The notes beneath the pieces were generated by a model that saw nothing but the letters and a program-made list of their open reading frames with translations, did not search any database and was not told where the DNA came from. This document shows, piece by piece, positions 1 through 64,000 of a DNA stretch of 64,000 nucleotides (position 1 is its first letter; the number at the start of each line of letters is the position of its first letter). The translations under genes and the position numbers were made by a program. The DNA comes from a virus. The stretch covers positions 1 through 64,000 of the IMG/VR virus record IMGVR_UViG_3300050821_008607; one strand, 5' to 3'.

Positions 1-1
1 G

Positions 2-151
2 CCCGGCTGCGGCAGGCTGCTGACGGACCCGGAGTCGGTGCTGCACCGTCGTGGTCCGCGGTGCCGGGCCGAGTTCGCCGCGCGGGGCTTCGACGTGGAG
101 CAGGAGATGCTGCCGGGTCTGTGGCCTGCGCTGGTACGGCCTGCCCCGTAG
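2..151 (+). CDS. Partial zinc-knuckle protein, DUF6011-like (3' end)
   Basis: An open frame enters from the left edge and stops at TAG 149-151. The visible tail reads PGCGRLLTDPESVLHRRGPR followed by CRAEF. A Cys-X2-Gly element, 'LTDPES' and a trailing Gly-Pro-x-Cys are the hallmark of the small DUF6011 actinomycete/phage proteins, which are thought to bind zinc. The start lies outside the window. It is read rightward, towards the leftward early operon. Function is unknown; the family call rests on motif resemblance only. Confidence 0.55.
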   Translation, partial: PGCGRLLTDPESVLHRRGPRCRAEFAARGFDVEQEMLPGLWPALVRPAP

Positions 152-167
152 ATGCACAATCGAACAC

Positions 168-554
168 ATGCTCGAACGCCGCCCTGGGATACCGCCCCAC
201 ACCTGGCCCCAGCAACTCCCACCACCCCACGACCCCACCCTGCCCTGGGCCGTGATCGCCTGGATCCGGGAGATCCTGCCGGCCGAGGAGTGGCGCGTGG
301 ACACCCTCAGCCGCCACCCGTGGGAGCTCGCCACGATGGGCATGACGGCCGTCGACCGCATGGTCGAGAGCCTGCGCGAATCCCACCGCGAAACCGTGCG
401 CCTCTACACCGGCATCCTCGGCGACGATGACATCCGCCGCCTCCTCGCCGCCCACGCCGCAGAGGCCCAGCGGCTCATGGTCCTGCGGGAGCAGATGAGC
501 GAGGTCGTGGACGCGCTCACCGCCATGGGCGCACAAGGCATCCAGCCGAAGTGA
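168..554 (+). CDS. Hypothetical protein, 128 aa
   Basis: ATG 168 is chosen because it follows the stop of the upstream gene by 16 nt; the longer frame to position 51 would overlap that gene. The product opens with a proline-rich stretch, then a probable helical body with 'WAVIAWIREILPAEEWRVDT' and an acidic-basic C-terminal helix ('RRLLAAHAAEAQRLMVLREQ') that could form a coiled coil. It is the last rightward gene before a strong hairpin and converges on the early operon. No family was recognised. Confidence 0.6.
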   Translation: MLERRPGIPPHTWPQQLPPPHDPTLPWAVIAWIREILPAEEWRVDTLSRHPWELATMGMTAVDRMVESLRESHRETVRLYTGILGDDDIRRLLAAHAAEAQRLMVLREQMSEVVDALTAMGAQGIQPK

Positions 555-630
555 ACTGTCAGTGCTGCGCCGTAGCGTCGGAGACAGCGCACCAGGCCGC
601 CGAGGCGAGCGACCGGGAGCAAGGCGCAGC

Positions 631-668
631 AGTGTGGCCCGGTCCGAGGTACGGGACCGGGCCACACT
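631..668. terminator. 15-bp perfect stem-loop between convergent genes
   Basis: Positions 631-645 (AGTGTGGCCCGGTCC) pair perfectly with 654-668 across an 8-nt loop. The hairpin sits at the stop codon of the last early gene and 77 nt after the rightward gene ending at 554, so it can terminate both convergent transcripts. There is no clear U-run, which is common for high-GC actinomycete terminators. Confidence 0.7.
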
Positions 669-871
669 CACCTCGCTTCTTTCAAGCCCCAAACCTGGCG
701 GTAGCCGCACTCCGGAACGGAGCAGTGCATGCCGTCCCGGTGCGCAATCAGCACCATGTGCCATCCGTCATGGTCCAGGCTGCAGATCAGCGGAAGGTCG
801 GCGTTGGTCTGGTACGTGTTGATCGCGGCGATCTGATCGGGTGTCCACGGGGCCTGAAGCTCGTCAGCCAT
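668..871 (-). CDS. Hypothetical protein, 67 aa (last early-operon gene)
   Basis: It starts at ATG 871, overlapping the end of its upstream neighbour by 8 nt. The product has a short helical head 'WTPDQIAAINTYQ' and a C-terminal Cys pair in 'GMHCSVPECGYRQVWGLKEA', suggesting a small metal-binding fold. The N-terminal part recalls the 'DQ...N.yQ..' pattern of small actinophage proteins. It ends inside the terminator hairpin. No function can be assigned. Confidence 0.6.
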   Translation of the reverse strand: MADELQAPWTPDQIAAINTYQTNADLPLICSLDHDGWHMVLIAHRDGMHCSVPECGYRQVWGLKEAR

Positions 872-1190
872 GCCGCCCAGTCTCCTGGTTGTTCGGAACG
901 GTTTCCGCGGCCGGCCCCGAACAACTCCCGAGCCGGGTCGCGTCGACAGCCCACGGCATCGCCGCCAGCAGCTCCATACGAATGCCCTCCCTCGGATCCG
1001 GGTCCTCCAGCCCGGCCTCTTCGAGCCGGGCGATGAGCCGGCGCCGGTCGTTCACGGACCGCTCGACCAGCCCCAGGTACATTCCCTGCACCTCCGCGAT
1101 CCGGGACCGGAGTACGGCGATGGTCTGCGCGGCCTCGGCGTTGGCGAGCAGCACGTCATGCAGGTCCGGGGTGGTGTCCGTGGCGGTCAC
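864..1190 (-). CDS. Hypothetical helical protein, 108 aa
   Basis: The GTG start at 1190 overlaps the upstream stop (GTGA), the standard coupling of this operon. The sequence is almost all helix, e.g. 'VLLANAEAAQTIAVLRSRIA' and 'NDRRRLIARLEEAGLEDPDP', consistent with a coiled-coil or dimer. No motif or membrane segment is seen. It belongs to the distal accessory part of the early operon. Confidence 0.6.
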   Translation of the reverse strand: MTATDTTPDLHDVLLANAEAAQTIAVLRSRIAEVQGMYLGLVERSVNDRRRLIARLEEAGLEDPDPREGIRMELLAAMPWAVDATRLGSCSGPAAETVPNNQETGRHG

Positions 1191-1492
1191 CCCGGGGTCC
1201 CGGCCGGCTCGTAGGTCAACTCCAGGGCGGCCGGCGACAACGGGTAGAACTCGTTGAGCGGCCCCTGGACGACGTGGTGCCCGACGGGCACCAAGACCCA
1301 GCAGTGCTCCTGCGTGTTCCAGACGCGGGCCGAGGCGTAGACGCCGTCGGCCGGGTCGGGCCCAGCGAACAGGGGCGCTGATCCGCCGGGGAACGGGCCG
1401 CAGAACACCAGCAACTCGTCCAGGTTGTCGCCGTCCCATTCCAGGGTGCGGACCTTGACGGGCTTCTTCTGGCGCACGATCACTTCGGGCAT
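1187..1492 (-). CDS. Hypothetical protein, 101 aa
   Basis: Begins 'MPEVIVRQKKPVKVRTLEWD' at ATG 1492, inside the end of the upstream gene (13-nt overlap). The N-terminus recalls the beta-rich DUFs of small actinophage proteins of the 'TLEWDGDNLDE' type. The body has a run of beta-strand-like segments ('HCWVLVPVGHHVVQGPLNEF'). A structural role is unproven. Confidence 0.65.
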   Translation of the reverse strand: MPEVIVRQKKPVKVRTLEWDGDNLDELLVFCGPFPGGSAPLFAGPDPADGVYASARVWNTQEHCWVLVPVGHHVVQGPLNEFYPLSPAALELTYEPAGTPG

Positions 1493-1680
1493 GGGGTCTC
1501 CTCGGGGGTGATGGTGCAGATGGCGCACCAGTCGACGGGCTGTTTGGTGCCGGGTTGCACGGACCAGCCCCAGGCTTTGGCGGCGGCCCGTGCGAGGCCG
1601 GGTGACACGTCGGACTTGGTGCCGGGCGTACCGCAGCGGTTGCAGGTGACGGTGTACGGCGGAAGCCGAGACACGGTCAT
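1480..1680 (-). CDS. Small zinc-ribbon-like protein, 66 aa
   Basis: Two Cys-X2-Cys knuckles, CNRC near residue 13 and CAIC near residue 52, flank an alanine-rich helix that contains 'AKAWGWSVQPG'. The arrangement suggests one zinc site. The ATG at 1680 overlaps the upstream stop (ATGA). Such single-ribbon proteins are common in actinophage early operons; no function is established. Confidence 0.65.
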   Translation of the reverse strand: MTVSRLPPYTVTCNRCGTPGTKSDVSPGLARAAAKAWGWSVQPGTKQPVDWCAICTITPEETPCPK

Positions 1681-2303
1681 GGGGACGGCTCCTTCGGCGC
1701 GGGTGGCTTGCGGGGGTTGCCAAGCCCGGTCGGGCGCTCAGGCCCGCAGGCGTCGAACAGGGCAGCCACGGCCGCGCTGCTCGGGTACGAGGCCCCCTGG
1801 GGTCGCATGCCACGCACCCGGGCCGCATACAGCTCGGCGATCCACTCGCCGCCGTCGGCCGCCTCGCAGTCGCGCCAGGCCCGTTCGAGGATTGGGAGGC
1901 GTTCGGGGGTGATGTCCTCGGCGTCGGCGCAGCCCCATGCGAACACGTCGGAGACGTTGACCGCGATGCTGATCCGGGGCCCGTCGAGACTCAGGAGGAT
2001 CTGTTCGCTGGGGAGATCGGCGCGGCGGATCAGGTCGACGGCCGCGCGGAGGAAGTCGAGGTGGTCGTTCGCGGCCTGCTTGGCGTCGAGGAGCGGCAGG
2101 ACGACGGCGAGCGCGGCGTCGGCCTGCGCGTAGCAGTCGGAGCGCTCCTCGTCGGTGCGGTACCAGCCGCGCCCGTCACTCGCAGGGCCGTTGATGCGCA
2201 GCGCGAGCACCTCGGCCAGCTGCTCGCGGAGGTCGGGTTGGGGCTGGCCTGCCTCGCGTCGGCGAGCCTCGGCGGCATCGGCGATGAGACTGCGGTCAGA
2301 CAT
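1677..2303 (-). CDS. Hypothetical protein, 208 aa
   Basis: Starts at ATG 2303 in a TGATG overlap with the HIT gene. The product is mainly helical and acidic. Recognisable stretches are 'LREQLAEVLALRINGPA', a 'YAQADAALAVVLPLLDAKQ' helix and 'DVFAWGCADAEDITPERL'. The pattern 'GR.WY.....' with repeated helices occurs in Streptomyces and actinophage hypothetical proteins. The C-terminus is proline-rich. No catalytic motif is visible. Confidence 0.6.
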   Translation of the reverse strand: MSDRSLIADAAEARRREAGQPQPDLREQLAEVLALRINGPASDGRGWYRTDEERSDCYAQADAALAVVLPLLDAKQAANDHLDFLRAAVDLIRRADLPSEQILLSLDGPRISIAVNVSDVFAWGCADAEDITPERLPILERAWRDCEAADGGEWIAELYAARVRGMRPQGASYPSSAAVAALFDACGPERPTGLGNPRKPPAPKEPSP

Positions 2304-2671
2304 CAGGGCTGCTCCTTGGTCTTGCTGCGCTTGCCGCTGTACCAGGGCAGCGCGAGGCCATCGTTCTCGGCGCGGGGGACGAGATGGAGGTGGAGGTGGA
2401 ACACGGACTGGGTGGCTTCCCGGCCGCGCGAGGTGATCAGGTTCATCGGCCGGTCCGTCCAGCGCATCAGCTCGGCAGCGCGGCGCATGGTCGCCGCCGA
2501 CACCTCGGGGTCCGTGGCGAAGTCGGCGACGTGCCGGTCCGGGATCACCAGGACGTGTCCCTTGACCACGGGGCGCAGCGGGATGAAGGCCATGGCGTCG
2601 TGCCACCTGTGGACGAACGTGGCGGGCGCGCTTCCGGCGACGATGGCGCAGAACGGGCAGTCGGCGGTCAC
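2303..2671 (-). CDS. HIT-family nucleotide-binding hydrolase/transferase
   Basis: The GTG start at 2671 is coupled to the upstream stop. The signature histidine triad reads HLHLHLVPR near residues 96-104, and an N-terminal Cys-X2-Cys ('CPFCAIVAG') is typical of HIT proteins that bind zinc. At 122 aa it matches a single-domain HIT protein. Family members hydrolyse or transfer nucleoside phosphates (for example adenosine-5'-phosphoramidates). In a phage early operon it may alter a host nucleotide pool or signal; the substrate cannot be deduced. Confidence 0.85.
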   Translation of the reverse strand: MTADCPFCAIVAGSAPATFVHRWHDAMAFIPLRPVVKGHVLVIPDRHVADFATDPEVSAATMRRAAELMRWTDRPMNLITSRGREATQSVFHLHLHLVPRAENDGLALPWYSGKRSKTKEQP

Positions 2672-3018
2672 GGGGTCGGCTCCTCGGTCGGGGTGTTGAT
2701 GGCGCGGGCCAGTGCGAGGGCTTGGGCGGGGATAGCGACGCGGGCACCGTCTTCGGCCCGGATCATCCACTCCAGCCAGTCGGCGAGCGCGAGCCCGACG
2801 GCGGGCTGCATCGCGGTGACGTACTCGCTGACGCCACCCCAGAACGCCATCAGGACGGGCCGCTCCTCGCCAGGGACCGTCACGACGCCCTGCTTGGCCG
2901 GGTACGGCAGTTGCGTCCAGCCCTCGCGGACCGGGTCGGGCATGCCGTCCTCGTGCAGCAGGTAGCGCAATCGCTCGGCTGCGGCGCGGAGTTCGGCGGC
3001 GGGCGTGAGGTCAGGCAT
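2668..3018 (-). CDS. Hypothetical protein, 116 aa
   Basis: Starts at ATG 3018, which overlaps the restored end of the HTH gene upstream. The opening 'LTPAAELRAAAERLRYLL' helix and the 'PAVGLALADWLEWMIRAED' segment form a pattern I associate with a recurrent small Streptomyces/actinophage protein found in strings of similar genes. No catalytic residues are evident. It is translationally coupled to the HIT gene (GTGA). Confidence 0.65.
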   Translation of the reverse strand: MPDLTPAAELRAAAERLRYLLHEDGMPDPVREGWTQLPYPAKQGVVTVPGEERPVLMAFWGGVSEYVTAMQPAVGLALADWLEWMIRAEDGARVAIPAQALALARAINTPTEEPTP

Positions 3019-3213
3019 CGGGGTTCTCCCTGCGGGTCTGGTGGATCTGCACGGCGTGGTCGAGGCTGGTCGCTCCGAGGCGACGCCGGATCCGGGCGAT
3101 GGTGCGGCGGACGGCCTGGCCTCGACGCCGAGGCTGCGGGCGATGTCGCGCGTGCTGTATCCGTTGGCGGCAGCGTTGAGGACCTGCTCGTCGGTGGGAG
3201 GAAGGTCAGGCAT
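3011..3213 (-). pseudogene. LuxR-type HTH protein broken by a one-base frameshift
   Basis: From ATG 3213 the frame encodes 'LPPTDEQVLNAAANGYSTRD' and 'IARSLGVE', the first half of a LuxR/response-regulator helix-turn-helix. The second half ('QAVRRTIARIRRRLGATSLD' and 'HAVQIHQT') lies in the -1 frame from about 3126 leftward and ends at TGA 3011, overlapping the next start. Joining the frames gives a coherent 67-aa protein and normal operon coupling. A base is therefore missing near 3118-3126, by mutation, sequencing error or, less likely, programmed frameshifting. Confidence 0.7.
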
Positions 3214-3421
3214 GGTGGTGCTCCTTGCTGTTGCGGCGGATCTTGCGGGACTCCCACCAGCCGACCCGCTGCCAGTCGTGGTAGCGGCTGCCCATCAGCA
3301 GTCGCCAGTACCGGCCGCAGCCATCGCAGCGGCGCACCTCGCCCGGCTCGTGCTCGAACTGGTCGATGAAGCGCGGGAGGGGGCAGACGTGGCGGACGCC
3401 TGCCACTCGGGTGAGCGTCAT
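3206..3421 (-). CDS. Small Cys-knuckle basic protein, 71 aa
   Basis: ATG 3421 overlaps the upstream stop (ATGA). The centre holds 'RRCDGCGRYWRL' and a preceding 'HVCPLPR', so one zinc site is possible. A basic, Trp-rich tail follows ('WQRVGWWESRKIRRNSKE'). This tail looks suited to nucleic-acid or protein contact. No family name can be given. Confidence 0.65.
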   Translation of the reverse strand: MTLTRVAGVRHVCPLPRFIDQFEHEPGEVRRCDGCGRYWRLLMGSRYHDWQRVGWWESRKIRRNSKEHHHA

Positions 3422-3708
3422 CGCTGCTCCTCGGGGTGGTCGTAGTCGTGGAGTGCGTGGTGTGCGGCGTGGGCGACCGCGAGGCAGCGGCGCTCGGCGG
3501 CCGGGTTGAGGTGCGAGGACAGCAGCGGTGCGAGCTGCTGGGCGAGGTAGGCGATGCGCTGCGGCGGCAGGTACTCGGCGAGACTGCACGCAAGGTCCGG
3601 ACTGATCTGGCAGTCCTCGCAGCTACAGCCGCCGTCGGTGTGCTCGGCGAGCAGGCCGCCGCAGTTCGCGCACCAGCAGCTTGGGCAGCGGTCCGGCAGG
3701 TCAGGCAT
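3418..3708 (-). CDS. Cys-rich hypothetical protein, 96 aa
   Basis: The first 35 residues carry seven Cys in 'CPSCWCANCGGLLAEH' and 'CSCEDCQ', enough for one or two zinc sites. The rest is helical ('LAYLAQQLAPLLSSHL'-like). The ATG at 3708 overlaps the upstream gene by 8 nt. Together with the three other Cys-knuckle genes nearby it forms a run of small putative zinc proteins in the distal early operon. Confidence 0.65.
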   Translation of the reverse strand: MPDLPDRCPSCWCANCGGLLAEHTDGGCSCEDCQISPDLACSLAEYLPPQRIAYLAQQLAPLLSSHLNPAAERRCLAVAHAAHHALHDYDHPEEQR

Positions 3709-4165
3709 GCTGGCCGCCCTCCGCCACCGGGGCAGCGGCGACCAGCGCGGCCACGCCGATCCAGCCCTTGTGCCAGGCCTGGTCCAGCAGATAGGGCGAG
3801 CCGGGGTCGCGCTCCAGCCAGCCCCGGTGCCCGGTGACGGCGGCCAACCAGGCGACGCCGCGCGGGTGCGGGTCGCGCCAGTGCCCGGCCTGCCGGTCGG
3901 CGACGTAGTGCGTTACGGCGGAGATGGCCAGCGCGGCTGTGGCGCGGCGCCAGGTCAGGCCGAGGCCGAGCAGACGGTCAGCGGCGAGCAGGGCAACGGC
4001 CTGCGTCGCTGTGTAGGTGGCGACGTGCATCGCGCACGCCTTGGCGCCGGCGGGACCGGGCAGGCCCTTCGCGATGGCGTCCCGGTCCTGCTGAGTCCAG
4101 TGGTCCCCGACCTCGTGAGCTGCGGTCAGGACGGCGTACACGGCGGCGAAACGGGCGGCGCTCAT
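3701..4165 (-). CDS. DUF3307-like membrane protein, 154 aa
   Basis: Begins 'MSAARFAAVYAVLTAAHEVG' at ATG 4165 (ATGA with the upstream stop). The spacing of 'HEVGDHWTQQD', then 'MHVATYTATQAVALLA' and 'THYVADRQ' resembles DUF3307, a polytopic membrane family found in phages and mobile elements. Three hydrophobic segments are plausible, around residues 5-20, 48-65 and 75-95. A transport or membrane-protective role is unproven. Confidence 0.65.
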   Translation of the reverse strand: MSAARFAAVYAVLTAAHEVGDHWTQQDRDAIAKGLPGPAGAKACAMHVATYTATQAVALLAADRLLGLGLTWRRATAALAISAVTHYVADRQAGHWRDPHPRGVAWLAAVTGHRGWLERDPGSPYLLDQAWHKGWIGVAALVAAAPVAEGGQHA

Positions 4166-4422
4166 CGGCCGGCCTCCGGGGTGTCGCGGGGTGCGGCGGC
4201 CATGGACGCTGCGACGATCCGCGCCCCGTATTTCCCGGCCAGAGCCTCGGCAGCGGCCAGCGCGACACGGAGCCGGTCGACCTCGGCGAGCAGCTGCCCG
4301 CGATCGGCGGTGGCGTCGCCCTGCCCGACGGTCCGCCACTCCCCACTGTGCCTGCTGCGTTCGTGGCGCAGACGAATCGCAGCGAGCTGCTCATCGGAGA
4401 GCGGGGCGGCGGGCTCAGGCAT
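4162..4422 (-). CDS. Hypothetical coiled-coil protein, 86 aa
   Basis: ATG 4422 opens 'MPEPAAPLSDEQLAAIRLRH'. The middle is a heptad-like helix ('GQLLAEVDRLRVALAAAEAL'). It overlaps its upstream neighbour by 8 nt. No domain was recognised. The 'LSDEQLAAIRLRHE' plus coiled-coil layout recurs in Streptomyces phage and prophage proteins. Confidence 0.6.
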   Translation of the reverse strand: MPEPAAPLSDEQLAAIRLRHERSRHSGEWRTVGQGDATADRGQLLAEVDRLRVALAAAEALAGKYGARIVAASMAAAPRDTPEAGR

Positions 4423-4699
4423 CGGCCTTCTCCCCGGCTCCGGTGGTGGAGGCGGCGACAGGGGCGACGTTCTGCCAGTCGCCGTCGTCGTCGACCGCGA
4501 TCGCGCCGCTCTTCTCGGCGGCATACGCGCAGCTGTCGCAGATCAGTCGGTCAGGCAACTGGATCCAGTCGTACTCAATGGCGGTCTGGACGGCTTCCTC
4601 GGCGGAGTCGTAGTGCATGGTGACGTACTCGCAGTTGGTGTAGTCGTTCTTGCAGTCGTCGCACTTGACGGTGAAGCAGGTGTGCTGAGCGGTGCTCAC
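4415..4699 (-). CDS. Zinc-binding hypothetical protein, 94 aa
   Basis: GTG 4699 is preferred over longer frames because an AAAGGA Shine-Dalgarno lies just upstream. The product shows a CDDC knuckle near residue 14 and a CDSC knuckle near residue 56, separated by an acidic helix 'YDSAEEAVQTAIEYDWIQL'. The two-knuckle layout with the helix between matches small actinomycete zinc-ribbon proteins. Function is unknown. Confidence 0.65.
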   Translation of the reverse strand: MSTAQHTCFTVKCDDCKNDYTNCEYVTMHYDSAEEAVQTAIEYDWIQLPDRLICDSCAYAAEKSGAIAVDDDGDWQNVAPVAASTTGAGEKADA

Positions 4700-4754
4700 G
4701 GTCGTGGTCCTTTCGGTGCGGGCCGGGGTCGCGGTGACCCCGGCCGGGGTGAGG

Positions 4755-5207
4755 TCAGCGGGGCGGGGTCGCACGGGGCAGGCCACCAGCGCGGCGAACC
4801 TCGCGGATGGCCTCGGCGACATGCGGCGGGTCGGGGTTGATGGTGATCGTGCCGCTGGACGGGCGCACCACCTCGGCGTCGCCGTTGAGCAGCGCGACCA
4901 GATAGGCCGCCATCTCCTCCGACCACACCTCGATCCACGGCCGGGGGCAGCAGTCGTACAGGCCCAGGTCGTCCCGCGCGTCCGGGCCGAAGACGTCGGC
5001 GTCGAGCTGGTGCGTGGGCTGCGTGGTGCCGCCGAGGTCGGCGTCGAGGGTGAAGCTGCTGGCGGTGCATACGGGTGCGATGCCGCCCCCGTACTCGATG
5101 CTGACGACACGCCAGCGGACAGGGGCGTCGCCGGGGGCGTCGCCGGGGACGTCGATGGCGGTACGGGCTGCCGCGCGGAGGGCGGTCAGGTCGGTGGGCT
5201 CGGGCAT
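4755..5207 (-). CDS. Hypothetical protein, 150 aa
   Basis: ATG 5207 starts 'MPEPTDLTALRAAARTAID'. The body contains 'VRWRVVSIEYGGGIAP' and 'PRPWIEVWSEEMAAYLVALL', a mixed alpha/beta composition. The C-terminus is basic. It lies between the methyltransferase gene and the small zinc proteins, with a 55-nt gap to the next gene. No family was recognised. Confidence 0.6.
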   Translation of the reverse strand: MPEPTDLTALRAAARTAIDVPGDAPGDAPVRWRVVSIEYGGGIAPVCTASSFTLDADLGGTTQPTHQLDADVFGPDARDDLGLYDCCPRPWIEVWSEEMAAYLVALLNGDAEVVRPSSGTITINPDPPHVAEAIREVRRAGGLPRATPPR

Positions 5208-5238
5208 GGTTGGCTCCAGGTCGGGGCGGGCGGTGTGG

Positions 5239-6441
5239 TTAGGCGGCGGCGTAGGTGCTGCTGGTCAGCGATGCGAGTGCGCGCTCGCCGAGCCAGTGGG
5301 CGACGTTGACGGGAACGGCGTTGCCGATCTGTCGGATCTGCGCAGTGTCCACGCCGGCGAACCGGTGGCCGGCGGCAAAGCGCTGCGCCGCGGCTCGGGT
5401 GTTGATGTCGAGCATGTGGACCCGGCACTCGTCGACCGTGGCCCCGGGGTGGACCAGCATGTGATGGTTGCCCTCGGCGGTGATCGTGCTGACCGGCTCG
5501 TCCAACGACTGCACAGTGCAGTGCCTGCGCATGATCACGATGAACGGCTCGGCGCCGAAACGGTCCAGGCCGATCTGAATCTTGCGGCGCGTCTCCGCGA
5601 CGTAGGGCGTGAACACCTTCCGGTCCGCCCGGCCATCCGCCACCCGGGTCCCGCGCGGCGTCAGGTCCACGAACTCCCGGATGGACTGCACCACCGGCTC
5701 GACCCGCAGGTGGCAGCGCGGCGTCGGGCACACGTAGTGGTACTGCTTGCCGTAGGTGCCGACCTTCCGCACCCCGATCCGGTCGAACCGCGGCGCCCAC
5801 CGCTGCACCCCCTGCACGGGGCCGCAGTTCAGGCAGATGCTGTCCGGGCGCACCCGCAGGTCCGGGGCGGGCAGGCCCTTCTTCGAGATGCAGAACACGA
5901 TGCGGTTCCGCAGCTGCGGAGCGCACGGGTTTCCGGGGCCGGAGATGTGCGCGGCGTTGACCGACGCCAGTTGCACGGTCTTGCCCAGCGCCGTCCACAC
6001 GCCCACCCACGCCTCGAACAGGCGCCAGCGGGTGAAGAAGTCGGGGACGTTCTCGCCGCAGATCATGTCGAAGTCGTTGACCTCGTCCGCGCGGATCAGG
6101 TCCCAGGCGGTGGCGCGGGTGCGGGAGAACTCCGGTTCGGCCGCGGCGCCGTCGTCGTCGCCGAGCGCCGCGGGGCGCTTCGGGGTGGCGTTGCGGCCGG
6201 CGGGACTGATCTCGGTGCAGATCGGTGAGCCGACGAGGATGTCGGTGCGCGGGACGCTACGGAAGTCGAGGTTGTTGATGTCGCAGCGCAGGCCGCGCAC
6301 CCCGGGGAAGTTGTCGCGCAGGGTCTGCACGGCGGACTCGTCGTGGTTGGCGGCGAGGGTGGGGGTGAAGCCGGCGTCGGTGAAGCCGCGGACGTCGCCG
6401 CATCCGCCGGAGAACAGGTGGGTACTCGTCGGGCCGGTCAC
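5239..6441 (-). CDS. DNA cytosine-5 methyltransferase
   Basis: Motif I is 'LFSGGCGDVRGF' near residues 9-20. The catalytic Cys lies in a variant motif IV 'GSPICTEIS' near residues 70-78, where typical enzymes have Pro-Cys. Motif VI is 'GENV', and motif X is 'QIGNAVPVNVA' near the C-terminus. Before the target-recognition part there is a Cys-rich insert ('CLNCG' and 'CPTPRCH') that may bind zinc. The 400-aa length fits an orphan phage C5 methylase. No partner endonuclease is adjacent, so protection of phage DNA from host restriction is the likely role; the target site is unknown. Confidence 0.9.
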   Translation of the reverse strand: MTGPTSTHLFSGGCGDVRGFTDAGFTPTLAANHDESAVQTLRDNFPGVRGLRCDINNLDFRSVPRTDILVGSPICTEISPAGRNATPKRPAALGDDDGAAAEPEFSRTRATAWDLIRADEVNDFDMICGENVPDFFTRWRLFEAWVGVWTALGKTVQLASVNAAHISGPGNPCAPQLRNRIVFCISKKGLPAPDLRVRPDSICLNCGPVQGVQRWAPRFDRIGVRKVGTYGKQYHYVCPTPRCHLRVEPVVQSIREFVDLTPRGTRVADGRADRKVFTPYVAETRRKIQIGLDRFGAEPFIVIMRRHCTVQSLDEPVSTITAEGNHHMLVHPGATVDECRVHMLDINTRAAAQRFAAGHRFAGVDTAQIRQIGNAVPVNVAHWLGERALASLTSSTYAAA

Positions 6442-6489
6442 GGGGTGCTGCTCCTCGGGTTGGCGGGTCGGGGCGGAGGTCAGGCGGGG

Positions 6490-6690
6490 TCAGCGGTAGC
6501 CGTCGACCCAGCAGTTGGGGCAGATGTCCTTGCTGCCGCTGCGGTGCCAGCCCTGAGTGCGGAGGTAGGCGCGGAAGTCGGGGAGGAAGATGAAGCCGCC
6601 CGAGGTCTCGGATGGGGTCCCGCAGGGCGGTCCGTCGCGGCCGTCCCGCTTGGCGTCGCAGCGGAGGCGGTGGAGCTTCTCGGCGGACAT
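6490..6690 (-). CDS. Small Cys-containing protein, 66 aa
   Basis: ATG 6690 gives 'MSAEKLHRLRCDAKRDGRDG'. The four Cys (RC, PPCG, and CPNC near the end) suggest a treble-clef-like zinc site. 'GGFIFLPDFRAYLRTQGW' is a conserved-looking middle segment. The gene is 49 nt upstream of the methyltransferase start and could be a helper, but this is only a guess from position. Confidence 0.6.
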   Translation of the reverse strand: MSAEKLHRLRCDAKRDGRDGPPCGTPSETSGGFIFLPDFRAYLRTQGWHRSGSKDICPNCWVDGYR

Positions 6691-6751
6691 GGCGTCGTGC
6701 CTTTCGGTCGGCGGGTCGGTGGTTGCGGGCCGCGCGGGCGGGGCGGGGCGG

Positions 6752-7132
6752 TCAGGCGGTCGGCCCGTCGGTCAGCAGGTTGCCGAGGTGGGCCAGGCTG
6801 CGGATCTCGTCGACGGCCACGTGGCCGCAGTGCGCGCAGGGCCGGACCAGGAGCAGGCGGCTCTTCTCGTCCTCGGCGTCGTAGGTGTAGCGGATGCCGA
6901 AGCCGGCCTTGCCGGGCAGGTCGGCCTCGGCGGCGAAGGTGTCGGACGGTTCCGCCTCGATGGGCTCGAAGTTCAGGGACTCGCTGGCGTCGCCGAGGAT
7001 CTTGTCGGCGGCTGTGTTGGCGTAGTGGATGGTGTCGGCCACGGTCTGGGCGTCGTAGGCCTTCTGCTGCTCGGCGTCGGCGAGTTCGGCGGCGTCGTAG
7101 GCGGCAATGGCGGCGGCGATGAGGTCGGTCAT
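6752..7132 (-). CDS. Actinophage conserved hypothetical, 126 aa
   Basis: ATG 7132. An alanine-rich N-terminal helix ('LIAAAIAAYDAAELADAEQQ') leads to a beta-rich half with 'GFGIRYTYDAEDEKSRLLLV' and 'CAHCGH'. The last element could hold a metal. The pattern resembles DUF6195-type small phage proteins, but that match is from memory. Likely cytosolic; function unknown. Confidence 0.6.
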   Translation of the reverse strand: MTDLIAAAIAAYDAAELADAEQQKAYDAQTVADTIHYANTAADKILGDASESLNFEPIEAEPSDTFAAEADLPGKAGFGIRYTYDAEDEKSRLLLVRPCAHCGHVAVDEIRSLAHLGNLLTDGPTA

Positions 7133-7150
7133 GGCGGGCTCTCTCTCGGG

Positions 7151-7449
7151 TCAGCGGGGGGCGGTGCGGATCTGCTTGCAGGTGTCGCAGGTGACGTCCG
7201 CGAGGTGTTTCGCGAAGCGGGCTTCGGCCCAGGTCTTGTCGAACCCGGCCTGCGCGCCGCAGAGGGTCTGTGAGCCGTTCTCGCTGGCGCTGTACTTGGG
7301 GGGAGGTAGAAGCCGTTGCCCCACTTGAGGGCGGGGCGCTTGCGGATGTGGACCGGGCCTGCCAGGGCGGCGGCGAGGCGCTCCTCGCGCTGCCGTTCCA
7401 GGTCGGCGAGGTGCTGCTCCAGCAGGTGTCTGGCTTCGTCCTCGGTCAT
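7151..7449 (-). pseudogene. 99-aa Cys-knuckle protein split by a frameshift in a 6-G run
   Basis: The N-terminal half from ATG 7449 reads 'LLEQHLADLERQREERLAAA' up to 'KWGNGFYLPP'. Its continuation 'KYSASENGSQTLCGAQAGFD' and 'CDTCKQIRTAPR' is in the -1 frame and ends at TGA 7151. The switch falls in six Gs at 7298-7303 (CCCCCC on the coding strand). One extra C would restore a single 99-aa frame with a typical CDTCK zinc half-site. Homopolymer sequencing error is the simplest reading; a real mutation or a -1 slip is possible. Confidence 0.75.
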
Positions 7450-7458
7450 GGCGGGCTC

Positions 7459-7602
7459 CTACGCGGCGTTGATCCGGTCGGCGATCGCGCACACGGCGCG
7501 CCCGACGCGGTAGTGGGCGGTGGCGTAGCGACGGCGGATCGTGCGCTGGACCGAGCGGCGCAGCGAGCGGGCGGTGCGGCGGAGGCGGTAGGTGAAGGAC
7601 AC
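7459..7602 (-). CDS. Very basic small protein, 47 aa
   Basis: GTG 7602 lies a few nt after an AGGAG Shine-Dalgarno and runs to TAG 7459. The product starts 'VSFTYRLRRTARSLRRSVQR' and is about one-third Arg, ending 'AVCAIADRINAA'. The same composition recurs in the neighbouring gene at 7887. It could bind nucleic acid. It was found by reading the gap between two larger genes. Confidence 0.5.
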   Translation of the reverse strand: MSFTYRLRRTARSLRRSVQRTIRRRYATAHYRVGRAVCAIADRINAA

Positions 7603-7611
7603 GGCGGGCTC

Positions 7612-7878
7612 CTAGGCGGGGTTGGGGGCGTCGGTGATGGGCTCGACGCGGGCGGCGTACACGGCTTCCCGGTGGGCGTCCATGGCCTCGTCGCGGCTCG
7701 TCGTCCACGTCGAGGACCGGTCGATGACGTAGCCGCCGACGACCCGGCCGACGTTGGCCTTGTCGGCGGAGTCGTCGAACACGACGGTGTCGTAGCGGCT
7801 GCGGCTGATCCGGATGGTGGACACGGTCAGCTCGCGGTCGGCGTTCTTGACCGGGGTGTAGGCGATGGTCTCGTTCAT
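7612..7878 (-). CDS. Hypothetical protein, 88 aa
   Basis: ATG 7878 follows an AGGAG ribosome-binding site (TAGGAGCCCCG). The product begins 'MNETIAYTPVKNADRELTVS' and continues with beta-strand-like segments ('RYDTVVFDDSADKANVGRVV') and a helical tail. No cysteines or membrane parts are seen. Unrecognised family; part of the distal early operon. Confidence 0.6.
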   Translation of the reverse strand: MNETIAYTPVKNADRELTVSTIRISRSRYDTVVFDDSADKANVGRVVGGYVIDRSSTWTTSRDEAMDAHREAVYAARVEPITDAPNPA

Positions 7879-7886
7879 CGGGGCTC

Positions 7887-8246
7887 CTAGGCCGCGAGCA
7901 GCAGGTGGGCGCGGGCGATCTTGTAGGCGGGGACCCTCGGCCGGTACTGGGCGGCCATGCGGGCCACGTCGGCGGTGGTGTACCGGTGGGCGGTGACGGG
8001 CCCGGTGCGGCGGGAATGGGTGCGCCACTTGACCTGCATGTCGACCTCGCGGCCCGAGATGTCCAGGGCCTTGGCGGCGGTGCGGAGGGATCCGGCGACG
8101 GTGCGGGCCTGGCGCGGGGTGAGGCCGGCGGCAATCGCGTGGCTGGTGAGGGTGGCGTCGCCGGTGCGGCGGATGCGGCTTGCGGCCCGGGTTGCGGCGG
8201 AGCGGGTGCGGATGGTGCGGCGGGCGGTGCGAGCGGCTGCGTTCAT
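7887..8246 (-). CDS. Basic hypothetical protein, 119 aa
   Basis: ATG 8246 is chosen over 8264 because a GGGGGA Shine-Dalgarno stands 5-6 nt upstream. The N-terminus is Arg/Ala-rich ('ARTARRTIRTRSAATRAASR'), followed by 'GLTPRQARTVAGSLRTAAKA', which may form an HTH-like pair of helices. Possibly DNA binding. It is the first gene of a leftward sub-operon and is divergent from the 8406 gene, sharing a palindrome-rich control region. Confidence 0.55.
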   Translation of the reverse strand: MNAAARTARRTIRTRSAATRAASRIRRTGDATLTSHAIAAGLTPRQARTVAGSLRTAAKALDISGREVDMQVKWRTHSRRTGPVTAHRYTTADVARMAAQYRPRVPAYKIARAHLLLAA

Positions 8247-8268
8247 CAGGTCCCCCAGAAGCATCGGG

Positions 8269-8349
8269 AGCGATGATTTCCATCGCTTCTCCGTGGTGCT
8301 TCCAGTGTGCCTGAACCCGCCACATGATCGCAAGTAATCAGCGCTGATT
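8269..8349. promoter_or_regulatory. Two palindromes in a divergent intergenic region
   Basis: AGCGATG 8269-8275 and CATCGCT 8281-8287 form a perfect 7-bp inverted repeat with a 5-nt spacer. A second, fully symmetric 14-mer AATCAGCGCTGATT occupies 8336-8349. They lie between the leftward gene starting at 8246 and the rightward gene starting at 8406, a typical place for operators. The regulator is unknown; the 8406 product itself is a candidate. Confidence 0.5.
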
Positions 8350-8405
8350 GCTCTGCCTGATGATGGATGGTTCCCAGCGCTGCACTCCATCGCTACTCTT
8401 GGCTC

Positions 8406-8681
8406 ATGGCAGACAAGCCCAAGCACGCCCGCATCGCCGCCATCGAAGCGGCCACCAGACAGTTCGAGAGAGCCCGCAAAGTCCTCGAAGAAGCGATCTT
8501 CGACGCCTACCGCGACCCGACCGTCAAGCGCACCCAGATCGCCCCTGCCTCCCCCTGGACCGCTGCCCACGTGCGCAAACTCGCCCGCGACAAGGGCATC
8601 GGCCCCGACCCGGCCTACGCCAAGCGAACCGAGACCGCCCGCAAGCACGCCGCCGAGGCTGCCACTCCCGCCGCCGACTAG
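8406..8681 (+). CDS. Rightward small DNA-binding-like protein, 91 aa
   Basis: ATG 8406 gives 'MADKPKHARIAAIEAATRQF'. A C-terminal helical pair around 'WTAAHVRKLARDKGIG' looks like a helix-turn-helix. It is one of only three genes read against its surrounding leftward operon. No Shine-Dalgarno is visible; a TACTCT box at about 8393-8398 would place the transcript start at the ATG, so leaderless expression is possible. A regulator or lysogenically expressed gene is plausible. Confidence 0.6.
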   Translation: MADKPKHARIAAIEAATRQFERARKVLEEAIFDAYRDPTVKRTQIAPASPWTAAHVRKLARDKGIGPDPAYAKRTETARKHAAEAATPAAD

Positions 8682-8758
8682 CCCCGCCCCGCCCTCCCGC
8701 CGCCGGCCGCACCGGGCGGCGATGCGGCACGCGCGGGCGGGATCGCTCGGGGAACCGT

Positions 8759-9148
8759 TCACTGCTGCTCACCGCCCTCGGTGTACCTGCGCACCGGAAT
8801 CCCGGCGCGCTCGGCGAGCAGCGCGCAGTGGCTGGCGCCGCGGCTGTCGTTGCGGATGAATGCCAGGCACACGTCCGCGCCGAGCCCGACCATGAGGGCG
8901 TTGCGGCGCGGGCCGGCGGCTTTGCCGTGCCACTGCCACAGTGCCGGGTGGGCCTCCTCGGACAGGCCGATGACCCGGTGCGACCGGGTCCACCGTGCGG
9001 CGATCGCGTCGGCTCCGGTCGGGCACGCACCGTGGACGATCACCGCAGGGACCTGCTGGTACACGGCCGTGGCGAGCGCGCCCTCGACGGTGAGCTCGCT
9101 GAGCCAGTCGCGGGAGCCGGTCACCAGGACCCGGAACGGGGCGGTCAC
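8759..9148 (-). CDS. SLOG-family nucleotide-binding protein (DUF2493/YspA type)
   Basis: The GTG at 9148 overlaps the upstream stop. The N-terminal 'FRVLVTGSRDW' is the signature of the SLOG Rossmann-like fold, followed by 'VIVHGACPTGADAIAARW', a glycine-rich ligand loop, and 'DVCLAFIRNDSRGASHC'. The 129-aa length fits DUF2493 proteins. SLOG proteins bind or process nucleotide derivatives and some act in anti-phage signalling, so a phage copy could sense or remove such signals; this is inference. Confidence 0.8.
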   Translation of the reverse strand: MTAPFRVLVTGSRDWLSELTVEGALATAVYQQVPAVIVHGACPTGADAIAARWTRSHRVIGLSEEAHPALWQWHGKAAGPRRNALMVGLGADVCLAFIRNDSRGASHCALLAERAGIPVRRYTEGGEQQ

Positions 9149-9429
9149 GAGGCAGCCCCGCAGGTCCCGCACACGAAGCCGGCAGGCGGCGTCCCGTGGC
9201 AGATGCTGCACGCGTCCGCCTCCCAGAACAGGCGCCCCGGTGGAACGCTCAACGCGAACGCCGCCGCCGCGATCTCGTCGGCCGTCCAGACGCGGCGCCC
9301 GTGCTCCGCCTGGCCTGCCGTGTCCGCCGACCAGCCCAGGCCCAGGCGTTCCGCGAACTCGGCCTGCGTCCAGCCGCGGGCGACGCGCAGAGCGTGGACG
9401 TTCTGGCTCACGACCTGTCGCGCGGTCAT
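9145..9429 (-). CDS. XRE-type HTH domain fused to a zinc ribbon
   Basis: ATG 9429. Residues 1-60 are an XRE helix-turn-helix ('QNVHALRVARGWTQAEFAER' and 'LGLGWSADT'). Residues 70-92 hold 'CSICHGTPPAGFVCGTCG', two Cys-X2-Cys pairs of a zinc ribbon. The combination recurs in actinophages as a small regulator. It is translationally coupled to the SLOG gene (GTGA), suggesting a joint role. Confidence 0.75.
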   Translation of the reverse strand: MTARQVVSQNVHALRVARGWTQAEFAERLGLGWSADTAGQAEHGRRVWTADEIAAAAFALSVPPGRLFWEADACSICHGTPPAGFVCGTCGAAS

Positions 9430-9638
9430 CGCTTCCCGCCCTTCCGCTGCGCCCGCTTGTTGCGCCTGCGGTCGGCCCGGTTCAACGCCGGTGCCGGCTC
9501 GAACGGGCGGGCGGGTTCGGGGCCCAGCCAGGGTGTGACGGTCCACGGGTCGCCGTCGTCGTCGCGGATCACGGTCTCGGTGCGGGTGGGCTGCTGCTGC
9601 CAGGTCACGCCGGGGCGCGGGGAATGCTCGCGGGTCAC
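9426..9638 (-). CDS. Small basic protein, 70 aa
   Basis: ATG 9638 overlaps the stop of the 9635 gene (ATGA). The C-terminus 'LNRADRRRNKRAQRKGGKR' is highly basic; the N-terminus is Pro/Trp-rich ('GDPWTVTPWLGPEPARP'). The basic tail resembles phage accessory proteins that bind nucleic acid. No domain was recognised. Confidence 0.6.
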   Translation of the reverse strand: MTREHSPRPGVTWQQQPTRTETVIRDDDGDPWTVTPWLGPEPARPFEPAPALNRADRRRNKRAQRKGGKR

Positions 9639-9832
9639 GGTTCGATGCCCATCTGGATCGCGGCGAGTTCGACGGCTTCGGTGACGCTGATGCCGTCTTC
9701 GGAGTTGGCGCGGAGGCGTTCGGCTCGGCGGGCGAGTTCGGCTGCTGCGGCGCGCTGGTCGTCGGTGAACTTGAGCCAGCGGCGCGGCGTCAGGTCGGCT
9801 TCGCTGGGGGTGGCATCTTCGGTGGGGGTCAT
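9635..9832 (-). CDS. Hypothetical protein, 65 aa
   Basis: ATG 9832; the product has 'PRRWLKFTDDQRAAAAELAR' and 'AERLRANSEDGISVTEAVEL'. It is mainly helical, possibly a dimerising ribbon-helix or antitoxin-like protein, but without a motif that proves this. The 112-nt gap upstream contains an AT-rich stretch (9908-9946) that could hold its promoter. Confidence 0.55.
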   Translation of the reverse strand: MTPTEDATPSEADLTPRRWLKFTDDQRAAAAELARRAERLRANSEDGISVTEAVELAAIQMGIEP

Positions 9833-9944
9833 TTCTGCCTCTTCTCGGGCTCTGGCGGGGTCTCTGGCGGCTTGCGGGGTGACTGGTGGCGCTCCGTGCG
9901 CAGGAGCCTTAAAACGGCTCAGGGAGTTAACTGGTGAGTAACAA

Positions 9945-10418
9945 TCACGACGGGGGCACAGCCGCAGCCGCCTCCCGGGCGCTCCTGGCGTCCGGCCCCA
10001 GCAACCCCGCCTCGTAGCCCGTCACGATCGACTCGAACCGGCCCGAGCAACCCAACGCCGCATACAGCTCCCGCAGACGCCGCTTAACCTGGCGCTCCGG
10101 CAGCGACAACCGCACCGCGACCTGCCGGTCCGTCAGCCGCTCCGAGATCAGCTCCAGCAGCTCCAGGAGCACCGGCGTCATCCCGAACGGCAGCGGCGGC
10201 GGGGCGGGCAGCGGCGACAACACGGCGACGGGCTCGGGCTTCACCGGCGCGCCGTTGCGGGCCCGCTCGTCCAGGGCGACCTCGGCGGCCCAGAGGGCCA
10301 TGAGGTTGAGCTCCTGCACGTCGTAGCGGATCCGCTGCTCGCCGCAGCCCTGGATCAGCCGGGTTTTGATCTTCTGCTTCAGGTTGCCGAGGCGGGACGG
10401 CGTGATGGGCTTCGGCAC
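9945..10418 (-). CDS. LuxR-type HTH transcriptional regulator, 157 aa
   Basis: ATG 10418 follows an AGGAG site. The C-terminal half has 'LLELISERLTDRQVAVRLSL' and 'PERQVKRRLRELYAALGCSG', the four-helix LuxR/GerE DNA-binding domain. The N-terminal half has no receiver domain; it is a basic helix ('LKQKIKTRLIQGCGEQRIRY') and a Pro-rich linker. Such stand-alone LuxR proteins are frequent in Streptomyces phages. It probably controls part of the early or late operon. Confidence 0.75.
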   Translation of the reverse strand: MPKPITPSRLGNLKQKIKTRLIQGCGEQRIRYDVQELNLMALWAAEVALDERARNGAPVKPEPVAVLSPLPAPPPLPFGMTPVLLELLELISERLTDRQVAVRLSLPERQVKRRLRELYAALGCSGRFESIVTGYEAGLLGPDARSAREAAAAVPPS

Positions 10419-10518
10419 TTCTTACTCCTCGGTAAGCGGCGAATCTCGTTGGGACGGCATTGCATGGCTGCTGACGGCCGCTCACCCCGACGGCCCGCCA
10501 GGCGGCAGGTGCTCGGGG

Positions 10519-11106
10519 TCAGGCAGCCGAGCCGGAGCGGCAGGCCCACGGCGAGCAGCCGTCCGGGTCGCCGTCCTCGGCCAGCTCGACATCGGCGATC
10601 TCGGCGAAGATGTCGGTCTGCCGGGTCTGCCACTCGTGACTCGCGACCCGGTTGATCGGGGCCTGGTCGAGCGGCAGCCGGGAGCGGTGCAGGTATGCCT
10701 CGCCGAGCAGCGGCTTGCCGTTGGCGTTGCCCCGGGCGTTGCCGCCTCGGATCGCGGCGTCGAACGCGACGGCGTCGGCGAACTCCTCGGGGCGCTGGTC
10801 GCGCATCTCGCGCCACTGCCGGTTGCCGTGGAACGGGCACGTTATTGCGAATATCCGGTAACGATGGCCAGCTGCGTGGCCAGGAACGCGGCTGGAAGTG
10901 GGGCGGTGCGAGGCGTGTGCGGCGGGCTGGGCAACCTCGCGGTCGATCCGGTCGAGGTGGGCGTACACGGGGGCGGGTTCCCACTGGGTGTCGCTGAAGA
11001 TCGCGCCGTCGAGCCTGGGCAGTCGCCCCTCGGCGGCCAGGAGCAGCAGCGTGGTGGATTGCACTCCGGCGCCGAGCGACAGCAGGCGGAGAGTCGGTTC
11101 GGGCAT
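10519..11106 (-). CDS. PAPS-reductase-like (PP-loop) protein with the middle missing
   Basis: ATG 11106 gives 'LRLLSLGAGVQSTTLLLLAA' and 'AIFSDTQWEP', the PP-loop ATP-pyrophosphatase start of phage PAPS-reductase-like proteins. The end 'CPFHGNRQWREMRDQRPEEF' to 'CSPWACRSG' is their C-terminal part. The usual family is about 280-300 aa; this copy is 195 aa. The residues between about 65 and 85 ('AAHASHRPTSSRVPGHAA' onward) do not fit the family, so an internal deletion, not a clean truncation, is likely. Probably non-functional as a reductase. Confidence 0.75.
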   Translation of the reverse strand: MPEPTLRLLSLGAGVQSTTLLLLAAEGRLPRLDGAIFSDTQWEPAPVYAHLDRIDREVAQPAAHASHRPTSSRVPGHAAGHRYRIFAITCPFHGNRQWREMRDQRPEEFADAVAFDAAIRGGNARGNANGKPLLGEAYLHRSRLPLDQAPINRVASHEWQTRQTDIFAEIADVELAEDGDPDGCSPWACRSGSAA

Positions 11107-11107
11107 G

Positions 11108-11470
11108 TCAGGTCTCCTTCGGGAAGGTCATCTGTCCGGCGTCTTCAGCCGCTTTGCGCCGGGTGGCCGCTGCGGTCTCGCGGTGGTGTTCGCGGTCGTA
11201 GTGCAGGTGGCAGCCGTTGCACATGGCGCGGAGGTTGGGCGGGTCGCAGTTCTCGGGTGTGTGGTCGAGGTGAGCGGTGGTCAGCTGGACGTTGGAGCCG
11301 GTGCCGTAGGCGGGCTGCCCCTGCCGGTTGGGGCAGCGCTCCGCGTGGGTTCCGCGTCCGCACTCGCCGTAGCACTCGCATCGGCCGCCGGCCCGGACCG
11401 TGCGGATGCTGCGGCTGATCGCGGGCCAGTCCTTCGGGTAGCGCTTCCGGTTCTCGGGGCGGATGGGCAT
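11108..11470 (-). CDS. HNH endonuclease
   Basis: ATG 11470 in a TGATG overlap with the upstream gene. The zinc-cysteine cluster 'RCECYGECGRGTHAERC' is followed by 'LTTAHLDHTPENCDPPNLRA' and 'MCNGCHLHYDREHH', which supply the H-N-H residues and structural Cys. The 120-aa length suits a small phage HNH nuclease. It may nick DNA for replication or recombination, or act as a homing enzyme; the target is unknown. Confidence 0.85.
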   Translation of the reverse strand: MPIRPENRKRYPKDWPAISRSIRTVRAGGRCECYGECGRGTHAERCPNRQGQPAYGTGSNVQLTTAHLDHTPENCDPPNLRAMCNGCHLHYDREHHRETAAATRRKAAEDAGQMTFPKET

Positions 11471-11775
11471 CAGGCCCTCCCGGCGTAGTCGCGGCGTTCG
11501 GCTTCGGCGACCAGGGCGAGCAGGACGGGCCGCAGTGGGCTGTCGTTGGGCATGCCGTTCCAGGTTTCGGGTGGCATTGCCCCGGTCCACTGTTCGGGGT
11601 TCTGGCAGTTGATCGGCTGCTGGGTGAGCTGGGCGGCGAGGTCGGGGTAGCGCAGGACTGCGGCGCGGCGTGCGTCGGCTTTGGCGCGGCCTTCACGCAT
11701 CTGGCTCTTGATCCAGTCGATGAGGTCGCCCTCTTTGCGCATGGCGCGGACGTCGCCTTCGTCGAGGAACCTCAC
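11470..11775 (-). CDS. Hypothetical protein, 101 aa
   Basis: GTG 11775 overlaps the loader stop (GTGA); longer frames would overlap the loader. The product reads 'VRFLDEGDVRAMRKEGDLID' then 'WIKSQMREGRAKADARRAAV', a charged helical protein, and has a late 'PETWNGMPNDSPLRPVLLAL' segment. It sits between loader and HNH genes, so a replication role is possible but unshown. Confidence 0.6.
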   Translation of the reverse strand: MRFLDEGDVRAMRKEGDLIDWIKSQMREGRAKADARRAAVLRYPDLAAQLTQQPINCQNPEQWTGAMPPETWNGMPNDSPLRPVLLALVAEAERRDYAGRA

Positions 11776-12506
11776 TGCTGCCCCCTGCGCCGGTCGCTGC
11801 CCTTGAGGACGACGCGCTGGCACATCTCGGTGAGCCGGGAAGCGACGCGGTCGCCGAGGGCCGCGCCGAGCTCGCTGGGCCGGACGTTGGAGGTGAACAG
11901 GGTGGGGCGCTCGGCCTCGTACCGGTGGTTGATCAGCCGGTAGTTGACCTCCTCGGTCCACTCGGTCGCCTTGGCGGCGCCGAGGTCGTCGACGAGGAGG
12001 ACATCGGCCTTGGCGTACCGGTCGAACACGGTCTCGGAGTCGACCTGGTGCCGCGGGCGAAGCGAGGCGTACAGGTCGGCGGCGGAGGTTGCGACCCAGC
12101 GGGCCCGGACGCCGGTGACGGCGAGGTCTCGGATGGCGCCGAACGCCTGGAAGGTCTTGCCGACTCCGGTGGGTCCGAGCAGCAGCAGCGACGGCCCGGT
12201 GTGGACGGCGACGACGATGTGCCGGCGGGAGCCTGCCACGAGTGCGTCGACCCAGGCGTGGATCTCGGGGACGTCGGCGACGGCAGCGCGGTAGTGGCGC
12301 GGGATCTTCTCTGCGCAGACGCCGAGGGCGAGCCGGATGTTGGCGTGCTTGCCGTGCGGATCGCCATCGTCCTCAAGGAGCTGGTCGATGTTGACGCCGC
12401 GTCGGACGAGGACTTCGCCGACGCGATTGGATGTGACGTCGACAGGTGCGGCGTGGCGCGGCCGGGAGTCGTTGAGCATGGCTTCGAATTCCGGGCTGTA
12501 GGTCAT
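11772..12506 (-). CDS. DnaC-like AAA+ helicase loader
   Basis: ATG 12506 overlaps the initiator stop (ATGA). Walker A is 'LLLLGPTGVGKTFQAFGA' (around residues 108-125) and Walker B is 'VLLVDDLGAAK' (about 165-175), followed by a sensor region 'LFTSNVRPSEL' and an arginine-rich end. This is the pattern of DnaC/IstB-type loaders, which bring the replicative helicase to the phage origin. The pairing with an initiator directly upstream supports that. Confidence 0.9.
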   Translation of the reverse strand: MTYSPEFEAMLNDSRPRHAAPVDVTSNRVGEVLVRRGVNIDQLLEDDGDPHGKHANIRLALGVCAEKIPRHYRAAVADVPEIHAWVDALVAGSRRHIVVAVHTGPSLLLLGPTGVGKTFQAFGAIRDLAVTGVRARWVATSAADLYASLRPRHQVDSETVFDRYAKADVLLVDDLGAAKATEWTEEVNYRLINHRYEAERPTLFTSNVRPSELGAALGDRVASRLTEMCQRVVLKGSDRRRGQQ

Positions 12507-13543
12507 CCGAGTTCCTCGTCGTAAGCGTTCTCGTCGGTGGGGTTCTGGAACGGCGGTCGTCGGCGGCTCTTGGTCTTGAGTGCGTCTTCGGATGCCCATT
12601 TCGCGGATCGGCGCATCCATATCTGCCATTCGGTGTTCCAGTTCGTTTTCCGCGTTCCGTCGTCGCGGTAGTGGTCGATGAACTGGGCGGTCTCGTAGTC
12701 GGGGTCCAAGCCGGGGACGGTGGTCGTCGCCCATCGGCGCATGCCATCGGTGAGGGCGAAGTCCTCGGGGATGGGGTGGCGGCCGTCAGGCCGGGAGCGG
12801 GCGGGAGGCAGCGGCGGGACGGCTACGAGCTCTCGGCCGCCCGCGCGTCCTCCCCCCTTGCTCCCTTGCTCCCTTGCTCCCTTGCTCCCTTGCTCAGGGA
12901 CGAAATGCTCCGGAGGGTTTCCGGAGGGATTCGCGAGAGATTCCGGAACGGCCCACAGGGTGTTCTGACCTGCCCCTTCGTCGTCTTCTGGGTCCTGCTC
13001 GTCCTCGTCGGCGGTTGACGGTGGCGCGTCAGCTTCATGGGCCTCGGAGGCGGCTTCGGAGGGCGCCCAAAGGGCCCCGGAGCGGGCCTCAGAAGTGACG
13101 GGGAGAGGCCCGGGGGAATTCCGGAGGGTTTCGCGAGACTTTCGCGAGCGCTTCACGAACCGCTCGGGGTGCTCCTTGCGCCACACCTCGAAGTCGCCCG
13201 GCTCGTCGTCCGGGCACGGCGGGATCTTGGACCGGGTGGGGTGCGACGGCTTCTGGTGCTCGCGCCAGTTCGGGCAGTGGAGATAGGGCCGCCCGTCGAC
13301 CTCGTATCGGCACAGCGGACCGGAGTCGGCAATCATCTCCAGCCACTCGCTGACAATCTCCGGCGTGATATCGCGATCCCTCGGAAAGCAGTCCGAGGCG
13401 ATCAGCAATTCGTCGTCGACGCCGCGGCCGTAGTCGTCGAGGTAGCCCCAGAGCAGGATGAATAGGTAGCGGACCTCCCGCGGCCACATGGACACGGTGA
13501 CGGAGGTGCGCAGCTCTGGCTTGATGGAGCGGATACGTGCCAC
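12503..13543 (-). CDS. Phage replication initiator / replisome organizer
   Basis: GTG 13543 gives 'VARIRSIKPELRTSVTVSMW' and then 'VRYLFILLWGYLDDYGRGVD', the conserved winged-helix start of actinophage replication initiators. The middle is acidic and low-complexity ('ADEDEQDPEDDEGAGQ'), then comes a repeated EQGSKGAR/EQGSKGG stretch and a C-terminal domain ('HYRDDGTRKTNWNTEWQIWM'). The repeat is encoded by five 8-bp units that may be the origin iterons, as in lambda where the origin lies inside O. Confidence 0.85.
   Translation of the reverse strand: MARIRSIKPELRTSVTVSMWPREVRYLFILLWGYLDDYGRGVDDELLIASDCFPRDRDITPEIVSEWLEMIADSGPLCRYEVDGRPYLHCPNWREHQKPSHPTRSKIPPCPDDEPGDFEVWRKEHPERFVKRSRKSRETLRNSPGPLPVTSEARSGALWAPSEAASEAHEADAPPSTADEDEQDPEDDEGAGQNTLWAVPESLANPSGNPPEHFVPEQGSKGAREQGSKGGGRAGGRELVAVPPLPPARSRPDGRHPIPEDFALTDGMRRWATTTVPGLDPDYETAQFIDHYRDDGTRKTNWNTEWQIWMRRSAKWASEDALKTKSRRRPPFQNPTDENAYDEELG
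12857..12895 (-). repeat. 8-bp tandem repeat (4.9 copies) inside the initiator gene
   Basis: On the plus strand the unit CTTGCTCC runs at 12857, 12865, 12873 and 12881, with a fifth, 7/8-complete copy from 12889. Because 8 is not a multiple of 3, the array reads all frames and encodes EQGSKGAR-type residues. Gain or loss of one unit would frameshift the C-terminal half. The array may be an iteron-type replication origin. Confidence 0.75.
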
Positions 13544-13625
13544 GTGGGTCTTCTTTCAAGGCATGAGCGTCTGGTTGCGGGGAGGGGAGCGGGGTTTTCC
13601 TAAGCGCTTCAGGGCTTCGCTCCCG

Positions 13626-13829
13626 TCAGCCGCCTCGCTCCCGGATCCACCGGATGACGGCCTCCCGCGGGTACCGGACGCGGCCGGCGCGGCCCGGCGT
13701 GACCTTGATGTAGTCCGGCCCTTCGCCGCGGCTGCGCATGCCGGCGAGGGTCTGGAGGGCGAGTTTCGTGATGCCGCTGACTTCGCGGGGGGTGAGTAGT
13801 TCCTCGTTCTCAACTGTGGTGATCGACAT
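13626..13829 (-). CDS. AlpA/excisionase-type HTH protein, 67 aa
   Basis: ATG 13829 with a GGAG site upstream; the surrounding longer frame is not needed. The product 'ENEELLTPREVSGITKLALQ' to 'TPGRAGRVRYPREAVIRWIR' has the winged-helix pattern of AlpA/Xis small DNA-binding proteins. It is divergent from the XRE gene at 13933 with overlapping promoters, so the two may form a second regulatory switch. Confidence 0.75.
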   Translation of the reverse strand: MSITTVENEELLTPREVSGITKLALQTLAGMRSRGEGPDYIKVTPGRAGRVRYPREAVIRWIRERGG

Positions 13830-13868
13830 GAAGGCTCCATTGACAACAGCAGACGCTGTGATGATTGC

Positions 13869-13876
13869 AGTATATC
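13869..13876. promoter_or_regulatory. Overlapping -10-like box of divergent promoters
   Basis: The AT-rich AGTATATC reads as TATACT leftward (towards 13829) and TATATC rightward (towards 13933). A transcript start about 8 nt downstream would leave leaders of roughly 33 and 50 nt. -35 matches are weak. This box and its neighbourhood are the best promoter candidate between the divergent HTH genes. Confidence 0.4.
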
Positions 13877-13932
13877 GGAGTGCTGCGGAGTTGGGCTTGG
13901 GGACTGGGGAGATCGCGTGCAATCCTGCGAAC

Positions 13933-14361
13933 ATGGCCGAGGAGCAACGGAAAACGCGACGCGCCAACGATCTCGGCGAGACCGGCAGGTACCTCGCGCG
14001 CAACGTCGCGCGCATCCGCAACGCGCAGGGCCTGTCCACCGTGAGGCTGTCCCAGATGCTCGACGGGGCCGGGCGGTCCATCTCGGCCACCGCCATCACC
14101 CGCGTCGAGTCCGGCGAGCGCCGCGTCGACGTCGACGACCTGGTAGCGCTCGCCGCAGCCCTAAACGTGAACCCGTCCGCGCTGCTCCTGCCACCCACTG
14201 CAGAGGGCAGCATCGAAGTCACCGGGGCCGGGACGGTGAGCGCCGCAGAGGCGTGGGAATGGATGGACGGCGAGCACCCGCTTTTGGATGCCGACCACGA
14301 GGACACCGTGCTCGGCTTCCAGCTGCACGCCCGCCCGCCCGGCCGACGCAGCCTCGGCTGA
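13933..14361 (+). CDS. Rightward XRE-family regulator, 142 aa
   Basis: ATG 13933 is chosen since upstream in-frame codons run back into the control region; ATG 13861 is an alternative. HTH: 'LARNVARIRNAQGLSTVRLS' with 'ATAITRVESGERRVDVDDLV' (residues about 14-65), a Cro/CI-type fold, then 'ALAAALNVNPSALLLPP' and a linker to a C-terminal tail with 'EHPLLDADHEDTVLGFQLHA'. It is transcribed against the early operon and could repress or activate the neighbouring leftward genes. Confidence 0.75.
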   Translation: MAEEQRKTRRANDLGETGRYLARNVARIRNAQGLSTVRLSQMLDGAGRSISATAITRVESGERRVDVDDLVALAAALNVNPSALLLPPTAEGSIEVTGAGTVSAAEAWEWMDGEHPLLDADHEDTVLGFQLHARPPGRRSLG

Positions 14362-14380
14362 CTCGCCATCGCCCCTCCTC

Positions 14381-14584
14381 TCAGAACCTGTCGTTGTAGC
14401 TACGTGCCGCCCGCTGATCGCGGGCGGCTGTGTCGTTTTCGGCGCAGACCTTGTGCGAGGGCTTCTTGTCGTCGTCGCGCAGGTGGGTTGGCTGGTGGCA
14501 GTGGCGGCACGGGGCTTCGGTCCGTAGCCAGTGCTTGTCGCGGTCGCTCCAGTCCAGGAGCCGCGGCCGGTCGGCGTCGGTCAT
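14381..14584 (-). CDS. Small Cys/His protein, 67 aa
   Basis: ATG 14584 overlaps the stop of the HicA-like gene (ATGA). The body has 'CRHCHQPTHLRDDDKKPSHK' then 'VCAENDTAARDQ', with a Cys-X2-Cys and later His/Cys that could form a zinc knuckle. It converges on the XRE gene ending at 14361. Possibly part of the regulatory or toxin unit. Confidence 0.6.
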   Translation of the reverse strand: MTDADRPRLLDWSDRDKHWLRTEAPCRHCHQPTHLRDDDKKPSHKVCAENDTAARDQRAARSYNDRF

Positions 14585-14778
14585 AAGTCCACCCCGGCTT
14601 TCCGCAGCCAGGCCCGGTTGTTCTCCGCGGACCGGTTGGCACGGCCGGGTGTTGCCGGGATGGTGATCGTTGCCCCGGCCGGGTTGTGGGCCCGGTAGTG
14701 ACCCGACTTGGCGAGCCTCACCGTCCAGCCCTGCGAGCGGAGCCGCCGTATCAGGGCGCGGGTGTCCTTGTTCGCCAT
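14581..14778 (-). CDS. HicA-like toxin-fold protein, 65 aa
   Basis: ATG 14778 in a TGATG overlap. 'LIRRLRSQGWTVRLAKSGHY' followed by 'RAHNPAGATITIPATPG' is the dsRBD-like HicA fold, whose catalytic His lies in the 'GHYRAH' segment. The 65-aa length matches HicA. No HicB antitoxin is adjacent, so it may be an RNA-binding phage protein and not an active mRNA interferase. Related small genes occur in actinophages. Confidence 0.75.
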   Translation of the reverse strand: MANKDTRALIRRLRSQGWTVRLAKSGHYRAHNPAGATITIPATPGRANRSAENNRAWLRKAGVDL

Positions 14779-15641
14779 CAGCCACCGTCCCGCTCGGGCG
14801 CGAACCGGACCGACAGCGGCAGTTCCTCGCCCGCCCGGTCATGCGTGATCACGATGGAGTTCCACTCGATGCCCATGCGGGTGGCGATCTCCTCGCGGGT
14901 GCAGCCGAAGCCGGCCAGGTGCGCGGTCTCCTCGATGACCTCACAGCTGCGCTCGCCCGGGTTGGGCTTCGCGAAGACGATCCGCCAGGGCCGCGGCTTC
15001 GGCTTGTCGTCGTGGTCGATGTCCGTCCACGCCGAGGCCGGTGCCCAGCGTTCCCGGCGGGCGGTTGCGCGGGCGCGCTTGGCGCTGAGCGCGGGCACGC
15101 CGTGCCGGGTGGGGTCCTCGTCGTGGAAGTCGTCGAAGAACTGGGCGATGGTGCGGTGGTTCCCGGCGAAGATCAGATCGTGCTGGGGGATGCGCGCGAT
15201 GGCCCGTGTCGACAGGCTCCAGCGCCGGGACAGTTCACGGGCGGTCCAGCCGTGGGCGCGCAGGGCCAGGGTGCGGCGGGCGGCTCCGCGCGCCGGGTAG
15301 TCGGCGCGGTCGGCGAGGAGGTTCACGTTGGGGCGGATCGCGAGGACGCGGGTGATGGTCTCGGGGCGCACGTACTCGGTGGCCATGAGGACGGTGATGC
15401 GCCTCTTGGTGACGCCGAGCTGGTCGGCGATGTGGACGTCGGCCATGCCGCCGGCGCGCAGGCCCGCGATGTGCTCGTGCAGCGGGGTGGCGTCGACGAA
15501 CGGCTTCCAGGTGCCGTAGGCGATCTCGCGGTGGCGGTTGCGGGCCCAGGCGGAGGAGAGTTCGCAGCAGTCGAAGCAGTTGCAGTTGTGGGGGTGGCCG
15601 GGCATGTAGGCCTGCCGCGGGGGCCGTGTCGCGGTGGTCAT
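14778..15641 (-). CDS. HTH-containing DNA-binding protein, 287 aa
   Basis: ATG 15641 opens 'MTTATRPPRQAYMPGHPHNC' with a Cys-rich N-terminus ('CNCFDCCEL'), then several helix-turn-helix-like segments: 'AGGMADVHIADQLGVTKRRI', 'GWTARELSRRWSLSTRAIAR' and 'FGCTREEIATRMGIEWNSIV'. Three such repeats suggest a multi-HTH regulator or DNA-organising protein of a type common in actinophages. Its role may be early transcription control. Confidence 0.7.
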   Translation of the reverse strand: MTTATRPPRQAYMPGHPHNCNCFDCCELSSAWARNRHREIAYGTWKPFVDATPLHEHIAGLRAGGMADVHIADQLGVTKRRITVLMATEYVRPETITRVLAIRPNVNLLADRADYPARGAARRTLALRAHGWTARELSRRWSLSTRAIARIPQHDLIFAGNHRTIAQFFDDFHDEDPTRHGVPALSAKRARATARRERWAPASAWTDIDHDDKPKPRPWRIVFAKPNPGERSCEVIEETAHLAGFGCTREEIATRMGIEWNSIVITHDRAGEELPLSVRFAPERDGG

Positions 15642-15745
15642 CGTTCCTGCCTTTCGAGTCGGTACATGGGTGCGCAGAGGAGTCCGCCGAGCCCGTTGAG
15701 GAGCAGCCAGACGGTGCCGATCTGGGCGAGCTGGTGGCCGGTCAC
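15638..15745 (-). CDS. Tiny membrane protein, 35 aa
   Basis: The GTG at 15745 overlaps the upstream stop (GTGA) and the TGA at 15638 overlaps the next start. The product 'VTGHQLAQIGTVWLLLNGLG' continues 'GLLCAPMYRLERQER', a single transmembrane segment with a basic C-terminus. Strict coupling on both sides argues it is real despite its size. Confidence 0.6.
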   Translation of the reverse strand: MTGHQLAQIGTVWLLLNGLGGLLCAPMYRLERQER

Positions 15746-15873
15746 CGCGAGCCCCGGCGGAGGAGGCCGCGGAACGTGCCGTGGCGCAGGACGTGGCCGA
15801 CGATCAGGGCGAGGGGGATGGAGGCGGCGGTCCAGGCGGCGAGGGCCTCCAGGGCGGTGATGAGGGTGGTCAC
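15742..15873 (-). CDS. Tiny membrane protein, 43 aa
   Basis: The GTG at 15873 is coupled to the upstream stop at 15870. The product 'VTTLITALEALAAWTAASIP' plus 'LALIVGHVLRHG' is one hydrophobic helix with a basic tail ('FRGLLRRGSR'). It overlaps the next tiny gene by GTGA. Such strings resemble phage membrane-associated or holin-like peptides, but it lies in the early region. Confidence 0.6.
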   Translation of the reverse strand: MTTLITALEALAAWTAASIPLALIVGHVLRHGTFRGLLRRGSR

Positions 15874-16058
15874 GGCTGTTCTCCTTCCTGTGGCTGGAGC
15901 CCGATGGCGTGGAGGAGTTCACGGAGGGCCTTGTGCGGGTCCTTGGCGGCGAGGGCCTGGCTGGCGCACCAGCGGCGGGCTTTCTGGCGTTCGGCGTGGC
16001 TGTTGGGGCGGAGCCGCTGGAGCATCGCGCCGCCTTCGTTGCGGATGTCGGCGGCCAT
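15870..16058 (-). CDS. Hypothetical protein, 62 aa
   Basis: ATG 16058 in a TGATG overlap. The product is soluble and charged ('MAADIRNEGGAMLQRLRPNS', then 'ALAAKDPHKALRELLHAIGL'), unlike its membrane neighbours. It sits in a tightly overlapped set of small genes and may be a cytosolic partner of the adjacent membrane proteins. Confidence 0.6.
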   Translation of the reverse strand: MAADIRNEGGAMLQRLRPNSHAERQKARRWCASQALAAKDPHKALRELLHAIGLQPQEGEQP

Positions 16059-16294
16059 CACGTCCACCAGCTCTCGCCCGCAGCGGCCCGGCGCAGGAGG
16101 TCGTCGAGGTCGTCGTACAGGTCGAGGAGGTCGTCGTGGTGGACGTCCTTGGCCTGCGTGGTCTGTTCCCAGCGGCGGAAGTCGAGCCGGCGGGTGATGC
16201 CGCGGACCGCGGCGCAGCAGGCGCAGCAGCAGCTCACGATGCCCGCGGCGATCAGCGGCACCACGATCCACGCGAACACTCCGGCGGCGATCAC
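16058..16294 (-). CDS. Membrane protein with a Cys cluster, 78 aa
   Basis: The GTG at 16294 overlaps the upstream TGA. The N-terminus 'VIAAGVFAWIVVPLIAAGIV' is a transmembrane helix, followed at once by 'SCCCACCAAVRG', six Cys within twelve residues near the membrane. A charged tail ends 'DDLDDLLRRAAAGESWW'. The Cys could be acylated or bind metal; function is unknown. Confidence 0.65.
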   Translation of the reverse strand: MIAAGVFAWIVVPLIAAGIVSCCCACCAAVRGITRRLDFRRWEQTTQAKDVHHDDLLDLYDDLDDLLRRAAAGESWWT

Positions 16295-16524
16295 GGCCGC
16301 CTCCCGATCGCGCGGTTGAAGCGCGCCCATCCGGCGCAGGCGTTCAGCCAGGCCCACAGCGGCAGGGCGTACAGGAAGCAGAAGACGGTGACGGTGCGCC
16401 ACTTGGCCTCGGTCCAGCCGGGCCAGAAGGCCGCCGCGAGCAGCAGCATGACGATGAGGGCGACGGTGCCGATGTCGCGGAGCGGGTGAGTGAACAGGAC
16501 GTATGCGGCCTGGAGCAGGTTCAT
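16291..16524 (-). CDS. Two-helix membrane protein, 77 aa
   Basis: ATG 16524 ('MNLLQAAYVLFTHPLRDIGT') is followed by two hydrophobic segments, 'VALIVMLLLAAAFWPG' and 'VTVFCFLYALPLWAWLNACA', then a basic tail. It is the first of five overlapping small genes (15638-16524), four of which encode membrane peptides. This may be one membrane complex. Confidence 0.65.
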   Translation of the reverse strand: MNLLQAAYVLFTHPLRDIGTVALIVMLLLAAAFWPGWTEAKWRTVTVFCFLYALPLWAWLNACAGWARFNRAIGRRP

Positions 16525-16573
16525 GGGTTCCCCCGGGTTGGTGCCGGGCGCCGGAGTAGTGGCGCCCGGCGGC

Positions 16574-17281
16574 TTAGGTGGTGACGGCGGCGTGTACGGA
16601 GTCGTGGGCGCGCTGACCGGTGACCGGCGAGGCTTCGACGGGTGGGGCGGCGAGCGCCTCGGCGAGGGGCATGGCGAGCGTCGGCGCGACCTCGGGTGGC
16701 AGTGGCGGTACGGCGGCGATGGTCCAGGCGACGGCGGGGACGGCGAGTTGCTGTGTCGCCTCCGCGCCCTGCCGGAGCGTGCGCACGTCCACGGCCTGCG
16801 TCTCCGCGTTGACGTCCGCGATGTCGTAGGTGGCCGGTGCGTCCGGGAACGGCTCGGCGCGGCGCGAATCCGGTGCCGGCGGCGGGGACGGCTGCGAGAA
16901 GCACGACTGCGGGTCGTCGGCCGGGGCCACCGTCGGGGCGGTACCGGGCTGGCCGTCGCCGTCGTCGAGGAGCTTGTGCAGCGCCTCGTTCTCCCGCGTC
17001 AGCCGCTCGCACTCGTCCTGGAGCTGCGCGTACTCCCGGCTGGTGAAGTCGAGGGCCGCCTCCCACTCCTCCGTGTCGTCGGCGTGCTGCTCCTCGGCCT
17101 GCACCAGTTCGACCCGCAGACTGTCCCGCTCGGTCTCGGCGGTGACGGCCCGGCCCTTCGCGGCGCTCAGTTCGGCCTGCAGGGCGGCCACGCCCTGGAC
17201 CATGGCGGCCCACTCGGCGGAGTGACGCCCCGGCTGACGGACCGGCGCGGGCTTCGGCCTGAACACGGCGAGGAGGCTCAT
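16574..17281 (-). CDS. Coiled-coil protein with Pro/Ala-rich tail, 235 aa
   Basis: ATG 17281. Residues 30-115 are a long coiled coil ('VQGVAALQAELSAAKGRAVT', 'EERLTRENEALHKLLDD'-like). The C-terminal 110 residues are low-complexity Pro/Ala. It is 50 nt upstream of the membrane set and may be a scaffold or spacer. No catalytic motif is visible. Confidence 0.55.
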   Translation of the reverse strand: MSLLAVFRPKPAPVRQPGRHSAEWAAMVQGVAALQAELSAAKGRAVTAETERDSLRVELVQAEEQHADDTEEWEAALDFTSREYAQLQDECERLTRENEALHKLLDDGDGQPGTAPTVAPADDPQSCFSQPSPPPAPDSRRAEPFPDAPATYDIADVNAETQAVDVRTLRQGAEATQQLAVPAVAWTIAAVPPLPPEVAPTLAMPLAEALAAPPVEASPVTGQRAHDSVHAAVTT

Positions 17282-17697
17282 ACCGCCACCTGCCCGCGAA
17301 CCGCCGCGATGTACTGCTCGGCCTCGCCCGTCAGCCACGCCACGAACTCCGGCCGCGACAACGACACGTAGTGCCGGTGCGTCTCCGAAGCGACCTTCGC
17401 GTAGTGCACCGCCAGGTCGTGGGCCTCCTGCTGCGTCCAGCAGTACACCTCGGCATCCGGGACGCCCTGCTTCAGCTCCCGCCAGGCGGTGCCGTCCCAG
17501 AAGTCGGGGCAGCGCCAACCGGCATTGCTGTCGATCACAGCCCAGTCGCCGATCGCGTTGCAGCGCGTCGCGATGAACGCGGCAGGCCCGGCGGCGTGGC
17601 CCTCGATGGGGTGGCGGGTGCTGGTGGCCAGGGCGATACGAGCCTCGGCCTGCTCGGCGCGGGCACGGGTGGCCCGGACGGCGCGGGTGGCAGTCAT
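17278..17697 (-). CDS. Hypothetical protein, 139 aa
   Basis: ATG 17697 is coupled to the HU gene (ATGA). The middle has 'CNAIGDWAVIDSNAGWRCPD' and 'FWDGTAWRELKQGVPDAEVY', a Trp-rich segment possibly beta-rich. The C-terminal helix is 'PEFVAWLTGEAEQYIAAVRG'. No known domain. It lies directly downstream of the DNA-binding HU protein. Confidence 0.6.
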   Translation of the reverse strand: MTATRAVRATRARAEQAEARIALATSTRHPIEGHAAGPAAFIATRCNAIGDWAVIDSNAGWRCPDFWDGTAWRELKQGVPDAEVYCWTQQEAHDLAVHYAKVASETHRHYVSLSRPEFVAWLTGEAEQYIAAVRGQVAV

Positions 17698-18047
17698 CGG
17701 GCACCGCCGGTCAGCGACCCCTTCGGGGCCTTCGCGATTGCCGAGCCGTCGAGCGGCACCTTGCGGTCGCCGTTCACCAAGTCCTTGAGGTTCTGGCCGG
17801 GCCGGAACCTGGGCCGGATGCGGGCCGGGACGGTGACCTTGTCGCCGGTGTGCGGGTTGCGGCGGGTCTGCTCCGTCGTCTCGCTGGTGTGGAATGTGCC
17901 GAAGCCGGTCACGCTGACCGTGCCGCCGTCGGCGAGCTCGCGGGCCATGGCGTCGAACACCGCCTCGACGGCGTTGACTGCGGCCTTGCTGCCGAGGGTC
18001 GTGGCGACGGTCTTGATCAGTTGCGTCTTGTTCACGTGGTTCTCCAT
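17694..18047 (-). CDS. HU-family DNA-bending protein, 117 aa
   Basis: ATG 18047. 'KTQLIKTVATTLGSKAAVNA' opens the HU/IHF dimer fold, 'GTVSVTGFGTFHTSETTEQT' is the conserved strand-loop, and 'RRNPHTGDKVTVPARIRP' is the DNA-binding arm. The typical HU is about 90 aa; the extra C-terminus is basic and phage-specific. It may help origin firing, recombination or DNA organisation. Confidence 0.9.
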   Translation of the reverse strand: MENHVNKTQLIKTVATTLGSKAAVNAVEAVFDAMARELADGGTVSVTGFGTFHTSETTEQTRRNPHTGDKVTVPARIRPRFRPGQNLKDLVNGDRKVPLDGSAIAKAPKGSLTGGAR

Positions 18048-18113
18048 GAGGGTTGTGCGACAGGTGGGACTCGACGCGGGGCGTGCGAATCCCCAGAACT
18101 GGGGCGGTGCGGG

Positions 18114-18323
18114 TCAGTCCGTCAGGGCGGCGACGTCGTTGCCGCAGCGAAGGCAGCGGAACGAGTTCGCCCCGACGACGGCCGGCTGCACGCCGTGGCA
18201 GTGCGAGCAGTCCCAGCGGGTCTCTAAGACGAACCAGCCCTCCGGGACGGCGTCTGCGGGTTCGTCCGACGGGGGAGCGGGGCGCAGGCCAGGAATGCGG
18301 CGCAGGGCCGCGAGAGGACTCAT
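18114..18323 (-). CDS. Zinc-ribbon protein, 69 aa
   Basis: ATG 18323 overlaps the exonuclease stop (ATGA). The tail 'CSHCHGVQPAVVGANSFRCL' then 'RCGND' is a two-knuckle zinc ribbon. The N-terminus is Pro-rich. Perhaps an accessory DNA- or RNA-binding protein for its neighbours. Confidence 0.65.
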   Translation of the reverse strand: MSPLAALRRIPGLRPAPPSDEPADAVPEGWFVLETRWDCSHCHGVQPAVVGANSFRCLRCGNDVAALTD

Positions 18324-19129
18324 GAGGCACCCGCCGTCCGCAGCGGCCAACTGCCGTCGATCACAGCCGTCGGGTCCGACTGCCGCAGGTACGCCTGGAA
18401 GTCAGCCGCCCACGTCGCGTGCCACCGGACCTGACGGCGGTGCAACTCCTCGACGTCCACGCGCAGGTCATCGAAGCGCTCATACGGACCGCGCCGGTTC
18501 ACCAGACCCCGCACCCATTCCGGGCGCTCGCCGGCCGGGACTGCGGCAATGCAGCCCATGCGCCACGCAGCCTGGGCGGACTTCAGCGCGTCGTAGGCCG
18601 CGCCGTGAGCCTTCGTCTCGTCCCAGCCCAGGCCGTACATCTCGGCGGTGGTCTGCATCTGGTACGAGCCCTGCTTCTCCGACACCTTCTTGCGGAACGG
18701 CGCGACGTGCCGGTCCAGGACCATCGTGTCGATGACCCGGGTCAGCGGCTGACCGCACAGCCCTTCGAACGACCCGAGGCCGTGGCGTGCGCACTCGGCG
18801 TCCAGCAGCGTCAGGTCGTAGCCGCCCAGGTTGTGCCCGACCAGCGGAATCCCGGCCTGCGCGACCTTGCTGACCGCCGCGGCGATCTGCGTTACGCCCT
18901 CCGCTGCCGGCTGGCCGTGCGCGGCGGCGTACTCGTCCGTGATGCCGTGGACCTTGATGGCCTCCGGTTCCATCGGGATGCCCGGGTTGAGCAGCCACTC
19001 GAAGGTCTCCGTCGGCTGGTCGCCGCCGACCAGGATCAGGGCGCACGACACGATGCGGGCCGTCAGCGGGTCCTTGTCGGAGGATTCGAAATCGAGGGCG
19101 GCCATGCGCTGCAGGTGCCAAGGAGTCAT
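18320..19129 (-). CDS. DnaQ-like 3'-5' exonuclease (DEDD superfamily)
   Basis: ATG 19129. ExoI 'ALDFESSDKDPLTARIV' supplies Asp and Glu, ExoII is 'LVGHNLGGYDLTLLDAEC', and ExoIII 'AHGAAYDALKSAQAA' supplies His and Asp. The 269-aa size fits a stand-alone DEDDh exonuclease. In a phage early operon it would edit replication products or trim DNA in recombination. Close coupling with the ribbon and coiled-coil genes suggests a small complex. Confidence 0.85.
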   Translation of the reverse strand: MTPWHLQRMAALDFESSDKDPLTARIVSCALILVGGDQPTETFEWLLNPGIPMEPEAIKVHGITDEYAAAHGQPAAEGVTQIAAAVSKVAQAGIPLVGHNLGGYDLTLLDAECARHGLGSFEGLCGQPLTRVIDTMVLDRHVAPFRKKVSEKQGSYQMQTTAEMYGLGWDETKAHGAAYDALKSAQAAWRMGCIAAVPAGERPEWVRGLVNRRGPYERFDDLRVDVEELHRRQVRWHATWAADFQAYLRQSDPTAVIDGSWPLRTAGAS

Positions 19130-19431
19130 GACGGCACCTCCTCGGCCGGCGCGTCCATGGCCCGCAGGACCGCGAGCAGTCCCCGGTTCTGCTCGGCCAG
19201 CACGGCGTTCTCGACGTCGCGGTCGACGACCTGCTGCTCCAGGGCGGTGATGCGCTTCCACGCCTCATCGCGGGCCTCATGCGTCCGCGCCAGGGCCTTC
19301 TCCGACTCGTCGAGCCGCCCGGCCAGCCGGCCGTTCGCCCCCGACACCTCGGCCTCGCCACGCACGGCCTTCTCCAATGCGGCCTGCAGGTCCCGGACCT
19401 GCTGCTCCAGCTCGTCAGTGCGCTTCGACAT
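19126..19431 (-). CDS. Coiled-coil protein, 101 aa
   Basis: ATG 19431 overlaps the 31-aa gene by one base (TGATG). Nearly the whole sequence is heptad-like ('DELEQQVRDLQAALEKAVRG', 'LDESEKALARTHEARDEAWK'). It probably dimerises. No catalytic motif. The same organisation of coiled-coil plus exonuclease genes is seen in other high-GC phages. Confidence 0.6.
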   Translation of the reverse strand: MSKRTDELEQQVRDLQAALEKAVRGEAEVSGANGRLAGRLDESEKALARTHEARDEAWKRITALEQQVVDRDVENAVLAEQNRGLLAVLRAMDAPAEEVPS

Positions 19432-19526
19432 CACGCACCGTCCGAGTTCTGCCGCGAGTAGTGCAGGAAGAAGGCCAGGACCGCGGCGTACCAGCCGACG
19501 ATGGCCAACTGCTCGCAGGCGCTCAT
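19431..19526 (-). CDS. Tiny membrane protein, 31 aa
   Basis: ATG 19526 lies in the ATGA of the antirepressor stop and ends at TGA 19431 within the next start. The product 'MSACEQLAIVGWYAAVLAFF' plus 'LHYSRQNSDGA' is one transmembrane helix. Coupling on both ends supports a real gene, missed by length-limited ORF calls. Confidence 0.55.
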   Translation of the reverse strand: MSACEQLAIVGWYAAVLAFFLHYSRQNSDGA

Positions 19527-20431
19527 GCCAGCTCTCCCGTCTGGCGGGGCTGCGGGAGCTGCACAACGTTGCGCTGCGGGGCCTGGTTCAGCGTCGGGTG
19601 CTCCTCGCGGAACTCCGCCTGCAACCAGCGCAGGCCCTTCGCCGTGACCACGGTCGCCGGACGGGCCTTGCCGTTCACCACGTCGGTGCGGACCGCGAAG
19701 TACCCGCGGTCGATCAGGTGCTGATAGGGCAGCGTCGAGTTCTGGATGATGACCCGCATCCCGCGCAGCTGGTTCAGGAACCTGGTGCGGCCCATCCGGC
19801 CAGTCACGGGCGCGAGGATCTTCGCGGCGGTCGCCATGTCGAACAGGCCCTCCGCCGCGATCAGATCGTCGTAGCCCTCCGCCTTCGGCGCCATGTCCGC
19901 CAGCCGCACCGCCATGTCGGCGTTGCTCGTCGCCAGCGCGAGCACCTGGTCCTGCAGGCCGATCACGCGACGGGCCATCTCCAACTCGCCGTGCGACTGC
20001 GGCACGGCCGCCTGCGACTGGCGCTCCGCCTCCGAGTCGAGCAGGTAAGTGCGGACCCTCTTGGCGACCTCGGACTCGGTGAGAACCATCCCCACATCGA
20101 GCAGCGCCCGGCGGGAGAAGACGCGGAGCACGCGGCGGTTCGACTGCTCCGTCGAGCTGGTCAGATTGACCACCTCGAAGTCACGAAGCTCGGCGCCCCG
20201 CAGGGTGTGCATGCCGTTCTCGGTCAGCTCCTGGCGGTGCCGGCGGACCACGCTGTGAATGGCCTCGACGTCGACCTCGTAGTACTGCGCGACGAGGTCC
20301 GTTGTGAGGTGAAGGCCGTCGGGCAGGAGCGCCAGGGCCTTGACCTTGTCGAGCACGTCGACGCGCTCGATGGCTGCCGCCCGCATGCTGCGGGACTCGG
20401 TGAGCGCCAGTTCGTTCGGTACGGTGAGCAT
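19523..20431 (-). CDS. Phage antirepressor (KilAC C-terminal domain)
   Basis: ATG 20431. The N-terminal half has a DNA-binding-like region ('LTTDLVAQYYEVDVEAIHSV', 'RRALLDVGMVLTESEVAKRV'). Residues 180-265 are the KilAC/ANT domain: 'EGLFDMATAAKILAPVTGRM' then 'GRTRFLNQLRGMRVI' and 'LIDRGYFAVRTDV'. Such proteins counter phage or host repressors. It starts a unit downstream of the ERF terminator, so it may have its own promoter. Confidence 0.85.
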   Translation of the reverse strand: MLTVPNELALTESRSMRAAAIERVDVLDKVKALALLPDGLHLTTDLVAQYYEVDVEAIHSVVRRHRQELTENGMHTLRGAELRDFEVVNLTSSTEQSNRRVLRVFSRRALLDVGMVLTESEVAKRVRTYLLDSEAERQSQAAVPQSHGELEMARRVIGLQDQVLALATSNADMAVRLADMAPKAEGYDDLIAAEGLFDMATAAKILAPVTGRMGRTRFLNQLRGMRVIIQNSTLPYQHLIDRGYFAVRTDVVNGKARPATVVTAKGLRWLQAEFREEHPTLNQAPQRNVVQLPQPRQTGELA

Positions 20432-20473
20432 GTGTCCCCTCCGGGGATCGGTAGGTAAGTCGGTAGTTCGGGT

Positions 20474-20505
20474 GGTGGCCCCGGTCGCAGCGGACCGGGG
20501 CCACC
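20474..20505. terminator. 13-bp perfect stem-loop after the ERF gene
   Basis: GGTGGCCCCGGTC 20474-20486 pairs with GACCGGGGCCACC 20493-20505 across a 6-nt loop. It lies 7 nt past the ERF stop and before the antirepressor start, so it could end or attenuate the recombination transcript. There is no U-run. Confidence 0.65.
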
Positions 20506-20511
20506 GGTACG

Positions 20512-21456
20512 TCAGCGAGCGGCGAACTCCGCGGAAAGCTCCTTGGTCAAGGCGCGCAACTGCGCCTCGGTGGCCTTCTCGATCGGGCCGTCCGTCACTC
20601 CGAAGCAGTGCTGCTGCAGCGCCTCGTCGGACATCCCGGCCGCGGCACCAGCGGCGCGCAGCTCCTTCTCCGCGACGGCACGCGAGGCGGCATCCGGCGA
20701 CGGCGCGGCAGGCTGCGGCGCGCGCTCGGCGAGCAGCGTCTTGCCCAAGGCCAGCAGGGTCACCGGCTGGCCGGCCCGGTCCAGGACCAGGCGCTGGAAC
20801 AGTCCGGCCTCGCCGATCTCGTAGCCGATCTGCTCGGTACGGGCCAGCGTCGTTCCAGGCAGGAGCAGCTCGTCCCGGTAGCTCTCAGGACTACGGACCC
20901 CGGCCTCGCCACGGACGGTCGTGTCGGCGTCCGGATCCTGCTCCTCCGTCGGCACCATCCCGCCGGTCAGCATCAGCGTCCGCAGTGCCACCGACTGGGC
21001 CTTCGGCGTGGACCGGCTGCCCGTGTCGGTGGCCTCGCCCATCGCCTGCGTCTCGATGAAATCGCCGGTAGGCCCGTAAATCCGGTAGGTCACCGTGGCG
21101 GTGCACTCGCGCATCTTGCCGCCGCTCGCGGTACCGATGTCCCGGTACTCAGCCACCGTCTTGAAAGGGAAGACCGCGATGCCGTGCTTGCGGCAGATCG
21201 GCCCGAAGGCGTTCAGAACCGCGTCGACGCCACGGAAGTTGAAGCGCCCGGCCTTACCGCCCTCGAACTTCTGGGCCTTGTGAATCACCGTGACGTCGCC
21301 CATCACCCGCAGCCAAGCGGTGATGGTGTCGACCTTCTCCGGGTCCTTCTCCATCTCTGCCGCACTGAAGTCCGGCTCCGGGTAGTCCGGCCTCGGCTGG
21401 GCGATGTCGGCTTCGATGCGGCCCGCCGCCGCGGCGGCGGCCTCTGCCAGTCCCAT
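20512..21456 (-). CDS. ERF-family single-strand annealing protein
   Basis: ATG 21456. The hallmark 'GRFNFRGVDAVLNAFGPICR' and 'KHGIAVFP' motifs identify the ERF superfamily; a conserved 'GSRSTPKAQSVALRTLMLTG' follows. ERF proteins anneal complementary strands during phage recombination. The C-terminal 80 residues are low-complexity and probably mediate contacts. It is directly downstream of the exonuclease, forming the classic two-component recombination pair. Confidence 0.9.
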   Translation of the reverse strand: MGLAEAAAAAAGRIEADIAQPRPDYPEPDFSAAEMEKDPEKVDTITAWLRVMGDVTVIHKAQKFEGGKAGRFNFRGVDAVLNAFGPICRKHGIAVFPFKTVAEYRDIGTASGGKMRECTATVTYRIYGPTGDFIETQAMGEATDTGSRSTPKAQSVALRTLMLTGGMVPTEEQDPDADTTVRGEAGVRSPESYRDELLLPGTTLARTEQIGYEIGEAGLFQRLVLDRAGQPVTLLALGKTLLAERAPQPAAPSPDAASRAVAEKELRAAGAAAGMSDEALQQHCFGVTDGPIEKATEAQLRALTKELSAEFAAR

Positions 21457-22499
21457 TAGGACTCCTTCGGGGGTGTGAGGCGGAACGCCTTATCGATGGC
21501 CAGCCGCGTGCCGGGCTTGCCGCGCTTCACGCAGTCCGCGTAGGCCTCAGGCCAGCGCTCCGCGAGACGCTCGTAGTCGGTGCCGAGGCGGCCGTCCTGC
21601 GGATCGCTGGAGTACGCCACGTCGTTGTCGAGGTAGGCGTACTGAGCGCCGTTCAGTAGGCGCAGCAGTTCGGCGTGCGCCGCGTCCTTGTGCTTCCCGG
21701 CGGCCTTCTCGGCCAGGCGGGCGGTCTCGTAGTCGTGCAGCAGCCCGAGGACCGTGTCGTCGTGGTCCAGGCGCACGATGCCCGCAGGATCCGGGTGCAT
21801 CCGCTTGAACATCTTGACTTCGCGTTCGCTGTTCTCCGACGCCGGCGGGACGACGCCGGGCACGACGTACCGGTCCCACCAGGCGCGGCACGCTGCGACG
21901 ACATCCCGCATCGTCTGCTCGTGCGCGGCAGCCCGGACGACGCCCTGCCGGTAGTCGTTGCCGCCGACCAGGACCGCGTAGTGGATGTGGTCGTAGCCCG
22001 TGACGGCCAGCTGGAACAGAACCTGCGCGAGGACGTCGTCCGGTGCGCCGTCGGCCCACTTGGCTGCTTTGAACGCGGTCCGGCACTTCACCTCAAGGGC
22101 GCACACCTGGTGCCGGGTCTCCGGCAGCGGGCATTCGGTGATGCGCCGGTCCAGGGTGGTGAGCAGTACCGGGTCGTCTTTGTGCTCGACGAGGCCGATG
22201 TTCTCCACGACGGACCGGTTGCGGCGGGCCCACTCCAGTGCGATCGGGGCTTCAAGCAGGGTGCCCCAGTAGGCGGCGTCCCCGGCGGTGTCGTCGAGTT
22301 GGCCGAGCTTGTCGTAGAAGACCTTGCGCGGGCTGCCGAAGTCGTCGAGGTCCAGGATCACCGGGGCGTCGGATGCGCCGATGCCGTGCTTGCGGGCGGC
22401 CAGCCACTCGCCGCGGTCGACTCCGGCGGGCAGCACCAGTCGGGCGGTCGGGGTGACGAGGTCGCCGACGGTGGACGGGAGCATCGTGGGGGCGATCAC
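21456..22499 (-). CDS. YqaJ-type viral recombinase exonuclease
   Basis: ATG 22499. The N-terminal 'GEWLAARKHGIGASDAPVIL' and 'PRKVFYDKLGQ', then 'AYWGTLLEAPIALEWAR' and 'HQVCALEVKCRTA' (the acidic Glu-x-Lys), are the lambda-exonuclease/YqaJ signature. The 347-aa length is typical. It digests the 5' strand to expose single strands for the ERF protein. The start overlaps the upstream stop. Confidence 0.9.
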   Translation of the reverse strand: MIAPTMLPSTVGDLVTPTARLVLPAGVDRGEWLAARKHGIGASDAPVILDLDDFGSPRKVFYDKLGQLDDTAGDAAYWGTLLEAPIALEWARRNRSVVENIGLVEHKDDPVLLTTLDRRITECPLPETRHQVCALEVKCRTAFKAAKWADGAPDDVLAQVLFQLAVTGYDHIHYAVLVGGNDYRQGVVRAAAHEQTMRDVVAACRAWWDRYVVPGVVPPASENSEREVKMFKRMHPDPAGIVRLDHDDTVLGLLHDYETARLAEKAAGKHKDAAHAELLRLLNGAQYAYLDNDVAYSSDPQDGRLGTDYERLAERWPEAYADCVKRGKPGTRLAIDKAFRLTPPKES

Positions 22500-22918
22500 T
22501 CGGCACCGCCCATCGTCAGCCGGAACGCGGCCTCAAATGGCGCCTCGTGCTCACGGACGGCGGCCAGCACGCGCGCCGCGATGTCCACCCCGGCGCCGGC
22601 CCGAAACTCGTCGCTGGTCTCGGCGTTCCACACGGGGAAGGCCTCGTTGAGGAGTTCGCAGTACCTGTCGTCGACCGGCCCCATGCCGTACGTCAGCCGC
22701 GCCGCCACATCCCGGCCGTCCGCGCTCGGGCGCAACTCCAGGCAGTAGTGCCGGGCATCGACACGGAAGCCGGGGTCGGTCAGGTCGGTCCAGACGGTCA
22801 TGTAGTCGTCCGCCTCGCCCGAGTCCTCGCGGTCGAACGGGAACGCCTCGAAGCCGAGCCCGCAAGCCGCCAGGTTGGTGGCGGCCTCGAACATGGCGTG
22901 CGCCTGACGGAGCCTCAT
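22496..22918 (-). CDS. Hypothetical protein, 140 aa
   Basis: ATG 22918. 'FEAATNLAACGLGFEAFPFD' and 'RHYCLELRPSADGRDVAARL' suggest an alpha/beta protein with alternating strands. It overlaps its neighbours on both sides (ATGA), so it is co-expressed with the recombination genes. No motif was recognised. Confidence 0.6.
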   Translation of the reverse strand: MRLRQAHAMFEAATNLAACGLGFEAFPFDREDSGEADDYMTVWTDLTDPGFRVDARHYCLELRPSADGRDVAARLTYGMGPVDDRYCELLNEAFPVWNAETSDEFRAGAGVDIAARVLAAVREHEAPFEAAFRLTMGGAE

Positions 22919-23721
22919 GAGGCCACCGCCTCAGCGGCAGCGCTCAACGCGGGAACCGGCGCAGGGACCTTCGCGGCGTCGTACTGCCGGATGCCCCACA
23001 CGATCGCGTGGCAGGCCCACAGGAACCACCAGCCGAAGTCGTGGGTCCGCCACTCCTCCACGCCGTCGAAGGTGAACGGGTGCAGGTACTTCTCCGTCAG
23101 CTCGTGGCTGCGGTCGTTGTCCCGCTCGTGACGCTGACTCCAGGCGGCTGCCTGCGTGGGCGTCGTGGCCCCGCTGTCCGCGCCGCAGGAGCACAAGACG
23201 TTGATCTCCAGCTCGCCGAACTCGAAGTCCCGCACCGCCTCCGCGGCGGACTCTTTGTACTCGGTGGAGTGCTCGGCCATCGTGCCAGTGGTGAACGCCG
23301 CCCACGCGGCGGTGACGCCGGGGAAGTCGCCCTCGACCTCGGCCAGGTACTCGGCCGCCAGCATGTCGAAGCGCTCGGGCGAGTACACCGTCACGCTGTC
23401 GCGGTCGCTCTCCAACTTCGTAGACCAGTAGTCCGGCTGGACCTGGATCGCGTCGCCGGCTCCGCGGCCGGAGCGGCGGAAGAAGTCGAACATGTCCTCG
23501 ATGCGGGAGAACACGAAGCTCTCGCCGTCGCCCCTGAACATCAGGACGTGCGGGGCGGTGATCAGCTCGAACCAGTAGAACGGATTCTTCGGGTCGCGGA
23601 ACCGCAGGTGCCGGTAGAAACCGTCGTCGTGCAGGACCGTCATGGTGTGCCCGGCGGTCTCGCGGGCAAAGCGCTCGGCGGAGTCCGCGATCAGGCGCTT
23701 CGACATCTCCCAGTCGTTCAT
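22915..23721 (-). CDS. Actinophage conserved hypothetical, 268 aa
   Basis: ATG 23721. Segments: 'SKRLIADSAERFARETAGHT', 'HLRFRDPKNPFYWFELITAP', 'FVFSRIEDMFDFFRR' and late 'GWWFLWACHAIVWGIRQY'. The last is an aromatic-rich helix. A family named only 'hypothetical' in related phages is likely. It does not look like a nuclease or polymerase. It sits upstream of the exonuclease in the same unit. Confidence 0.6.
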   Translation of the reverse strand: MNDWEMSKRLIADSAERFARETAGHTMTVLHDDGFYRHLRFRDPKNPFYWFELITAPHVLMFRGDGESFVFSRIEDMFDFFRRSGRGAGDAIQVQPDYWSTKLESDRDSVTVYSPERFDMLAAEYLAEVEGDFPGVTAAWAAFTTGTMAEHSTEYKESAAEAVRDFEFGELEINVLCSCGADSGATTPTQAAAWSQRHERDNDRSHELTEKYLHPFTFDGVEEWRTHDFGWWFLWACHAIVWGIRQYDAAKVPAPVPALSAAAEAVAS

Positions 23722-24068
23722 GCTGCTTCCTCAGGGGTCTCGCGGTCGTCGGCGGCCAGCTCGCGCCCGGCGCAGGCCGCGCACAGGCCGCGGGTTGCGG
23801 CGGGGGAGGAGCAGTTCGAGCACAGCGGGCCGGTGGAAAGGGCGGCCAGGGCCTCGGCCAGCGAGTCGGCGGCCTGCACGTCGTCCCAGCGGGCCAGGCC
23901 GTTGCCGTGCCGCCGGTCCACGCCACAACCCGTGTGAACCGCGTCGAGGGTGCAACCCAGGGATCCGCCCGGGTACGCCGAACCCGCTGGCAGGTACAGG
24001 CGCGAGGTGCAGCCCGCGTCCTCGTCAGGGCGCAGAGCCGGGACGATGTCCCACGTCGAGAGCGTCAT
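23718..24068 (-). CDS. Cys-rich hypothetical protein, 116 aa
   Basis: ATG 24068 in an ATGA overlap. The C-terminal part holds 'CSNCSSPAATRGLCAACAGR', a zinc-ribbon-like arrangement, and the N-terminal part has further Cys in 'GCTSRLYLPAG' and 'GCTLDAVHTGCG'. Probably a small zinc protein. Function is unknown. Confidence 0.6.
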   Translation of the reverse strand: MTLSTWDIVPALRPDEDAGCTSRLYLPAGSAYPGGSLGCTLDAVHTGCGVDRRHGNGLARWDDVQAADSLAEALAALSTGPLCSNCSSPAATRGLCAACAGRELAADDRETPEEAA

Positions 24069-24307
24069 CGCCGCACCTGCGCCAACTGGGCTCGCAGCTC
24101 GGCATTCTCGGCCGCGAGCCGCACAGCGGACGGCACGTACGGGCCCGGGTCCTCCTGCAGCAAATCCGCCAGGTACTCGGCCTGCGGGCTGTCCTCGGGC
24201 AGCTGCTTCAGCTTCGCCGCGACACGGGCCATCACCTCGGGGTCGGTCACGTACTTGTGCGCGTTGCCCAGCGAGGCCGCGCGGGACTGGACGACGTCGG
24301 GGATCAT
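24065..24307 (-). CDS. Hypothetical helical protein, 80 aa
   Basis: ATG 24307 overlaps the upstream stop (ATGA); the longer frame to 24427 would run through the neighbour. Helices 'PEVMARVAAKLKQLPEDSPQ' and 'LAAENAELRAQLAQVR' suggest a coiled coil. No domain. Confidence 0.55.
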   Translation of the reverse strand: MIPDVVQSRAASLGNAHKYVTDPEVMARVAAKLKQLPEDSPQAEYLADLLQEDPGPYVPSAVRLAAENAELRAQLAQVRR

Positions 24308-24504
24308 GAGGTCACCACCAGTGCGGCGCTGAGCTGCACGATCTTCTCGACAGCGAACTGCGTCAACTCGGTGTCGCGCATCCCCAGCGCGACCGCCACG
24401 ACCTTCTGCGGCCCGTGCTCGCGGCACAGCGGCGTGATCATCGCCTGCACGCTTCGGACCGGGACACCCAGGCGCACGGCAACCTGCTCGATGGTCTCGC
24501 TCAC
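24304..24504 (-). CDS. Hypothetical protein, 66 aa, HTH-like
   Basis: The GTG at 24504 overlaps the upstream stop (GTGA). 'IEQVAVRLGVPVRSVQAMIT' and 'GMRDTELTQFAVEKIVQL' look like two helical hairpins with a possible recognition helix. Not a clear member of a known HTH family. Confidence 0.5.
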   Translation of the reverse strand: MSETIEQVAVRLGVPVRSVQAMITPLCREHGPQKVVAVALGMRDTELTQFAVEKIVQLSAALVVTS

Positions 24505-24803
24505 GCCGCCACCTGCGCTTCCGACAGGTCGCCGGCCACGAGCATCACCGGGCAGCCGCACACGCAGCCCTCGGCGAGCGAGAAGTGCCGCCCGACCTGC
24601 GCCGACATGTGCACGCCCGGCAAGGAGTCCATGGCCACGATCCAGGCGGCCCACACGTCCAGGTCGTCCACCAGGACCACGGCCGTGCCGTTCTGGGTGT
24701 AGACGACGGTCGCGTGCAGCGCCTCGGGCATGGCGTCGTCCGTCGCGAACAGGGCGGCGAGGGCTGGGCCCTCGGGGGACTGGGTAGGCTGGAGGACGGT
24801 CAT
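24501..24803 (-). CDS. Hypothetical protein, 100 aa
   Basis: ATG 24803 is chosen over 24845 because AGAGGTGG lies just upstream. The product 'MTVLQPTQSPEGPALAALFA', 'TVVYTQNGTAVVLVDDLDVW' and 'GCVCGCPVMLVAGDLSEAQ' shows strands and a late Cys pair. It is the second gene of the early operon. No function can be given. Confidence 0.6.
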   Translation of the reverse strand: MTVLQPTQSPEGPALAALFATDDAMPEALHATVVYTQNGTAVVLVDDLDVWAAWIVAMDSLPGVHMSAQVGRHFSLAEGCVCGCPVMLVAGDLSEAQVAA

Positions 24804-24881
24804 CGTCCACCTCTTTCTTCTACGGGTTTGGTGGGCTGTGATCACTGGCCGTTGTCCGGGGTGGAGCCCGGGCGACGGCCG

Positions 24882-25400
24882 TTATGCCGACTGGGCGGCG
24901 TTGCTCGCGTCGAGCCAGGCCTGGACGCTCGACTGCTTGAAGCGGCGGATTCGCTTGCGTCCGGTCCCGGGAACCGATTCCACCGGGAGGCCGTGCTTGG
25001 CGAGCATTTCGTTGACCCACCAAGGGCTCACGCCGAGCCAGGTCATGAGCTCTTCCTGGGTCATCAGCGGTTCGGGCGGGGATGTCGTCGTTTCCATCGC
25101 GTTGCTACTTTCTGCTGTGGTAGTAGTAGCCATGGGCATGCTTGAAGACGAAGGCGTGCCGGTGAAGAACTCCTGAATGTCCTGATCTAGCGCTCGGGCG
25201 ATGAGGCTGGCCGTGGCCGGCCCGCACGTTTCGCGGGTGCTGCGCTTGCCGGGCGCTCCGGTGAGGAAGCCGATGTACGCGGGGGAGACGCCGATGCCGT
25301 CCGGATCGATCGCCTTTGTGGCCTCGGCGAGCTGGGGCCCGGACATGCCTGCCTCTCTCATCGCTGCGCGCAGTGGCGCGCCGCCGTCCCGTCGTTGCAT
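24882..25400 (-). CDS. XRE HTH fused to an excisionase-like winged helix, 172 aa
   Basis: ATG 25400. Residues 1-75: 'LRAAMREAGMSGPQLAEATK' and 'SPAYIGFLTGAPGKRST', a Cro/CI-type HTH, with 'CGPATASLIARALDQDIQEF' after it. Residues 110-165: 'LMTQEELMTWLGVSPWWVNE' and 'SVPGTGRKRIRRFKQSSVQA', a MerR/excisionase winged helix. It is the first gene of the early operon and divergent from the repressor; it may be both Cro and Xis. Confidence 0.8.
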   Translation of the reverse strand: MQRRDGGAPLRAAMREAGMSGPQLAEATKAIDPDGIGVSPAYIGFLTGAPGKRSTRETCGPATASLIARALDQDIQEFFTGTPSSSSMPMATTTTAESSNAMETTTSPPEPLMTQEELMTWLGVSPWWVNEMLAKHGLPVESVPGTGRKRIRRFKQSSVQAWLDASNAAQSA

Positions 25401-25446
25401 GTGGTGGCTGCCCTTCTCGTCACTTCAGCGGCTGGATTCCTCCGTC

Positions 25447-25469
25447 GCTGCTACAGTTCTACAGTAGCA
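25447..25469. promoter_or_regulatory. Palindromic operator over the early promoter
   Basis: CTGCTAC (the 7 nt from 25448) and GTAGCAG form an inverted repeat around 'TTCTACAG'. The leftward -10 (TAGAAC, 25461 to 25456) lies inside it, with a TTGACC -35 at 25485 to 25480 (spacer 18). Repressor binding here would block the leftward early transcript beginning near 25449. The shared TTCTACAG/CTGTAGAA unit recurs at 25585-25615 and in attP. Confidence 0.65.
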
Positions 25470-25584
25470 GTCGTAGGAAGGTCAAGAGCGAGGTTGACAG
25501 GAGTAGTCGGAAGGCGAAACCCAAGGAACATAGGAGACTCACGTCCCTGCGTGCCCGTATGACGTGAGCACTCAAATTAAGACA

Positions 25585-25615
25585 CCTTCTACAGTCGACT
25601 TGTGTCTGTAGAAGG
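25585..25615. promoter_or_regulatory. Perfect 10-bp inverted-repeat operator (CTGTAGAAGG)
   Basis: CCTTCTACAG 25585-25594 and CTGTAGAAGG 25606-25615 form a perfect inverted repeat separated by 11 nt, just upstream of the repressor start at 25636. This is a strong candidate for repressor self-control. The same half-site appears in the other palindromes. Confidence 0.75.
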
Positions 25616-25635
25616 CGTGATACATCCTGTGCTCT

Positions 25636-26013
25636 GTGGCCCCTGAAAACGCGCACCAGGAACCCGACGGCGGCGAAGACGTCCCCGCGCTGCTGCGGCG
25701 CGTCATGGACGAGCGCCGCTGGACCCAGAGTGACCTCGCACGCGCCATCGGCGTGCTCGTAGGAACAGTGAACACCTGGGTCAACGGCAAGAGAACCCCC
25801 ACGGGCGAGAACCTCCGCAAGCTCGCCGCCGGCACCGGCATCAGTGAGGCCACCTGGGTTGCCGCGACCGGCCGCAAGATCCCGGCCGAGCTCGACGCCG
25901 ACCGCGAAGCGCGCCTCATTGCCCTGTGGCGCTCGTTCACCCCCGAGGAGCAGCGCTACGCCGAGGGCTCCCTGGAGGGCATCGCGAAGGCCCGGGCCGA
26001 GTCCCACAACTGA
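25636..26013 (+). CDS. Candidate prophage repressor, XRE type, 125 aa
   Basis: GTG 25636. HTH: 'ALLRRVMDERRWTQSDLARA' and 'IGVLVGTVNTWVNGKRTPTG' (residues 18-60), then 'ENLRKLAAGTGISEATWVAA' and an acidic-basic tail 'FTPEEQRYAEGSLEGIAKA'. Divergent from the early operon across two palindromes and followed by the integrase pair, it is the best immunity repressor candidate. No Shine-Dalgarno is obvious, so leaderless or weak translation is possible. Confidence 0.75.
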   Translation: MAPENAHQEPDGGEDVPALLRRVMDERRWTQSDLARAIGVLVGTVNTWVNGKRTPTGENLRKLAAGTGISEATWVAATGRKIPAELDADREARLIALWRSFTPEEQRYAEGSLEGIAKARAESHN

Positions 26014-26147
26014 GCCGCGTTCACAAAATCCCCACCCATTCGGATGAACCTGAGGTCAAACGCGCATCCTCCGAGTACAGTCAGGGTTCCGCCGCTGCCT
26101 CCGCCTGCGGTTACCGCAGACACCCGCGTAACCCTGGGGGTAGAGGT

Positions 26148-26429
26148 ATGTGCATCGCCGTGCGCTTTGTCGACCCGAAAGCGCAGTCGCAGCCCTGGAT
26201 CCGGGCAAAGCTGGTCATCAACGTCCCCTGGTCGGTCACACGCAGCGCAGCCCTGTACATCGTCCGTGAAACCCTCCGGGCGCTGGGCGTGGCGCAGCAT
26301 CATGACACCAAGGCAGTCTGCTTCTGCGGGGACCCCGTCGAGGTGCCGTTCTGCGCAGAAATAGTGGCGGCGGTGAGCTCCGCGTCTGCGATCTCCAGAG
26401 GCCGGGAGGCGATGCGCCGTGGCGCGTAG
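26148..26429 (+). CDS. Hypothetical protein, 93 aa, coupled to the integrase
   Basis: ATG 26148 is preferred over the long frame to 25926, which overlaps the repressor; a GGGGG/GAGG site precedes it. 'MCIAVRFVDPKAQSQPWIRA' then 'RSAALYIVRETLRALGV' and 'KAVCFCGDPVEVPFCAEIVA', with a Cys-x-Cys. It overlaps the integrase start by 11 nt. A recombination directionality or accessory role is possible but unsupported by homology. Confidence 0.55.
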   Translation: MCIAVRFVDPKAQSQPWIRAKLVINVPWSVTRSAALYIVRETLRALGVAQHHDTKAVCFCGDPVEVPFCAEIVAAVSSASAISRGREAMRRGA

Positions 26430-27681
26430 GGCAACGAACAACCCGCGGCAGATCCGGCTCAAGAGCTGCGGCTGCCCACTGTGCACCGAGGAGTTCCGGC
26501 CCGGCCAGAAGGCCACCCGCAAGGACTGCAAGGGGACCTGGCAGGCCCGCTACCGGGACATGAACGGCAACCAGAAGGCCCGCAACTTCCCCACGATGGC
26601 GAAGGCCGAGGCGTTCCTGGACGAGGTGCGGACCCGCGTCCGCAACCGCGACTACAACGACCCCGACCGCGGCAAAGTCACCCTGACGTGGCTGTGGGAC
26701 AAATGGCGCCCAGGCCGCAAGCTCAGCGAGAAGAACACCCTGGCCGCCATCGACTACCAGTGGTCGATCATCGAGCCGCGGTGGGGTGCGTACCGGCTGT
26801 GCGACATCGAATACCTCGACATTCAGGCGTGGGTGCCGCAGCTGATCGCACAGGGCCACGCGCCGAGCGTGGTCAACAAGGTCGTCGAGCTGCTGTCGCG
26901 GCTACTGAAAGTCGCCGTGAGGGACAATCGGCGCATCCCCTACAACCCGTGCGAGGGCGTGGAGAAGCCGCCGCCGCGCAAGGTCAGCCCCGAGGATCGG
27001 CGCTCCCCGAGCTATCGCCAACTCGACCTGATCCGCGCCGCAATGCCGAAGCACCACGAGGACATGCTGGAGTTCCTGGAGGAGACCGGCCTGCGCTGGA
27101 GCGAGCTGATCGGCCTGCGGCGCTGCTACGTGGACCGCAAGAAGAGGGTCGTCAAGGTCCGCCATGTCATCGAGGAGATCACCGGGCATCCGCTGACGCG
27201 CAAGGAGTACCCGAAGACCGAGGAGGGTTTCCGCACGATCCCCCTGAGCCCCCGGGCCCTGGCCGCGTTCGACCGGCACATGGAACGGTGCCCCGCCTCG
27301 GACACGAAGACGAGAGTCGAGGACGGCCTGTGCGAGGACGAGCTGGTGTTCCGCGGGGCTCGTGGCGGGATCCTGCGGAAGGGCAACTTCTGGACCGTGT
27401 ACACCCGGGCTGCGGTGCGGGCCGGCGTGGCGCGGAAGATCAAGCGGCCGAGCGGCAAGTTCGAGTGGTGGCCCACCGTCCATGACACCCGCGGGTCGTG
27501 GGCGTCGCGGCTGCACGACGAGGGCGTGCCCGAGGTGATCGTGCAGCGGTTGATGGGGCACAAGCGGGCGTCGAGCGTGACGTGGATCTACCTGCACGCG
27601 GCCGAGGATGCGGTCGACCAGGGGCGTGAGGCGCTGGAGGGGCGCGGGTCCAAGCGGCATCTGCGGGCGGTGGGGGAGTGA
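26419..27681 (+). CDS. int: Tyrosine-recombinase phage integrase, 420 aa
   Basis: GTG 26419 with GGGAGG upstream. An N-terminal arm-binding domain with zinc-type Cys ('CGCPLCTEEFRPGQKATRKD') precedes a SAM-like core-binding domain. Catalytic residues are Arg226 in 'GLRWSEL', Lys266 in 'YPKTEEGFRT', His355 and Arg358 in 'HDTR', His381 in 'GHKRA' and Tyr391 in 'WIYLHA'. All six expected positions are present, so it should be active. It sits beside putative arm-type sites. No serine integrase is seen in the window. Confidence 0.95.
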   Translation: MARRATNNPRQIRLKSCGCPLCTEEFRPGQKATRKDCKGTWQARYRDMNGNQKARNFPTMAKAEAFLDEVRTRVRNRDYNDPDRGKVTLTWLWDKWRPGRKLSEKNTLAAIDYQWSIIEPRWGAYRLCDIEYLDIQAWVPQLIAQGHAPSVVNKVVELLSRLLKVAVRDNRRIPYNPCEGVEKPPPRKVSPEDRRSPSYRQLDLIRAAMPKHHEDMLEFLEETGLRWSELIGLRRCYVDRKKRVVKVRHVIEEITGHPLTRKEYPKTEEGFRTIPLSPRALAAFDRHMERCPASDTKTRVEDGLCEDELVFRGARGGILRKGNFWTVYTRAAVRAGVARKIKRPSGKFEWWPTVHDTRGSWASRLHDEGVPEVIVQRLMGHKRASSVTWIYLHAAEDAVDQGREALEGRGSKRHLRAVGE

Positions 27682-27753
27682 TGGGCCGCGGAGTCCACAG
27701 AGTCCACGTGGAGTCCACAATGCCCCCGCTGAACCCCAGTCAACTCCTGCCAA

Positions 27754-27774
27754 CTACTACTGTAGAAGTAGTAG
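27754..27774. promoter_or_regulatory. Palindromic CTGTAGAA operator in attP
   Basis: CTACTAC 27754-27760 and GTAGTAG 27768-27774 flank TGTAGAA. The central CTGTAGAA is the half-site of the repressor operators at 25447 and 25585. It lies 36 nt beyond the first arm-site cluster. It may couple repressor or integrase control to attachment. Confidence 0.5.
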
Positions 27775-27880
27775 ATGGCGGGAAGTCCGAGGTGAGCGGC
27801 AATCAGGCTCCCACCTCGGGCAACATCATCACGGGGTGTCAGTCCGCGCATGTTCGGGCGGAGAAGATGGCGGTCTTGAA

Positions 27881-27890
27881 CTGTAGAAGG
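27881..27890 (+). promoter_or_regulatory. Single CTGTAGAAGG half-site in attP
   Basis: An exact copy of the right arm of the 25585-25615 operator. There is no mirror half-site. It lies between the two arm-site clusters and may be a stoperator-like or accessory site. Confidence 0.35.
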
Positions 27891-28158
27891 ATCAGCCGGG
27901 CGACTTGACGGCAGGTCAGAGGCCATTCTTCCCACGCGGCGGGTGCCCCTGGGGTGGCCGGATTGAAGATCGGAGTCCACTTGGAGTCCACAAAGTCGCG
28001 TCACCCATTCGGGTCACAGCTTGATCGAACGCTGGACGGACCCTGGTTGCACCTGGAAACTAGATGCATGGGGAGGCGTCCTGCGGGGCGCCTGATACGC
28101 GTCCTCTCCCATGGCCCCGTGCGGGGCTGGCCCTCGGGCCGCGGAGAGCCCACATGGG

Positions 28159-28195
28159 GAACGCCCCCGCCGAGTATGTCGGCGGGGGCGTTTTG
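28159..28195 (+). terminator. Rho-independent terminator of the integrase unit
   Basis: A 10-bp GC stem (CGCCCCCGCC pairs with GGCGGGGGCG) around a 9-nt loop ends in TTTT on the plus strand. It would stop transcription from the integrase side. The same 'gcgggggcg...TTTTGCGTTC' tail ends the late operon near 35.05 kb, on the opposite strand. Confidence 0.8.
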
Positions 28196-28341
28196 CGTTC
28201 TGCGCAAACGATAAGCCGCCCCCGGCCCGGGTGGGGGCGAGGGCGGCAGTCCCGGCATATGCCAGCCGGAGCAGGTAGGCGGATACGCGTACACCAACCG
28301 TGCCCCGGTGCGACCGCTTGATCAGGGCGGGAGCCGGGGTA

Positions 28342-28381
28342 GCGCTCTGCCGAGGCTGGGGAGCCGTAGCCGGCAGAGCGC
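28342..28381. repeat. 11-bp inverted repeat with an inner stem
   Basis: GCGCTCTGCCG 28342-28352 pairs with CGGCAGAGCGC 28371-28381. The loop contains a further small stem (GGCT with AGCC). It could be a terminator, a structured RNA or a DNA cruciform site. No transcript or gene is implied. Confidence 0.4.
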
Positions 28382-28631
28382 CGCTGAGGGATGCCGCGGT
28401 GGGGCGGCATGGGTGGAGCTGGTGCCGTCGGCTGCGGCTGGGGGAGACGCGAGGCGGGGTCTGGGCCTCTAGCGCTCCCGCCGCGGGGAAACCGGCGGGT
28501 CTGGGGTGGGGCTTAGCGGGCTAATTCGAACATGCGCGCGAGCGTATCGGATATAGGTGCACTCTGCACAGACCTCATGATCACAAATTGACCGATCTAC
28601 GCTGCATGCAACACTCCAAGATCCATCCACT

Positions 28632-28955
28632 GTGGGCCGGGTGCCCCAGGTAGAACCACCCGACGACCGAACCCTGCGCCGGCGACGCGAACTCGGTGAT
28701 CGTGTCCGCAGTCTGCGGCTCTGGCGGAACCTGGCGCAAGACCGCACCGCGCACGCCGCAGGCATGTCCCGCAGCACCCTCCAGCGCGTCGAGTACGGCC
28801 AGACCGCCCTGTCCGTGGACAGACTCTGGGCCATCGCCGACATACTCCGCGTGCCCGTGACCTGGCTGCTTACTGACGACTGGTCTCACTCTGGCGAGGC
28901 TGGCGCGGGCGATGAAGACCCCCCGCCACCTCCCGCCACCCCGCGCCACCGTTAA
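28632..28955 (+). CDS. XRE-family regulator, 107 aa
   Basis: GTG 28632 (GTG 28641 is an alternative start). HTH: 'LGDRVRSLRLWRNLAQDRTA' and 'HAAGMSRSTLQRVEYGQTAL', then 'SVDRLWAIADILRVPVTWLL', a standard lambda-repressor-like fold. The C-terminus is Pro-rich. It differs in style from the phage repressor. It opens the host-like stretch 28.6-32.0 kb. Confidence 0.75.
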   Translation: MGRVPQVEPPDDRTLRRRRELGDRVRSLRLWRNLAQDRTAHAAGMSRSTLQRVEYGQTALSVDRLWAIADILRVPVTWLLTDDWSHSGEAGAGDEDPPPPPATPRHR

Positions 28956-29050
28956 GGCCGCGCAAGGATCGATGCACGGCGCGCACGCACGTCGTGCACG
29001 CTGCGGTACGCGCTCCCCGAATGCGCCCCCGCGCGCCCCCTGTGCGGCCG

Positions 29051-29251
29051 TCACCCGGAGTACGTCCGCGGCCGGTCGGCAGACGCGGGCTTCCGCAGCC
29101 CGACGTGCTCCGGGTGCCGCACGATCACCGCGCCGGGCCCCGACTCGCTGTGAACGACCGTGACCACGACGCCCTCCCGCAGCCACTCGCCGCAGTATGA
29201 GCAGTAACCCGCCGCAGTCGGGAACCCGGGCACCTCCGCCTGCTCGCTCAT
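29051..29251 (-). CDS. Small protein, 66 aa, Cys pair
   Basis: ATG 29251 overlaps the stop of the 29248 gene. 'FPTAAGYCSYCGEWLREGVV' has a Cys-X2-Cys and beta-rich 'VTVVHSESGPGAVIVRHPEH'. It is the last of three overlapping leftward genes divergent from the large regulator. Similar trios accompany XRE regulators in Streptomyces chromosomes. Confidence 0.6.
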   Translation of the reverse strand: MSEQAEVPGFPTAAGYCSYCGEWLREGVVVTVVHSESGPGAVIVRHPEHVGLRKPASADRPRTYSG

Positions 29252-29436
29252 GACGCCACGACCGGCCGGACGACGACCTTCTTCGCCGCGGCGTGGGCCT
29301 CGTCGAGGGTGCCGTAGGCGAAGGGCCGCCCGTAGAGGCCGCATACCGGCTCGCCCCCGATGTAGTTCCGCCAGGCACCCAGCTCCTTGTCCCACACGGA
29401 CTCAACGGGAGGTGGCGCGGTCGTGGTCTCGCTCAT
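29248..29436 (-). CDS. Small protein, 62 aa
   Basis: ATG 29436 overlaps the stop of the 29433 gene (ATGA). 'SVWDKELGAWRNYIGGEPVC' and 'GRPFAYGTLDEAHAAAKKVV' are its main features. No family is recognised. Co-transcribed in the short leftward operon. Confidence 0.6.
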   Translation of the reverse strand: MSETTTAPPPVESVWDKELGAWRNYIGGEPVCGLYGRPFAYGTLDEAHAAAKKVVVRPVVAS

Positions 29437-29627
29437 GACTGGTCCTCGCACTTCGGTGTGCAGGCAACGACGGCCCACGGCAGCCGGCCGCCTTCGCTGC
29501 TGCGGGTGTAGGCGTAGCCGGCGCGGACGAACGGGCCCGCCGTGCTGCCGCAGTCGATGCACGCCTTGCCGTCTTTCTGGGCGCGGGTGGGCGTGTGCTG
29601 CTCGCGCTCCGGCGTCGTGGTTTCCAC
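29433..29627 (-). CDS. Small zinc-knuckle protein, 64 aa
   Basis: ATG 29627. 'RAQKDGKACIDCGSTAGPFV' gives a Cys-X2-Cys and 'GYAYTRSSEGGRLPWAVVAC' a second Cys with 'PKCEDQ' at the end, so a zinc site is likely. It is divergent from the 29790 regulator across two palindromes. Confidence 0.65.
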   Translation of the reverse strand: METTTPEREQHTPTRAQKDGKACIDCGSTAGPFVRAGYAYTRSSEGGRLPWAVVACTPKCEDQS

Positions 29628-29640
29628 TGGTCAACTCCCT

Positions 29641-29735
29641 GAACCTGTCGATGGATCAACCTTCGACAGGTTCGGCGGCCAGCAACAGCGTGCGAAGCAC
29701 CCGGGGTGCAGTACTCGTTTCACACACCGTGTGAA
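29641..29735. promoter_or_regulatory. Two perfect palindromes between divergent genes
   Basis: GAACCTGTCGA 29641-29651 mirrors TCGACAGGTTC 29663-29673, 11 bp arms with an 11-bp spacer. TTCACAC 29719-29725 mirrors GTGTGAA 29729-29735 across 3 nt. They lie between the leftward trio and the rightward 29790 regulator. The second palindrome resembles operators of autoregulated XRE genes; identity of the binder is unproven. Confidence 0.6.
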
Positions 29736-29789
29736 TCCGGTTCCGCTACCGTCATTGCACAGACAGTGACCTGACGGGACGGCAGCACC

Positions 29790-31124
29790 ATGGAGCCCAA
29801 CACCCTGCTCGACGCACTCCTCGACGAGGCAGGCATGTCCCACGCCGGACTCGCCGCCCGCGTCAACACCGCCGGAGCCGGACTGCCGAAACCACTCCGC
29901 TACGACCACACCGCCGTCGGGCGCTGGATCAAAGGCGAACGCCCCCGCGGACGCGTCCCCGACCTCATCTGCGACGCCCTCAGCGAACGCCTCCACCGGC
30001 CACTCAGCCACGACGACATCGGCATGGGCAAACCCGGCGTCGCACCCGCACCCACCGCCCTGACCGGATTCGTCGACCGCGCCACCGCCCTGTGGCGATC
30101 CGACCAGCAACAGCGCCCCGACGTCCAGGCCGCGCCCGCCATCGTCGGCACCGCCGCCGTCATGCCCGTCTGGGAATGGGAGAACCCGCCCGAAGACAAG
30201 GACGTCTCCCGCCCCGGCACACCCAAAGTCGGCGGCACCGACGTCGACATGCTCCGCGCCGCCCGCACCCGCTACGAATCCATGTACCGCTCCGCCGGCG
30301 GCATCGCCACCCGCGCCCGCATCGTCGGATTCCTCACCGGCCAGACCGCCCCGCTCCTGCGCGGCTCCTACAACGACACCGTCGGCCGACAGCTCTACCG
30401 CGCCTCCGGCGGCCTGGTCGCCGTCGCCGGGATCTGCGCCTACGACTCCGACGCCCAGGGCCTCGCGCAGCGCTACTTCCACCACGCCCTGCGCCTGGCC
30501 AAAGCCTCCGGCGACCGGGCGTTCGGCGGCTACGTCATCGCGCTGCTCGTCAACCAGGCCATCTACCTCAAGGACTACCGGCAGGCCGTCGCGTTCGCCG
30601 AGGCCGGGCTGCGCGCCGCCGGGGACCTCATCTCGCCCGCGCTGGCCACCGACCTCAACGCCATGCAGGCCAAAGCGTTTGCGCGCCTCGGCGACATCAG
30701 CGCCGCACACAAGGCCATGGGGCGCGCCGAGGCCGCCGCCGCCCGCATCCGCCGCGCCGAGGAACCACCCGAGACCGGATACGTGCAGCCCGGACTCGTC
30801 GAAGCCCAGCTCGCCGAGGCCCTCATCAGCCTGGAGGACTGGAGCCCCGCCCGAGCGTTCGCCGAAGAGGCCGTCCGCACCCAGGCCCACGCCCGCGGAC
30901 GCGTCCACCGCCTCGCCACCCTCACCACCGTCGACCTGGGCCGCGGCGAACCCGAACAGGCCGCCGCCAACGCGCTGGCCGCCCTCGACCTCGCCGCAGG
31001 CATGGAGTCCCAGCGCCTCCGGGACCGGTTCGTCACCCTGCGCGTCAAGCTCGCCGGCCACGGCTCGGCCGCCGCCCGGGACGCGGTGGAGCAGATCGAC
31101 GCGTCCCTCTCGGTTCCCCTGTAG
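29790..31124 (+). CDS. Streptomyces-type HTH regulator with helical repeats, 444 aa
   Basis: ATG 29790 with GGGACGG upstream. The first 60 residues have an XRE HTH ('LLDALLDEAGMSHAGLAARV', 'RYDHTAVGRWIKGERPRGRV'). Residues 150-440 are paired helices resembling TPR repeats ('LAQRYFHHALRLAKASGDRA', 'FAEAGLRAAGDLISPALATD'). It is followed by a Nudix gene, an order common in Streptomyces. It is not an obvious phage gene, so it may be cargo or host sequence. Confidence 0.75.
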   Translation: MEPNTLLDALLDEAGMSHAGLAARVNTAGAGLPKPLRYDHTAVGRWIKGERPRGRVPDLICDALSERLHRPLSHDDIGMGKPGVAPAPTALTGFVDRATALWRSDQQQRPDVQAAPAIVGTAAVMPVWEWENPPEDKDVSRPGTPKVGGTDVDMLRAARTRYESMYRSAGGIATRARIVGFLTGQTAPLLRGSYNDTVGRQLYRASGGLVAVAGICAYDSDAQGLAQRYFHHALRLAKASGDRAFGGYVIALLVNQAIYLKDYRQAVAFAEAGLRAAGDLISPALATDLNAMQAKAFARLGDISAAHKAMGRAEAAAARIRRAEEPPETGYVQPGLVEAQLAEALISLEDWSPARAFAEEAVRTQAHARGRVHRLATLTTVDLGRGEPEQAAANALAALDLAAGMESQRLRDRFVTLRVKLAGHGSAAARDAVEQIDASLSVPL

Positions 31125-31177
31125 TCGGCTGCGGTAGCGTCGCCCCCGTCATCAGGGCGAGCAGAGCGGGGACGGGC

Positions 31178-31729
31178 GTGTCGGATTCATCGGTGTGGAA
31201 GAACCTCGGCGAGCACACGGTGTACGAGAATCCGTGGCTGCGGATCAACCTCGCCGACGTCGAACTGCCCGACGGCCGTCACCTGGACCACTACCTGATG
31301 CGGCTGCGCCCCGTCGCCCTGTGCACCGCGGTCAACGCCGACGACGAGGTGCTGCTGCTGTGGCGGCACCGCTTCATCACCGACACCTGGGGCTGGGAAC
31401 TCGCCGCGGGCGTCGTCGAGGACGGGGAGTCCCTGGAGGCTGCGGCGGCGCGGGAGATGCTGGAGGAGACCGGCTGGCGGCCGGGCCCGCTCAAGCACCT
31501 GCTGACCGTGGAGCCGTCGAACGGGCTCTCCGACGCGCTGCACCACGTCTACTGGTCGGAGACGGCCGAGTACGTGGGGCATCCGGAGGATGACTTCGAG
31601 TCGGAGCGGCGGGAGTGGGTGCCGCTGTCGCTGGTGCCGGAGCTAGTCGCGAAGGGCTCGGTACGGTCGGCGAACGCCGTGGCGGCACTGCTGATGCTGC
31701 ACCAGATGCGGCGCCGACCGGTCGGCTGA
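31178..31729 (+). CDS. Nudix hydrolase, 183 aa
   Basis: GTG 31178. The Nudix box is 'GVVEDGESLEAAAAREMLEE' plus 'TGW', with all conserved Gly, Glu and Arg-Glu-Glu positions. 'HLDHYLMRLRPVALCTAVNA' and 'VLLLWRHRFITDTWGWELAA' fit the ADP-ribose pyrophosphatase-like subgroup. It is downstream of the TPR-type regulator, so it may act on a ligand of that protein. The substrate is unknown. Confidence 0.85.
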   Translation: MSDSSVWKNLGEHTVYENPWLRINLADVELPDGRHLDHYLMRLRPVALCTAVNADDEVLLLWRHRFITDTWGWELAAGVVEDGESLEAAAAREMLEETGWRPGPLKHLLTVEPSNGLSDALHHVYWSETAEYVGHPEDDFESERREWVPLSLVPELVAKGSVRSANAVAALLMLHQMRRRPVG

Positions 31730-31748
31730 GCCGTCCCGACCTGGGACA

Positions 31749-31949
31749 ATGGATCACGTGCACCACACTCCTCCCCATGCTCCGGCCTGCCGCTGCCCGT
31801 CCTGCATCAACGAGGCCATACGGCGACTGGCCGCCAGCGTGGTGGAGTGGACGCCGCAGGCCCAAGCGGAACTGGACGTGCTGTACCGGCGCTGGCAGGC
31901 GGCACGGGAGGTCGCGGACGCTGACGAGGACGAACCCGCTGCGGCGTGA
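31749..31949 (+). CDS. Small Cys/His protein, 66 aa
   Basis: ATG 31749; the GTG 3 codons on is an alternative. 'ACRCPSCINEAIRRLAASVV' has a CxCxxC arrangement and two helices, with an acidic tail. It is the last gene of the rightward cluster and is followed by a strong hairpin. Confidence 0.55.
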   Translation: MDHVHHTPPHAPACRCPSCINEAIRRLAASVVEWTPQAQAELDVLYRRWQAAREVADADEDEPAAA

Positions 31950-31969
31950 GGCATCATGGACACAGCAAA

Positions 31970-32002
31970 CCGCCCGGCCCCGACTGCTACGGGGCCGGGC
32001 GG
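31970..32002. terminator. 13-bp perfect stem between convergent genes
   Basis: CCGCCCGGCCCCG 31970-31982 pairs with CGGGGCCGGGCGG 31990-32002 across a 7-nt loop. It can end both the rightward cluster and the leftward helicase operon. There is no U-run. Confidence 0.75.
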
Positions 32003-32010
32003 AACAGCTA

Positions 32011-32175
32011 CTACAGGGCCAGCATCAACCCGCCGGCCACGACCTTGGCGACCTCGATCTGACCCGCCGACCAGCCGCGTTTCCGCGCCAGCTCGGTGAT
32101 CTCCGCGTTGAACAGCCAGTGGATCGCATGCGCCACCAGATAGGCCAACAGGACCTGCTGAGTCTTCTTCGACAC
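32011..32175 (-). CDS. Small hydrophobic protein, 54 aa
   Basis: GTG 32175 has GGAGG about 9 nt upstream. 'SKKTQQVLLAYLVAHAIHWL' is a membrane or amphipathic helix and 'KRGWSAGQIEVAKVVAGGLM' a second. It is separated from the 192-aa gene by 93 nt. A membrane effector of the neighbouring unit is possible but has no independent support. Confidence 0.5.
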   Translation of the reverse strand: MSKKTQQVLLAYLVAHAIHWLFNAEITELARKRGWSAGQIEVAKVVAGGLMLAL

Positions 32176-32268
32176 CTCTCTCACCTCCCTCCACGTCGGG
32201 TGCCGGGCAGTCTCGCAGCCGGCACTGACAATCCGGCCGCCCTCCACATAGGGGAGCGGCCCGGTCGA

Positions 32269-32847
32269 TCAGGTGGCGATGAGCAACTGGACGACTTCGG
32301 CGATGTCGTCCGGCGCCATGTGCTTCAGCAGGGTGGCGGCGACCGCCTCGGGCCGACTGATGGGGATGCTGACGGTCTTCGGCCGGAAGCCGGCCCGGAC
32401 CATGGCGGCGTGCGCGGACAGGCTGCCGGCGAGGACTTCGGCGTGGAGCTCGGGCGCGTCCTTGCGGAGGCGACGGAGGGCGGCCGTCTGGCTGGTGCCC
32501 GTCGGCCTGGCAACCTCGTTGATGTTATCAACGAGGTCGGTGCGCCGTCCCTGGCGCTCCGTCAGCACCCGGTCAAGGAGATCGACCGCCTCGGGATCGC
32601 CCGACACCACACGCTTGACCAGGTCGAGCGTTGCACCTAGGCCCTTCAGTGGCGGCCGGACCACGAAGTCCTCGAACCGCTCGTGCTGCACCAGCTCGCC
32701 GCGCTGCGTCGTGAACTCCCGCCACGACCCCTCCGCCAGCACCCGCTTCAGCAGCGCCGGCACGGTCTTCAGGCCGTGGTCACCACTACGCAGCGCCGAC
32801 CCGAGCGCGTCGACCAGGGTCGCGTTGACCTTCAACTGATCCTTCAC
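32269..32847 (-). CDS. Helicase-partner protein, 192 aa
   Basis: ATG 32847 overlaps the helicase stop (ATGA), so both are co-translated. Residues 75-192 contain 'VNDNINEVARP'-like 'RTDLVDNINEVARPTGTSQT', a helical 'RLRKDAPELHAEVLAGSLSA' and 'HAAMVRAGFRPKTVSIPI', a pattern I associate with small proteins of unknown function in actinobacteria and cyanobacteria. No catalytic motif is visible. Probably regulates or targets the helicase; this rests on the operon. Confidence 0.65.
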   Translation of the reverse strand: MKDQLKVNATLVDALGSALRSGDHGLKTVPALLKRVLAEGSWREFTTQRGELVQHERFEDFVVRPPLKGLGATLDLVKRVVSGDPEAVDLLDRVLTERQGRRTDLVDNINEVARPTGTSQTAALRRLRKDAPELHAEVLAGSLSAHAAMVRAGFRPKTVSIPISRPEAVAATLLKHMAPDDIAEVVQLLIAT

Positions 32848-34880
32848 GCGAGGTCACCCAGCCACTCCAGCAGGGTGCGGCGAATCCCCTCCAGCTGCTC
32901 CACCGTCGCCTTCTTTCGCGCCGGATGCCCGAACCGAAGCAGGTCCCCGTTGATCTCCTTCGGCGTGCGCCCGGCCTTGTAGGCCGCGCGCCGGGCCAGC
33001 AGCTCCACCTCCTGGCGCAGCATCTTCTCCCGGCGGAACCGCGGCTCCTCCACCGGATCCGGCACCACCACAGACGGCGATCCACCCGCGCGCTGCTGCC
33101 GCAGCAGCGGGACCAGGTTCAGGGCGAAACGCGTCGGGATCCCCAGACTGCGGCACTTCGCCTCCGCCTCCGCAAGTTCCTCCGGGGAGCACTCGTCGCC
33201 GCCGAGGATCGCCCGGTCGAACACCGGCGCCGACGCCGACAGGGCCGTACGGAAGTCGAACTCGCCCTGGCCGTCGCCGTCCTGCTCGGCGCGGGCCTTC
33301 TCCTCCTTCTCGGCCTCCAGCTCCAGCTGGTGCCGCAGTTCCTCCTCGATCTCGCGGGAGTGCCGCAGCAGCTCCGGGACCGCGGGGAGCAGCAGGCGGG
33401 CGTTGAACTCCTCGTCCGGGCGGGTGCGCACGAAGCGCCCGACGACCTGCCGGAAGAACAGCGGCGTCTGCGTCTTCGACGCGTACACCCCCACGGCCAG
33501 GCGCGGGATGTCCACGCCCTCGCTGATCATCTTCACGGCGACGATCCACCGGCCGGTGCCCTCGCGGAACTGCTGGATCGTGCTCTTCGCGACCTCGCCC
33601 GCCGGGTCCGTCTTCGGGTCCGACACCACCACCGGCGGCCGGGTCCCCGTCATCTGCTCGATGAGGGCCGCGTACCCGTGCGCGTGCCACTGCCGCTCGC
33701 ACACCACCAGGCCGGCAGCGTCCGGGACATCGGCGCGCAGCTCCTCCAGCATCGCGTCGGCGTGCTGAAGCATCGCGGGCATCCACTGGTACTTCGGCTC
33801 ATACACCACGTCCAGCGCGGCGGAGACGTCCTCCTCCGCCATGTGGCCGCCGAGCTTCGCCGTGAACTCCACGTTCACACCCGAGTCGCCGGTGCGGTAC
33901 TCGCGCTTGCCGCGGGACGGGTCGATCCAGCGGGCCTCGCCGTCGTAGGCGTGGAACTCGATGCGTCGGCACACTCCGTCCGCGACCGCAGCGCCGTACT
34001 CGTAGGCGTAGTCGACGACGACAGTGCCCTCGTCGTTGTACTCGACGAACGGGATCGGCGACGCCGCGTCCCGCCTCCACGGCGTACCGGTCAGCGAGAG
34101 CCGGTACGTGGCGTTCTCCACGGCCGTGCGCAGCGACTCGCCCCACGAGCGGTTGTCCCCGGCATGGTGCACCTCGTCGAGGATGACCAGGGTCGAGCGC
34201 CTGGTCACCGTTCGGATGGCGTCGGCCCCTTTGTTGTCCAGCAACTGCTGGTAGGTGACGACGCATCCGACGTACCCGGCTTTGTCGTAGTCGGCCTTGT
34301 CGGACACGGGCTTGAGCTGCAGCCCGGACTTGCCAGCGGCCACGGCCCACTGGCTGCGCAGGGCGTCGGTCGGGACAACGACGACTACCCGGTCGACGAG
34401 GCCCTGGCCCAGGAGGCCCTGAGCAATGCTGATCGCGTAGTGCGTCTTGCCGGCGCCCGGGGTGGCGCTGACGAGGAAGTCCGTCTTGGTGTTGGCGTAG
34501 AACGCCTCGGTGGCGCGCTGCTGCCAGACGCGGAGACCGTCCGCCATGGTGGAGCCCTTCGTAAGGTTGCAAGAAGGGCAGAGCGCCTGCCCGTTGGTCA
34601 TGTCGGTGGGGCCGCCGGCCACGTAGGGGATCCTGTGGTCGGCGTGCCAGCCGCCGGCGAGGGGCGTACCGCAGTTGCGGCAGTGGCCGTCCGCGTCGAG
34701 GTAGAGGGCTATTCGCTCGGTCGCGTTGAACCGGCGGCGCTGGGGGGATCCGGGCTGACCGGATGGCGAGACGCGCCTGTTCGGTTCGAACGGGAACAGG
34801 CTAGGGTCGGGCTTGTCCAAGGATGTGCATCCTTCGGGCCATGCCTCCGGCGGACGGGAATCCGCGCGGGGGCGTCGCAT
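32844..34880 (-). CDS. HNH-SF2 (DEAD/DEAH) helicase-nuclease, 678 aa
   Basis: ATG 34880 (a start near 34820 is possible). Residues 60-110 are an HNH domain with Cys67/Cys70 ('CRNCGTPL'), His79/His82 in 'WHADHRIPYVAGG' and Cys101/Cys104. Then Walker A 'SATPGAGKTHYAI' (Lys145), DEVHH 235-239, motif III 'SLTGTPWR' 262-269, and motif VI 'QVVGRFVRTR' near 478. The C-terminus has a charged helix ('EEELRHQLELEAEKEEKARA'). This resembles restriction-type helicases and suggests DNA recognition plus cleavage. An unusual cargo gene beside attP. Confidence 0.85.
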   Translation of the reverse strand: MRRPRADSRPPEAWPEGCTSLDKPDPSLFPFEPNRRVSPSGQPGSPQRRRFNATERIALYLDADGHCRNCGTPLAGGWHADHRIPYVAGGPTDMTNGQALCPSCNLTKGSTMADGLRVWQQRATEAFYANTKTDFLVSATPGAGKTHYAISIAQGLLGQGLVDRVVVVVPTDALRSQWAVAAGKSGLQLKPVSDKADYDKAGYVGCVVTYQQLLDNKGADAIRTVTRRSTLVILDEVHHAGDNRSWGESLRTAVENATYRLSLTGTPWRRDAASPIPFVEYNDEGTVVVDYAYEYGAAVADGVCRRIEFHAYDGEARWIDPSRGKREYRTGDSGVNVEFTAKLGGHMAEEDVSAALDVVYEPKYQWMPAMLQHADAMLEELRADVPDAAGLVVCERQWHAHGYAALIEQMTGTRPPVVVSDPKTDPAGEVAKSTIQQFREGTGRWIVAVKMISEGVDIPRLAVGVYASKTQTPLFFRQVVGRFVRTRPDEEFNARLLLPAVPELLRHSREIEEELRHQLELEAEKEEKARAEQDGDGQGEFDFRTALSASAPVFDRAILGGDECSPEELAEAEAKCRSLGIPTRFALNLVPLLRQQRAGGSPSVVVPDPVEEPRFRREKMLRQEVELLARRAAYKAGRTPKEINGDLLRFGHPARKKATVEQLEGIRRTLLEWLGDLA

Positions 34881-35053
34881 TGCCGACCGTCAGACAGGCG
34901 GTCGATGTGAAAATCCTACGCCTACAGTCGGTCACTTTGTTACCAGCAGACGCAGCGTCAGCAACAAGGTCGCGCAGGCGAATCCGCACCGTAGGGGCAC
35001 CACTGGCCAGGGTGACACCCAAATCCCTTGCTGACACTGCGTGAACGCAAAAC
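34881..35053. promoter_or_regulatory. Intergenic: putative helicase promoter
   Basis: A leftward TAGGAT -10-like box lies at 34918-34913, about 33 nt before the helicase ATG; its -35 is not clear. The open frame 34801-35037 (leftward) has no Shine-Dalgarno and no coherent product, so I do not call it. The terminator of the late operon follows at 35054. Confidence 0.4.
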
Positions 35054-35089
35054 AGCGCCCCCGCCCGGCCGAAGCCAGACGGGGGCGCT
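35054..35089 (-). terminator. Late-operon terminator
   Basis: AGCGCCCCCG 35054-35063 pairs with CGGGGGCGCT 35080-35089. Read leftward, the stem is followed by TGTTTTGCG, a U-run. It would end the late transcript after the endolysin, about 125 nt beyond its stop. Confidence 0.85.
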
Positions 35090-35213
35090 CAGTGGTCGGG
35101 GCAACAGGGTCCAGCTTCCGGGCTGCTGGCGCCCGCCGGTGCGCCGCCGTGGCGGTCGGACCGGTCCATCCCTCCCCTGGACGTCGCCCCTGATGGGAAG
35201 TCTCGGGAACAGG

Positions 35214-36062
35214 CTACTTCCCGGCGACCAGGGACTCGTACTGCGCCTTCGAGATCGTCACCGGACCCGTCACGCCAGCAGCCTTGAACGCCGCCAGGTC
35301 CGCCTCCGTCGCGATGTGCGACAGCCTGCCGTCCGCGAGCAGGAAGTCGCCCGGCCAGTTCGGGTCCGGCATCTCCTTGCGGTTCACACTGACGATGATC
35401 ATGTCGATCTCCTTCGGGACAACCGGCACAGGAACCGGCGTAGGAACAGGCTTCGGGGTCGGGGCAGGCGGGGGCTTCGGCTGGAACGACAGCGCCCAGT
35501 CCCGCAGCGCCGCCGTGCTGGGCAGATGGCAGAAGTCGCGGTCCACCGACGCCGCCGAGTACTGGTGGAACAGCCACGGCGCGGTGATCCCCGGCTGCCC
35601 GGCCGGAAGACCGGCGGTGGCGATCCACAGGAAGTCGCCGAAGTAGCCAGTCTTGTCGACGTTCCGCCAGTAGTCGACGTTGCAGTACATCCCCACCGGG
35701 TTGTGCGGCAGCTTGCCCTTGACGTACTGCAGGAACGCGTCCTTGTAGGCGGCCTGCTGGGACTTCGACACGCCCGCGTTCGCCGAGTCGTAGCCCTCCC
35801 AGTCCAGGCACACCAGGTCGCCCGGCTTCCACGCCACCTGCGAGAGGAAGTGATCCGCCTCCGCCGAGACGGAGTTGCCCATGTGCGGGTAGTGGTAGCC
35901 GCCCCACACCAGGCCGTTGGCCTTCGCGTGGTCCCGCTGCGACTGCCACTCCGGGTTCGTGTAACCCGTCCCCTCAGTGACCTTCACGAACGCGAACGAC
36001 AAGCCCGTAGTGTCCGGGGTCGCCGACTGGTACGACGCCCAGTCCTGGCCGAAGATGCCCAT
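35214..36062 (-). CDS. Endolysin: GH25-type muramidase, 282 aa
   Basis: ATG 36062. Catalytic fold: 'GIFGQDWASYQSATPDTTGL' with 'FAFVKVTEGTGYTNPEW', 'VCLDWEGYD' (the acidic catalytic pair near residues 84-87) and 'WLFHQYSAASVDRDFC'. A proline linker ('PKPPPAPTPKPVPTPVPVPV') leads to a small C-terminal module (about residues 215-282). There is no signal peptide, so a holin is needed. Modular build is typical of actinophage lysins. Confidence 0.9.
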   Translation of the reverse strand: MGIFGQDWASYQSATPDTTGLSFAFVKVTEGTGYTNPEWQSQRDHAKANGLVWGGYHYPHMGNSVSAEADHFLSQVAWKPGDLVCLDWEGYDSANAGVSKSQQAAYKDAFLQYVKGKLPHNPVGMYCNVDYWRNVDKTGYFGDFLWIATAGLPAGQPGITAPWLFHQYSAASVDRDFCHLPSTAALRDWALSFQPKPPPAPTPKPVPTPVPVPVVPKEIDMIIVSVNRKEMPDPNWPGDFLLADGRLSHIATEADLAAFKAAGVTGPVTISKAQYESLVAGK

Positions 36063-36071
36063 CCGAACCTC

Positions 36072-36518
36072 CTAGGTGATCAGGCCGGGGACGTACAACT
36101 GCGCCGTCCAGTCCGCGTGTGACGCCGTGTGCGCCCCGCCGTGCCCACGGTGATGAAACGGGCACAACCAGCGGAACTCCCCAGGAGACGACTCTAGCCA
36201 GGCCGCGATCTCCTCGGCGGTCGCGTGCTCGCTGATCTCCGGGAAGTCCTTGTGCAGGGCGTGCGGATCGGCGGCGTTGGCCGTCGCGAACTCCAGCACG
36301 GCATGGTGGAGTTCCAGCGGGCCGACAGCGCAGTGCTCGGCGCCGACGCGCTCACCGACGTAGCAGACCGCCCCGGCGAGGTGGTGCCGCCGGAAGGCGT
36401 TGAACGCCCCGTAGTGTGGATCATGGGCCCGGGGGGCGTGGTCCGGGAAATGCATGACGTACCGGTGCGTCTCCGACTGCGGATGCGCAGCGACGACATC
36501 GGGCTCGGGTGTGCTCAT
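36072..36518 (-). CDS. HNH-like protein beside the lysin, 148 aa
   Basis: ATG 36518. 'HCAVGPLELHHAVLEFATAN' and 'LCPFHHRGHGGAHTASHADW' form a His-rich, HNH-like fold. Such a gene near the lysin is repeatedly seen in actinophages. The catalytic activity is unproven. It ends 10 nt before the endolysin start. Confidence 0.6.
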   Translation of the reverse strand: MSTPEPDVVAAHPQSETHRYVMHFPDHAPRAHDPHYGAFNAFRRHHLAGAVCYVGERVGAEHCAVGPLELHHAVLEFATANAADPHALHKDFPEISEHATAEEIAAWLESSPGEFRWLCPFHHRGHGGAHTASHADWTAQLYVPGLIT

Positions 36519-36546
36519 GAGGGTCTCCGGGGGTGGGCGGCAGAAA

Positions 36547-36569
36547 GCCCCGGCCAGCAGGCACGGGGC
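36547..36569 (-). terminator. Small hairpin upstream of the HNH-like gene
   Basis: GCCCCG 36547-36552 pairs with CGGGGC 36564-36569 and is followed leftward by TTTCTG. It may attenuate lysis genes from the rest of the late operon. Weak in length. Confidence 0.45.
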
Positions 36570-36584
36570 GAGAGGTGGGGTGGG

Positions 36585-36932
36585 TCAGCGGCTCTGGTGT
36601 CGGTCTTCCGGCCACGCTCCATGCAGATGGAGAGCGTGGATCTCGCCGACCTGGGCGACGACCGCGGCCATCTCCTCGCGGTGCGCCGCCAACTCCGAGG
36701 CGTGCGCCTCCTGGCGGCCGACCAGCTCGCGGTGCGCGGCCATCCGCTCGTCGTGCTGCCGGTCCTGCCGGTGACGCGTCAGCAGATGGGAGGCGATCAG
36801 GCCCGGGGTGATGATGATGAACTGGGCCTCCACATTGCCCTGCACCTCGGCCAGGCGCGCCACCAGCAGGTACACGTCGTACGCCAGCAGCAGGGCCAGC
36901 ACCGGCAGCCAGCGGAGCAGAGTGCGCCTCAC
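36585..36932 (-). CDS. Membrane protein, holin candidate, 115 aa
   Basis: The GTG at 36932 overlaps the upstream stop (GTGA). 'LLRWLPVLALLLAYDVYLLV' and 'FIIITPGLIASHLL' are two hydrophobic segments, then a charged coiled coil ('RHDERMAAHRELVGRQ'-like). It stands near the endolysin, so a holin or spanin-like role is plausible. Not proven; the two neighbouring membrane genes are alternatives. Confidence 0.6.
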   Translation of the reverse strand: MRRTLLRWLPVLALLLAYDVYLLVARLAEVQGNVEAQFIIITPGLIASHLLTRHRQDRQHDERMAAHRELVGRQEAHASELAAHREEMAAVVAQVGEIHALHLHGAWPEDRHQSR

Positions 36933-37195
36933 GACGCCTCCCGGTGCGCGGCATGCGCCCGCTCGACCGTCAACGGCCCATCGGGATGGTGACGCCGGCA
37001 CAGCACAGCACCCGCCGCGGTCTGATGCCGACCCAAGCGCGGGCAGCGCACGATCTCGCAGTTGTGGCGCCGGTAGATACTCACCAGGCCGCCGACGATC
37101 GCCAGCTCACCCAGATCCGCACCAGCGCCCGACCACCACAGGTAGGCCCGGCCCGACGCGTCATCCAGGCCCAGGACGTGCAGCAGGACATGCAT
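36929..37195 (-). CDS. Small protein, 88 aa, one hydrophobic helix
   Basis: ATG 37195 in a TGATG overlap. 'LLHVLGLDDASGRAYLWWSG' and 'GAGADLGELAIVGGLVSIYR' are followed by a Cys/His tail 'CEIVRCPRLGRHQTAAGAVL' plus 'CRRHHPDG', which could bind zinc at the membrane face. A lysis-cassette partner is possible. Confidence 0.55.
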   Translation of the reverse strand: MHVLLHVLGLDDASGRAYLWWSGAGADLGELAIVGGLVSIYRRHNCEIVRCPRLGRHQTAAGAVLCRRHHPDGPLTVERAHAAHREAS

Positions 37196-37956
37196 CACGG
37201 CCTCCCCGGACCCGTCGACACTGCGGTACCCGAACGGTGCACCACGGAGGTCTTCGGCGTCGTCGCGGACTGCGACGGGCTGGGGCCGGGCGTCGGCGAC
37301 GGGCCCGTACCTGACTGCGCCGTGCAGACGTAGTGCGTTGAACCCGCCGAGTCCGGGACGCAGTTGTAGACCGTGCCGTCGGACGCCGTCCATGTCCAAC
37401 CCGACGGCGCCGGGCCAGTGGCCCCCGCCGGCCCGGACGGACCGCCGCCGCCCTGGGGGCCTGCGGGCCCTGGACTTCCAGCAGGACCAGCCGCTCCCGT
37501 CGCACCGGCCGGCCCAGGGACCGTCGAGTCCGCCCCTGGCGCGCCTCGGGCACCCACCGGACCGGGCGGACCGGTCGGCCCTGGGCTGGGGTGCACCATC
37601 GTCGCGACCAACGCGGCAATCGCCTGAGGGTCGGGCGAGACGCCGTCCTTGCCCGCAGGCCCCTGCGGGCCGACGATGCTCTGACCAGCCGCGCCCGTCG
37701 CACCCGGCACGCCTTGCACGATTGTCGTCGCAGGCGGGGCTTTCGGTGTCACGCCATGCTGCTGCAACTGGGTGCGTGTCGTATCCAGGGCTGCGCCGAG
37801 CTTCGTCGTCGCCGTCTGCTGCGCGTTCAGGCTCGCCTGCAGGGCCAGCTGTCGATCCACGATGTACGCGCAGCCCAACAGGAACAGCGCCACCACGACA
37901 GCCCACAGCAGAGACTCAGGCCGGCGCCGGCGTTGCGCGGGGACTGGAGCAGTCAC
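37195..37956 (-). CDS. Collagen-like membrane-anchored protein, 253 aa
   Basis: The GTG at 37956 overlaps the upstream stop. 'LLWAVVVALFLLGCAYIVDR' near residue 16 is a membrane anchor, then a short coiled coil, then Gly-X-Y collagen-like blocks (e.g. 'GPTGPPGPVGARGAPG', 'GPAGATGAAGPAGSPG'). The C-terminal part is 'NCVPDSAGSTHYVCTAQSGT'. It lies between the coiled-coil membrane protein and the lysis genes. It could be a virion fibre or envelope-interacting protein. Confidence 0.7.
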   Translation of the reverse strand: MTAPVPAQRRRRPESLLWAVVVALFLLGCAYIVDRQLALQASLNAQQTATTKLGAALDTTRTQLQQHGVTPKAPPATTIVQGVPGATGAAGQSIVGPQGPAGKDGVSPDPQAIAALVATMVHPSPGPTGPPGPVGARGAPGADSTVPGPAGATGAAGPAGSPGPAGPQGGGGPSGPAGATGPAPSGWTWTASDGTVYNCVPDSAGSTHYVCTAQSGTGPSPTPGPSPSQSATTPKTSVVHRSGTAVSTGPGRP

Positions 37957-38345
37957 TTCGCCCCCTTGGAGGTTGCCCACACCGTCACTAGCACGCCCAG
38001 GAACGTCGCCGCCAGCGTCAGCAGCGCGACCCACTTCGTGAACGTCATCGTGGGCCGGGTCGCGTTCACCGTCTCCAGCGCCATGATCCGCCCCAGTGCA
38101 GGGTTGATCACGTCTTCGCGCATCTTCCGCTCGCCCTCGACGCGGTCTCGCTCCAGGCGCCGCGCCAGCTCCGAGGTCGCCCGCTGGTCCGCCTGGTACA
38201 CGTCCATCTGCACCGATTCGGCAGCGACGCGGGTGATTCGCTCGTCCAGGGCCCGATGCTGCTCCGCGCTCTCGCGCCGGTGTTCCTGCAGGCCGCGCTG
38301 CACTTCTCCGAGAGTGAAATCATCCGGCAAAGTCGCCCCCTTCAT
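37953..38345 (-). CDS. Coiled-coil protein with C-terminal membrane helix, 130 aa
   Basis: ATG 38345. The first 95 residues are a coiled coil ('LGEVQRGLQEHRRESAEQHR', 'ARRLERDRVEGERKMRED'), the last 25 a hydrophobic helix ('KWVALLTLAATFLGVLVTVW'). This resembles tail-anchored phage proteins and some holin-like proteins. Its role in lysis or tail attachment is open. Confidence 0.6.
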   Translation of the reverse strand: MKGATLPDDFTLGEVQRGLQEHRRESAEQHRALDERITRVAAESVQMDVYQADQRATSELARRLERDRVEGERKMREDVINPALGRIMALETVNATRPTMTFTKWVALLTLAATFLGVLVTVWATSKGAK

Positions 38346-38369
38346 GCGGACAGCAGTGGGGCAGAGCGG

Positions 38370-40691
38370 TCAGAGGAGCTGGGTGACGCCGAGCGGCGGC
38401 CACGGTGCACCCGTCGTCGGATAGTCCACGACCGCCGCCGAACTGAACGACCCGACGCACTCCGGCGACAGCACCAGCACCACATCCGAGCAGTACAGGA
38501 GGTTCGTAGCCCCCGGCGAACTGTTCTCCGTCGGCAGCACCTGCCCGAACGCCGCCGTGGCTGGCGCCTCGGCGTATGCCTGGACGTGGGTCCACACGCC
38601 GGTCGACAGGTTCACGGTCGCGCCACCCGTCGTGGAGAGGTAGCCGCCGTTGCGGTCGAACCAGTTGACGTTCAGGGAGAAGTTCGCCCACCCGGTCGGC
38701 GAGTAGAACCAGCCGTCAGCCAGGTACCACTGCGAGGCGCCGTAGAACGGGCCGCCGCCCTGCCGGATCGGGATCTGCTCGCTAGCGGCGAAAGCCTGGG
38801 TGAAGCCGCCCGTCGGCGTCAGCAGGCCCGAGAACGCGAACCCGCCGTGGGTCTGCGCGCTGGACCGGGTGAGCGTGCCGTTCGTCGCCGTCCACGGCGA
38901 GGTCGTGGTCGCGAACGTCGGGTTGGCGTTCAGCGGATTGTTCGGCATCAGCGTCGTCTCGGTGTGCCCGAGCAGCAGGCCGGTGGTCGACGCGTACTCC
39001 ATCGTCGTCCACCGCTGGTTGACGTTGTACGGGCCCACGTCGTCCACGAGGTGCCGCACGTTCGGGTTCACCGACACGTTGTTGTACACCGCCATCGGGA
39101 CCGAGTAGCCGCCGATCGTCGACCACGTGCCGCTGTGCCGAACGCTGTTCTTCGCCGAGTTGGGGAGAGCAGAGTCCAACAGCCCCCACGCCAGGTAGTC
39201 CACGGCGCTCGCCTGCTGGTTCTGCTGCAGCACCACGTGGTACGTGTTGCCGTTCGTCAACCCGGTGGCGTTCAGCGGCACCGACAGCAGCGGCACCGAC
39301 AGTAACGTCGACGACTCCGTCTGCGGCGGCAGGGCGTTCAAGTCCACGGCAACGACGTCGTAGGAGCCCGCGCCGAGGCCGAACGCGAACACGGGGAAGA
39401 ACCTGGTGCCGTTCCAGTTCGACGACACCCAGTTGTCGCCCGGGCCGTCCGCGGTGACGCTCAGTACTGTGACGCTGCTCAGCGACGAGCCGCCGGTGGT
39501 CGCGCCGCCGATGATGACGAGCAGGTCATCCGCTACCGCCAGGTCGAAGCCCGGTCCGAACGCCTGATTGGGCGACGGCAGGGCAGGCCCGGTCTGCCAC
39601 GGCCCCAGAGAGCCGTCCGTGTTGATGGCGGCGTAGTAGACGGTGCCGACCACCGCGAGGCTGTTGTTGAGGCCGCCGATCACGAACAGGAAGCCGTTGA
39701 TGGCGGTGACCATCGGATTGCTGAGCGCCACTGGCAGCGACGGTCCGCTGGTCCACGTGTTGATCTGGCCGTTGACGACAGGCGAGTAGTAGACCGTGGC
39801 GAGGTTGGTGGAGCCGTTGGTGCCGCCGAGGTAGTAGACGAAGCCGTTGTAGCCCGCGGCACCGCCGAACTGGCTCGTGCCGGGCAGGGCGGTCTGGGCG
39901 CTCCAGCTGCCGACGATGCCGTTGTTGGCATCCCAACTCGCCGTCCATACGGTCGCCACGGGCGTGCTGCCGGTGGCGCCGATGCCGCCGCCCATGACCA
40001 CGAGCGTGCCGCCCGCGACGGCGATGGCGGGCCCGTTGTTGCCGACCGGCAGTGACGGCTGCGGCACCGGTGGTGCCAGAGTGCCGCTGCCGACGTACTG
40101 GAAGGTATTGACGGACGGCGACGCGGTAGCGGACGGTGGCTGGCCGCCACCGACCGAGATGATGAAATTCCCCGACACTGTGAACGACGACAGCACCGAC
40201 ACGCCGCCAGCGCCGGCCGTCGGCACCGGGTACGGGTTGGTGGTGACGCCGTGGGTGAGGTACCCCGAGTTGTACTTCGCGGTCGCCAGCGGGCCGCCGC
40301 CGGTCAGTCCGCTCGGGGCGGCAAGCTGGCCGCTCAGCGCGGCCGGCAGCATCGTGGCCGCGAGAGCCCCGGCGGCAAGGTTGGGTGAGCCGCCACTGTC
40401 GGAGTACAGGGACACCAGCAGATCGGCGCCGTTCCCGACGGGCTTGACGGGGATCGTCACACGGCTGACGGCGGTACCGGACAGGACGAACGACTGCGCC
40501 AAGTCGAAGCCGTCGCCGTAGGTCACCCACGTGAAGTTGCCGTTGCCACCAGGCGTGAGTACCTGCGTGCCGTCGTAGATCGGCGTGATGCCGTGCGTGC
40601 CCAGGTGCTGGTTGATCTGCGCCGACGCGTTCGTGGCGTCCAGGTTCCCGGGCAGCCCGTTCTGCGCCGCGGACCATGCGGGTGTCGTCAC
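38370..40691 (-). CDS. Kelch-type tail fibre / receptor-binding protein, 773 aa
   Basis: ATG 40691. The N-terminal motif 'ATNASAQINQHLGTHGITPI' is shared with two other fibre genes. Residues 215-420 repeat Gly-Gly kelch units ('VVMGGGIGATGSTPVATVWT', 'YYLGGTNGSTNLATVYYS', 'FVIGGLNNSLAVVGTVYYAA') that form a beta-propeller. The C-terminal half is beta-rich with a late 'SPECVGSFSSAAVVDYPTTG'. The propeller may bind surface glycan. Length suits a large fibre. Confidence 0.75.
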   Translation of the reverse strand: MTTPAWSAAQNGLPGNLDATNASAQINQHLGTHGITPIYDGTQVLTPGGNGNFTWVTYGDGFDLAQSFVLSGTAVSRVTIPVKPVGNGADLLVSLYSDSGGSPNLAAGALAATMLPAALSGQLAAPSGLTGGGPLATAKYNSGYLTHGVTTNPYPVPTAGAGGVSVLSSFTVSGNFIISVGGGQPPSATASPSVNTFQYVGSGTLAPPVPQPSLPVGNNGPAIAVAGGTLVVMGGGIGATGSTPVATVWTASWDANNGIVGSWSAQTALPGTSQFGGAAGYNGFVYYLGGTNGSTNLATVYYSPVVNGQINTWTSGPSLPVALSNPMVTAINGFLFVIGGLNNSLAVVGTVYYAAINTDGSLGPWQTGPALPSPNQAFGPGFDLAVADDLLVIIGGATTGGSSLSSVTVLSVTADGPGDNWVSSNWNGTRFFPVFAFGLGAGSYDVVAVDLNALPPQTESSTLLSVPLLSVPLNATGLTNGNTYHVVLQQNQQASAVDYLAWGLLDSALPNSAKNSVRHSGTWSTIGGYSVPMAVYNNVSVNPNVRHLVDDVGPYNVNQRWTTMEYASTTGLLLGHTETTLMPNNPLNANPTFATTTSPWTATNGTLTRSSAQTHGGFAFSGLLTPTGGFTQAFAASEQIPIRQGGGPFYGASQWYLADGWFYSPTGWANFSLNVNWFDRNGGYLSTTGGATVNLSTGVWTHVQAYAEAPATAAFGQVLPTENSSPGATNLLYCSDVVLVLSPECVGSFSSAAVVDYPTTGAPWPPLGVTQLL

Positions 40692-40700
40692 CGGGCCTCC

Positions 40701-41174
40701 TCAGGCATGGACCCACTGCACCGACAGCGAGGTGAGAAGACTGCTCGTCGTGGCCAGCGCCCCGCCGGAGGCCTGGTTGGCGACCAGCTCGATGTAGTCC
40801 GTCGAACCGTTGAACTGCACCAGCCCGGTGACCTGCACGACCGTGTTGGCCACGGCGCCGGCGTTGGTCGTCGACGTCTGCGCCTGGTTCGTGGAACCGT
40901 TCTTGCTGATCTGCGCCACCCGGTAGCCGGTGGCGTTCGCCGCAAAGCTGACCGACCCGTTGATCTCGTACCAGCCGGCCACTTTGGGTGTGACCCTGGT
41001 CGGGTTTCCGGCGCCCCAGGCCGTGTAGTTGTCGAGGACCGGGGTGGACCAGATGATCGCCGTCGAGGTGGTGGAGGCGAGGCTCTGCGACGCGGGGGTG
41101 TTGAGGACCGTCACCGGCGCATTGCGCAGGAACTGGCCGCCGGCGGCATTCAGGATCTCAAGGCTCGATGCCAT
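40701..41174 (-). CDS. C1q/TNF-like tail fibre protein, 157 aa
   Basis: ATG 41174. 'PKVAGWYEINGSVSFAANAT' followed by 'YRVAQISKNGSTNQAQTSTT' is the jelly-roll pattern of C1q-like phage fibre domains, with 'QVTGLVQFNGSTDYIELVAN'. It probably trimerises. It stands between the kelch fibre and the paralogue of the 44.7-kb fibre gene. Confidence 0.7.
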   Translation of the reverse strand: MASSLEILNAAGGQFLRNAPVTVLNTPASQSLASTTSTAIIWSTPVLDNYTAWGAGNPTRVTPKVAGWYEINGSVSFAANATGYRVAQISKNGSTNQAQTSTTNAGAVANTVVQVTGLVQFNGSTDYIELVANQASGGALATTSSLLTSLSVQWVHA

Positions 41175-41942
41175 CTACGCCACCTTCGTCAGCAGGCCGG
41201 AGGAGTAGGTGAAGGCCCGGTACGACTGGACGTAGGCGTTGGCGCCCTGAGCGGCCGTGTACTCGGCATAGGAGGCGTACTGGTTGATCGCCGCCGCGGT
41301 GGTGTACGTGGAGGCGGTCCACCGCGCCCCCGAGTCCTCCCACGTGGCCGTCAGCAGGCCGGAGGCGGCCTGGTCGAAGACCTGATACCGGAACCCGTAG
41401 GTCTGCGCCGTCCAGGTGGTGCCGTCTGGCGAGGTTGACGCGCCACTCGCCGACGCGGACCGGAACCAGGTGTAGGCCCCGGTGCTCGCGGTCGATGCCA
41501 GGACGAGCCAGTACGTCGTTGCCGCCGTCAGGCCCGTCACAGGCAGCGGGTACACGGTGAAGGTGTTGGTGTTGCCGTTCGCCGTGGACAGGTACGCGTA
41601 TTCGGCGGTCAGCGTGACGCTGCTCAGTGATGCGCCGGATGGGGCGCTGCCGCTGTTGGCGTACAGGCTCAGCGTCGTCGGCGTCAGCGACGTACCCGAT
41701 GTCATCGTGGTGCTGATCGGGGCCAGCACGTAGCCGACCGCCGTTTGGCCGGCCCCCGTGGTGAACGACTGGGCCAGGTACAGGCCGTTGCTGCTCGTCG
41801 TCGCAGCCCCTGAGGTGACGACAGAAGCCTGACTCGTCGCCGCATACAGGTAGGTGGTCGGGTGCGTGGTCAGGAACTGGTTGACCTGCTGGGCCAGCGG
41901 GGACTGCCCCGGGGCGGCCCCGAGCCAGTTACTGGAGGCCAT
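41175..41942 (-). CDS. Tail fibre paralogue B, 255 aa
   Basis: ATG 41942 in a TGATG overlap with the spike. 'PLAQQVNQFLTTHPTTYLYA' begins the same module as the genes at 38370 and 44685, and 'FTYSSGLLTKVA' matches the end of the latter. Beta-rich in between. It is the closest paralogue of the 44685 gene, on the other side of the spike. Confidence 0.7.
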   Translation of the reverse strand: MASSNWLGAAPGQSPLAQQVNQFLTTHPTTYLYAATSQASVVTSGAATTSSNGLYLAQSFTTGAGQTAVGYVLAPISTTMTSGTSLTPTTLSLYANSGSAPSGASLSSVTLTAEYAYLSTANGNTNTFTVYPLPVTGLTAATTYWLVLASTASTGAYTWFRSASASGASTSPDGTTWTAQTYGFRYQVFDQAASGLLTATWEDSGARWTASTYTTAAAINQYASYAEYTAAQGANAYVQSYRAFTYSSGLLTKVA

Positions 41943-44683
41943 CAGGTGAGCCCGACCCAGAACGGCACGTTCAGGGACACGTTGCTGGCCGGGGTGATCG
42001 ACCCCGCCAGTGCCGTGGTCGCGGTGCCGTTGGTGGCGAACCGGTTGCGGGCCGCCGTGGTAGTGCCGTTGTAGAGGGTGGCGTCGAGCGAGTTGTTGTT
42101 CTTCGCGAAGGCCGGTGGCGTGGTGCCGACGGAGAAGAACGCCACCCAGTAGTAGCCGGGCGGCAGCGTGAACGGGCCGCCGGTCAGGGCCATGGACTTG
42201 CGGCCGGTGGAGTTCCAACTGCTGGACTGGCTCGCGGTGGTGGCTACCAGGGTGCCCGCCGAGTTGTAGATCCCGGCGAAACTCTGGCCTGCGGTGAGGG
42301 TGGATCCAGCCGTCACGACGTACAGGACCACGTTGGTCACCGAGATGGGCTGCGGCACCAGCACCTTCACCAGGTTGACGACCCCCGACCCCGGGGCAAT
42401 GCCGGTACCCGAGACCAGCACCGAGTCGAACGACCACGCCAGGTACCCGCTGTCGTTGGGCAGCGCGGTGAAGTTGGCCGACTGGATGGGGCCGCCGGTG
42501 ATGGTGCCGTCGGTGGCGAAGTTCCACACACCAGTGCCGGTGTTGTTGCTCAGCGTCTGGGCCCGGTTGTTGGTGAGGATGACGCCGCTGGCACCGTTCA
42601 GGTTGATGAACGGGTGGCCGGTGAAGGTGCCCGGGATGTCGCGGACGTCGTACTGCGAGACCTCGGTCTGCAGGCAGGTGGCTTCCAGGTAGACGTCCCA
42701 TGTCGCGGCGCCGTCGGGTCCCTGCAGGTCCCTGCCGCAGGACCGGATGACGGTGTTGGTGGAGGGCCACGTCGAGTTGGTGGCCTGCCCGATGTAGAAC
42801 AGGCTGTTGCCGACGGTGGCCCCGGTGAAGATGTCGTAGGACCGGCAGTTCTCGAAGACCACCCCCTGTCCGGATAGGGACTTAACGGCGCCACCGAACG
42901 GGTGCTCGAAATAGCAGTCCCGGAACGCGTTCTGCTCGTGGTAGGTACGTGCCGAGCTGCCGGAGTCGGCCTGGATCAGCACCAGGTACTGGCTGGTGTC
43001 CAGGCCCACGTTCTGGAACAGGCAGTGGTCCCAGGTCAGGTTGGCCACGTCCGCGGTGGAGATGCCCGTGACCGACCAGCCCGGAACGGACCGCGTGGCC
43101 CCGTACACGCTGGAGATGATGTTCTCGAACTTGACCCACAGCAGGGTCCCGGACGAGTTCCACACGCTCTTGTTCGCGGAGCGGGCGTAGCACACCAGGT
43201 CGTGGAAGCTGCCCTGGTTGATGTTGGCGCCGGTGAAGCAGTGGCCGCCCGTGGCGTCCAGGACCAGGTGGTCGACCTCGACGAACCCTGGCTGGCTGCT
43301 GTAGCCGGGGTGCATGTAGTTGCTGCCGAAGTCGAAGATGTCCGTCGCGGTGGTCTTCAACGTGCTGCCGTAGTCGCCGGTGAAGCGCAGGCCCACCGTG
43401 GGCTTCAGCGAGGTGCCGAGCAGGTAGGTGCCGGCCGGGAAATAGATGACGCCACGGCCGCCGGTGACCACAGTGGTGGCCGCGTTGATCGCGGCTTGAA
43501 TCGCGGCACTGTCGTTGGCGACCCCGTCACCCACGGCCCCGTAGGTCTTGACGTTGAGCCAAGCGGTGCCGGAGACAGCGCCGGGGACCTGCCACGCCCC
43601 GTTGCCCGAGGCGTCGGAGGTGAAGACACTTCCGGTAGCGGCACCCGTGGGGAGCTTGAGCGTGCCCGTCACGGTGGCGTTGCCGGTGACCGTGCTGAGG
43701 ACGGTGCCGCCGCCGTTGTACAGGTATCCGCCACGGGCGGACCCGGTGACGGTGATGTTGCCGAGCTCGTGCAGGGTGCCCGAGTAGATCTCGATGTTGT
43801 GCGACGGCATGTTCGTCAGCGAGTCGTTGCCGAACGTTGTCGCGTGGACCGTCAGTTCGCCGCTGGCCGACATCTGGATGTTCGGGTACGTGTTGTCCGT
43901 GGCCTGGCTGTTGGAGTGGACCATGCAGCCGACGACGGTGACCCCGGTGACCGTGTCGCCCACGTAGATGCCGTGCTTCTGGTTGCGGTCGACGCCGCAG
44001 TTGACCACGGACACCATCTGCACGCCGCTGTTGATGTTGATGCCGGTACCGGTCGAGGACCAGATGTCACAGTTCGCCAGGTGGGCGACCCAGCCGACGC
44101 CGCCGATGTTGACGCCGTCGTTCCCGGACAGGCCGATCAGGCATGCGTCCAGGCCGGTGTCGGAGCCGTTCAGGCTGACGCCGTTGTGCGTCGACTGCAC
44201 GATCCACGTGCGCTGCACCTTCACGGCCTGGCGGCCGGAGCCGATCTGGATCCCGTCAAAGGCTGCGCCGGTGAGGTAGCAGTCCACGATGTGCCAGGCA
44301 GTGTCCTGGCTGGTGGCAGTGTCGAGGTGGATCAGGTCGCCACTGGAGTTGTTGGCCTTGTTGCCGTCCAGGCCCAGGTTGCGGATCTGGACGTTGGCGA
44401 TACCCGCGGCACCGTGGATCAGGTGGTCGTTGAGGCCATTCTTGGCCTTGAGAACGCTGGCCTGCCCCGGCGGAGTCGGGTACGTGTAGTTGGACTGCTC
44501 GGAGCCCATCAGTACCGTGCCGATGCGCGGCTCCAGGCGTCCCGTCAGGTACGTGCCCGGCGGGAAGTACACCGGCGGCCCGGCCGCGTTGATGGCGGCC
44601 TGAATAGCCGCAGTGTCATCCGTGACCCCGTCCCCGGCAGCCCCGTAGTCCTGCGGCGTGATGAAACCGGCAAGAAACGACAC
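41942..44683 (-). CDS. Tailspike with two pectate-lyase-type beta-helix domains, 913 aa
   Basis: ATG 44683. 'DYGAAGDGVTDDTAAIQAAI' near residue 12 and 'TYGAVGDGVANDSAAIQAAI' near residue 385 are two copies of the right-handed beta-helix start, each followed by 'YFPPGTYLTG' or 'YFPAGTYLLG'. The C-terminal part is beta-rich. Such spikes usually bind or degrade surface polysaccharide. Enzymatic residues are not certain. Confidence 0.8.
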   Translation of the reverse strand: MSFLAGFITPQDYGAAGDGVTDDTAAIQAAINAAGPPVYFPPGTYLTGRLEPRIGTVLMGSEQSNYTYPTPPGQASVLKAKNGLNDHLIHGAAGIANVQIRNLGLDGNKANNSSGDLIHLDTATSQDTAWHIVDCYLTGAAFDGIQIGSGRQAVKVQRTWIVQSTHNGVSLNGSDTGLDACLIGLSGNDGVNIGGVGWVAHLANCDIWSSTGTGININSGVQMVSVVNCGVDRNQKHGIYVGDTVTGVTVVGCMVHSNSQATDNTYPNIQMSASGELTVHATTFGNDSLTNMPSHNIEIYSGTLHELGNITVTGSARGGYLYNGGGTVLSTVTGNATVTGTLKLPTGAATGSVFTSDASGNGAWQVPGAVSGTAWLNVKTYGAVGDGVANDSAAIQAAINAATTVVTGGRGVIYFPAGTYLLGTSLKPTVGLRFTGDYGSTLKTTATDIFDFGSNYMHPGYSSQPGFVEVDHLVLDATGGHCFTGANINQGSFHDLVCYARSANKSVWNSSGTLLWVKFENIISSVYGATRSVPGWSVTGISTADVANLTWDHCLFQNVGLDTSQYLVLIQADSGSSARTYHEQNAFRDCYFEHPFGGAVKSLSGQGVVFENCRSYDIFTGATVGNSLFYIGQATNSTWPSTNTVIRSCGRDLQGPDGAATWDVYLEATCLQTEVSQYDVRDIPGTFTGHPFINLNGASGVILTNNRAQTLSNNTGTGVWNFATDGTITGGPIQSANFTALPNDSGYLAWSFDSVLVSGTGIAPGSGVVNLVKVLVPQPISVTNVVLYVVTAGSTLTAGQSFAGIYNSAGTLVATTASQSSSWNSTGRKSMALTGGPFTLPPGYYWVAFFSVGTTPPAFAKNNNSLDATLYNGTTTAARNRFATNGTATTALAGSITPASNVSLNVPFWVGLT

Positions 44684-44684
44684 G

Positions 44685-45437
44685 TCAGCTCACCCCCGTC
44701 AGCAGGCCGTTGGAATAGGACAATGTCCGCGACGAAGAGACGTAACTGCCGTCCTGCGCGACCGTGTATTCAGTGACCTGCGAAATACGGTTCGACGTGT
44801 CGTAGGCGAAAGTAGTGATGCGGGCCCCGCTGTCATCGGAGATCGATTGCAGGAGTGTGCCGCCCGACTGGTCGAACACCTGGTACATCAGCCCGTACGG
44901 CACACCCGTCCACGTCGCCCCGTCCGGTGACGTGGCCGCGCCCGTCCCGGCGTTGGAGTGCTGCCACACGTAGTAGTGGCTGGCGGAGCCGACGAGCGCC
45001 GTCACCACGTGGTACGGGGTGCTCGGCGTGAGCCCAGAGGCGGCCAGCGGCACCACCGCCCAGAACGGCGCCGCATAGACGTAGTTGCCGCCCAGGGCCG
45101 TGGACGCCAGTGCGGGCCCCGCGGGGAGTCCGGCCGCGTCCGCGTACAGGCTCACCTGCAGCGGCGGGATCAGGTTCAGGGTCGGCGAGCCGCCCACCGC
45201 TGCGACCTGGAGCTGCAGGCTGCCGATCGTGGTCTGCGACGCCCCGGTGGTGATCCTCTGCGTGAGCCACTGGGCGCGGGTGTCCGAGTACACCCCGGTG
45301 CCGGTGGTCTGCGACGACACCGCCGCGCCGCCCGAGTACACGAACGTCGAGGTGTGCGCGGCCAGGAACTGGTTCACCTGCCCGGCCCGCGAGGACTGCC
45401 CCGCGGTGGCCGCAACATAGCTGGGGACAGCGGACAC
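44685..45437 (-). CDS. Tail fibre paralogue A, 250 aa
   Basis: ATG 45437. 'SRAGQVNQFLAAHTSTFVYS' is the shared N-terminal module and 'SYSNGLLTGVS' the shared end. The middle 'TLNLIPPLQVSLYADAAGLP' and 'PYHVVTALVGSASHYYVWQH' is beta-rich. It is probably a fibre or adaptor that joins the tail and the spike. Confidence 0.7.
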   Translation of the reverse strand: MSAVPSYVAATAGQSSRAGQVNQFLAAHTSTFVYSGGAAVSSQTTGTGVYSDTRAQWLTQRITTGASQTTIGSLQLQVAAVGGSPTLNLIPPLQVSLYADAAGLPAGPALASTALGGNYVYAAPFWAVVPLAASGLTPSTPYHVVTALVGSASHYYVWQHSNAGTGAATSPDGATWTGVPYGLMYQVFDQSGGTLLQSISDDSGARITTFAYDTSNRISQVTEYTVAQDGSYVSSSRTLSYSNGLLTGVS

Positions 45438-45440
45438 GGA

Positions 45441-45989
45441 TCACATCCCCGCGAGCGAGAAGGACGCCTGCAGCAGGCAGGTGTCGGTCGTCGGCACGGT
45501 CACCGCGGGCGACACCGCCCAGTGGTCCAGCAGCACCCCGGCAACGGCCGGACTGCCCGCGGTTGCGGAGCCGTTCGCGAACACCCCGGCCTCGCTGATG
45601 ACCCAGGTGGTGGCGGGCTGCGGGAAGTAGAACAGCCAGGTGGCCTGCGCGGTCAGCGATGGGGTGGCCGGACTCGACGCGCCCGCCCCGACCGTTTGGC
45701 GCCCCAGCTCCGAGGTGAGCGCTGTATCGGCTGCGGTCGGCGTCGTCGTGCCGTTGCCAACCGCTCCCCATAGTGGCGTGAGGTACGTCGGCGAGGTCAC
45801 CCCGAGGGCTGTGGCCTGGTCCTGGATGCCGGACCACACCAGCGCCGCCATGATCACCGACAGGCCCGCAGTGCACATCGTGTTGTCGCCCTCGCGCCGG
45901 TCCCGGACCGTCCCGTCCGGCCGGAACACCGTCAGCGACAGGCGTCCGTTGATGCCCAGCGACACCGGTGCGGGCCTGATCAGCTCCAT
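45441..45989 (-). CDS. Minor tail protein, 182 aa
   Basis: ATG 45989; the larger frame is not needed. 'GINGRLSLTVFRPDGTVRDR' and 'NTMCTAGLSVIMAALVW' precede beta-rich 'ATWLFYFPQPATTWVISEAG' and 'FANGSATAGSPAVAGVLLDH'. This resembles small tail-tip proteins (DUF-type) upstream of fibre genes. Exact role is unknown. Confidence 0.65.
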   Translation of the reverse strand: MELIRPAPVSLGINGRLSLTVFRPDGTVRDRREGDNTMCTAGLSVIMAALVWSGIQDQATALGVTSPTYLTPLWGAVGNGTTTPTAADTALTSELGRQTVGAGASSPATPSLTAQATWLFYFPQPATTWVISEAGVFANGSATAGSPAVAGVLLDHWAVSPAVTVPTTDTCLLQASFSLAGM

Positions 45990-46189
45990 ACCGAGCACCC
46001 CCACGTCGACTGGTCCCAGCCCGGCGGGGCGGAGTGCGTCACCACCGCCGAGTCGGCGAGGGTGCCCTGTTCGGCGGTCTCCACGAAGTCCCCGAAGCCG
46101 TTGACCAGGTCCCCGGTCTGCTGCGACGACTGCTGGTTGAGGGTCCCCAGGACGTCGACGAGGGTCATCGCACGGTTCACGCCGGGCAC
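45980..46189 (-). CDS. Small tail-associated protein, 69 aa
   Basis: GTG 46189. 'VDVLGTLNQQSSQQTGDLVN' and 'GFGDFVETAEQGTLADSAVV' form a helix then extended part. It is 17 nt downstream of the hub gene's stop and overlaps the next gene by 10 nt. It may be a tail-tip accessory. Confidence 0.55.
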   Translation of the reverse strand: MPGVNRAMTLVDVLGTLNQQSSQQTGDLVNGFGDFVETAEQGTLADSAVVTHSAPPGWDQSTWGCSVWS

Positions 46190-46205
46190 GGGCCACCGCC
46201 TCCCG

Positions 46206-47606
46206 TCACAGTCGAATGGCGGTGATCTGCGCCTGGCGGTAGCCGCCCTGGCCGAACGTCACGGAGTTGGCGACGATGATGAACGTGCCGTTGATCCCCG
46301 GGATGCGGGAGTTCCTGGAGTCCGGCACGAACCGGTTGACGACCGTGCACGTCTGGCCGGCCCGCGCCCACCCCAGCCACTCCGGGGTGGTGGTGAACGT
46401 GGCGCGCTCGGCCGCGAACGCGTACTCGGTTCGCTGGCGCATCGCCCGGGCCAGGGCCATCGGCGGCGTCGTCAGGCTGGTGTCGTTGATGTACTCGCTG
46501 AACGCGCCACCGTTCGGGCCCGCGTAGGCGACCTGGGAGGGATGGTCGTTGGCGACCGCGACGATCGGAACCTGGTAGTCGTACCAGATCCGCAGGATGA
46601 CCCCCGGGGACGGCTCGTCGGCCGCACCCAGGAACCAGCCGCCGAAGGCATTCTGGGTGATGTACCAGGCCGTTCCGGCCGGGATGGCACTGCCCGCGTT
46701 GACGATCGTAACCGACGTCTGCACGCCGTTGACCTTCAGGATCGGGCTGCCCGTCACCGTGTACCGCAGTGCCCACGAGGTCTGCGACCCGTTGCCCACG
46801 AACACATCCGTTGCGGCCGTCGTCAGCACCGAGCCGTGCGTGATGGTCTGGTTCGCGCCCTGGATCAGGATCCGGTTGCGGATCGACGCGCCGTCCCACT
46901 CGTACGTCGACTGCGCGGTGCCGTCGAAGTGCGCCTCGGTCAGCGACCCGGCCCCGGCCGCGGTCGGACTGGTGGTGAACGTGACCCCGGAGGCCAGGGC
47001 GGTGGTCGAGTCGTAGAAGTGCAGCTTGCGGTTCTCGTCCACGTACCAGCCGTAGGGGGTGACCTGCGACGCGAGTTGTGCCAGCCTCCGCCACGCCTCG
47101 CTGAGGGTGACGTAGTTGAGGACGAACGACGCCAGCTGGGGTCCTGGGGCGACGAAGCCGCCGTTGCGGACCGTCGCCGCCGAGATGCCGCAGTTCGCCT
47201 GCGCGGTCAGCTCGACCACGATCTGGTCGACGGTCTGGCCGATGAACACTCCGTGGACCACGGCGTTGTCCGCGTAGAACGTGTAGTCGACGCAGGACAG
47301 GTCCCACTCGTTGAGGTTCGTGCCCTGCACGCTCAGCGCCGGATTGGTGACCACCCCGGCGAACAGAGTCTGTCCTGCGGTGTTGTCGACCAGCTTCACC
47401 TGCGACATTTCCAGCACGTAGAACGTGCTGGCCGTACCCAGATACTCGTCGACCAGGGGGATCACGGCCGTGTCGCCCTGGCGGCCGAAGTTCTGGTTGA
47501 TCGTCATCGACTGTGCGGCGCCGGCCCGGGCCAGTTTGCTCGTGTAGTTGGTGGGGCTTCCGCCGGGCGGGGTGAGGGTGAGGGTGAGGTTGGGGGGAGC
47601 GACCAT
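46206..47606 (-). CDS. Distal tail / hub protein, 466 aa
   Basis: GTG or ATG at 47606 ('MVAPPNLTLTLTPPGGSPTN'). Long beta-rich protein with 'LTAQANCGISAATVRNGG' and a 'SLTEAHFDGTAQSTYEWDGA' segment, and C-terminal 'PMALARAMRQRTEYAFAAER'. Position after the tape measure and before fibres is that of a Dit/Tal-like baseplate hub. No peptidase motif is obvious. Confidence 0.7.
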   Translation of the reverse strand: MVAPPNLTLTLTPPGGSPTNYTSKLARAGAAQSMTINQNFGRQGDTAVIPLVDEYLGTASTFYVLEMSQVKLVDNTAGQTLFAGVVTNPALSVQGTNLNEWDLSCVDYTFYADNAVVHGVFIGQTVDQIVVELTAQANCGISAATVRNGGFVAPGPQLASFVLNYVTLSEAWRRLAQLASQVTPYGWYVDENRKLHFYDSTTALASGVTFTTSPTAAGAGSLTEAHFDGTAQSTYEWDGASIRNRILIQGANQTITHGSVLTTAATDVFVGNGSQTSWALRYTVTGSPILKVNGVQTSVTIVNAGSAIPAGTAWYITQNAFGGWFLGAADEPSPGVILRIWYDYQVPIVAVANDHPSQVAYAGPNGGAFSEYINDTSLTTPPMALARAMRQRTEYAFAAERATFTTTPEWLGWARAGQTCTVVNRFVPDSRNSRIPGINGTFIIVANSVTFGQGGYRQAQITAIRL

Positions 47607-47691
47607 CCGTCACCCCCCGTCTGGTCACAGATGGAGCACGACGGGCCGCTATGCGAGACGCCGGGCGGGTGCCCGGCGCGATACTGCGCGG

Positions 47692-47976
47692 ATGACGACA
47701 CCACCTGCAGTCGCACCGCCCCGCATCCCCATTGGCACGGGCATCAAGTACAAGGATGGCAACCTGGTCATGGGCCAGCTCTGGCAGAAGTGGCGCACGC
47801 CCATGGCGCACGCCACGCTGCAGAGCGTCGGGACCCCCGGCAAGCGCCTCACTATCGTGATCTCCACGCCCTCGGGGGAGACGCGCCGCCACCCCGTCCG
47901 CAAGGAGCACGCAGATCGCGCCACTGCCTGGGTGGTGGCGTTCAACGCCTGGCGGGAGGCCATCGGGCAGGCGTGA
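47692..47976 (+). CDS. Rightward gene embedded in the late operon, 94 aa
   Basis: ATG 47692. 'PPRIPIGTGIKYKDGNLVMG' plus 'QLWQKWRTPMAHATLQSVGT' and 'LTIVISTPSGETRRHPVRKE' is a coherent, probably beta-rich protein. No leftward gene covers this 380-bp gap, so it is an independent insert (moron). A stem GCCGGGC/GCCCGGC lies about 15 nt upstream. It would be expressed in lysogens. Function unknown; superinfection exclusion is one option. Confidence 0.65.
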   Translation: MTTPPAVAPPRIPIGTGIKYKDGNLVMGQLWQKWRTPMAHATLQSVGTPGKRLTIVISTPSGETRRHPVRKEHADRATAWVVAFNAWREAIGQA

Positions 47977-47988
47977 CCGGCGGCCGGT

Positions 47989-50900
47989 TCAGCCCCGACT
48001 CCGGTAGCCGCCCTGGGGCAGCATCTTGGTGGCCAGGGAGCGGCCGATGTCGTTGATGAGCCTGTCCATGTCGGCCTTCGAGCTGAAGTGCGCGCCCTCG
48101 AAGTGGTTGTGGACCACCAGGGTCCCGCCCCCGCCGCCCGCGCCACCGCCGTAGGAGAGGCCGGCGCCTGCGCCCGCGAGGGACAGGCTGCCCGTCAGGG
48201 CCGTCTGCGCGGAACCGGGCAGTGCCCCGGACAGGTTCCGCACCGCGGCGTGGGCAAGGTGGGCATGGTCGTTGACGCCCTTGGCGATGCCCTCGGGGAT
48301 GGCCATGCCCACGCCGTCCGCGAAGACCTTGCTGGGGCTGTTGATGCCCAGGGCGCTCATGGCGGACTTGAGGGCGTTCTTGGCCAGGTCGCCGACGGAG
48401 TTGAAGAGCCAGCTCGCCGCACCCTCGATTCCGCTGACGATGCCGTTGACGATGTCGGAGCCGATGGACAGGAACTTGGAGCCGATGTTGCTGACGGCGT
48501 TCCAGGCGGACTGCAGTCCCGAGCCGATCGCGGAGCCGATGTTCCCGACGACGCTGACCACGGCGTGCCAGGCCCCGGTGATCGGGTTGATGATCGCGGC
48601 CTTGATGCCGTTCCAGACCGCTGAGGCGGTGGCCTGGATGCCGCGCCAGATGGCGGCCAGGAACGATTCGATGGCGTGGATGATCGGCTGGATTGCCGAC
48701 CAGGTTGCCTGGATCGGCTGAATGATCGTGACCTTGATGGCGTTCCAGGCGAGGCGCGCTCCGGCCTCGATGACATGCCAGGTGGCGACGAAGAATCCGG
48801 CGACGGCGCCCCAGACTGCCTTCGCCGTGCCGATGATCTGCGTGTGGAAGTGGTTCCAGATCCCGATGACCGCCGCGACAGCCGGAAGGAAGATCATCAG
48901 GAGGAGTGGCCACCACTTGGCGAAGAACCCGGAGATCGCGTTCCACACCGTCGTCGTCACCGAAGCGACCGCGTTCCAGGCCGCCTCCAGGGCGTGCCAG
49001 ACTGCCTCCGCCGCACCCACGACCGCACCCCACGCAGCCGCCAGTGCGTGCCCGACCGCCACGGCGGCGGCAGCGATCGCCCGCCACGCCGCCTCCAGGG
49101 CATGCCACATGGCGAAGAACGCGATCCGGACGGCGTCCGCGACGGCGTTGACTACGTCCCGGAAGACCTTGAAGTGGAAGTAGGCGTAGACCACGCCGGC
49201 CACGACGGCGGCGATCGCGATCACGATGAGCTCCGCCGGAGAGAGGATCGCAGCCTCGGCCCCGGCAAAGATCAGCGCAAGGGCGTTCATGACCCCCTGG
49301 ACGATCTCCCAGGCCTTCATGGCCAGGACCACGGCGCCGATCGCACCAGCCACGGCAAGCAGTAGGCCGACGATCTTCTGGTTGTGTGCGATCCACGTCG
49401 CCATCGGCACCACGACCTTGGCGATCGCACCGGCTATCGCGGACACCGGCGGCAGCAGGACCGTGCCGAGCGAGATCCCGGCCGCCTCGATGCTGGCCTT
49501 GGCGACGTCGAGTTTCTGGTTGAACGTGCCCTGGATCGCAGCCCAGTTGTCGACGCCCTTGCCGCCCTTGGTGGCGGACTCCTCGATGGCCTTGGCACCG
49601 TTCTTGAAGGTGTCCATCCGGCCACCGGTGATCATCAGCGCGGTGTTGAGGCCCGTCGACCCGCCCATGAGCTTGGACAGGGCCGCAGTCATGGCCTGCG
49701 CCTGCGGGGAGCCCGACTTCAGGAGGTCGTTGAACGAGCTCGACTTCTTGACCAGCGCCTCGAACTGCTGCGCCAGCGCCTTCTGCGGCAGGCTCAGCCC
49801 GGAGAGGTCCTTGTTGTACTGCTTGGCTGTGATCGTTCCGGCCTGCAGGGCCTTGGCCGTGCCCTGAATGCTCGGCGACAGCTGGCCCATCATGACGTTC
49901 AGGTCCGCGGCGGCGACCTTCGAGTCCTTCAGGCTGCTGATGAAGACCTGGCCGCCCTTGGTGTGCGCGGCCAGCGCATTGGTGACCGTCTCCAGAGTGG
50001 CGACCAGGCCCTTGCTGCCCAGCTCCTGGGTCACGCCGTTGACGCTCAGCCCGAGCGCCTGCATCTCGGACCTGGCCGGCCCCAGCGGATTGGTGAGGTC
50101 GCGGATCGTGAACGCGAGATCCTGGGTGGCCTGCTGCGCGGACATGTTCTGCGCGGTCATGGTCGCGAGTGCGCCGCCGACCTCGGAGAACTTGATGTGA
50201 ACGGCAGCCGCGAGCGGGGCGACGTTGCCGAGTGACGCAGCGAGGTCCTGCATCTTCATGTCACCCTGGCCGACCGTGGTGATCATTTCGTTCATCATCA
50301 CGTTGGCCTTGTCACCGGACATGCCGTAGGCGTTCATCGTTCCCGTGAGCGCCTTCGACACCGTGTCCAGGTCAGCGCCGCCGACCTTCGCACCCTCGGC
50401 CGCGACCCGCATCACATCCAGGCCGCCGTTCGCGGCATGGAACCCCGCCGACTCGACGTGGTACATCCCGGCGGCCATCTGGCTGGTGGTCGTGCCCGTG
50501 TCGGCGGCGATCTGCAGCATCCCGGCCCGAATCTTCGCCAGCCCCGACTGCGACTCACCCGCGTCGGTGACCAGGTGCTCGGTCATCGACTCGAAGTTCC
50601 CCGCCGCCTTGATCGCGAGGACGCCGACGGCGGCCACCGCGAGGCCGGCCATGCCCATGCCCTTGGACATGAGGCTGCCGCCCGCCGCGGCACGTTCTGC
50701 CGATGCGCCGGCGCGGGTGGTCGAGGCCGCAGCTGCATCCGTGGCGGCGGCGGACTCGCCCGACGCCGCAGCGGTCGCGCGCTGCACACTCGCCTGGTGC
50801 TCCTGGGCGGCACCGGCTTCCTTCGCCGCGAGCGCGGACTGCTTCTGCGCATCCGTCAGTGCCCTCGACGCGGCAACGAGACGCTCGGTCGCAGCCGTGT

Positions 50901-51219
50901 CGCCGTCCTCCGCAGCCGCCGCCTGCGACTGGGCCTCCAGAAGGGCCCGCTCGGCGGTGGCCTGCTGCTCGGCGGTCGACGCCACCCGGGACTGGGCGGC
51001 GCTCAGCTTCGCGTCGGCCAGCTCCATCGCGTTGGCGCCCGACGCGGTCTGCAGTAGCGACGCGTCGATCTTCTCCCCGGCCACCCCGGCGACCTCAGCC
51101 GCCCGGGCCGCAGTGCTCGCGAACTTGTCGAACGACGCGTCGATGCGCTCGGCGGTCCGCGTGGCCCTGTCGACGATCTCGATGACGGCCAGGACGGAGA
51201 AACCCTCAACGCTGCCCAC
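47989..51219 (-). CDS. Tail tape-measure protein, 1076 aa
   Basis: ATG 51219 overlaps the T frame. N-terminal coiled coil ('VDRATRTAERIDASFDKFAS'), then a TP901-type core about residues 210-370 ('MTEHLVTDAGESQSGLAKIR', 'AGMYHVESAGFHAANGGLDV'). Membrane-like segments at about 610-683 and 770-786, and repeated 'AAWRAIAAAAVAVGHALAAA' helices follow. At 1076 residues a tail of roughly 150 nm is expected (about 0.15 nm per residue). It overlaps the T ORF by 14 nt. Confidence 0.9.
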   Translation of the reverse strand: MGSVEGFSVLAVIEIVDRATRTAERIDASFDKFASTAARAAEVAGVAGEKIDASLLQTASGANAMELADAKLSAAQSRVASTAEQQATAERALLEAQSQAAAAEDGDTAATERLVAASRALTDAQKQSALAAKEAGAAQEHQASVQRATAAASGESAAATDAAAASTTRAGASAERAAAGGSLMSKGMGMAGLAVAAVGVLAIKAAGNFESMTEHLVTDAGESQSGLAKIRAGMLQIAADTGTTTSQMAAGMYHVESAGFHAANGGLDVMRVAAEGAKVGGADLDTVSKALTGTMNAYGMSGDKANVMMNEMITTVGQGDMKMQDLAASLGNVAPLAAAVHIKFSEVGGALATMTAQNMSAQQATQDLAFTIRDLTNPLGPARSEMQALGLSVNGVTQELGSKGLVATLETVTNALAAHTKGGQVFISSLKDSKVAAADLNVMMGQLSPSIQGTAKALQAGTITAKQYNKDLSGLSLPQKALAQQFEALVKKSSSFNDLLKSGSPQAQAMTAALSKLMGGSTGLNTALMITGGRMDTFKNGAKAIEESATKGGKGVDNWAAIQGTFNQKLDVAKASIEAAGISLGTVLLPPVSAIAGAIAKVVVPMATWIAHNQKIVGLLLAVAGAIGAVVLAMKAWEIVQGVMNALALIFAGAEAAILSPAELIVIAIAAVVAGVVYAYFHFKVFRDVVNAVADAVRIAFFAMWHALEAAWRAIAAAAVAVGHALAAAWGAVVGAAEAVWHALEAAWNAVASVTTTVWNAISGFFAKWWPLLLMIFLPAVAAVIGIWNHFHTQIIGTAKAVWGAVAGFFVATWHVIEAGARLAWNAIKVTIIQPIQATWSAIQPIIHAIESFLAAIWRGIQATASAVWNGIKAAIINPITGAWHAVVSVVGNIGSAIGSGLQSAWNAVSNIGSKFLSIGSDIVNGIVSGIEGAASWLFNSVGDLAKNALKSAMSALGINSPSKVFADGVGMAIPEGIAKGVNDHAHLAHAAVRNLSGALPGSAQTALTGSLSLAGAGAGLSYGGGAGGGGGTLVVHNHFEGAHFSSKADMDRLINDIGRSLATKMLPQGGYRSRG

Positions 51220-51457
51220 TGTTCGCCCGCCTCTGCTGTTCTTGTTCCTGGCTGGTGATCAGCTGCAGGTAGACGAGGTAGTCCTCAAGCTCACGGGCAG
51301 GCAGCGCTTCGATGTCAGCCTTCGTCATCCCCAGGCGCTGCCAGAACTGCTGCCTCGTCCAGAACGTCGACAGACTCGGCGGCCCCGGTGCCCCCATCCG
51401 GATCGCCGCCGACGCCTCCAGCAGGAAACTGACGCGACTCCGCCTTGGTCCTCGCAC
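51206..51457 (-). CDS. Tail chaperone frameshift extension (gpT-like frame)
   Basis: The frame from 51457 to 51206 reads 'FWTRQQFWQRLGMTKADIEA' and 'LPARELEDYLVYLQLITSQE', the typical C-terminal part of gpGT proteins. It is +1 (equivalent to -2) relative to gpG, and overlaps gpG by 143 nt. A GGGGGC run at 51390-51395 in gpG frame could allow a -2 slip like Mu. A separate start is unlikely. Confidence 0.7.
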   Translation of the reverse strand: MRGPRRSRVSFLLEASAAIRMGAPGPPSLSTFWTRQQFWQRLGMTKADIEALPARELEDYLVYLQLITSQEQEQQRRANSGQR

Positions 51458-51791
51458 CGTTCGACTCGTCGATGAGCTCCCACAGCTGGTCGAAGACCAC
51501 GCCGGGCAGGCGCTTGACGGACTGCAGGTTCAGCGGCCAGATCGGGCCGTCGTCCTCGTCGGCGAGGTTCCAGTCGGCGATGCTGGCCAGGAGCAGCGTC
51601 TGCCGGTACTTGACTGTGTCGGGCTTGACCTCGCGGCCTTTCTCGTTGATGACGACGTTCGCCAGCGCGCGCTCGCCGGCTTCCTGCTGTCCGTGGGAGA
51701 GGTGCTGGCGGATGTCGATCCAGTACTTGCCTTCGGGGTCGCCGACCTCGACGCGGGTGATGCCGGAGTAGGCGGAGAGGAATCCGGGCAT
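51315..51791 (-). CDS. Tail assembly chaperone (gpG-like), 158 aa
   Basis: ATG 51791. 'FLSAYSGITRVEVGDPEGKY' and 'IDIRQHLSHGQQEAGERALA' then 'WPLNLQSVKRLPGVVFDQLW' resemble actinophage tail chaperones upstream of the tape measure. The last 30 residues are Gly/Asp rich. It is followed by the gpT frame and the tape measure, the standard order. Confidence 0.8.
   Translation of the reverse strand: MPGFLSAYSGITRVEVGDPEGKYWIDIRQHLSHGQQEAGERALANVVINEKGREVKPDTVKYRQTLLLASIADWNLADEDDGPIWPLNLQSVKRLPGVVFDQLWELIDESNGARTKAESRQFPAGGVGGDPDGGTGAAESVDVLDEAAVLAAPGDDEG
51390..51395 (-). promoter_or_regulatory. Candidate -2 frameshift slippery run GGGGGC
   Basis: In gpG frame the codons GAT GGG GGC ACC can slip two bases back so that reading continues 'GCA CCG' in the gpT frame. 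The sequence resembles the GGGGGC-type run used by phage Mu for a -2 shift. No stimulatory structure was modelled. Confidence 0.45.
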
Positions 51792-51823
51792 GGGGTCCTG
51801 CTTTCGTGCTGAGGGTGGGCATG

Positions 51824-51853
51824 AAAAAGCCCCGGGCCGTCTGGCTCCAGGGC
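51824..51853 (-). terminator. Terminator after the tail tube gene
   Basis: A short stem (GCCCTGG with CCGGGGC, including one G-U) around a 9-12-nt loop is followed leftward by TTTTT at 51828-51824. It lies between the tube and gpG genes and would reduce expression of distal tail genes relative to the tube. Confidence 0.65.
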
Positions 51854-51870
51854 GTGCGGTCGGCGGTGTG

Positions 51871-53094
51871 TCAGTACGGGAGGTACGCCGAGTTGGAGAC
51901 CGTGGCCTGCACGGTGTACTGGCTGGCGCCGGTCAGCGGGCGCGAGGCCTCGTAGGTCAGGGCAGACATGACCACGTCCTCGGCCTTCACCGTCGACCCG
52001 TACTTGGCGACGGCGATCTGCGGCATTGTGATCACGATCGTGCCCGCGCTGGCCGGGTGCGCCAGGGTGAACGTCATTGCGCCCAGGGTCTGGTTGTGGG
52101 CGCGGTTGAAGTCGCCGTACGTGGCGTCGTCGAGCGAGGACCAGACGACGTCGACGGCGCCGGAGACGTGCAGGTTCACCGGGGTCAGGAAGCTCGGCCC
52201 GTGGTTCCCGCTGTAGGTGTAGGTCTCCTTGACGCCGTTCTCGATCACGATCCCGACGTTGCTCACGTCGGCCCGGGCGCCGCTGTAGAAGTTGATCGTG
52301 GCCTCGGAGAACACGAACGGCATCTCGTTGGCGACCGACACCGCGCTGGGGTTGTCGAGGATCGCGACGGACTGGCCCATCAGGTCCGCGGTCATCTCCA
52401 CTGCGGTGTTCCCGACCGGGGCCTTGAGGTCGAACTTGTTGACGCGGCATCCGGCGAACTGCAGCGACTGGTAACCGCCCATGTTCTTCTCTACCGTCAG
52501 CGACGGCAGGAGGTTCTGCTGCTGGATGGTGTGCAGGAACGGCGCGGTCACGATCTTCACGGCGGCGCCGGTGAGGTGGTTGTACGTCAGCGCGACGTCC
52601 ACGGTGAGGGTGTTCGTCGCCACGTTGGTGACCTTGCGGACCTCCGCGGTGGTCGTGGGCCCGGTGCCGTTGACGTCGATCTGCACGATCGAGCCGATGG
52701 CGTAGCCGGCCGCGGACGTCACTACGACGGTCGTGGTGCCCGCAGTCAGGCCGCCGTTGAGGGTGGTCGGCGACGTCGACCCGGTGCCGGTGATCCCGGC
52801 CCCGGCGATGTTGTCCGCGCCGATGCTCGCCACCAGCAGCGCCATGGCATTGGACGGGAAGATCGGACCCGTGAGCGATCCGGCGTACTTGGCCTCGCCC
52901 TGCAGGTTGTAGACCTGCTTGTCGCGCAGGTTCTGCATCAGAACCGGCGAGAACCAGCCCGGGTCTTCCTCGGCGGTGTTGTCCGTCATCGGGAGGTAGG
53001 TGGTGGGCGTCAGGGGCACACCGAAGGTGGCCTCCTTTGCCAGTCCGGTCGCGGACAGGGAACCGGGGCGCTCGATGATGTTCGGGTACGGCAT
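51871..53094 (-). CDS. Major tail tube protein, 407 aa
   Basis: ATG 53094. 'RPGSLSATGLAKEATFGVPL' and 'GLFSPVLMQNLRDKQ'-type features ('DPGWFSPVLMQNLRDKQVYN') open the tube fold; 'VIENGVKETYTYSGNHGPSF' and 'AKYGSTVKAEDVVMSALTYE' are late strands. At 407 aa it is long for a tube protein; residues 118-175 may be an inserted domain. The upstream gene order (connector, then tube) fits. Confidence 0.8.
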   Translation of the reverse strand: MPYPNIIERPGSLSATGLAKEATFGVPLTPTTYLPMTDNTAEEDPGWFSPVLMQNLRDKQVYNLQGEAKYAGSLTGPIFPSNAMALLVASIGADNIAGAGITGTGSTSPTTLNGGLTAGTTTVVVTSAAGYAIGSIVQIDVNGTGPTTTAEVRKVTNVATNTLTVDVALTYNHLTGAAVKIVTAPFLHTIQQQNLLPSLTVEKNMGGYQSLQFAGCRVNKFDLKAPVGNTAVEMTADLMGQSVAILDNPSAVSVANEMPFVFSEATINFYSGARADVSNVGIVIENGVKETYTYSGNHGPSFLTPVNLHVSGAVDVVWSSLDDATYGDFNRAHNQTLGAMTFTLAHPASAGTIVITMPQIAVAKYGSTVKAEDVVMSALTYEASRPLTGASQYTVQATVSNSAYLPY

Positions 53095-53106
53095 GGCCGG
53101 GACCTC

Positions 53107-53370
53107 CTACTGGGCTGCGGTCGGGTCCGGCACCGGGCCGGCAGGAGTGGCGCTGTCGCCAGCGGGGTCAGGCGCCGCGGCCTGTACGGCATCGGTCCTG
53201 GCGGCGCGCTTGGCTTTCGCCGGGCGCTCGGGTGCGGCGGCCTCGATGTCGGCGCGGCGCGTGAACGCCTCGGCGCCCTCGTCGGGGACCTCGAACTCGT
53301 CGCCGGGGGCGACCTCAAGGCCGATGGACGTGAAAAGGACCGGCCCGGGGCCGGTGTAGCGGAGCAGCAC
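53107..53370 (-). CDS. Small protein, 87 aa, Ala/Pro tail
   Basis: ATG 53370. 'LLRYTGPGPVLFTSIGLEVA' and 'GDEFEVPDEGAEAFTRRADI' suggest a small beta-fold, with a low-complexity C-terminus. It sits between the gp10-like and tube genes. Similar small proteins occur at this position; no function. Confidence 0.6.
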   Translation of the reverse strand: MLLRYTGPGPVLFTSIGLEVAPGDEFEVPDEGAEAFTRRADIEAAAPERPAKAKRAARTDAVQAAAPDPAGDSATPAGPVPDPTAAQ

Positions 53371-53373
53371 GGA

Positions 53374-53823
53374 TTAGCCCCTCAGGCTGGCGGAGACGAT
53401 CTGGGAGAACCGCTGCTGGATCAGCGGCAGCAGCGGCTTGATGGCCCTGGTCGGGAACGGGTTCGCGCGCGTACCGGGGTGTTGGACCAGGCGGGCGAAA
53501 CGCGTCTGGCCGCCGTGCTGGAACCGCAGCGCGCGGGCCGTGCGCGGCCGGATGATGTGCGCCGCGGTGCCCTCAAGGACGTACCGCGTGTACGGGGTGT
53601 CGGCGGTGAACACCAGCTGCGCACTGCCCGTGCCGATGTGGCGCTCGAAGCGGACCGAGTCCCGCAACCGTCCGCCCTTGACCGGTGCCACCGGGGCTTC
53701 GCGCCTCAGCGCGTCGTGGACGGCGGGACCCACTACGGCCGCCCAGCGGGACGCCTCGGCGGGGAAGTTGAAGCGCCGCAGCGGCGAGCGGTCCGCGCCG
53801 GAGACGGTCACACGGATGCTCAC
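53374..53823 (-). CDS. Tail component (HK97 gp10-like), 149 aa
   Basis: The GTG at 53823 overlaps the previous stop. 'VHDALRREAPVAPVKGGRLR' and 'PYTRYVLEGTAAHIIRPRTA' followed by 'TRANPFPTRAIKPLLPLIQQ' are the hallmarks of gp10/minor tail proteins. Probably the tail completion protein. Confidence 0.8.
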   Translation of the reverse strand: MSIRVTVSGADRSPLRRFNFPAEASRWAAVVGPAVHDALRREAPVAPVKGGRLRDSVRFERHIGTGSAQLVFTADTPYTRYVLEGTAAHIIRPRTARALRFQHGGQTRFARLVQHPGTRANPFPTRAIKPLLPLIQQRFSQIVSASLRG

Positions 53824-54323
53824 CCTTGGACCTTTTCCTGTACGTCCAGGCCCAGGCGGCAGGTGTAATACAGCAGCCGCAGATCCGACGGGCTGCGCTC
53901 CGGCGGGTACTCCAATTCGAAGTTCTCGCCCAGCGACAGAATCTGTGTCGCACCCGGCGGCGCGTTGGCCGCGTCGACCGGCTGGCCCTGACCGTCGATC
54001 ATCAGCGGGATCGTTGTCGCCCACGTCGCCGCCATCACCGCATCGACCAGCGCCGGGAACTGCTCGTCGATGCCGGCACTGTCGGGCGTCGTCAGATACG
54101 ACAGGTACACGTCGATGGTCCAGTTGAGGTTCTTGAACCCCTGCCGGCGCGGCGCCGTCTGCCGGTCCCCTCGCAGCCGGCCACCCCACACGTAGGCGCG
54201 GGGCCCGTTCAGGTCCTCGATCATCGGTGGGGTGATGAACGCCGTGAGCGGCGCGGTCGAACCCGGGATCGCGAGGCCCTGGATGATGCCCAGGGTGAGC
54301 TTCTGGACACTGTTGAGCGGCAT
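53820..54323 (-). CDS. Neck / tail-completion protein, 167 aa
   Basis: ATG 54323. 'LNSVQKLTLGIIQGLAIPGS' opens the protein; 'WTIDVYLSYLTTPDSAGIDE' and 'LSLGENFELEYPPERSPSDL' follow. Located between the 47-aa gene and the gp10-like gene, it most likely joins the head and tail. No detailed match. Confidence 0.65.
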   Translation of the reverse strand: MPLNSVQKLTLGIIQGLAIPGSTAPLTAFITPPMIEDLNGPRAYVWGGRLRGDRQTAPRRQGFKNLNWTIDVYLSYLTTPDSAGIDEQFPALVDAVMAATWATTIPLMIDGQGQPVDAANAPPGATQILSLGENFELEYPPERSPSDLRLLYYTCRLGLDVQEKVQG

Positions 54324-54370
54324 GGGCCCCTCCTCTCTGCAAGATCGAGGAAGGGCGCGGACGGTCGGGG

Positions 54371-54514
54371 CTACCAGGCCTTGGGGGCGTTGACGGTGCG
54401 GACCTTCGTGCCGCCGCGACGTCCGACGCGATGGTTCGCGACTGCTGCCCGCTTCTTTGCCGCGGCAACGCGCTTTGCTGTCCCGGCGGTGGTGGTTCTG
54501 CGTTTCGTGGTCAT
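54371..54514 (-). CDS. Small basic protein, 47 aa
   Basis: ATG 54514 in a TGATG overlap with the connector stop; stop TAG 54371. 'MTTKRRTTTAGTAKRVAAAK' and 'RAAVANHRVGRRGGTKVRTV' are extremely Lys/Arg-rich. Found by reading the gap between connector and neck genes. It may bind DNA or the head interior. Confidence 0.55.
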   Translation of the reverse strand: MTTKRRTTTAGTAKRVAAAKKRAAVANHRVGRRGGTKVRTVNAPKAW

Positions 54515-55461
54515 CACTGCCTCCTCATGAACGGCTCCAGCAGCCACTCGTAGGACGTCTGCACATCGGCGACACCGTGGCCGCCCTCAGTGAGCGACCC
54601 GGCGATGTTCTGCACCGAGATGCTCGTGAACCCCGCCTCCAGCGCCTGCGACGCTGCGGCCAGCGCGGAGGCCCAAATGACGTTCGCGGGCAGCGCCGAT
54701 ACGCACACCCCGACTGCATGGGGGTTCGCCAGCGCCGACGACAGGGTGATCGTTCCGGGTCCGGCCTGCGCCGTGCCGACGCCGTTCGGGAGATTCATCG
54801 GGGTTGTCGCCGACACTGACAGCACGCTGACGGTCTCCGTCTGAGCGCCGTCGTAGGCGAACCCGGAGGCGCCCGCCCAGCCCGTCACGTCGTCGACGTG
54901 CAGGACCGTGTCACCGGAGTTCGCCGCAGCCGTCAGGGACGTGTGGGGCCAGCCGTTGGTGTAGGAGACGAGGATTCGGGTGGAGTTCCGGCCGCAGGAC
55001 AGCGGCGGAATGTAGCCCGGCGCCACAATGATCGACGCCCCGCCGTCCGGGCCCGTCGCCGACGCCGCGTCCGTGTACAGGTTGATCAGGGGATGCTCAG
55101 GCTCGTACATGCCGGACGGGACGGGCGTCCATGTCCGGGGGAACGAGCGGTTCGGGCTGGTTTGGATCGCCAGGACCTGAGTCACCGGCCAGCGGGACAT
55201 CACCAGGAGCCCGTTGAAGGTTCCCGGCTGAACGCCCACGCGCCGGGAGCCGGGCCCGGTCAGCTCCTGATTGTCGACGGTCGCCCGCAACACCTGGTTG
55301 CAGTACGTGTCGACGATGCTCGTGGCCCGCCAGCAGATGTTCGTCAGCTCCGCCAACTGGGCAGCGCCGTCCGCACCCGGTTTCGGAATGATCTGCCAGG
55401 ACACGCCCGTAGGCGAATTGGAGACCATGCCGGGAGTGATGTACGGAGTGCCTACAGCCAC
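54514..55461 (-). CDS. Head-tail connector/adaptor, 315 aa
   Basis: ATG 55461. 'GTPYITPGMVSNSPTGVSWQ' then 'AELTNICWRATSIVDTYCNQ' and 'NGLLVMSRWPVTQVLAIQT' match actinophage connector proteins, with an insertion 'TLHVDDVTGWA'-type segment near 200. The C-terminus has 'VADVQTSYEWLLEPFMRRQ'. It follows the capsid-side genes. Confidence 0.7.
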   Translation of the reverse strand: MAVGTPYITPGMVSNSPTGVSWQIIPKPGADGAAQLAELTNICWRATSIVDTYCNQVLRATVDNQELTGPGSRRVGVQPGTFNGLLVMSRWPVTQVLAIQTSPNRSFPRTWTPVPSGMYEPEHPLINLYTDAASATGPDGGASIIVAPGYIPPLSCGRNSTRILVSYTNGWPHTSLTAAANSGDTVLHVDDVTGWAGASGFAYDGAQTETVSVLSVSATTPMNLPNGVGTAQAGPGTITLSSALANPHAVGVCVSALPANVIWASALAAASQALEAGFTSISVQNIAGSLTEGGHGVADVQTSYEWLLEPFMRRQ

Positions 55462-55518
55462 AGCCGCTCACCCCCAACCGTGTTCGAGACAACTGGTGAC
55501 AGGCCGGAGCGGCATGGA

Positions 55519-56199
55519 TCAGGCGACGCGCTCGGTCCAGCCGCCGAGCAGCTGGATCGAGTTCCCGGATGCGCCTGGGGTGATGTCCAGCACCCATGCC
55601 TTTGTCGAGGTCAGCGACACCGTCACCGCCGATGTTGCCGCCGCCATGTACAGCGACGCCGCACCAGCCGCGGCCGAGTTGATCGAGATCTCCGTCAGGC
55701 ACTCGACGGTCGTCGGCGTCAGAAAGTTGATCAAGGTCTCGTGCTTCCACTGGGCCGCCGTCAGCGAGGTGCCCAGCACGATGCTGGCCGTCGCCAGCAG
55801 TGACGTGCCCGCAACGCCGCCCAGCCGCGACGTGAACACGGTGTTGCCCGGCGAGCCGGTCGAGGAGAACACACCCCAGCCGACCATCTTGTACACCGCG
55901 CCCGCGATCGCGTCGTTCGCCGGAAGCGACATCGACTGCAGCACTGTCTCAGCGGTGGTGCCGGTGATCGCCGCGCCCGCGGCGGTCTGCCCGCCCTGCG
56001 AGCCGACGATCGTGTTCACGAGGCCCTGCGGGTTGATGTAGGTCATTACGCCGCCGGTCGCGTACAGCTCGGCGCCACCGACGGGAGTCGCGGGCTGGGC
56101 GGCCTGGTTGGACAGGGTCAGCGGGCCCTGCATGGTGAAGCCGCCGGATTCGGCTGCGGCGGGGCCATTGGAACCGCCGGTGACGATCGCACTGGGCAT
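55519..56199 (-). CDS. Putative capsid decoration / head fibre protein, 226 aa
   Basis: ATG 56199. 'GGFTMQGPLTLSNQAAQPAT' and 'GGVMTYINPQGLVNTIVGSQ' are the N-terminal pattern of small fibre-like proteins. 'GAVYKMVGWGVFSSTGSPGN' and 'AWVLDITPGASGNSIQLLGG' suggest a beta-sandwich. Adjacent to the capsid gene, so a decoration protein is my best guess; a tail protein is also possible. Confidence 0.55.
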   Translation of the reverse strand: MPSAIVTGGSNGPAAAESGGFTMQGPLTLSNQAAQPATPVGGAELYATGGVMTYINPQGLVNTIVGSQGGQTAAGAAITGTTAETVLQSMSLPANDAIAGAVYKMVGWGVFSSTGSPGNTVFTSRLGGVAGTSLLATASIVLGTSLTAAQWKHETLINFLTPTTVECLTEISINSAAAGAASLYMAAATSAVTVSLTSTKAWVLDITPGASGNSIQLLGGWTERVA

Positions 56200-56262
56200 G
56201 GGATACCTCCAAGAGACTGGTGCGGCGTACCGCGCGGGTCAGAACGGTGAGACAGCCGACTG

Positions 56263-56685
56263 CTACTCGGCCTTGGCGGTGCGCCGGCTCGCCGCGGTCT
56301 TACGCGGAGTACGAGCCGTCTTCTCGGCGGGCGGCTCGTCTGCGGCAGCCTCCGCGCCGTCGTCGGCGGGGGTGGTCGCGTCCTCGGCGGGAGCTTCCTG
56401 CTTGGCGACGCTCGCAACCCCGGCCGACTGGGCGGCGCGCATGAGCTGCTCGACCACGCCCAGCAGCGTCGCCGGATCCTTGCGGCGCTCCATCTCCTCG
56501 CCGATGAGGCGGTGCTGGCGCTCGATGTCGGTCTCCCAGCCCGGTCGGCCGCCGGGGTGGAAGTGGTGCATCTGGTCGGACAGGTCGTCCGGGAAGTCGA
56601 AGCCGCCCTGTTCGTCGGCCTCGTAGACGATGCCGGTGGCTGGGTCGGTGAGCGCGATCGCGCCCGTGCGCGTGTACAGGCGCAT
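56263..56685 (-). CDS. Hypothetical protein downstream of the capsid, 140 aa
   Basis: ATG 56685 has AAGGAG upstream. 'LTDPATGIVYEADEQGGFDF' and 'PGWETDIERQHRLIGEEMER' then a Pro/Ala/Lys tail. Its position 3' of the capsid gene is common for small actinophage head proteins. The basic tail could contact DNA. Confidence 0.6.
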   Translation of the reverse strand: MRLYTRTGAIALTDPATGIVYEADEQGGFDFPDDLSDQMHHFHPGGRPGWETDIERQHRLIGEEMERRKDPATLLGVVEQLMRAAQSAGVASVAKQEAPAEDATTPADDGAEAAADEPPAEKTARTPRKTAASRRTAKAE

Positions 56686-56729
56686 GCGTGGCTCCTTGGA
56701 AAGGGTGAGGGTGGGTGGTGCCGAGTGCG

Positions 56730-56761
56730 GCCCCCGCAGGGGGCGGGCTCCTCGCGGGGGC
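56730..56761. terminator. Hairpin after the capsid gene
   Basis: GCCCCCGC 56730-56737 pairs with GCGGGGGC 56754-56761. It lies between the capsid gene's stop and the next start, a position where phages often attenuate transcription. No U-run. Confidence 0.5.
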
Positions 56762-56814
56762 TGCAACGGGGGCGCGATTGATCACGGGCCCCAGGGGTGA
56801 ATCCGCAGGTCAGA

Positions 56815-58314
56815 TCAGGCGCAGTTCGCCAAAACTGCCATGGCAACGGGGGCCCTGTTGACCAGTGCGGAGACGGTCCGGATCTCGAATTCTTTCCTCG
56901 GGCCACCACCAGCGGTGTTCGCGACGCGGCTGATGCCGTAGTCGAACTGGGCGGTGTCGCGCAGGGTGCGGCACTCCAGCACGCTGGAGATGTTGGCCTG
57001 CGGGAACGGAACCCTGTCGGTCCTCGCGACGATCGTGCCCGGGGGCAGGGAGACATGGACCTCGATCGGAACGGTCACGCCCCCCGCCGGGGCGTTGACG
57101 ATCTCGCCGACCCGGCCACCGGCCGTGGTCGAGATACGGCCCGAGGCGTCGGTGGTGAGGTACGTGGTCGCGGAGTTCGACCCGAGGACGAGGTTCGCGA
57201 TCTCCTGCGCCTGCTGGGCGTTCATCATCAGCGCGGTGGGGCTGCACTTGACGGCGTTCCACAGGGGCAGGAACACGTCGTTCTCGATCTCGTTGACGGT
57301 GCCGCCGGTCAGGGTCAGCGCGGCTCCGTCGAGGGAGTTGAAGATCGACGGGTTGGCTGTGCCGGTGCCGGGGGTGCCCCACTGGCCGGAGCCGTTGTAG
57401 TCGCCCGCCAGGGAGGCGAGGAACCCGTCGTAGTCGTTGGCGTTGGCCGACCCGTTGTCCGCCGCGGTGTTGATGGTCGGGACCGTGCTGGCGGTGCCCT
57501 TCCACGACGTGGACAGGTCCGGAACGCCGTTGCCCGTCGGCAGCGCCTGGTTCGAGGAAATGGTCTTGGTGACCGTCACCGTGTTGGTGGTGGTGGTCGT
57601 GTAGTAGTACCAGGTCGACCCGTTCGCCGAGTAGAACCAGTCGTACGCCACGGCCCCGCGCACGGCGGCGACGGTCGCGGTGACGGAGTTCGTGGACCCG
57701 GAGCCGAACGTGGACACCAGGCTGCTGGTGCCCTGGGAGTTCCCCGAGCCGTAGTAGTAGCCGGAGCCGGTGCGGGCGGCGACGCCGACGTACAGGCTGA
57801 CCGCACCGATGGTTCCGCCGGTGGCGTGCTGGGTGACGACCGGGGCGGCCGGGGCGGCGAGCGCGAAGCTCTGGGCGCCCATCAGCTTGCGGTCCTCGCC
57901 GATCAGCAGCTGGTTGAGGGTCTGGAACGTGGAGATGGCGTACGGGTCGCCGTAGCCCTTGGCGAGGTCGTAGGCGTCCTGGGTGACCAGGCCGGCGTAG
58001 CCGATGGGCTTGTAGCGGGCCTGGAAGTCCTGCTCCAGGAACTGGACCTCGTTGGCGGCGTAGTCGAAGCCCATGGAGGGATCCGGCTGCGAGTTGGTGA
58101 GGTTCATGATCGCGCGCCACACGGCGTACGGGTTGCCGTCCGGGCTCATCTTGCGGGCGACGATGTCGCGGAACGGGGTGACGACGGGGATCAGCGAGAC
58201 GAGCTCGGAGAGGTCGTAGCTGTAGATCCCGGTGGATTCCAGGATCCCGCTGGTCTGGGCCTTCATGATGGCGCCGAGGGTCTCCTCGGTCATGTCTGCG
58301 AGCGGTGCGCTCAA
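56815..58314 (-). CDS. Major capsid protein (HK97-like), 499 aa from the TTG start
   Basis: TTG 58314 is preferred: AGGAGG ends 6 nt upstream, whereas ATG 58332 overlaps that site. 'TLGAIMKAQTSGILESTGIY' and 'DPSMGFDYAANEVQFLEQDF' plus 'NPSIFNSLDGAALTLTGGTV' and 'TALMMNAQQAQEIANLVLGS' are the fold core. Residues about 160-255 ('GTIGAVSLYVGVAARTGSGY', 'DWFYSANGSTWYYY') look like an inserted Ig/FN3-like domain. It follows protease and scaffold. Confidence 0.85.
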   Translation of the reverse strand: MSAPLADMTEETLGAIMKAQTSGILESTGIYSYDLSELVSLIPVVTPFRDIVARKMSPDGNPYAVWRAIMNLTNSQPDPSMGFDYAANEVQFLEQDFQARYKPIGYAGLVTQDAYDLAKGYGDPYAISTFQTLNQLLIGEDRKLMGAQSFALAAPAAPVVTQHATGGTIGAVSLYVGVAARTGSGYYYGSGNSQGTSSLVSTFGSGSTNSVTATVAAVRGAVAYDWFYSANGSTWYYYTTTTTNTVTVTKTISSNQALPTGNGVPDLSTSWKGTASTVPTINTAADNGSANANDYDGFLASLAGDYNGSGQWGTPGTGTANPSIFNSLDGAALTLTGGTVNEIENDVFLPLWNAVKCSPTALMMNAQQAQEIANLVLGSNSATTYLTTDASGRISTTAGGRVGEIVNAPAGGVTVPIEVHVSLPPGTIVARTDRVPFPQANISSVLECRTLRDTAQFDYGISRVANTAGGGPRKEFEIRTVSALVNRAPVAMAVLANCA

Positions 58315-58337
58315 GGGATGCCTCCTGGGCATGCGAA

Positions 58338-58368
58338 AGCCCCCGGGCGCGGTGCGCTCTCGGGGGCT
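58338..58368 (-). terminator. Hairpin between scaffold and capsid genes
   Basis: AGCCCCCG 58338-58345 pairs with CGGGGGCT 58361-58368 and is followed leftward by TTTCGC. It stands just upstream of the capsid start. Read-through may tune the scaffold to capsid ratio, or it may mark a separate capsid transcript. Confidence 0.55.
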
Positions 58369-58392
58369 GGGGTGGGGATGCTGGTGGGGCGC

Positions 58393-60246
58393 CTACTGGC
58401 GGGCGCCGCCCTGGTGGATCGCCTGGAGCGCGGCGATGGCGTCGGCCTGCATGTCCTGGGCGATGCGGTTCTGCTCGGTCGCATTGGCGGCCTTGTACAG
58501 GCGGCCCTTCTGCTCCCGGGCCTTGACCACGTCGACCTGGGCGCCTGCGCCTCGGTCCATGCCGCGCAGGTCGCGCGGCGGGACGGCTCCGTTGGTGAAG
58601 ACACGCGGTTCGGCGGGCTGCTCCTCCAGCGCCCCGATGCGGCCCTTCAGCTCCTTCACGAGGTCCGCCAGCTCCAGGACCGCGTCCGCCTGCTTGGCGA
58701 GGACGGTGTTCTGGCTGGCGCTGTGCTCGGTGAAGGCGCTCTCGACCGCAGCCAGGAGGCTGCTCTTGAACACGTCCGTGAGAGTGGTGTCGGGGATGGA
58801 CTTGGTGACTGCCTCGTCGTCCGTGGGGACGGCGTCGGCGGGGGTGCCGGCCTCGGCCGCAGGGGCGGGGGTGAGGTCGGTGGTCTCGGGGGTAGCCGGG
58901 GCGTCGGTGTCGGCGCCGTCCGTGTCGCTGCCGGTGTCGGAGCTGTCGTCGTCGGCGGATGCCCCGGAGACCATGGTGATCTTCTCGGGGTCGACGATGC
59001 CGACGAGCTTGCCGCTGGCGTTGAACACGGCGACCATCTCCGGCTTGTCGCCGTCGGCCTTCGCCACATCGGTGACGACCTGCCCGGCGACGGGCTTCGG
59101 GTCGGCCTGCTGGGCGCCCATGGCGGGCTCCTGGCCGGAGGCCGCAGTGGCGTCGGCGCTGGGGGTGGGCTCGGCCATGTCGGCCTCCTCGTTCGCGGTC
59201 TTGGCGACCGGGGCCCCGGCCTCCTCGGTGGTGGGGGCCTGCGGGAGGGACGCGAGAACCTTCTGCAGGGAGTCGACGGCGCCGCGGATCGCGGCCTCGT
59301 TGCCCGCGGACAGGACGCGCCCGGCCTTGCGGACGTGGCCGAGGGCCTCGATGGTGTCCAGCGAACTCGGATCCCAGTCGGCGAGGGCCTTGCCGACCAT
59401 CTGCATGTCGTCGCAGCAGTCGGCCTCGGCCTGCTCGGAGACCGCGAACGGCGCGAGGACGCTGATGGCGTAGTCGAGGGCGCAGCACGCGTCCTGGAGG
59501 TCCCAGGCGTTCTCGGCGTCGCCCTCGTCCCCGGCCGCGGCCTCCATCAGTTCACGGTCGGCGAGCATGTCGACGGCGGCCTTGGCCCGCGCCAGGATCG
59601 ACGTCCACTTGCGGGCGGTCGCGGCGTCGACGGCCTCCCAGGCCGGGGAGCCAGGGTCGGTGTCCATGCCGGGGGCGTCGCCGTCGGGCTCGGCAAGGGC
59701 GGTCATCGGGTCCAGGGCGTCGTCGTCCATGCTCGTCTCCTTCGTGACGTCGCCCTTCAGCGAGCCGTCGGCGTTCCAGGTGTCCGGGATCTCGGACTGG
59801 GCGCCGAGGGCCTTGGCTCGTGCGATGACGTGGCGTCGGATCGCGTCATGCTCGGCGCCGCCGCGGCCGACCGCGCGCACTGCGCGGTTGAGGTCTTCAC
59901 GGTCGGCGATCGGGTAGCTCTCGTTGGCCATCGCGGCGCCCGACGCGGCCATGCGCTTGAGGTCGTCGGCGTCGTACTTCGCCTTGAGGACAGCAACCTC
60001 GTGGATCATCTTCGCGATCGCGCCCGGGCTGCCGGTCATCGTCACCGTCTCCTCCGGGATTGGCTCAGGATCAGCCTTGGCGAGCAGCTCGCGGACGAAG
60101 CCGGGGTCGAGGAGTCCGGCGCTGTCGTCGTGCTTCATGAGGAGGAAGCCGGGGACGCCGTTCGCGGCTTTTCCGACGAGGTCGACGCGGGGGATGTTGG
60201 CCTCTGTTGCCTCGGTCCAGTCGTCCTCGTCGAGGAGGTCGGTCAT
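58393..60246 (-). CDS. Scaffold / capsid assembly protein, 617 aa
   Basis: ATG 60246 overlaps the protease stop (ATGA). 'WTEATEANIPRVDLVGKAAN', then 'YPIADREDLNRAVRAVGRGG' (DUF6582-like), a long acidic helical body and low-complexity Asp/Thr/Pro region, and a C-terminal 'SASQNTVLAKQADAVLELAD' coiled coil. Large for a scaffold, but the composition fits. The acidic region may be cut by the neighbouring protease. Confidence 0.75.
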   Translation of the reverse strand: MTDLLDEDDWTEATEANIPRVDLVGKAANGVPGFLLMKHDDSAGLLDPGFVRELLAKADPEPIPEETVTMTGSPGAIAKMIHEVAVLKAKYDADDLKRMAASGAAMANESYPIADREDLNRAVRAVGRGGAEHDAIRRHVIARAKALGAQSEIPDTWNADGSLKGDVTKETSMDDDALDPMTALAEPDGDAPGMDTDPGSPAWEAVDAATARKWTSILARAKAAVDMLADRELMEAAAGDEGDAENAWDLQDACCALDYAISVLAPFAVSEQAEADCCDDMQMVGKALADWDPSSLDTIEALGHVRKAGRVLSAGNEAAIRGAVDSLQKVLASLPQAPTTEEAGAPVAKTANEEADMAEPTPSADATAASGQEPAMGAQQADPKPVAGQVVTDVAKADGDKPEMVAVFNASGKLVGIVDPEKITMVSGASADDDSSDTGSDTDGADTDAPATPETTDLTPAPAAEAGTPADAVPTDDEAVTKSIPDTTLTDVFKSSLLAAVESAFTEHSASQNTVLAKQADAVLELADLVKELKGRIGALEEQPAEPRVFTNGAVPPRDLRGMDRGAGAQVDVVKAREQKGRLYKAANATEQNRIAQDMQADAIAALQAIHQGGARQ

Positions 60247-60632
60247 GGGTCACTCCTTCGGTGAGGTCGGCGCCGGGCGACGCCCTGGGGTGAGAAGCCG
60301 GTGACCTTGCCGGACTTGACGAGCCGCCAGGCCGTGTCGTCGCAGATCCCGCCGATGAGCCAGTCCCCGGCTTTGATGACCACACCGTTGCCCTGGTCCC
60401 AGTCCGGGCCGCGATAGATGTACGACTCGGTGACCTGCATGTGGCCGAGGGTGCCCTCGGCGTGAAACAGCCCGACCTGGGCGCCCCCGGGCAGATAGCT
60501 CCAGCAGGCCTTCTCCAGCTCCTCCGCGGTGAAGAAGTCCCGCGCCCCGTCAGCGCCCTTCGCGATGCGCGGATCCTGGCCGGCCTGGTATGCCAAACCG
60601 AGGACGAACCTGGCCTCTTCGGCCATGGGCAC
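60243..60632 (-). CDS. XkdF-like prohead protease domain protein, 129 aa
   Basis: ATG 60632. 'RFVLGLAYQAGQDPRIAKGA', 'WSYLPGGAQVGLFHAEGTLG' and 'GDWLIGGICDDTAWRLVKSG' match the N-terminal part of XkdF-type proteins, which lie before scaffold genes. At 129 aa it has no room for extra domains; catalytic residues are not clear to me. It directly precedes the scaffold. Confidence 0.75.
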   Translation of the reverse strand: MPMAEEARFVLGLAYQAGQDPRIAKGADGARDFFTAEELEKACWSYLPGGAQVGLFHAEGTLGHMQVTESYIYRGPDWDQGNGVVIKAGDWLIGGICDDTAWRLVKSGKVTGFSPQGVARRRPHRRSDP

Positions 60633-60635
60633 CCC

Positions 60636-63600
60636 CTATGCGCTCAGGACGGCACACCGACACCGTGGGTGCGCCGGTACGGATCGGTCCCCCGAGGGGA
60701 ATGAGGCGCCGAGCTGGATCGGCCCGGCCCCGGCGTTGGCGATACACCGCGGGCACGTTCGGCTGGACGGGTCCAGGGCCCAGCGGACTTGGGTGACGCC
60801 GAGCTGCTGGTAGCCGAACAGTGCGGCGAGGCCCGACGAGCGGGTGATCTCCGTGATGGCGACGGCCAGTGCCCGGTCGACGCTGCCCAGGGCACTGCGC
60901 AGGGTCCGGCCCAGGGCCAGGGCGGTTGCCCCGGCGATGAGACCCTTGGCCAACTCGCGGGCCAGGTCCCGGCGGCGCGTGTCGGCAATGCCCTGCGCAG
61001 TCTCGGGAACCTGGTCGAGGATCGGCGTCAGGCCCTCGTCGGCGCCCTGGTCGGTGATGGTCCGCTGGGCTCGGGCGGTGTCGCCGGGTGTCCAGCCGTT
61101 GCGCTCTGCCCGGTCGCCGGTGGCTGCGGCGTGGGCGGAGGTGAGGCCGACGAGATAGCCGTCGGTGTACAGCCCCGGCAAGGTGTCGACGAGCGGGGTG
61201 GTGAGGTCCAGGGTCTGGCTTCCGAGCCACGCCTCAGCGGCTGCGGTCAGTTCGCCCTGTTCGGGGCTGCTGGTCTCGTCGAGCTGGTGCTCGGCGAGGA
61301 ACCGGCCGGCGACGTCCTGGGCTGCCGCGGCGGTGAGGACGCCACCGAGTGCCGCGGCGATCACTGCGGCCCAGTGGTTGGCGGCGTCCTCGTCGGTATC
61401 CCAGCCAGGCCACTGGTCGGCAGCCCCCTGGCCAGGGGCTTCACCTTTTCCCGCGCCGACCTTCTCCAGCACCTCGACGCCGAGGGCGGTGAGGACCTGG
61501 TCGAGGTCGGCAAGCAGCTCGGGGCGCACGGCCGGGTTCCCGGCCAGTTGCCCGGGGTGCATCCAGGCGATCGCTTCGATGCAGTCGCCGTCCGGGTCGT
61601 CCGGGTTGGTGACATCCCGGTCGCCGCGAACCGGCACCATGGCCTCGGAGTCGACCGTCCAGACGATGCCCTGGTAGACGCCGTCCGGACTGACCCATGT
61701 GCCGCTCTGGACGCCCGGGGGCGGGATGGACCCGGTCTCCTCCGACCATTCACGCCACGCGCCCATGAGCGGCGACTCGGCCCCTTCGAGGTGACCGCCG
61801 GGGAACTCGAAGGTTCCACCTGCGGGGTCCTCGGGGTCGAGGCAGCGCTGCAGCATCAGGACGCGGCCAGTGTCAGCAGCGCGCACTGCGAGGCCAGCGA
61901 CACTGACCTCACCTGCTGCCTTGCGGACGGCGAGCCGGGCGCTCTGGTTGAGGCGCCGTCCGCGGATCGGGTCGATGGCGCGGAACTCGAAGGGCTCCCA
62001 CTGGCCGGTGCGGCGCCGCTTCTTGGTGAACGACCGGAACGCGGCCAGCTCGCTCTTGGCCAGCTGCTCCCGGTCCTCCTGGTCGTCGTTCTCGTCGTCG
62101 TGCTGCCCCACGAGGTCGTAGGAGGTGATGCCCGTGGCGGTCGTGATCCCCGCCGTGGGGGCGCCGTCCTTCGCAACCTCGGTCGCGGGGGCTTCGGCGA
62201 CGGGCTGCGGGGGTGGGGCGGTGGGCATCGCGTCGAGGCCGTAGATCTGCTCCGCGAGCGGGACGCCCTTCGCCGGCGGTTCCGGGGTGATGCCTTCCGC
62301 GCCGGTGAACACCGAATGTGGCAGCGGCGCGCCGGGTTCGGGGGCGCCGGTCTGGGTGTCGATCTCTCCCGCCACCGAGTACAGCGACGACAGTGGCACT
62401 GGGCCGGCGTGGGAGGTGAAGATGAATCGGGGCACCGGCTGGCCGTTCGGCTCCTGGAGGCCGTAGCGGCTCTCCCGGATCTCGGACGCGCCGACGACAC
62501 CGAGTTCGATGTAGATCTTGTCTGCCTGGGCCTGCTGCAGCCGGTCGGCCTGCTCCTCGCCGAGGTCGAAGGCGAAGTCGAGCGGCAGGCCGAGATCGTC
62601 CTGGAGGAACGCGGACAGGATCGTCTGGACGTGGCGCAGCAGCGGCAGGTCGCCGACGCGGTGCTGGACGTCGGCCTGCGACTCACCGCTGCTCTTGTTG
62701 ACGGACTCGGTGAATCCGAGGTCGGCCGGTACGACGTGGAATGCCGCCGCGGTCTTCCGCATCAGGAACAGGCTGAAATGATCCTGGAAGTCTTTCTCGT
62801 TGGACCATTCGATCTTGCCGCCGCCGGGCATCCACTTGATCTGGGCCTTGGCGGCCTGGTCGCCCAGCATCCAGGCGTCCCAGTAGGTCTGGAATGCCTC
62901 GATCTGGTCGGGGGTCCAGGTCTCGGGTGCGGACGCGAACGCGGAGGGGATGTTGCCCTCGGTGAAGCGCTGCAGGAAGTACGCCTGGAACCTGAGGTCG
63001 GTGTTGGCGTTGAGGAGGATCGTCTCCAGCGGCGCCAGCCCGTAGGGGCTGTTGGCGCGCTTGCGGAACGGCTGGTAGATCAGGTCGTCGCGGGTCAGCT
63101 GGTCCCACGGCAGGCCGTTGACGTACTGCACGAACGCCGGGGCCGGCGTCTCGGGGCTGTTGCCCCAGTAGTCGAGCAGTGGCGCGATCATGGTGCCGTC
63201 TACGACGCGCAGGCCGATGGCGTCACCGCGGCGGTTCCGGAGCCGGTACAGGGTTCCGGCGTCGTAGGCGAGGGTGTCGTACAGGAACGAGCCGAGCCAG
63301 GCGCTGAAGGACTGCTGGCCGTCGGGCTTGGCGAGGGCTTTCATGCCGATCTGGATGGCGTCGGCGAGGTCGCCGCCGTTCCCGTCCTTGGCGACCAGGG
63401 ACCAGTCGAGGGAGCGGATCGAGTCGATGCGGTGCCAGATGCACATCTGGGCGACGTCGTAGGACTCGATCAGGCCGCGCAGGGTGTCGAAGCTGACGCG
63501 CTCGTAGGTCCGCGGCCTGGTGGCCACGTTGTAGTTGGTGACGTAGTTCTCGGTGCGCGGGGTGCGCGAGTACCCGTCGTAGGGCCCGAGTGGTGTGCCG

Positions 63601-63707
63601 GGGCTGAACGGCGACGCCGGGGTCATCTGGGATGCTGCCTGGCCTGCCGCGATGGCTGCGGGCACGTTCGTTCCGTAGGTCTTGACCAGGCGGCGGGGGT
63701 CGGGCAC
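60636..63707 (-). CDS. Portal-Nudix-MuF fusion protein, 1023 aa
   Basis: GTG or ATG at 63707 ('MPDPRRLVKTYGTNVPAAIA'). Residues 45-430 are the portal ('VAQMCIWHRIDSIRSLDWSL', 'GLAPLETILLNANTDLRFQA'). A linker follows, then a complete Nudix box 'GHLEGAESPLMGAWREWSEE' plus 'TGS' at about 636-658, flanked by 'GTFEFPG'. The C-terminus 'SRTCPRCIANAGAGPIQLGA' to 'PAHPRCRCAVLS' is a MuF head-morphogenesis tail. Portal-MuF fusions are known; the inserted Nudix enzyme is unusual. Confidence 0.85.
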   Translation of the reverse strand: MPDPRRLVKTYGTNVPAAIAAGQAASQMTPASPFSPGTPLGPYDGYSRTPRTENYVTNYNVATRPRTYERVSFDTLRGLIESYDVAQMCIWHRIDSIRSLDWSLVAKDGNGGDLADAIQIGMKALAKPDGQQSFSAWLGSFLYDTLAYDAGTLYRLRNRRGDAIGLRVVDGTMIAPLLDYWGNSPETPAPAFVQYVNGLPWDQLTRDDLIYQPFRKRANSPYGLAPLETILLNANTDLRFQAYFLQRFTEGNIPSAFASAPETWTPDQIEAFQTYWDAWMLGDQAAKAQIKWMPGGGKIEWSNEKDFQDHFSLFLMRKTAAAFHVVPADLGFTESVNKSSGESQADVQHRVGDLPLLRHVQTILSAFLQDDLGLPLDFAFDLGEEQADRLQQAQADKIYIELGVVGASEIRESRYGLQEPNGQPVPRFIFTSHAGPVPLSSLYSVAGEIDTQTGAPEPGAPLPHSVFTGAEGITPEPPAKGVPLAEQIYGLDAMPTAPPPQPVAEAPATEVAKDGAPTAGITTATGITSYDLVGQHDDENDDQEDREQLAKSELAAFRSFTKKRRRTGQWEPFEFRAIDPIRGRRLNQSARLAVRKAAGEVSVAGLAVRAADTGRVLMLQRCLDPEDPAGGTFEFPGGHLEGAESPLMGAWREWSEETGSIPPPGVQSGTWVSPDGVYQGIVWTVDSEAMVPVRGDRDVTNPDDPDGDCIEAIAWMHPGQLAGNPAVRPELLADLDQVLTALGVEVLEKVGAGKGEAPGQGAADQWPGWDTDEDAANHWAAVIAAALGGVLTAAAAQDVAGRFLAEHQLDETSSPEQGELTAAAEAWLGSQTLDLTTPLVDTLPGLYTDGYLVGLTSAHAAATGDRAERNGWTPGDTARAQRTITDQGADEGLTPILDQVPETAQGIADTRRRDLARELAKGLIAGATALALGRTLRSALGSVDRALAVAITEITRSSGLAALFGYQQLGVTQVRWALDPSSRTCPRCIANAGAGPIQLGASFPSGDRSVPAHPRCRCAVLSA

Positions 63708-63721
63708 CGGGACCCCCTTGT

Positions 63722-64000
63722 TCAGCGTTGGGCGCGGTAGGCGGCGTTGCGGGCCCGCTGGCGGGCGGCGGCCGGATCCTCTTGCTGCTCGGGGGCAGGC
63801 GGCGGCGCGGCAGTCGGTGCCAGGTCGGGAAGTTCCGCGTCAGCTCCGCCTTGCGTCGCGGCCTCGGCCTGACGGCGCATGTAGCTGATCCAGCTCTGGG
63901 CGCTGAAGTCGTCGGTCAGCTCGGTCACCGCCCACACGAGAGCGTCGAGCCGGTCGGGGCTGGTGCCGTCCTGTGGCGTCCACGTCGTCATCTGGTCTTC
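63722..64000 (-). CDS. Terminase large subunit, C-terminal end (partial)
   Basis: The frame enters from the right edge (upstream codons read Glu-Asp-Gln) and 'TTWTPQDGTSPDRLDALVWA' is the conserved final motif of large terminases, which places the nuclease-domain end here. The Ala/Pro tail is not conserved. It ends 14 nt before the portal gene. Start and ATPase lie outside the window. Confidence 0.85.
   Translation of the reverse strand, partial: EDQMTTWTPQDGTSPDRLDALVWAVTELTDDFSAQSWISYMRRQAEAATQGGADAELPDLAPTAAPPPAPEQQEDPAAARQRARNAAYRAQR

Follow-up and report, generated by a model that had tools for sequence, protein, structure and literature searches.

A predicted attP with two clusters of integrase arm-type sites and a non-tRNA core in a circular 98-kb virus record

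Streptomyces phages VWB and mu1/6 carry integrase and attP systems that both serve as integrating vectors (PMC12924846). In the reference phages, the region 3' of the integrase gene (int) consists of arms built from GAGTCCAC or GATGCCAC, ~125 bp, the core, ~107 bp, and a second arm pair; the second pair of VWB was excluded from this layout because it would span the start of the VWB record, in which a repeat region beside int is annotated, as is the attP. The locus described here lies in a window of 64,000 nucleotides, namely bases 1-64000 of a virus record of 98,183 bp. It very probably represents the intact attP of a temperate Streptomyces-type phage, present in an unintegrated genome that is circular or circularly permuted.

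The tyrosine integrase gene (26419-27681, + strand) encodes 420 aa matching PF00589 (E 3.5e-18), and its closest named relatives are the integrases of Streptomyces phages mu1/6, OnionKnight, SF3, and VWB, to which it is 43-46% identical along almost its entire length. Residues R226, K266, H355, R358, H381, and Y391 are invariant in the alignment with these four integrases and presumably correspond to the catalytic set of tyrosine integrases; the gene thus appears intact, with a full set of catalytic residues. It belongs to a lysogeny module of conserved order, consisting of a Cro/excisionase-like ORF on the - strand followed on the + strand by a helix-turn-helix (HTH) regulator, a small ORF, int, the att region, and another HTH regulator. 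The first ORF (24882-25400, - strand) is a candidate directionality factor that combines a Cro-like repressor domain (phrog_14639, E 9.7e-21, residues 2-98) with an excisionase-like domain (phrog_66, E 7.9e-9, residues 56-170). The two domains are similar to gp33 and gp34 of OnionKnight, which are separate, overlapping genes, and the ORF is possibly a repressor-excisionase fusion. The HTH regulator upstream of int (25636-26013, + strand; HTH_3, E 1.8e-11) shows 42% identity to its same-position counterparts in mu1/6 and OnionKnight, while the one downstream of attP (28632-28955, + strand; HTH_3, E 5.2e-13) shows 36% to the mu1/6 counterpart, again at the same position, and 39% to that of a metagenomic relative (L070).

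Leftward of the module lie recombination genes, an antirepressor gene, and replication genes, and rightward lie helicase, endolysin, tail, tape-measure, and portal genes, in line with the suggestion of an earlier note on this DNA that the early and late regions are continuous around the site. Phage genes flank the site on both sides, with no host flank in the record. Relatives in the structural and helicase genes are contigs of 87-99 kb; the helicase matches that of Saccharomonospora phage PIS 136 at 48%, and the portal that of Arthrobacter phage Sonali at 46%. None of the structural-gene relatives bears the same integrase. Other tyrosine integrases are encoded there instead, so the lysogeny module is mosaic and seemingly exchanged as a unit. 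As in Sonali, portal, NUDIX, and MuF/minor-head parts are found in a single protein, here of 1023 aa (60636-63707, - strand).

The repeat GAGTCCAC occurs in five exact copies on the + strand, at 27691, 27700, 27711, 27973, and 27984, the first beginning 9 bp after the int stop (27681 to 27691), and no further exact copy was found on either strand of the 64,000-nt window. The claim of five repeats in two clusters about 255 bp apart is thus borne out, with three copies on the left, two on the right, and a gap of 254 bp (27719-27972). The left cluster (27691-27718, + strand) is predicted to form the P-arm, with three integrase arm-type sites at the same position as in relatives, and the right cluster (27973-27991, + strand) the P'-arm, with two such sites where unintegrated relatives carry their second pair. 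A two-copy unit, GAGTCCACNTGGAGTCCACAA, is shared between 27700-27720 and 27973-27993 with 95% identity. Within the clusters, the copies are spaced by 9, 11, and 11 bp, so the proposed helical phasing is nearly right, each step being close to one turn and the outermost left copy ~2 bp off register; the 9/11 pattern recurs in two relatives (L097 and L099). Five copies across the window are ordinary, and it is the clustering rather than the copy number that carries the signal, since shuffled windows average 3.7 copies. What is unusual is the density, as all five copies fall inside 301 bp, a span in which no 8-mer exceeded 4 copies when the window was simulated 60 times with an order-1 Markov model.

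A single-protein scan returned no close integrase relatives from either the isolate-genome or the viral-contig collection. A profile built from five integrases yielded 59 loci among the isolate genomes and 80 among the viral contigs, and ~100 related integrase loci entered the comparison. Tandem arm repeats directly follow the int stop in nearly all loci of group-level identity. Two types of arm unit, GAGTCCAC/GAATCCAC and GATGCCAC, are found after int (loci L004-L147) with multiple changes between them on the integrase tree, which offers a chance to map the arm-binding residues that read the difference.

As for the state of the genome, a question raised in the earlier note, the record answers it, as far as a sequence can, in favor of a free genome. 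The first 98 bases of the record are exactly the last 98 bases, giving a circular map with no host flank; the repeat has the look of a k-mer overlap left by assembly, and the record is best read either as a circle that closes at 98,085 bp or as a linear genome with circular permutation. ORFs cross the circular join in several frames, as expected of GC-rich DNA, and lend this weak support. A single integrated prophage should not yield such a record. An attP in mid-contig is ordinary for a virion or a circular genome and unsurprising in itself. A free, circularizing phage is the simple reading, with episomal or tandem states allowed and not needed. The record could also derive from a phage-plasmid that persists as an extrachromosomal circle, in which the integrase and attP are secondary or serve, for example, multimer resolution. 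The circularity of the record fits this, as do an encoded FtsK/SpoIIIE-like protein (76.4-78.3 kb), two replication-initiation-like genes (12503-13543 and ~86.6-87.5 kb), and ParA-type ATPases in two structural relatives (G411 and G418). Yet, a phage-plasmid seems unlikely, as the 98-kb record has no match to a ParA-type ATPase (PF13614), the left 24 kb lack DNA similarity to plasmids, FtsK is also present in phage PIS 136 and is therefore a gene of the lineage, and the complete lysogeny module is one of the integrating type.

Five head-to-tail copies of CCCTTGCT lie at 12855-12894 inside the first replication-initiation-like gene and may be origin iterons or a simple repeat. At 76356-78323 of the record (L002:12356-14323), the FtsK/SpoIIIE-like protein is encoded beside a DUF2637 protein, a pair resembling actinomycete plasmid transfer genes; FtsK is annotated in PIS 136 too. 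The second replication-initiation-like gene is followed by genes for an RNA ligase, a polynucleotide kinase, and a glycosyltransferase (record 86592-91191; L003:5092-9691).

Family spacing allows the position of the core to be predicted. Among 34 attPs from relatives, the strand-exchange centre lies 111-138 bp from the end of the left arm, 41-54 bp from a shared att-region motif, GCAGGTCAGAG, and 91-116 bp from the right arm. Applied here, these distances place the centre at ~27843 when counted from the left arms, at ~27861 by GCAGGTCAGAG, and at ~27865 by the right arms, predicting a core at 27843-27865 (+ strand), inside which lies an imperfect inverted repeat, TCCGCGC-ATGTTC-GGGCGGA (27843-27862). 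The GCAGGTCAGAG element (27911-27921, + strand) is unique in the 98-kb record and sits between core and right arm, the same place as in most relatives; it is perhaps a site for an excisionase or an accessory protein. A near-perfect palindrome at 27749-27779, GCCAACTACTAC-TGTAGAA-GTAGTAGATGGC, with 12-bp arms and a 7-bp spacer, resembles a recombinase core site, and its decamer ACTGTAGAAG recurs at ~27880. As a candidate core, the palindrome was rejected, as its distances of ~46 bp to the left arms and 208 bp to the right ones fall outside the 111-138 and 91-116 bp of the family.

The content of the core sets this site apart. A tRNA 3' end is present in all 34 scored relative attPs, and among the relatives with both clusters, only the metagenomic L070 is without one. 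This att region contains no T-loop motif, tRNA 3' end, or credible Rfam match, and the 3' end of a tRNA or other RNA was accordingly rejected as the core. On neither strand was there support for a core derived from the tail of a host gene, and no exact 20-mer of the candidate core was found in the viral contigs. The attB of this phage is thus predicted to be a non-tRNA target. A search by DNA similarity covered 393 genomes of Streptomyces, 395 sampled at class level, and 395 at family level; it gave no convincing attB match, returning instead scattered short matches in unrelated places in about the number expected by chance. These ~1,200 actinobacterial genome scans come from partly overlapping samples, and matches below ~20 bp would be missed; the same method applied to the SF3 attP as a positive control gave matches in 21 of 21 Streptomyces. 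The host may be unsampled, hence the lack of an attB match.

The lack of a recognizable host-derived core is the finding that speaks against an intact attP, and the site could be non-functional or its target could lie in an unsampled host. In the former case, the att site would have decayed, keeping its arms and a core without a match to any attB, and the phage could not integrate. The missing tRNA or other conserved core and the failure to find attB in the genomes scanned agree with decay. However, it fits poorly with the perfect 8-mer arms on both sides, the preserved spacing and GCAGGTCAGAG element, and the intact int, and a prophage of S. luteolifulvus provides an example of a working non-tRNA core within the integrase family; a decayed site is thus quite improbable.

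Integrated relatives clarify what the two clusters mean. In a prophage of S. griseoviridis (~41 kb), one end carries int, the left arms, and the 3' end of tRNA-Arg(CCT), while the opposite end carries the intact tRNA, then GCAGGTCAGAG, and the right arms as GATGCCAC-ATA-GATGCCAC. The arm clusters of the S. luteolifulvus prophage likewise lie at opposite ends, on either side of a duplicated stretch of 202 bp from a gene that, judging by its translation, encodes dodecin. There, the phage-borne 202 bp restore the rest of the dodecin gene (L009 / G001:C84, 149617 and 218163), and the prophage appears to represent a protein-gene attB within an otherwise tRNA-targeting integrase family. Because these integrated relatives have their clusters at opposite prophage ends, two adjacent clusters mark an uncut attP.

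The survey agrees with this. Of 40 metagenome phage contigs, 39 have a second arm pair 225-310 bp after the int stop, as against none of 23 chromosomal prophages; when near-identical loci were collapsed by hand, the comparison was ~31/32 vs 0/23 (Fisher P ~1e-14). All three testable reference phages have the second pair, as do three of 20 isolate-derived IMG/VR records, two of them matching mu1/6 and SF3 in record length and the third with a borderline score. The proposition that a site with both arms is attP and is absent from a single integrated prophage therefore holds across these samples. Here, the right pair starts at +291 after int with its copies 11 bp apart, compared with +249 to +277 in relatives, and the inter-arm gap of 254 bp compares with 219-241 bp. 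A circular assembly could likewise arise from tandem chromosomal prophages, as copies would share the same attP-like junction. This needs an extra assumption, and the presence of both arms in nearly all metagenome contigs is the pattern of free phage DNA, making tandem prophages very improbable. Short tandem repeats may serve as operators when they lie close to HTH genes, but a role of the present repeats as operators or iterons for a regulator or a replication protein is hardly credible, since nearly all related loci have them after int and integration parts the two clusters in prophages.

With an intact attP as the preferred reading, the integrase encoded immediately upstream would bind the three left and two right arm-type sites of GAGTCCAC, as well as a core-type site near 27843-27865. 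A lambda-like bent complex would then form and recombine with the bacterial attB, sending the two arm clusters to opposite ends of the prophage, and the Cro/excisionase-like protein (24882-25400) may help to rejoin them. The kind of site is already known; this family member and its predicted non-tRNA target are new, as is the measurement of how well the two-cluster sign marks unintegrated genomes in the VWB-type integrase family. Two arm clusters ~220-255 bp apart behind a VWB-type int distinguish unintegrated from integrated genomes (39/40 vs 0/23), and the lysogenic state in this family is thus readable from contigs without read mapping. With tRNA genes as targets in most members and the dodecin gene in one prophage, it is an evenly balanced proposition that the integrase lineage retargets by swapping the core alone within a fixed arm frame, the site described here having a further non-tRNA target, one absent so far from the genomes sampled. 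If true, core swapping would provide a natural series of retargeted integrases, with this phage as a new specificity. A temperate phage of 98 kb whose attachment site lacks a tRNA core is also a possible source of a new actinomycete integration vector.

Compared with lambda-type attP (P-arm, core, P'-arm), the locus is alike in the arm-type sites flanking the core and in the excisionase-like gene of the module, and differs in having its own arm sequence and integrase family. The S. luteolifulvus HIT-DPA4 prophage (L009, G001) falls with this locus in one small clade of the integrase tree and likewise has arms after int and a non-tRNA core, but its core is a 202-bp segment copied from the dodecin gene of the host, and no such gene is present in this attP. 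VWB and mu1/6 share the gene order HTH, ORF, int, attP, with the arms right after int and the core beyond, and mu1/6 also has an HTH gene after attP; however, both have tRNA 3' ends as cores and genomes of 38-49 kb rather than 98 kb, and the arm units of VWB are GATGCCAC. SF3 has a tyrosine integrase 43% identical to that described here, identical GAGTCCAC arm units in two clusters with the right pair 11 bp apart, an inter-arm gap of 240 bp vs 254 bp, and GCAGGTCAGAG at a matching distance. It differs in its core, a 43-bp tRNA-Arg 3' end found in 21 of 21 Streptomyces tested and not here. A tRNA 3' end core is usual and not universal in the VWB/mu1/6/SF3 group, L009 and L070 being exceptions like this locus, which shares with the group the adjacent integrase of the group, the arms downstream of int, and the second pair beyond the core.
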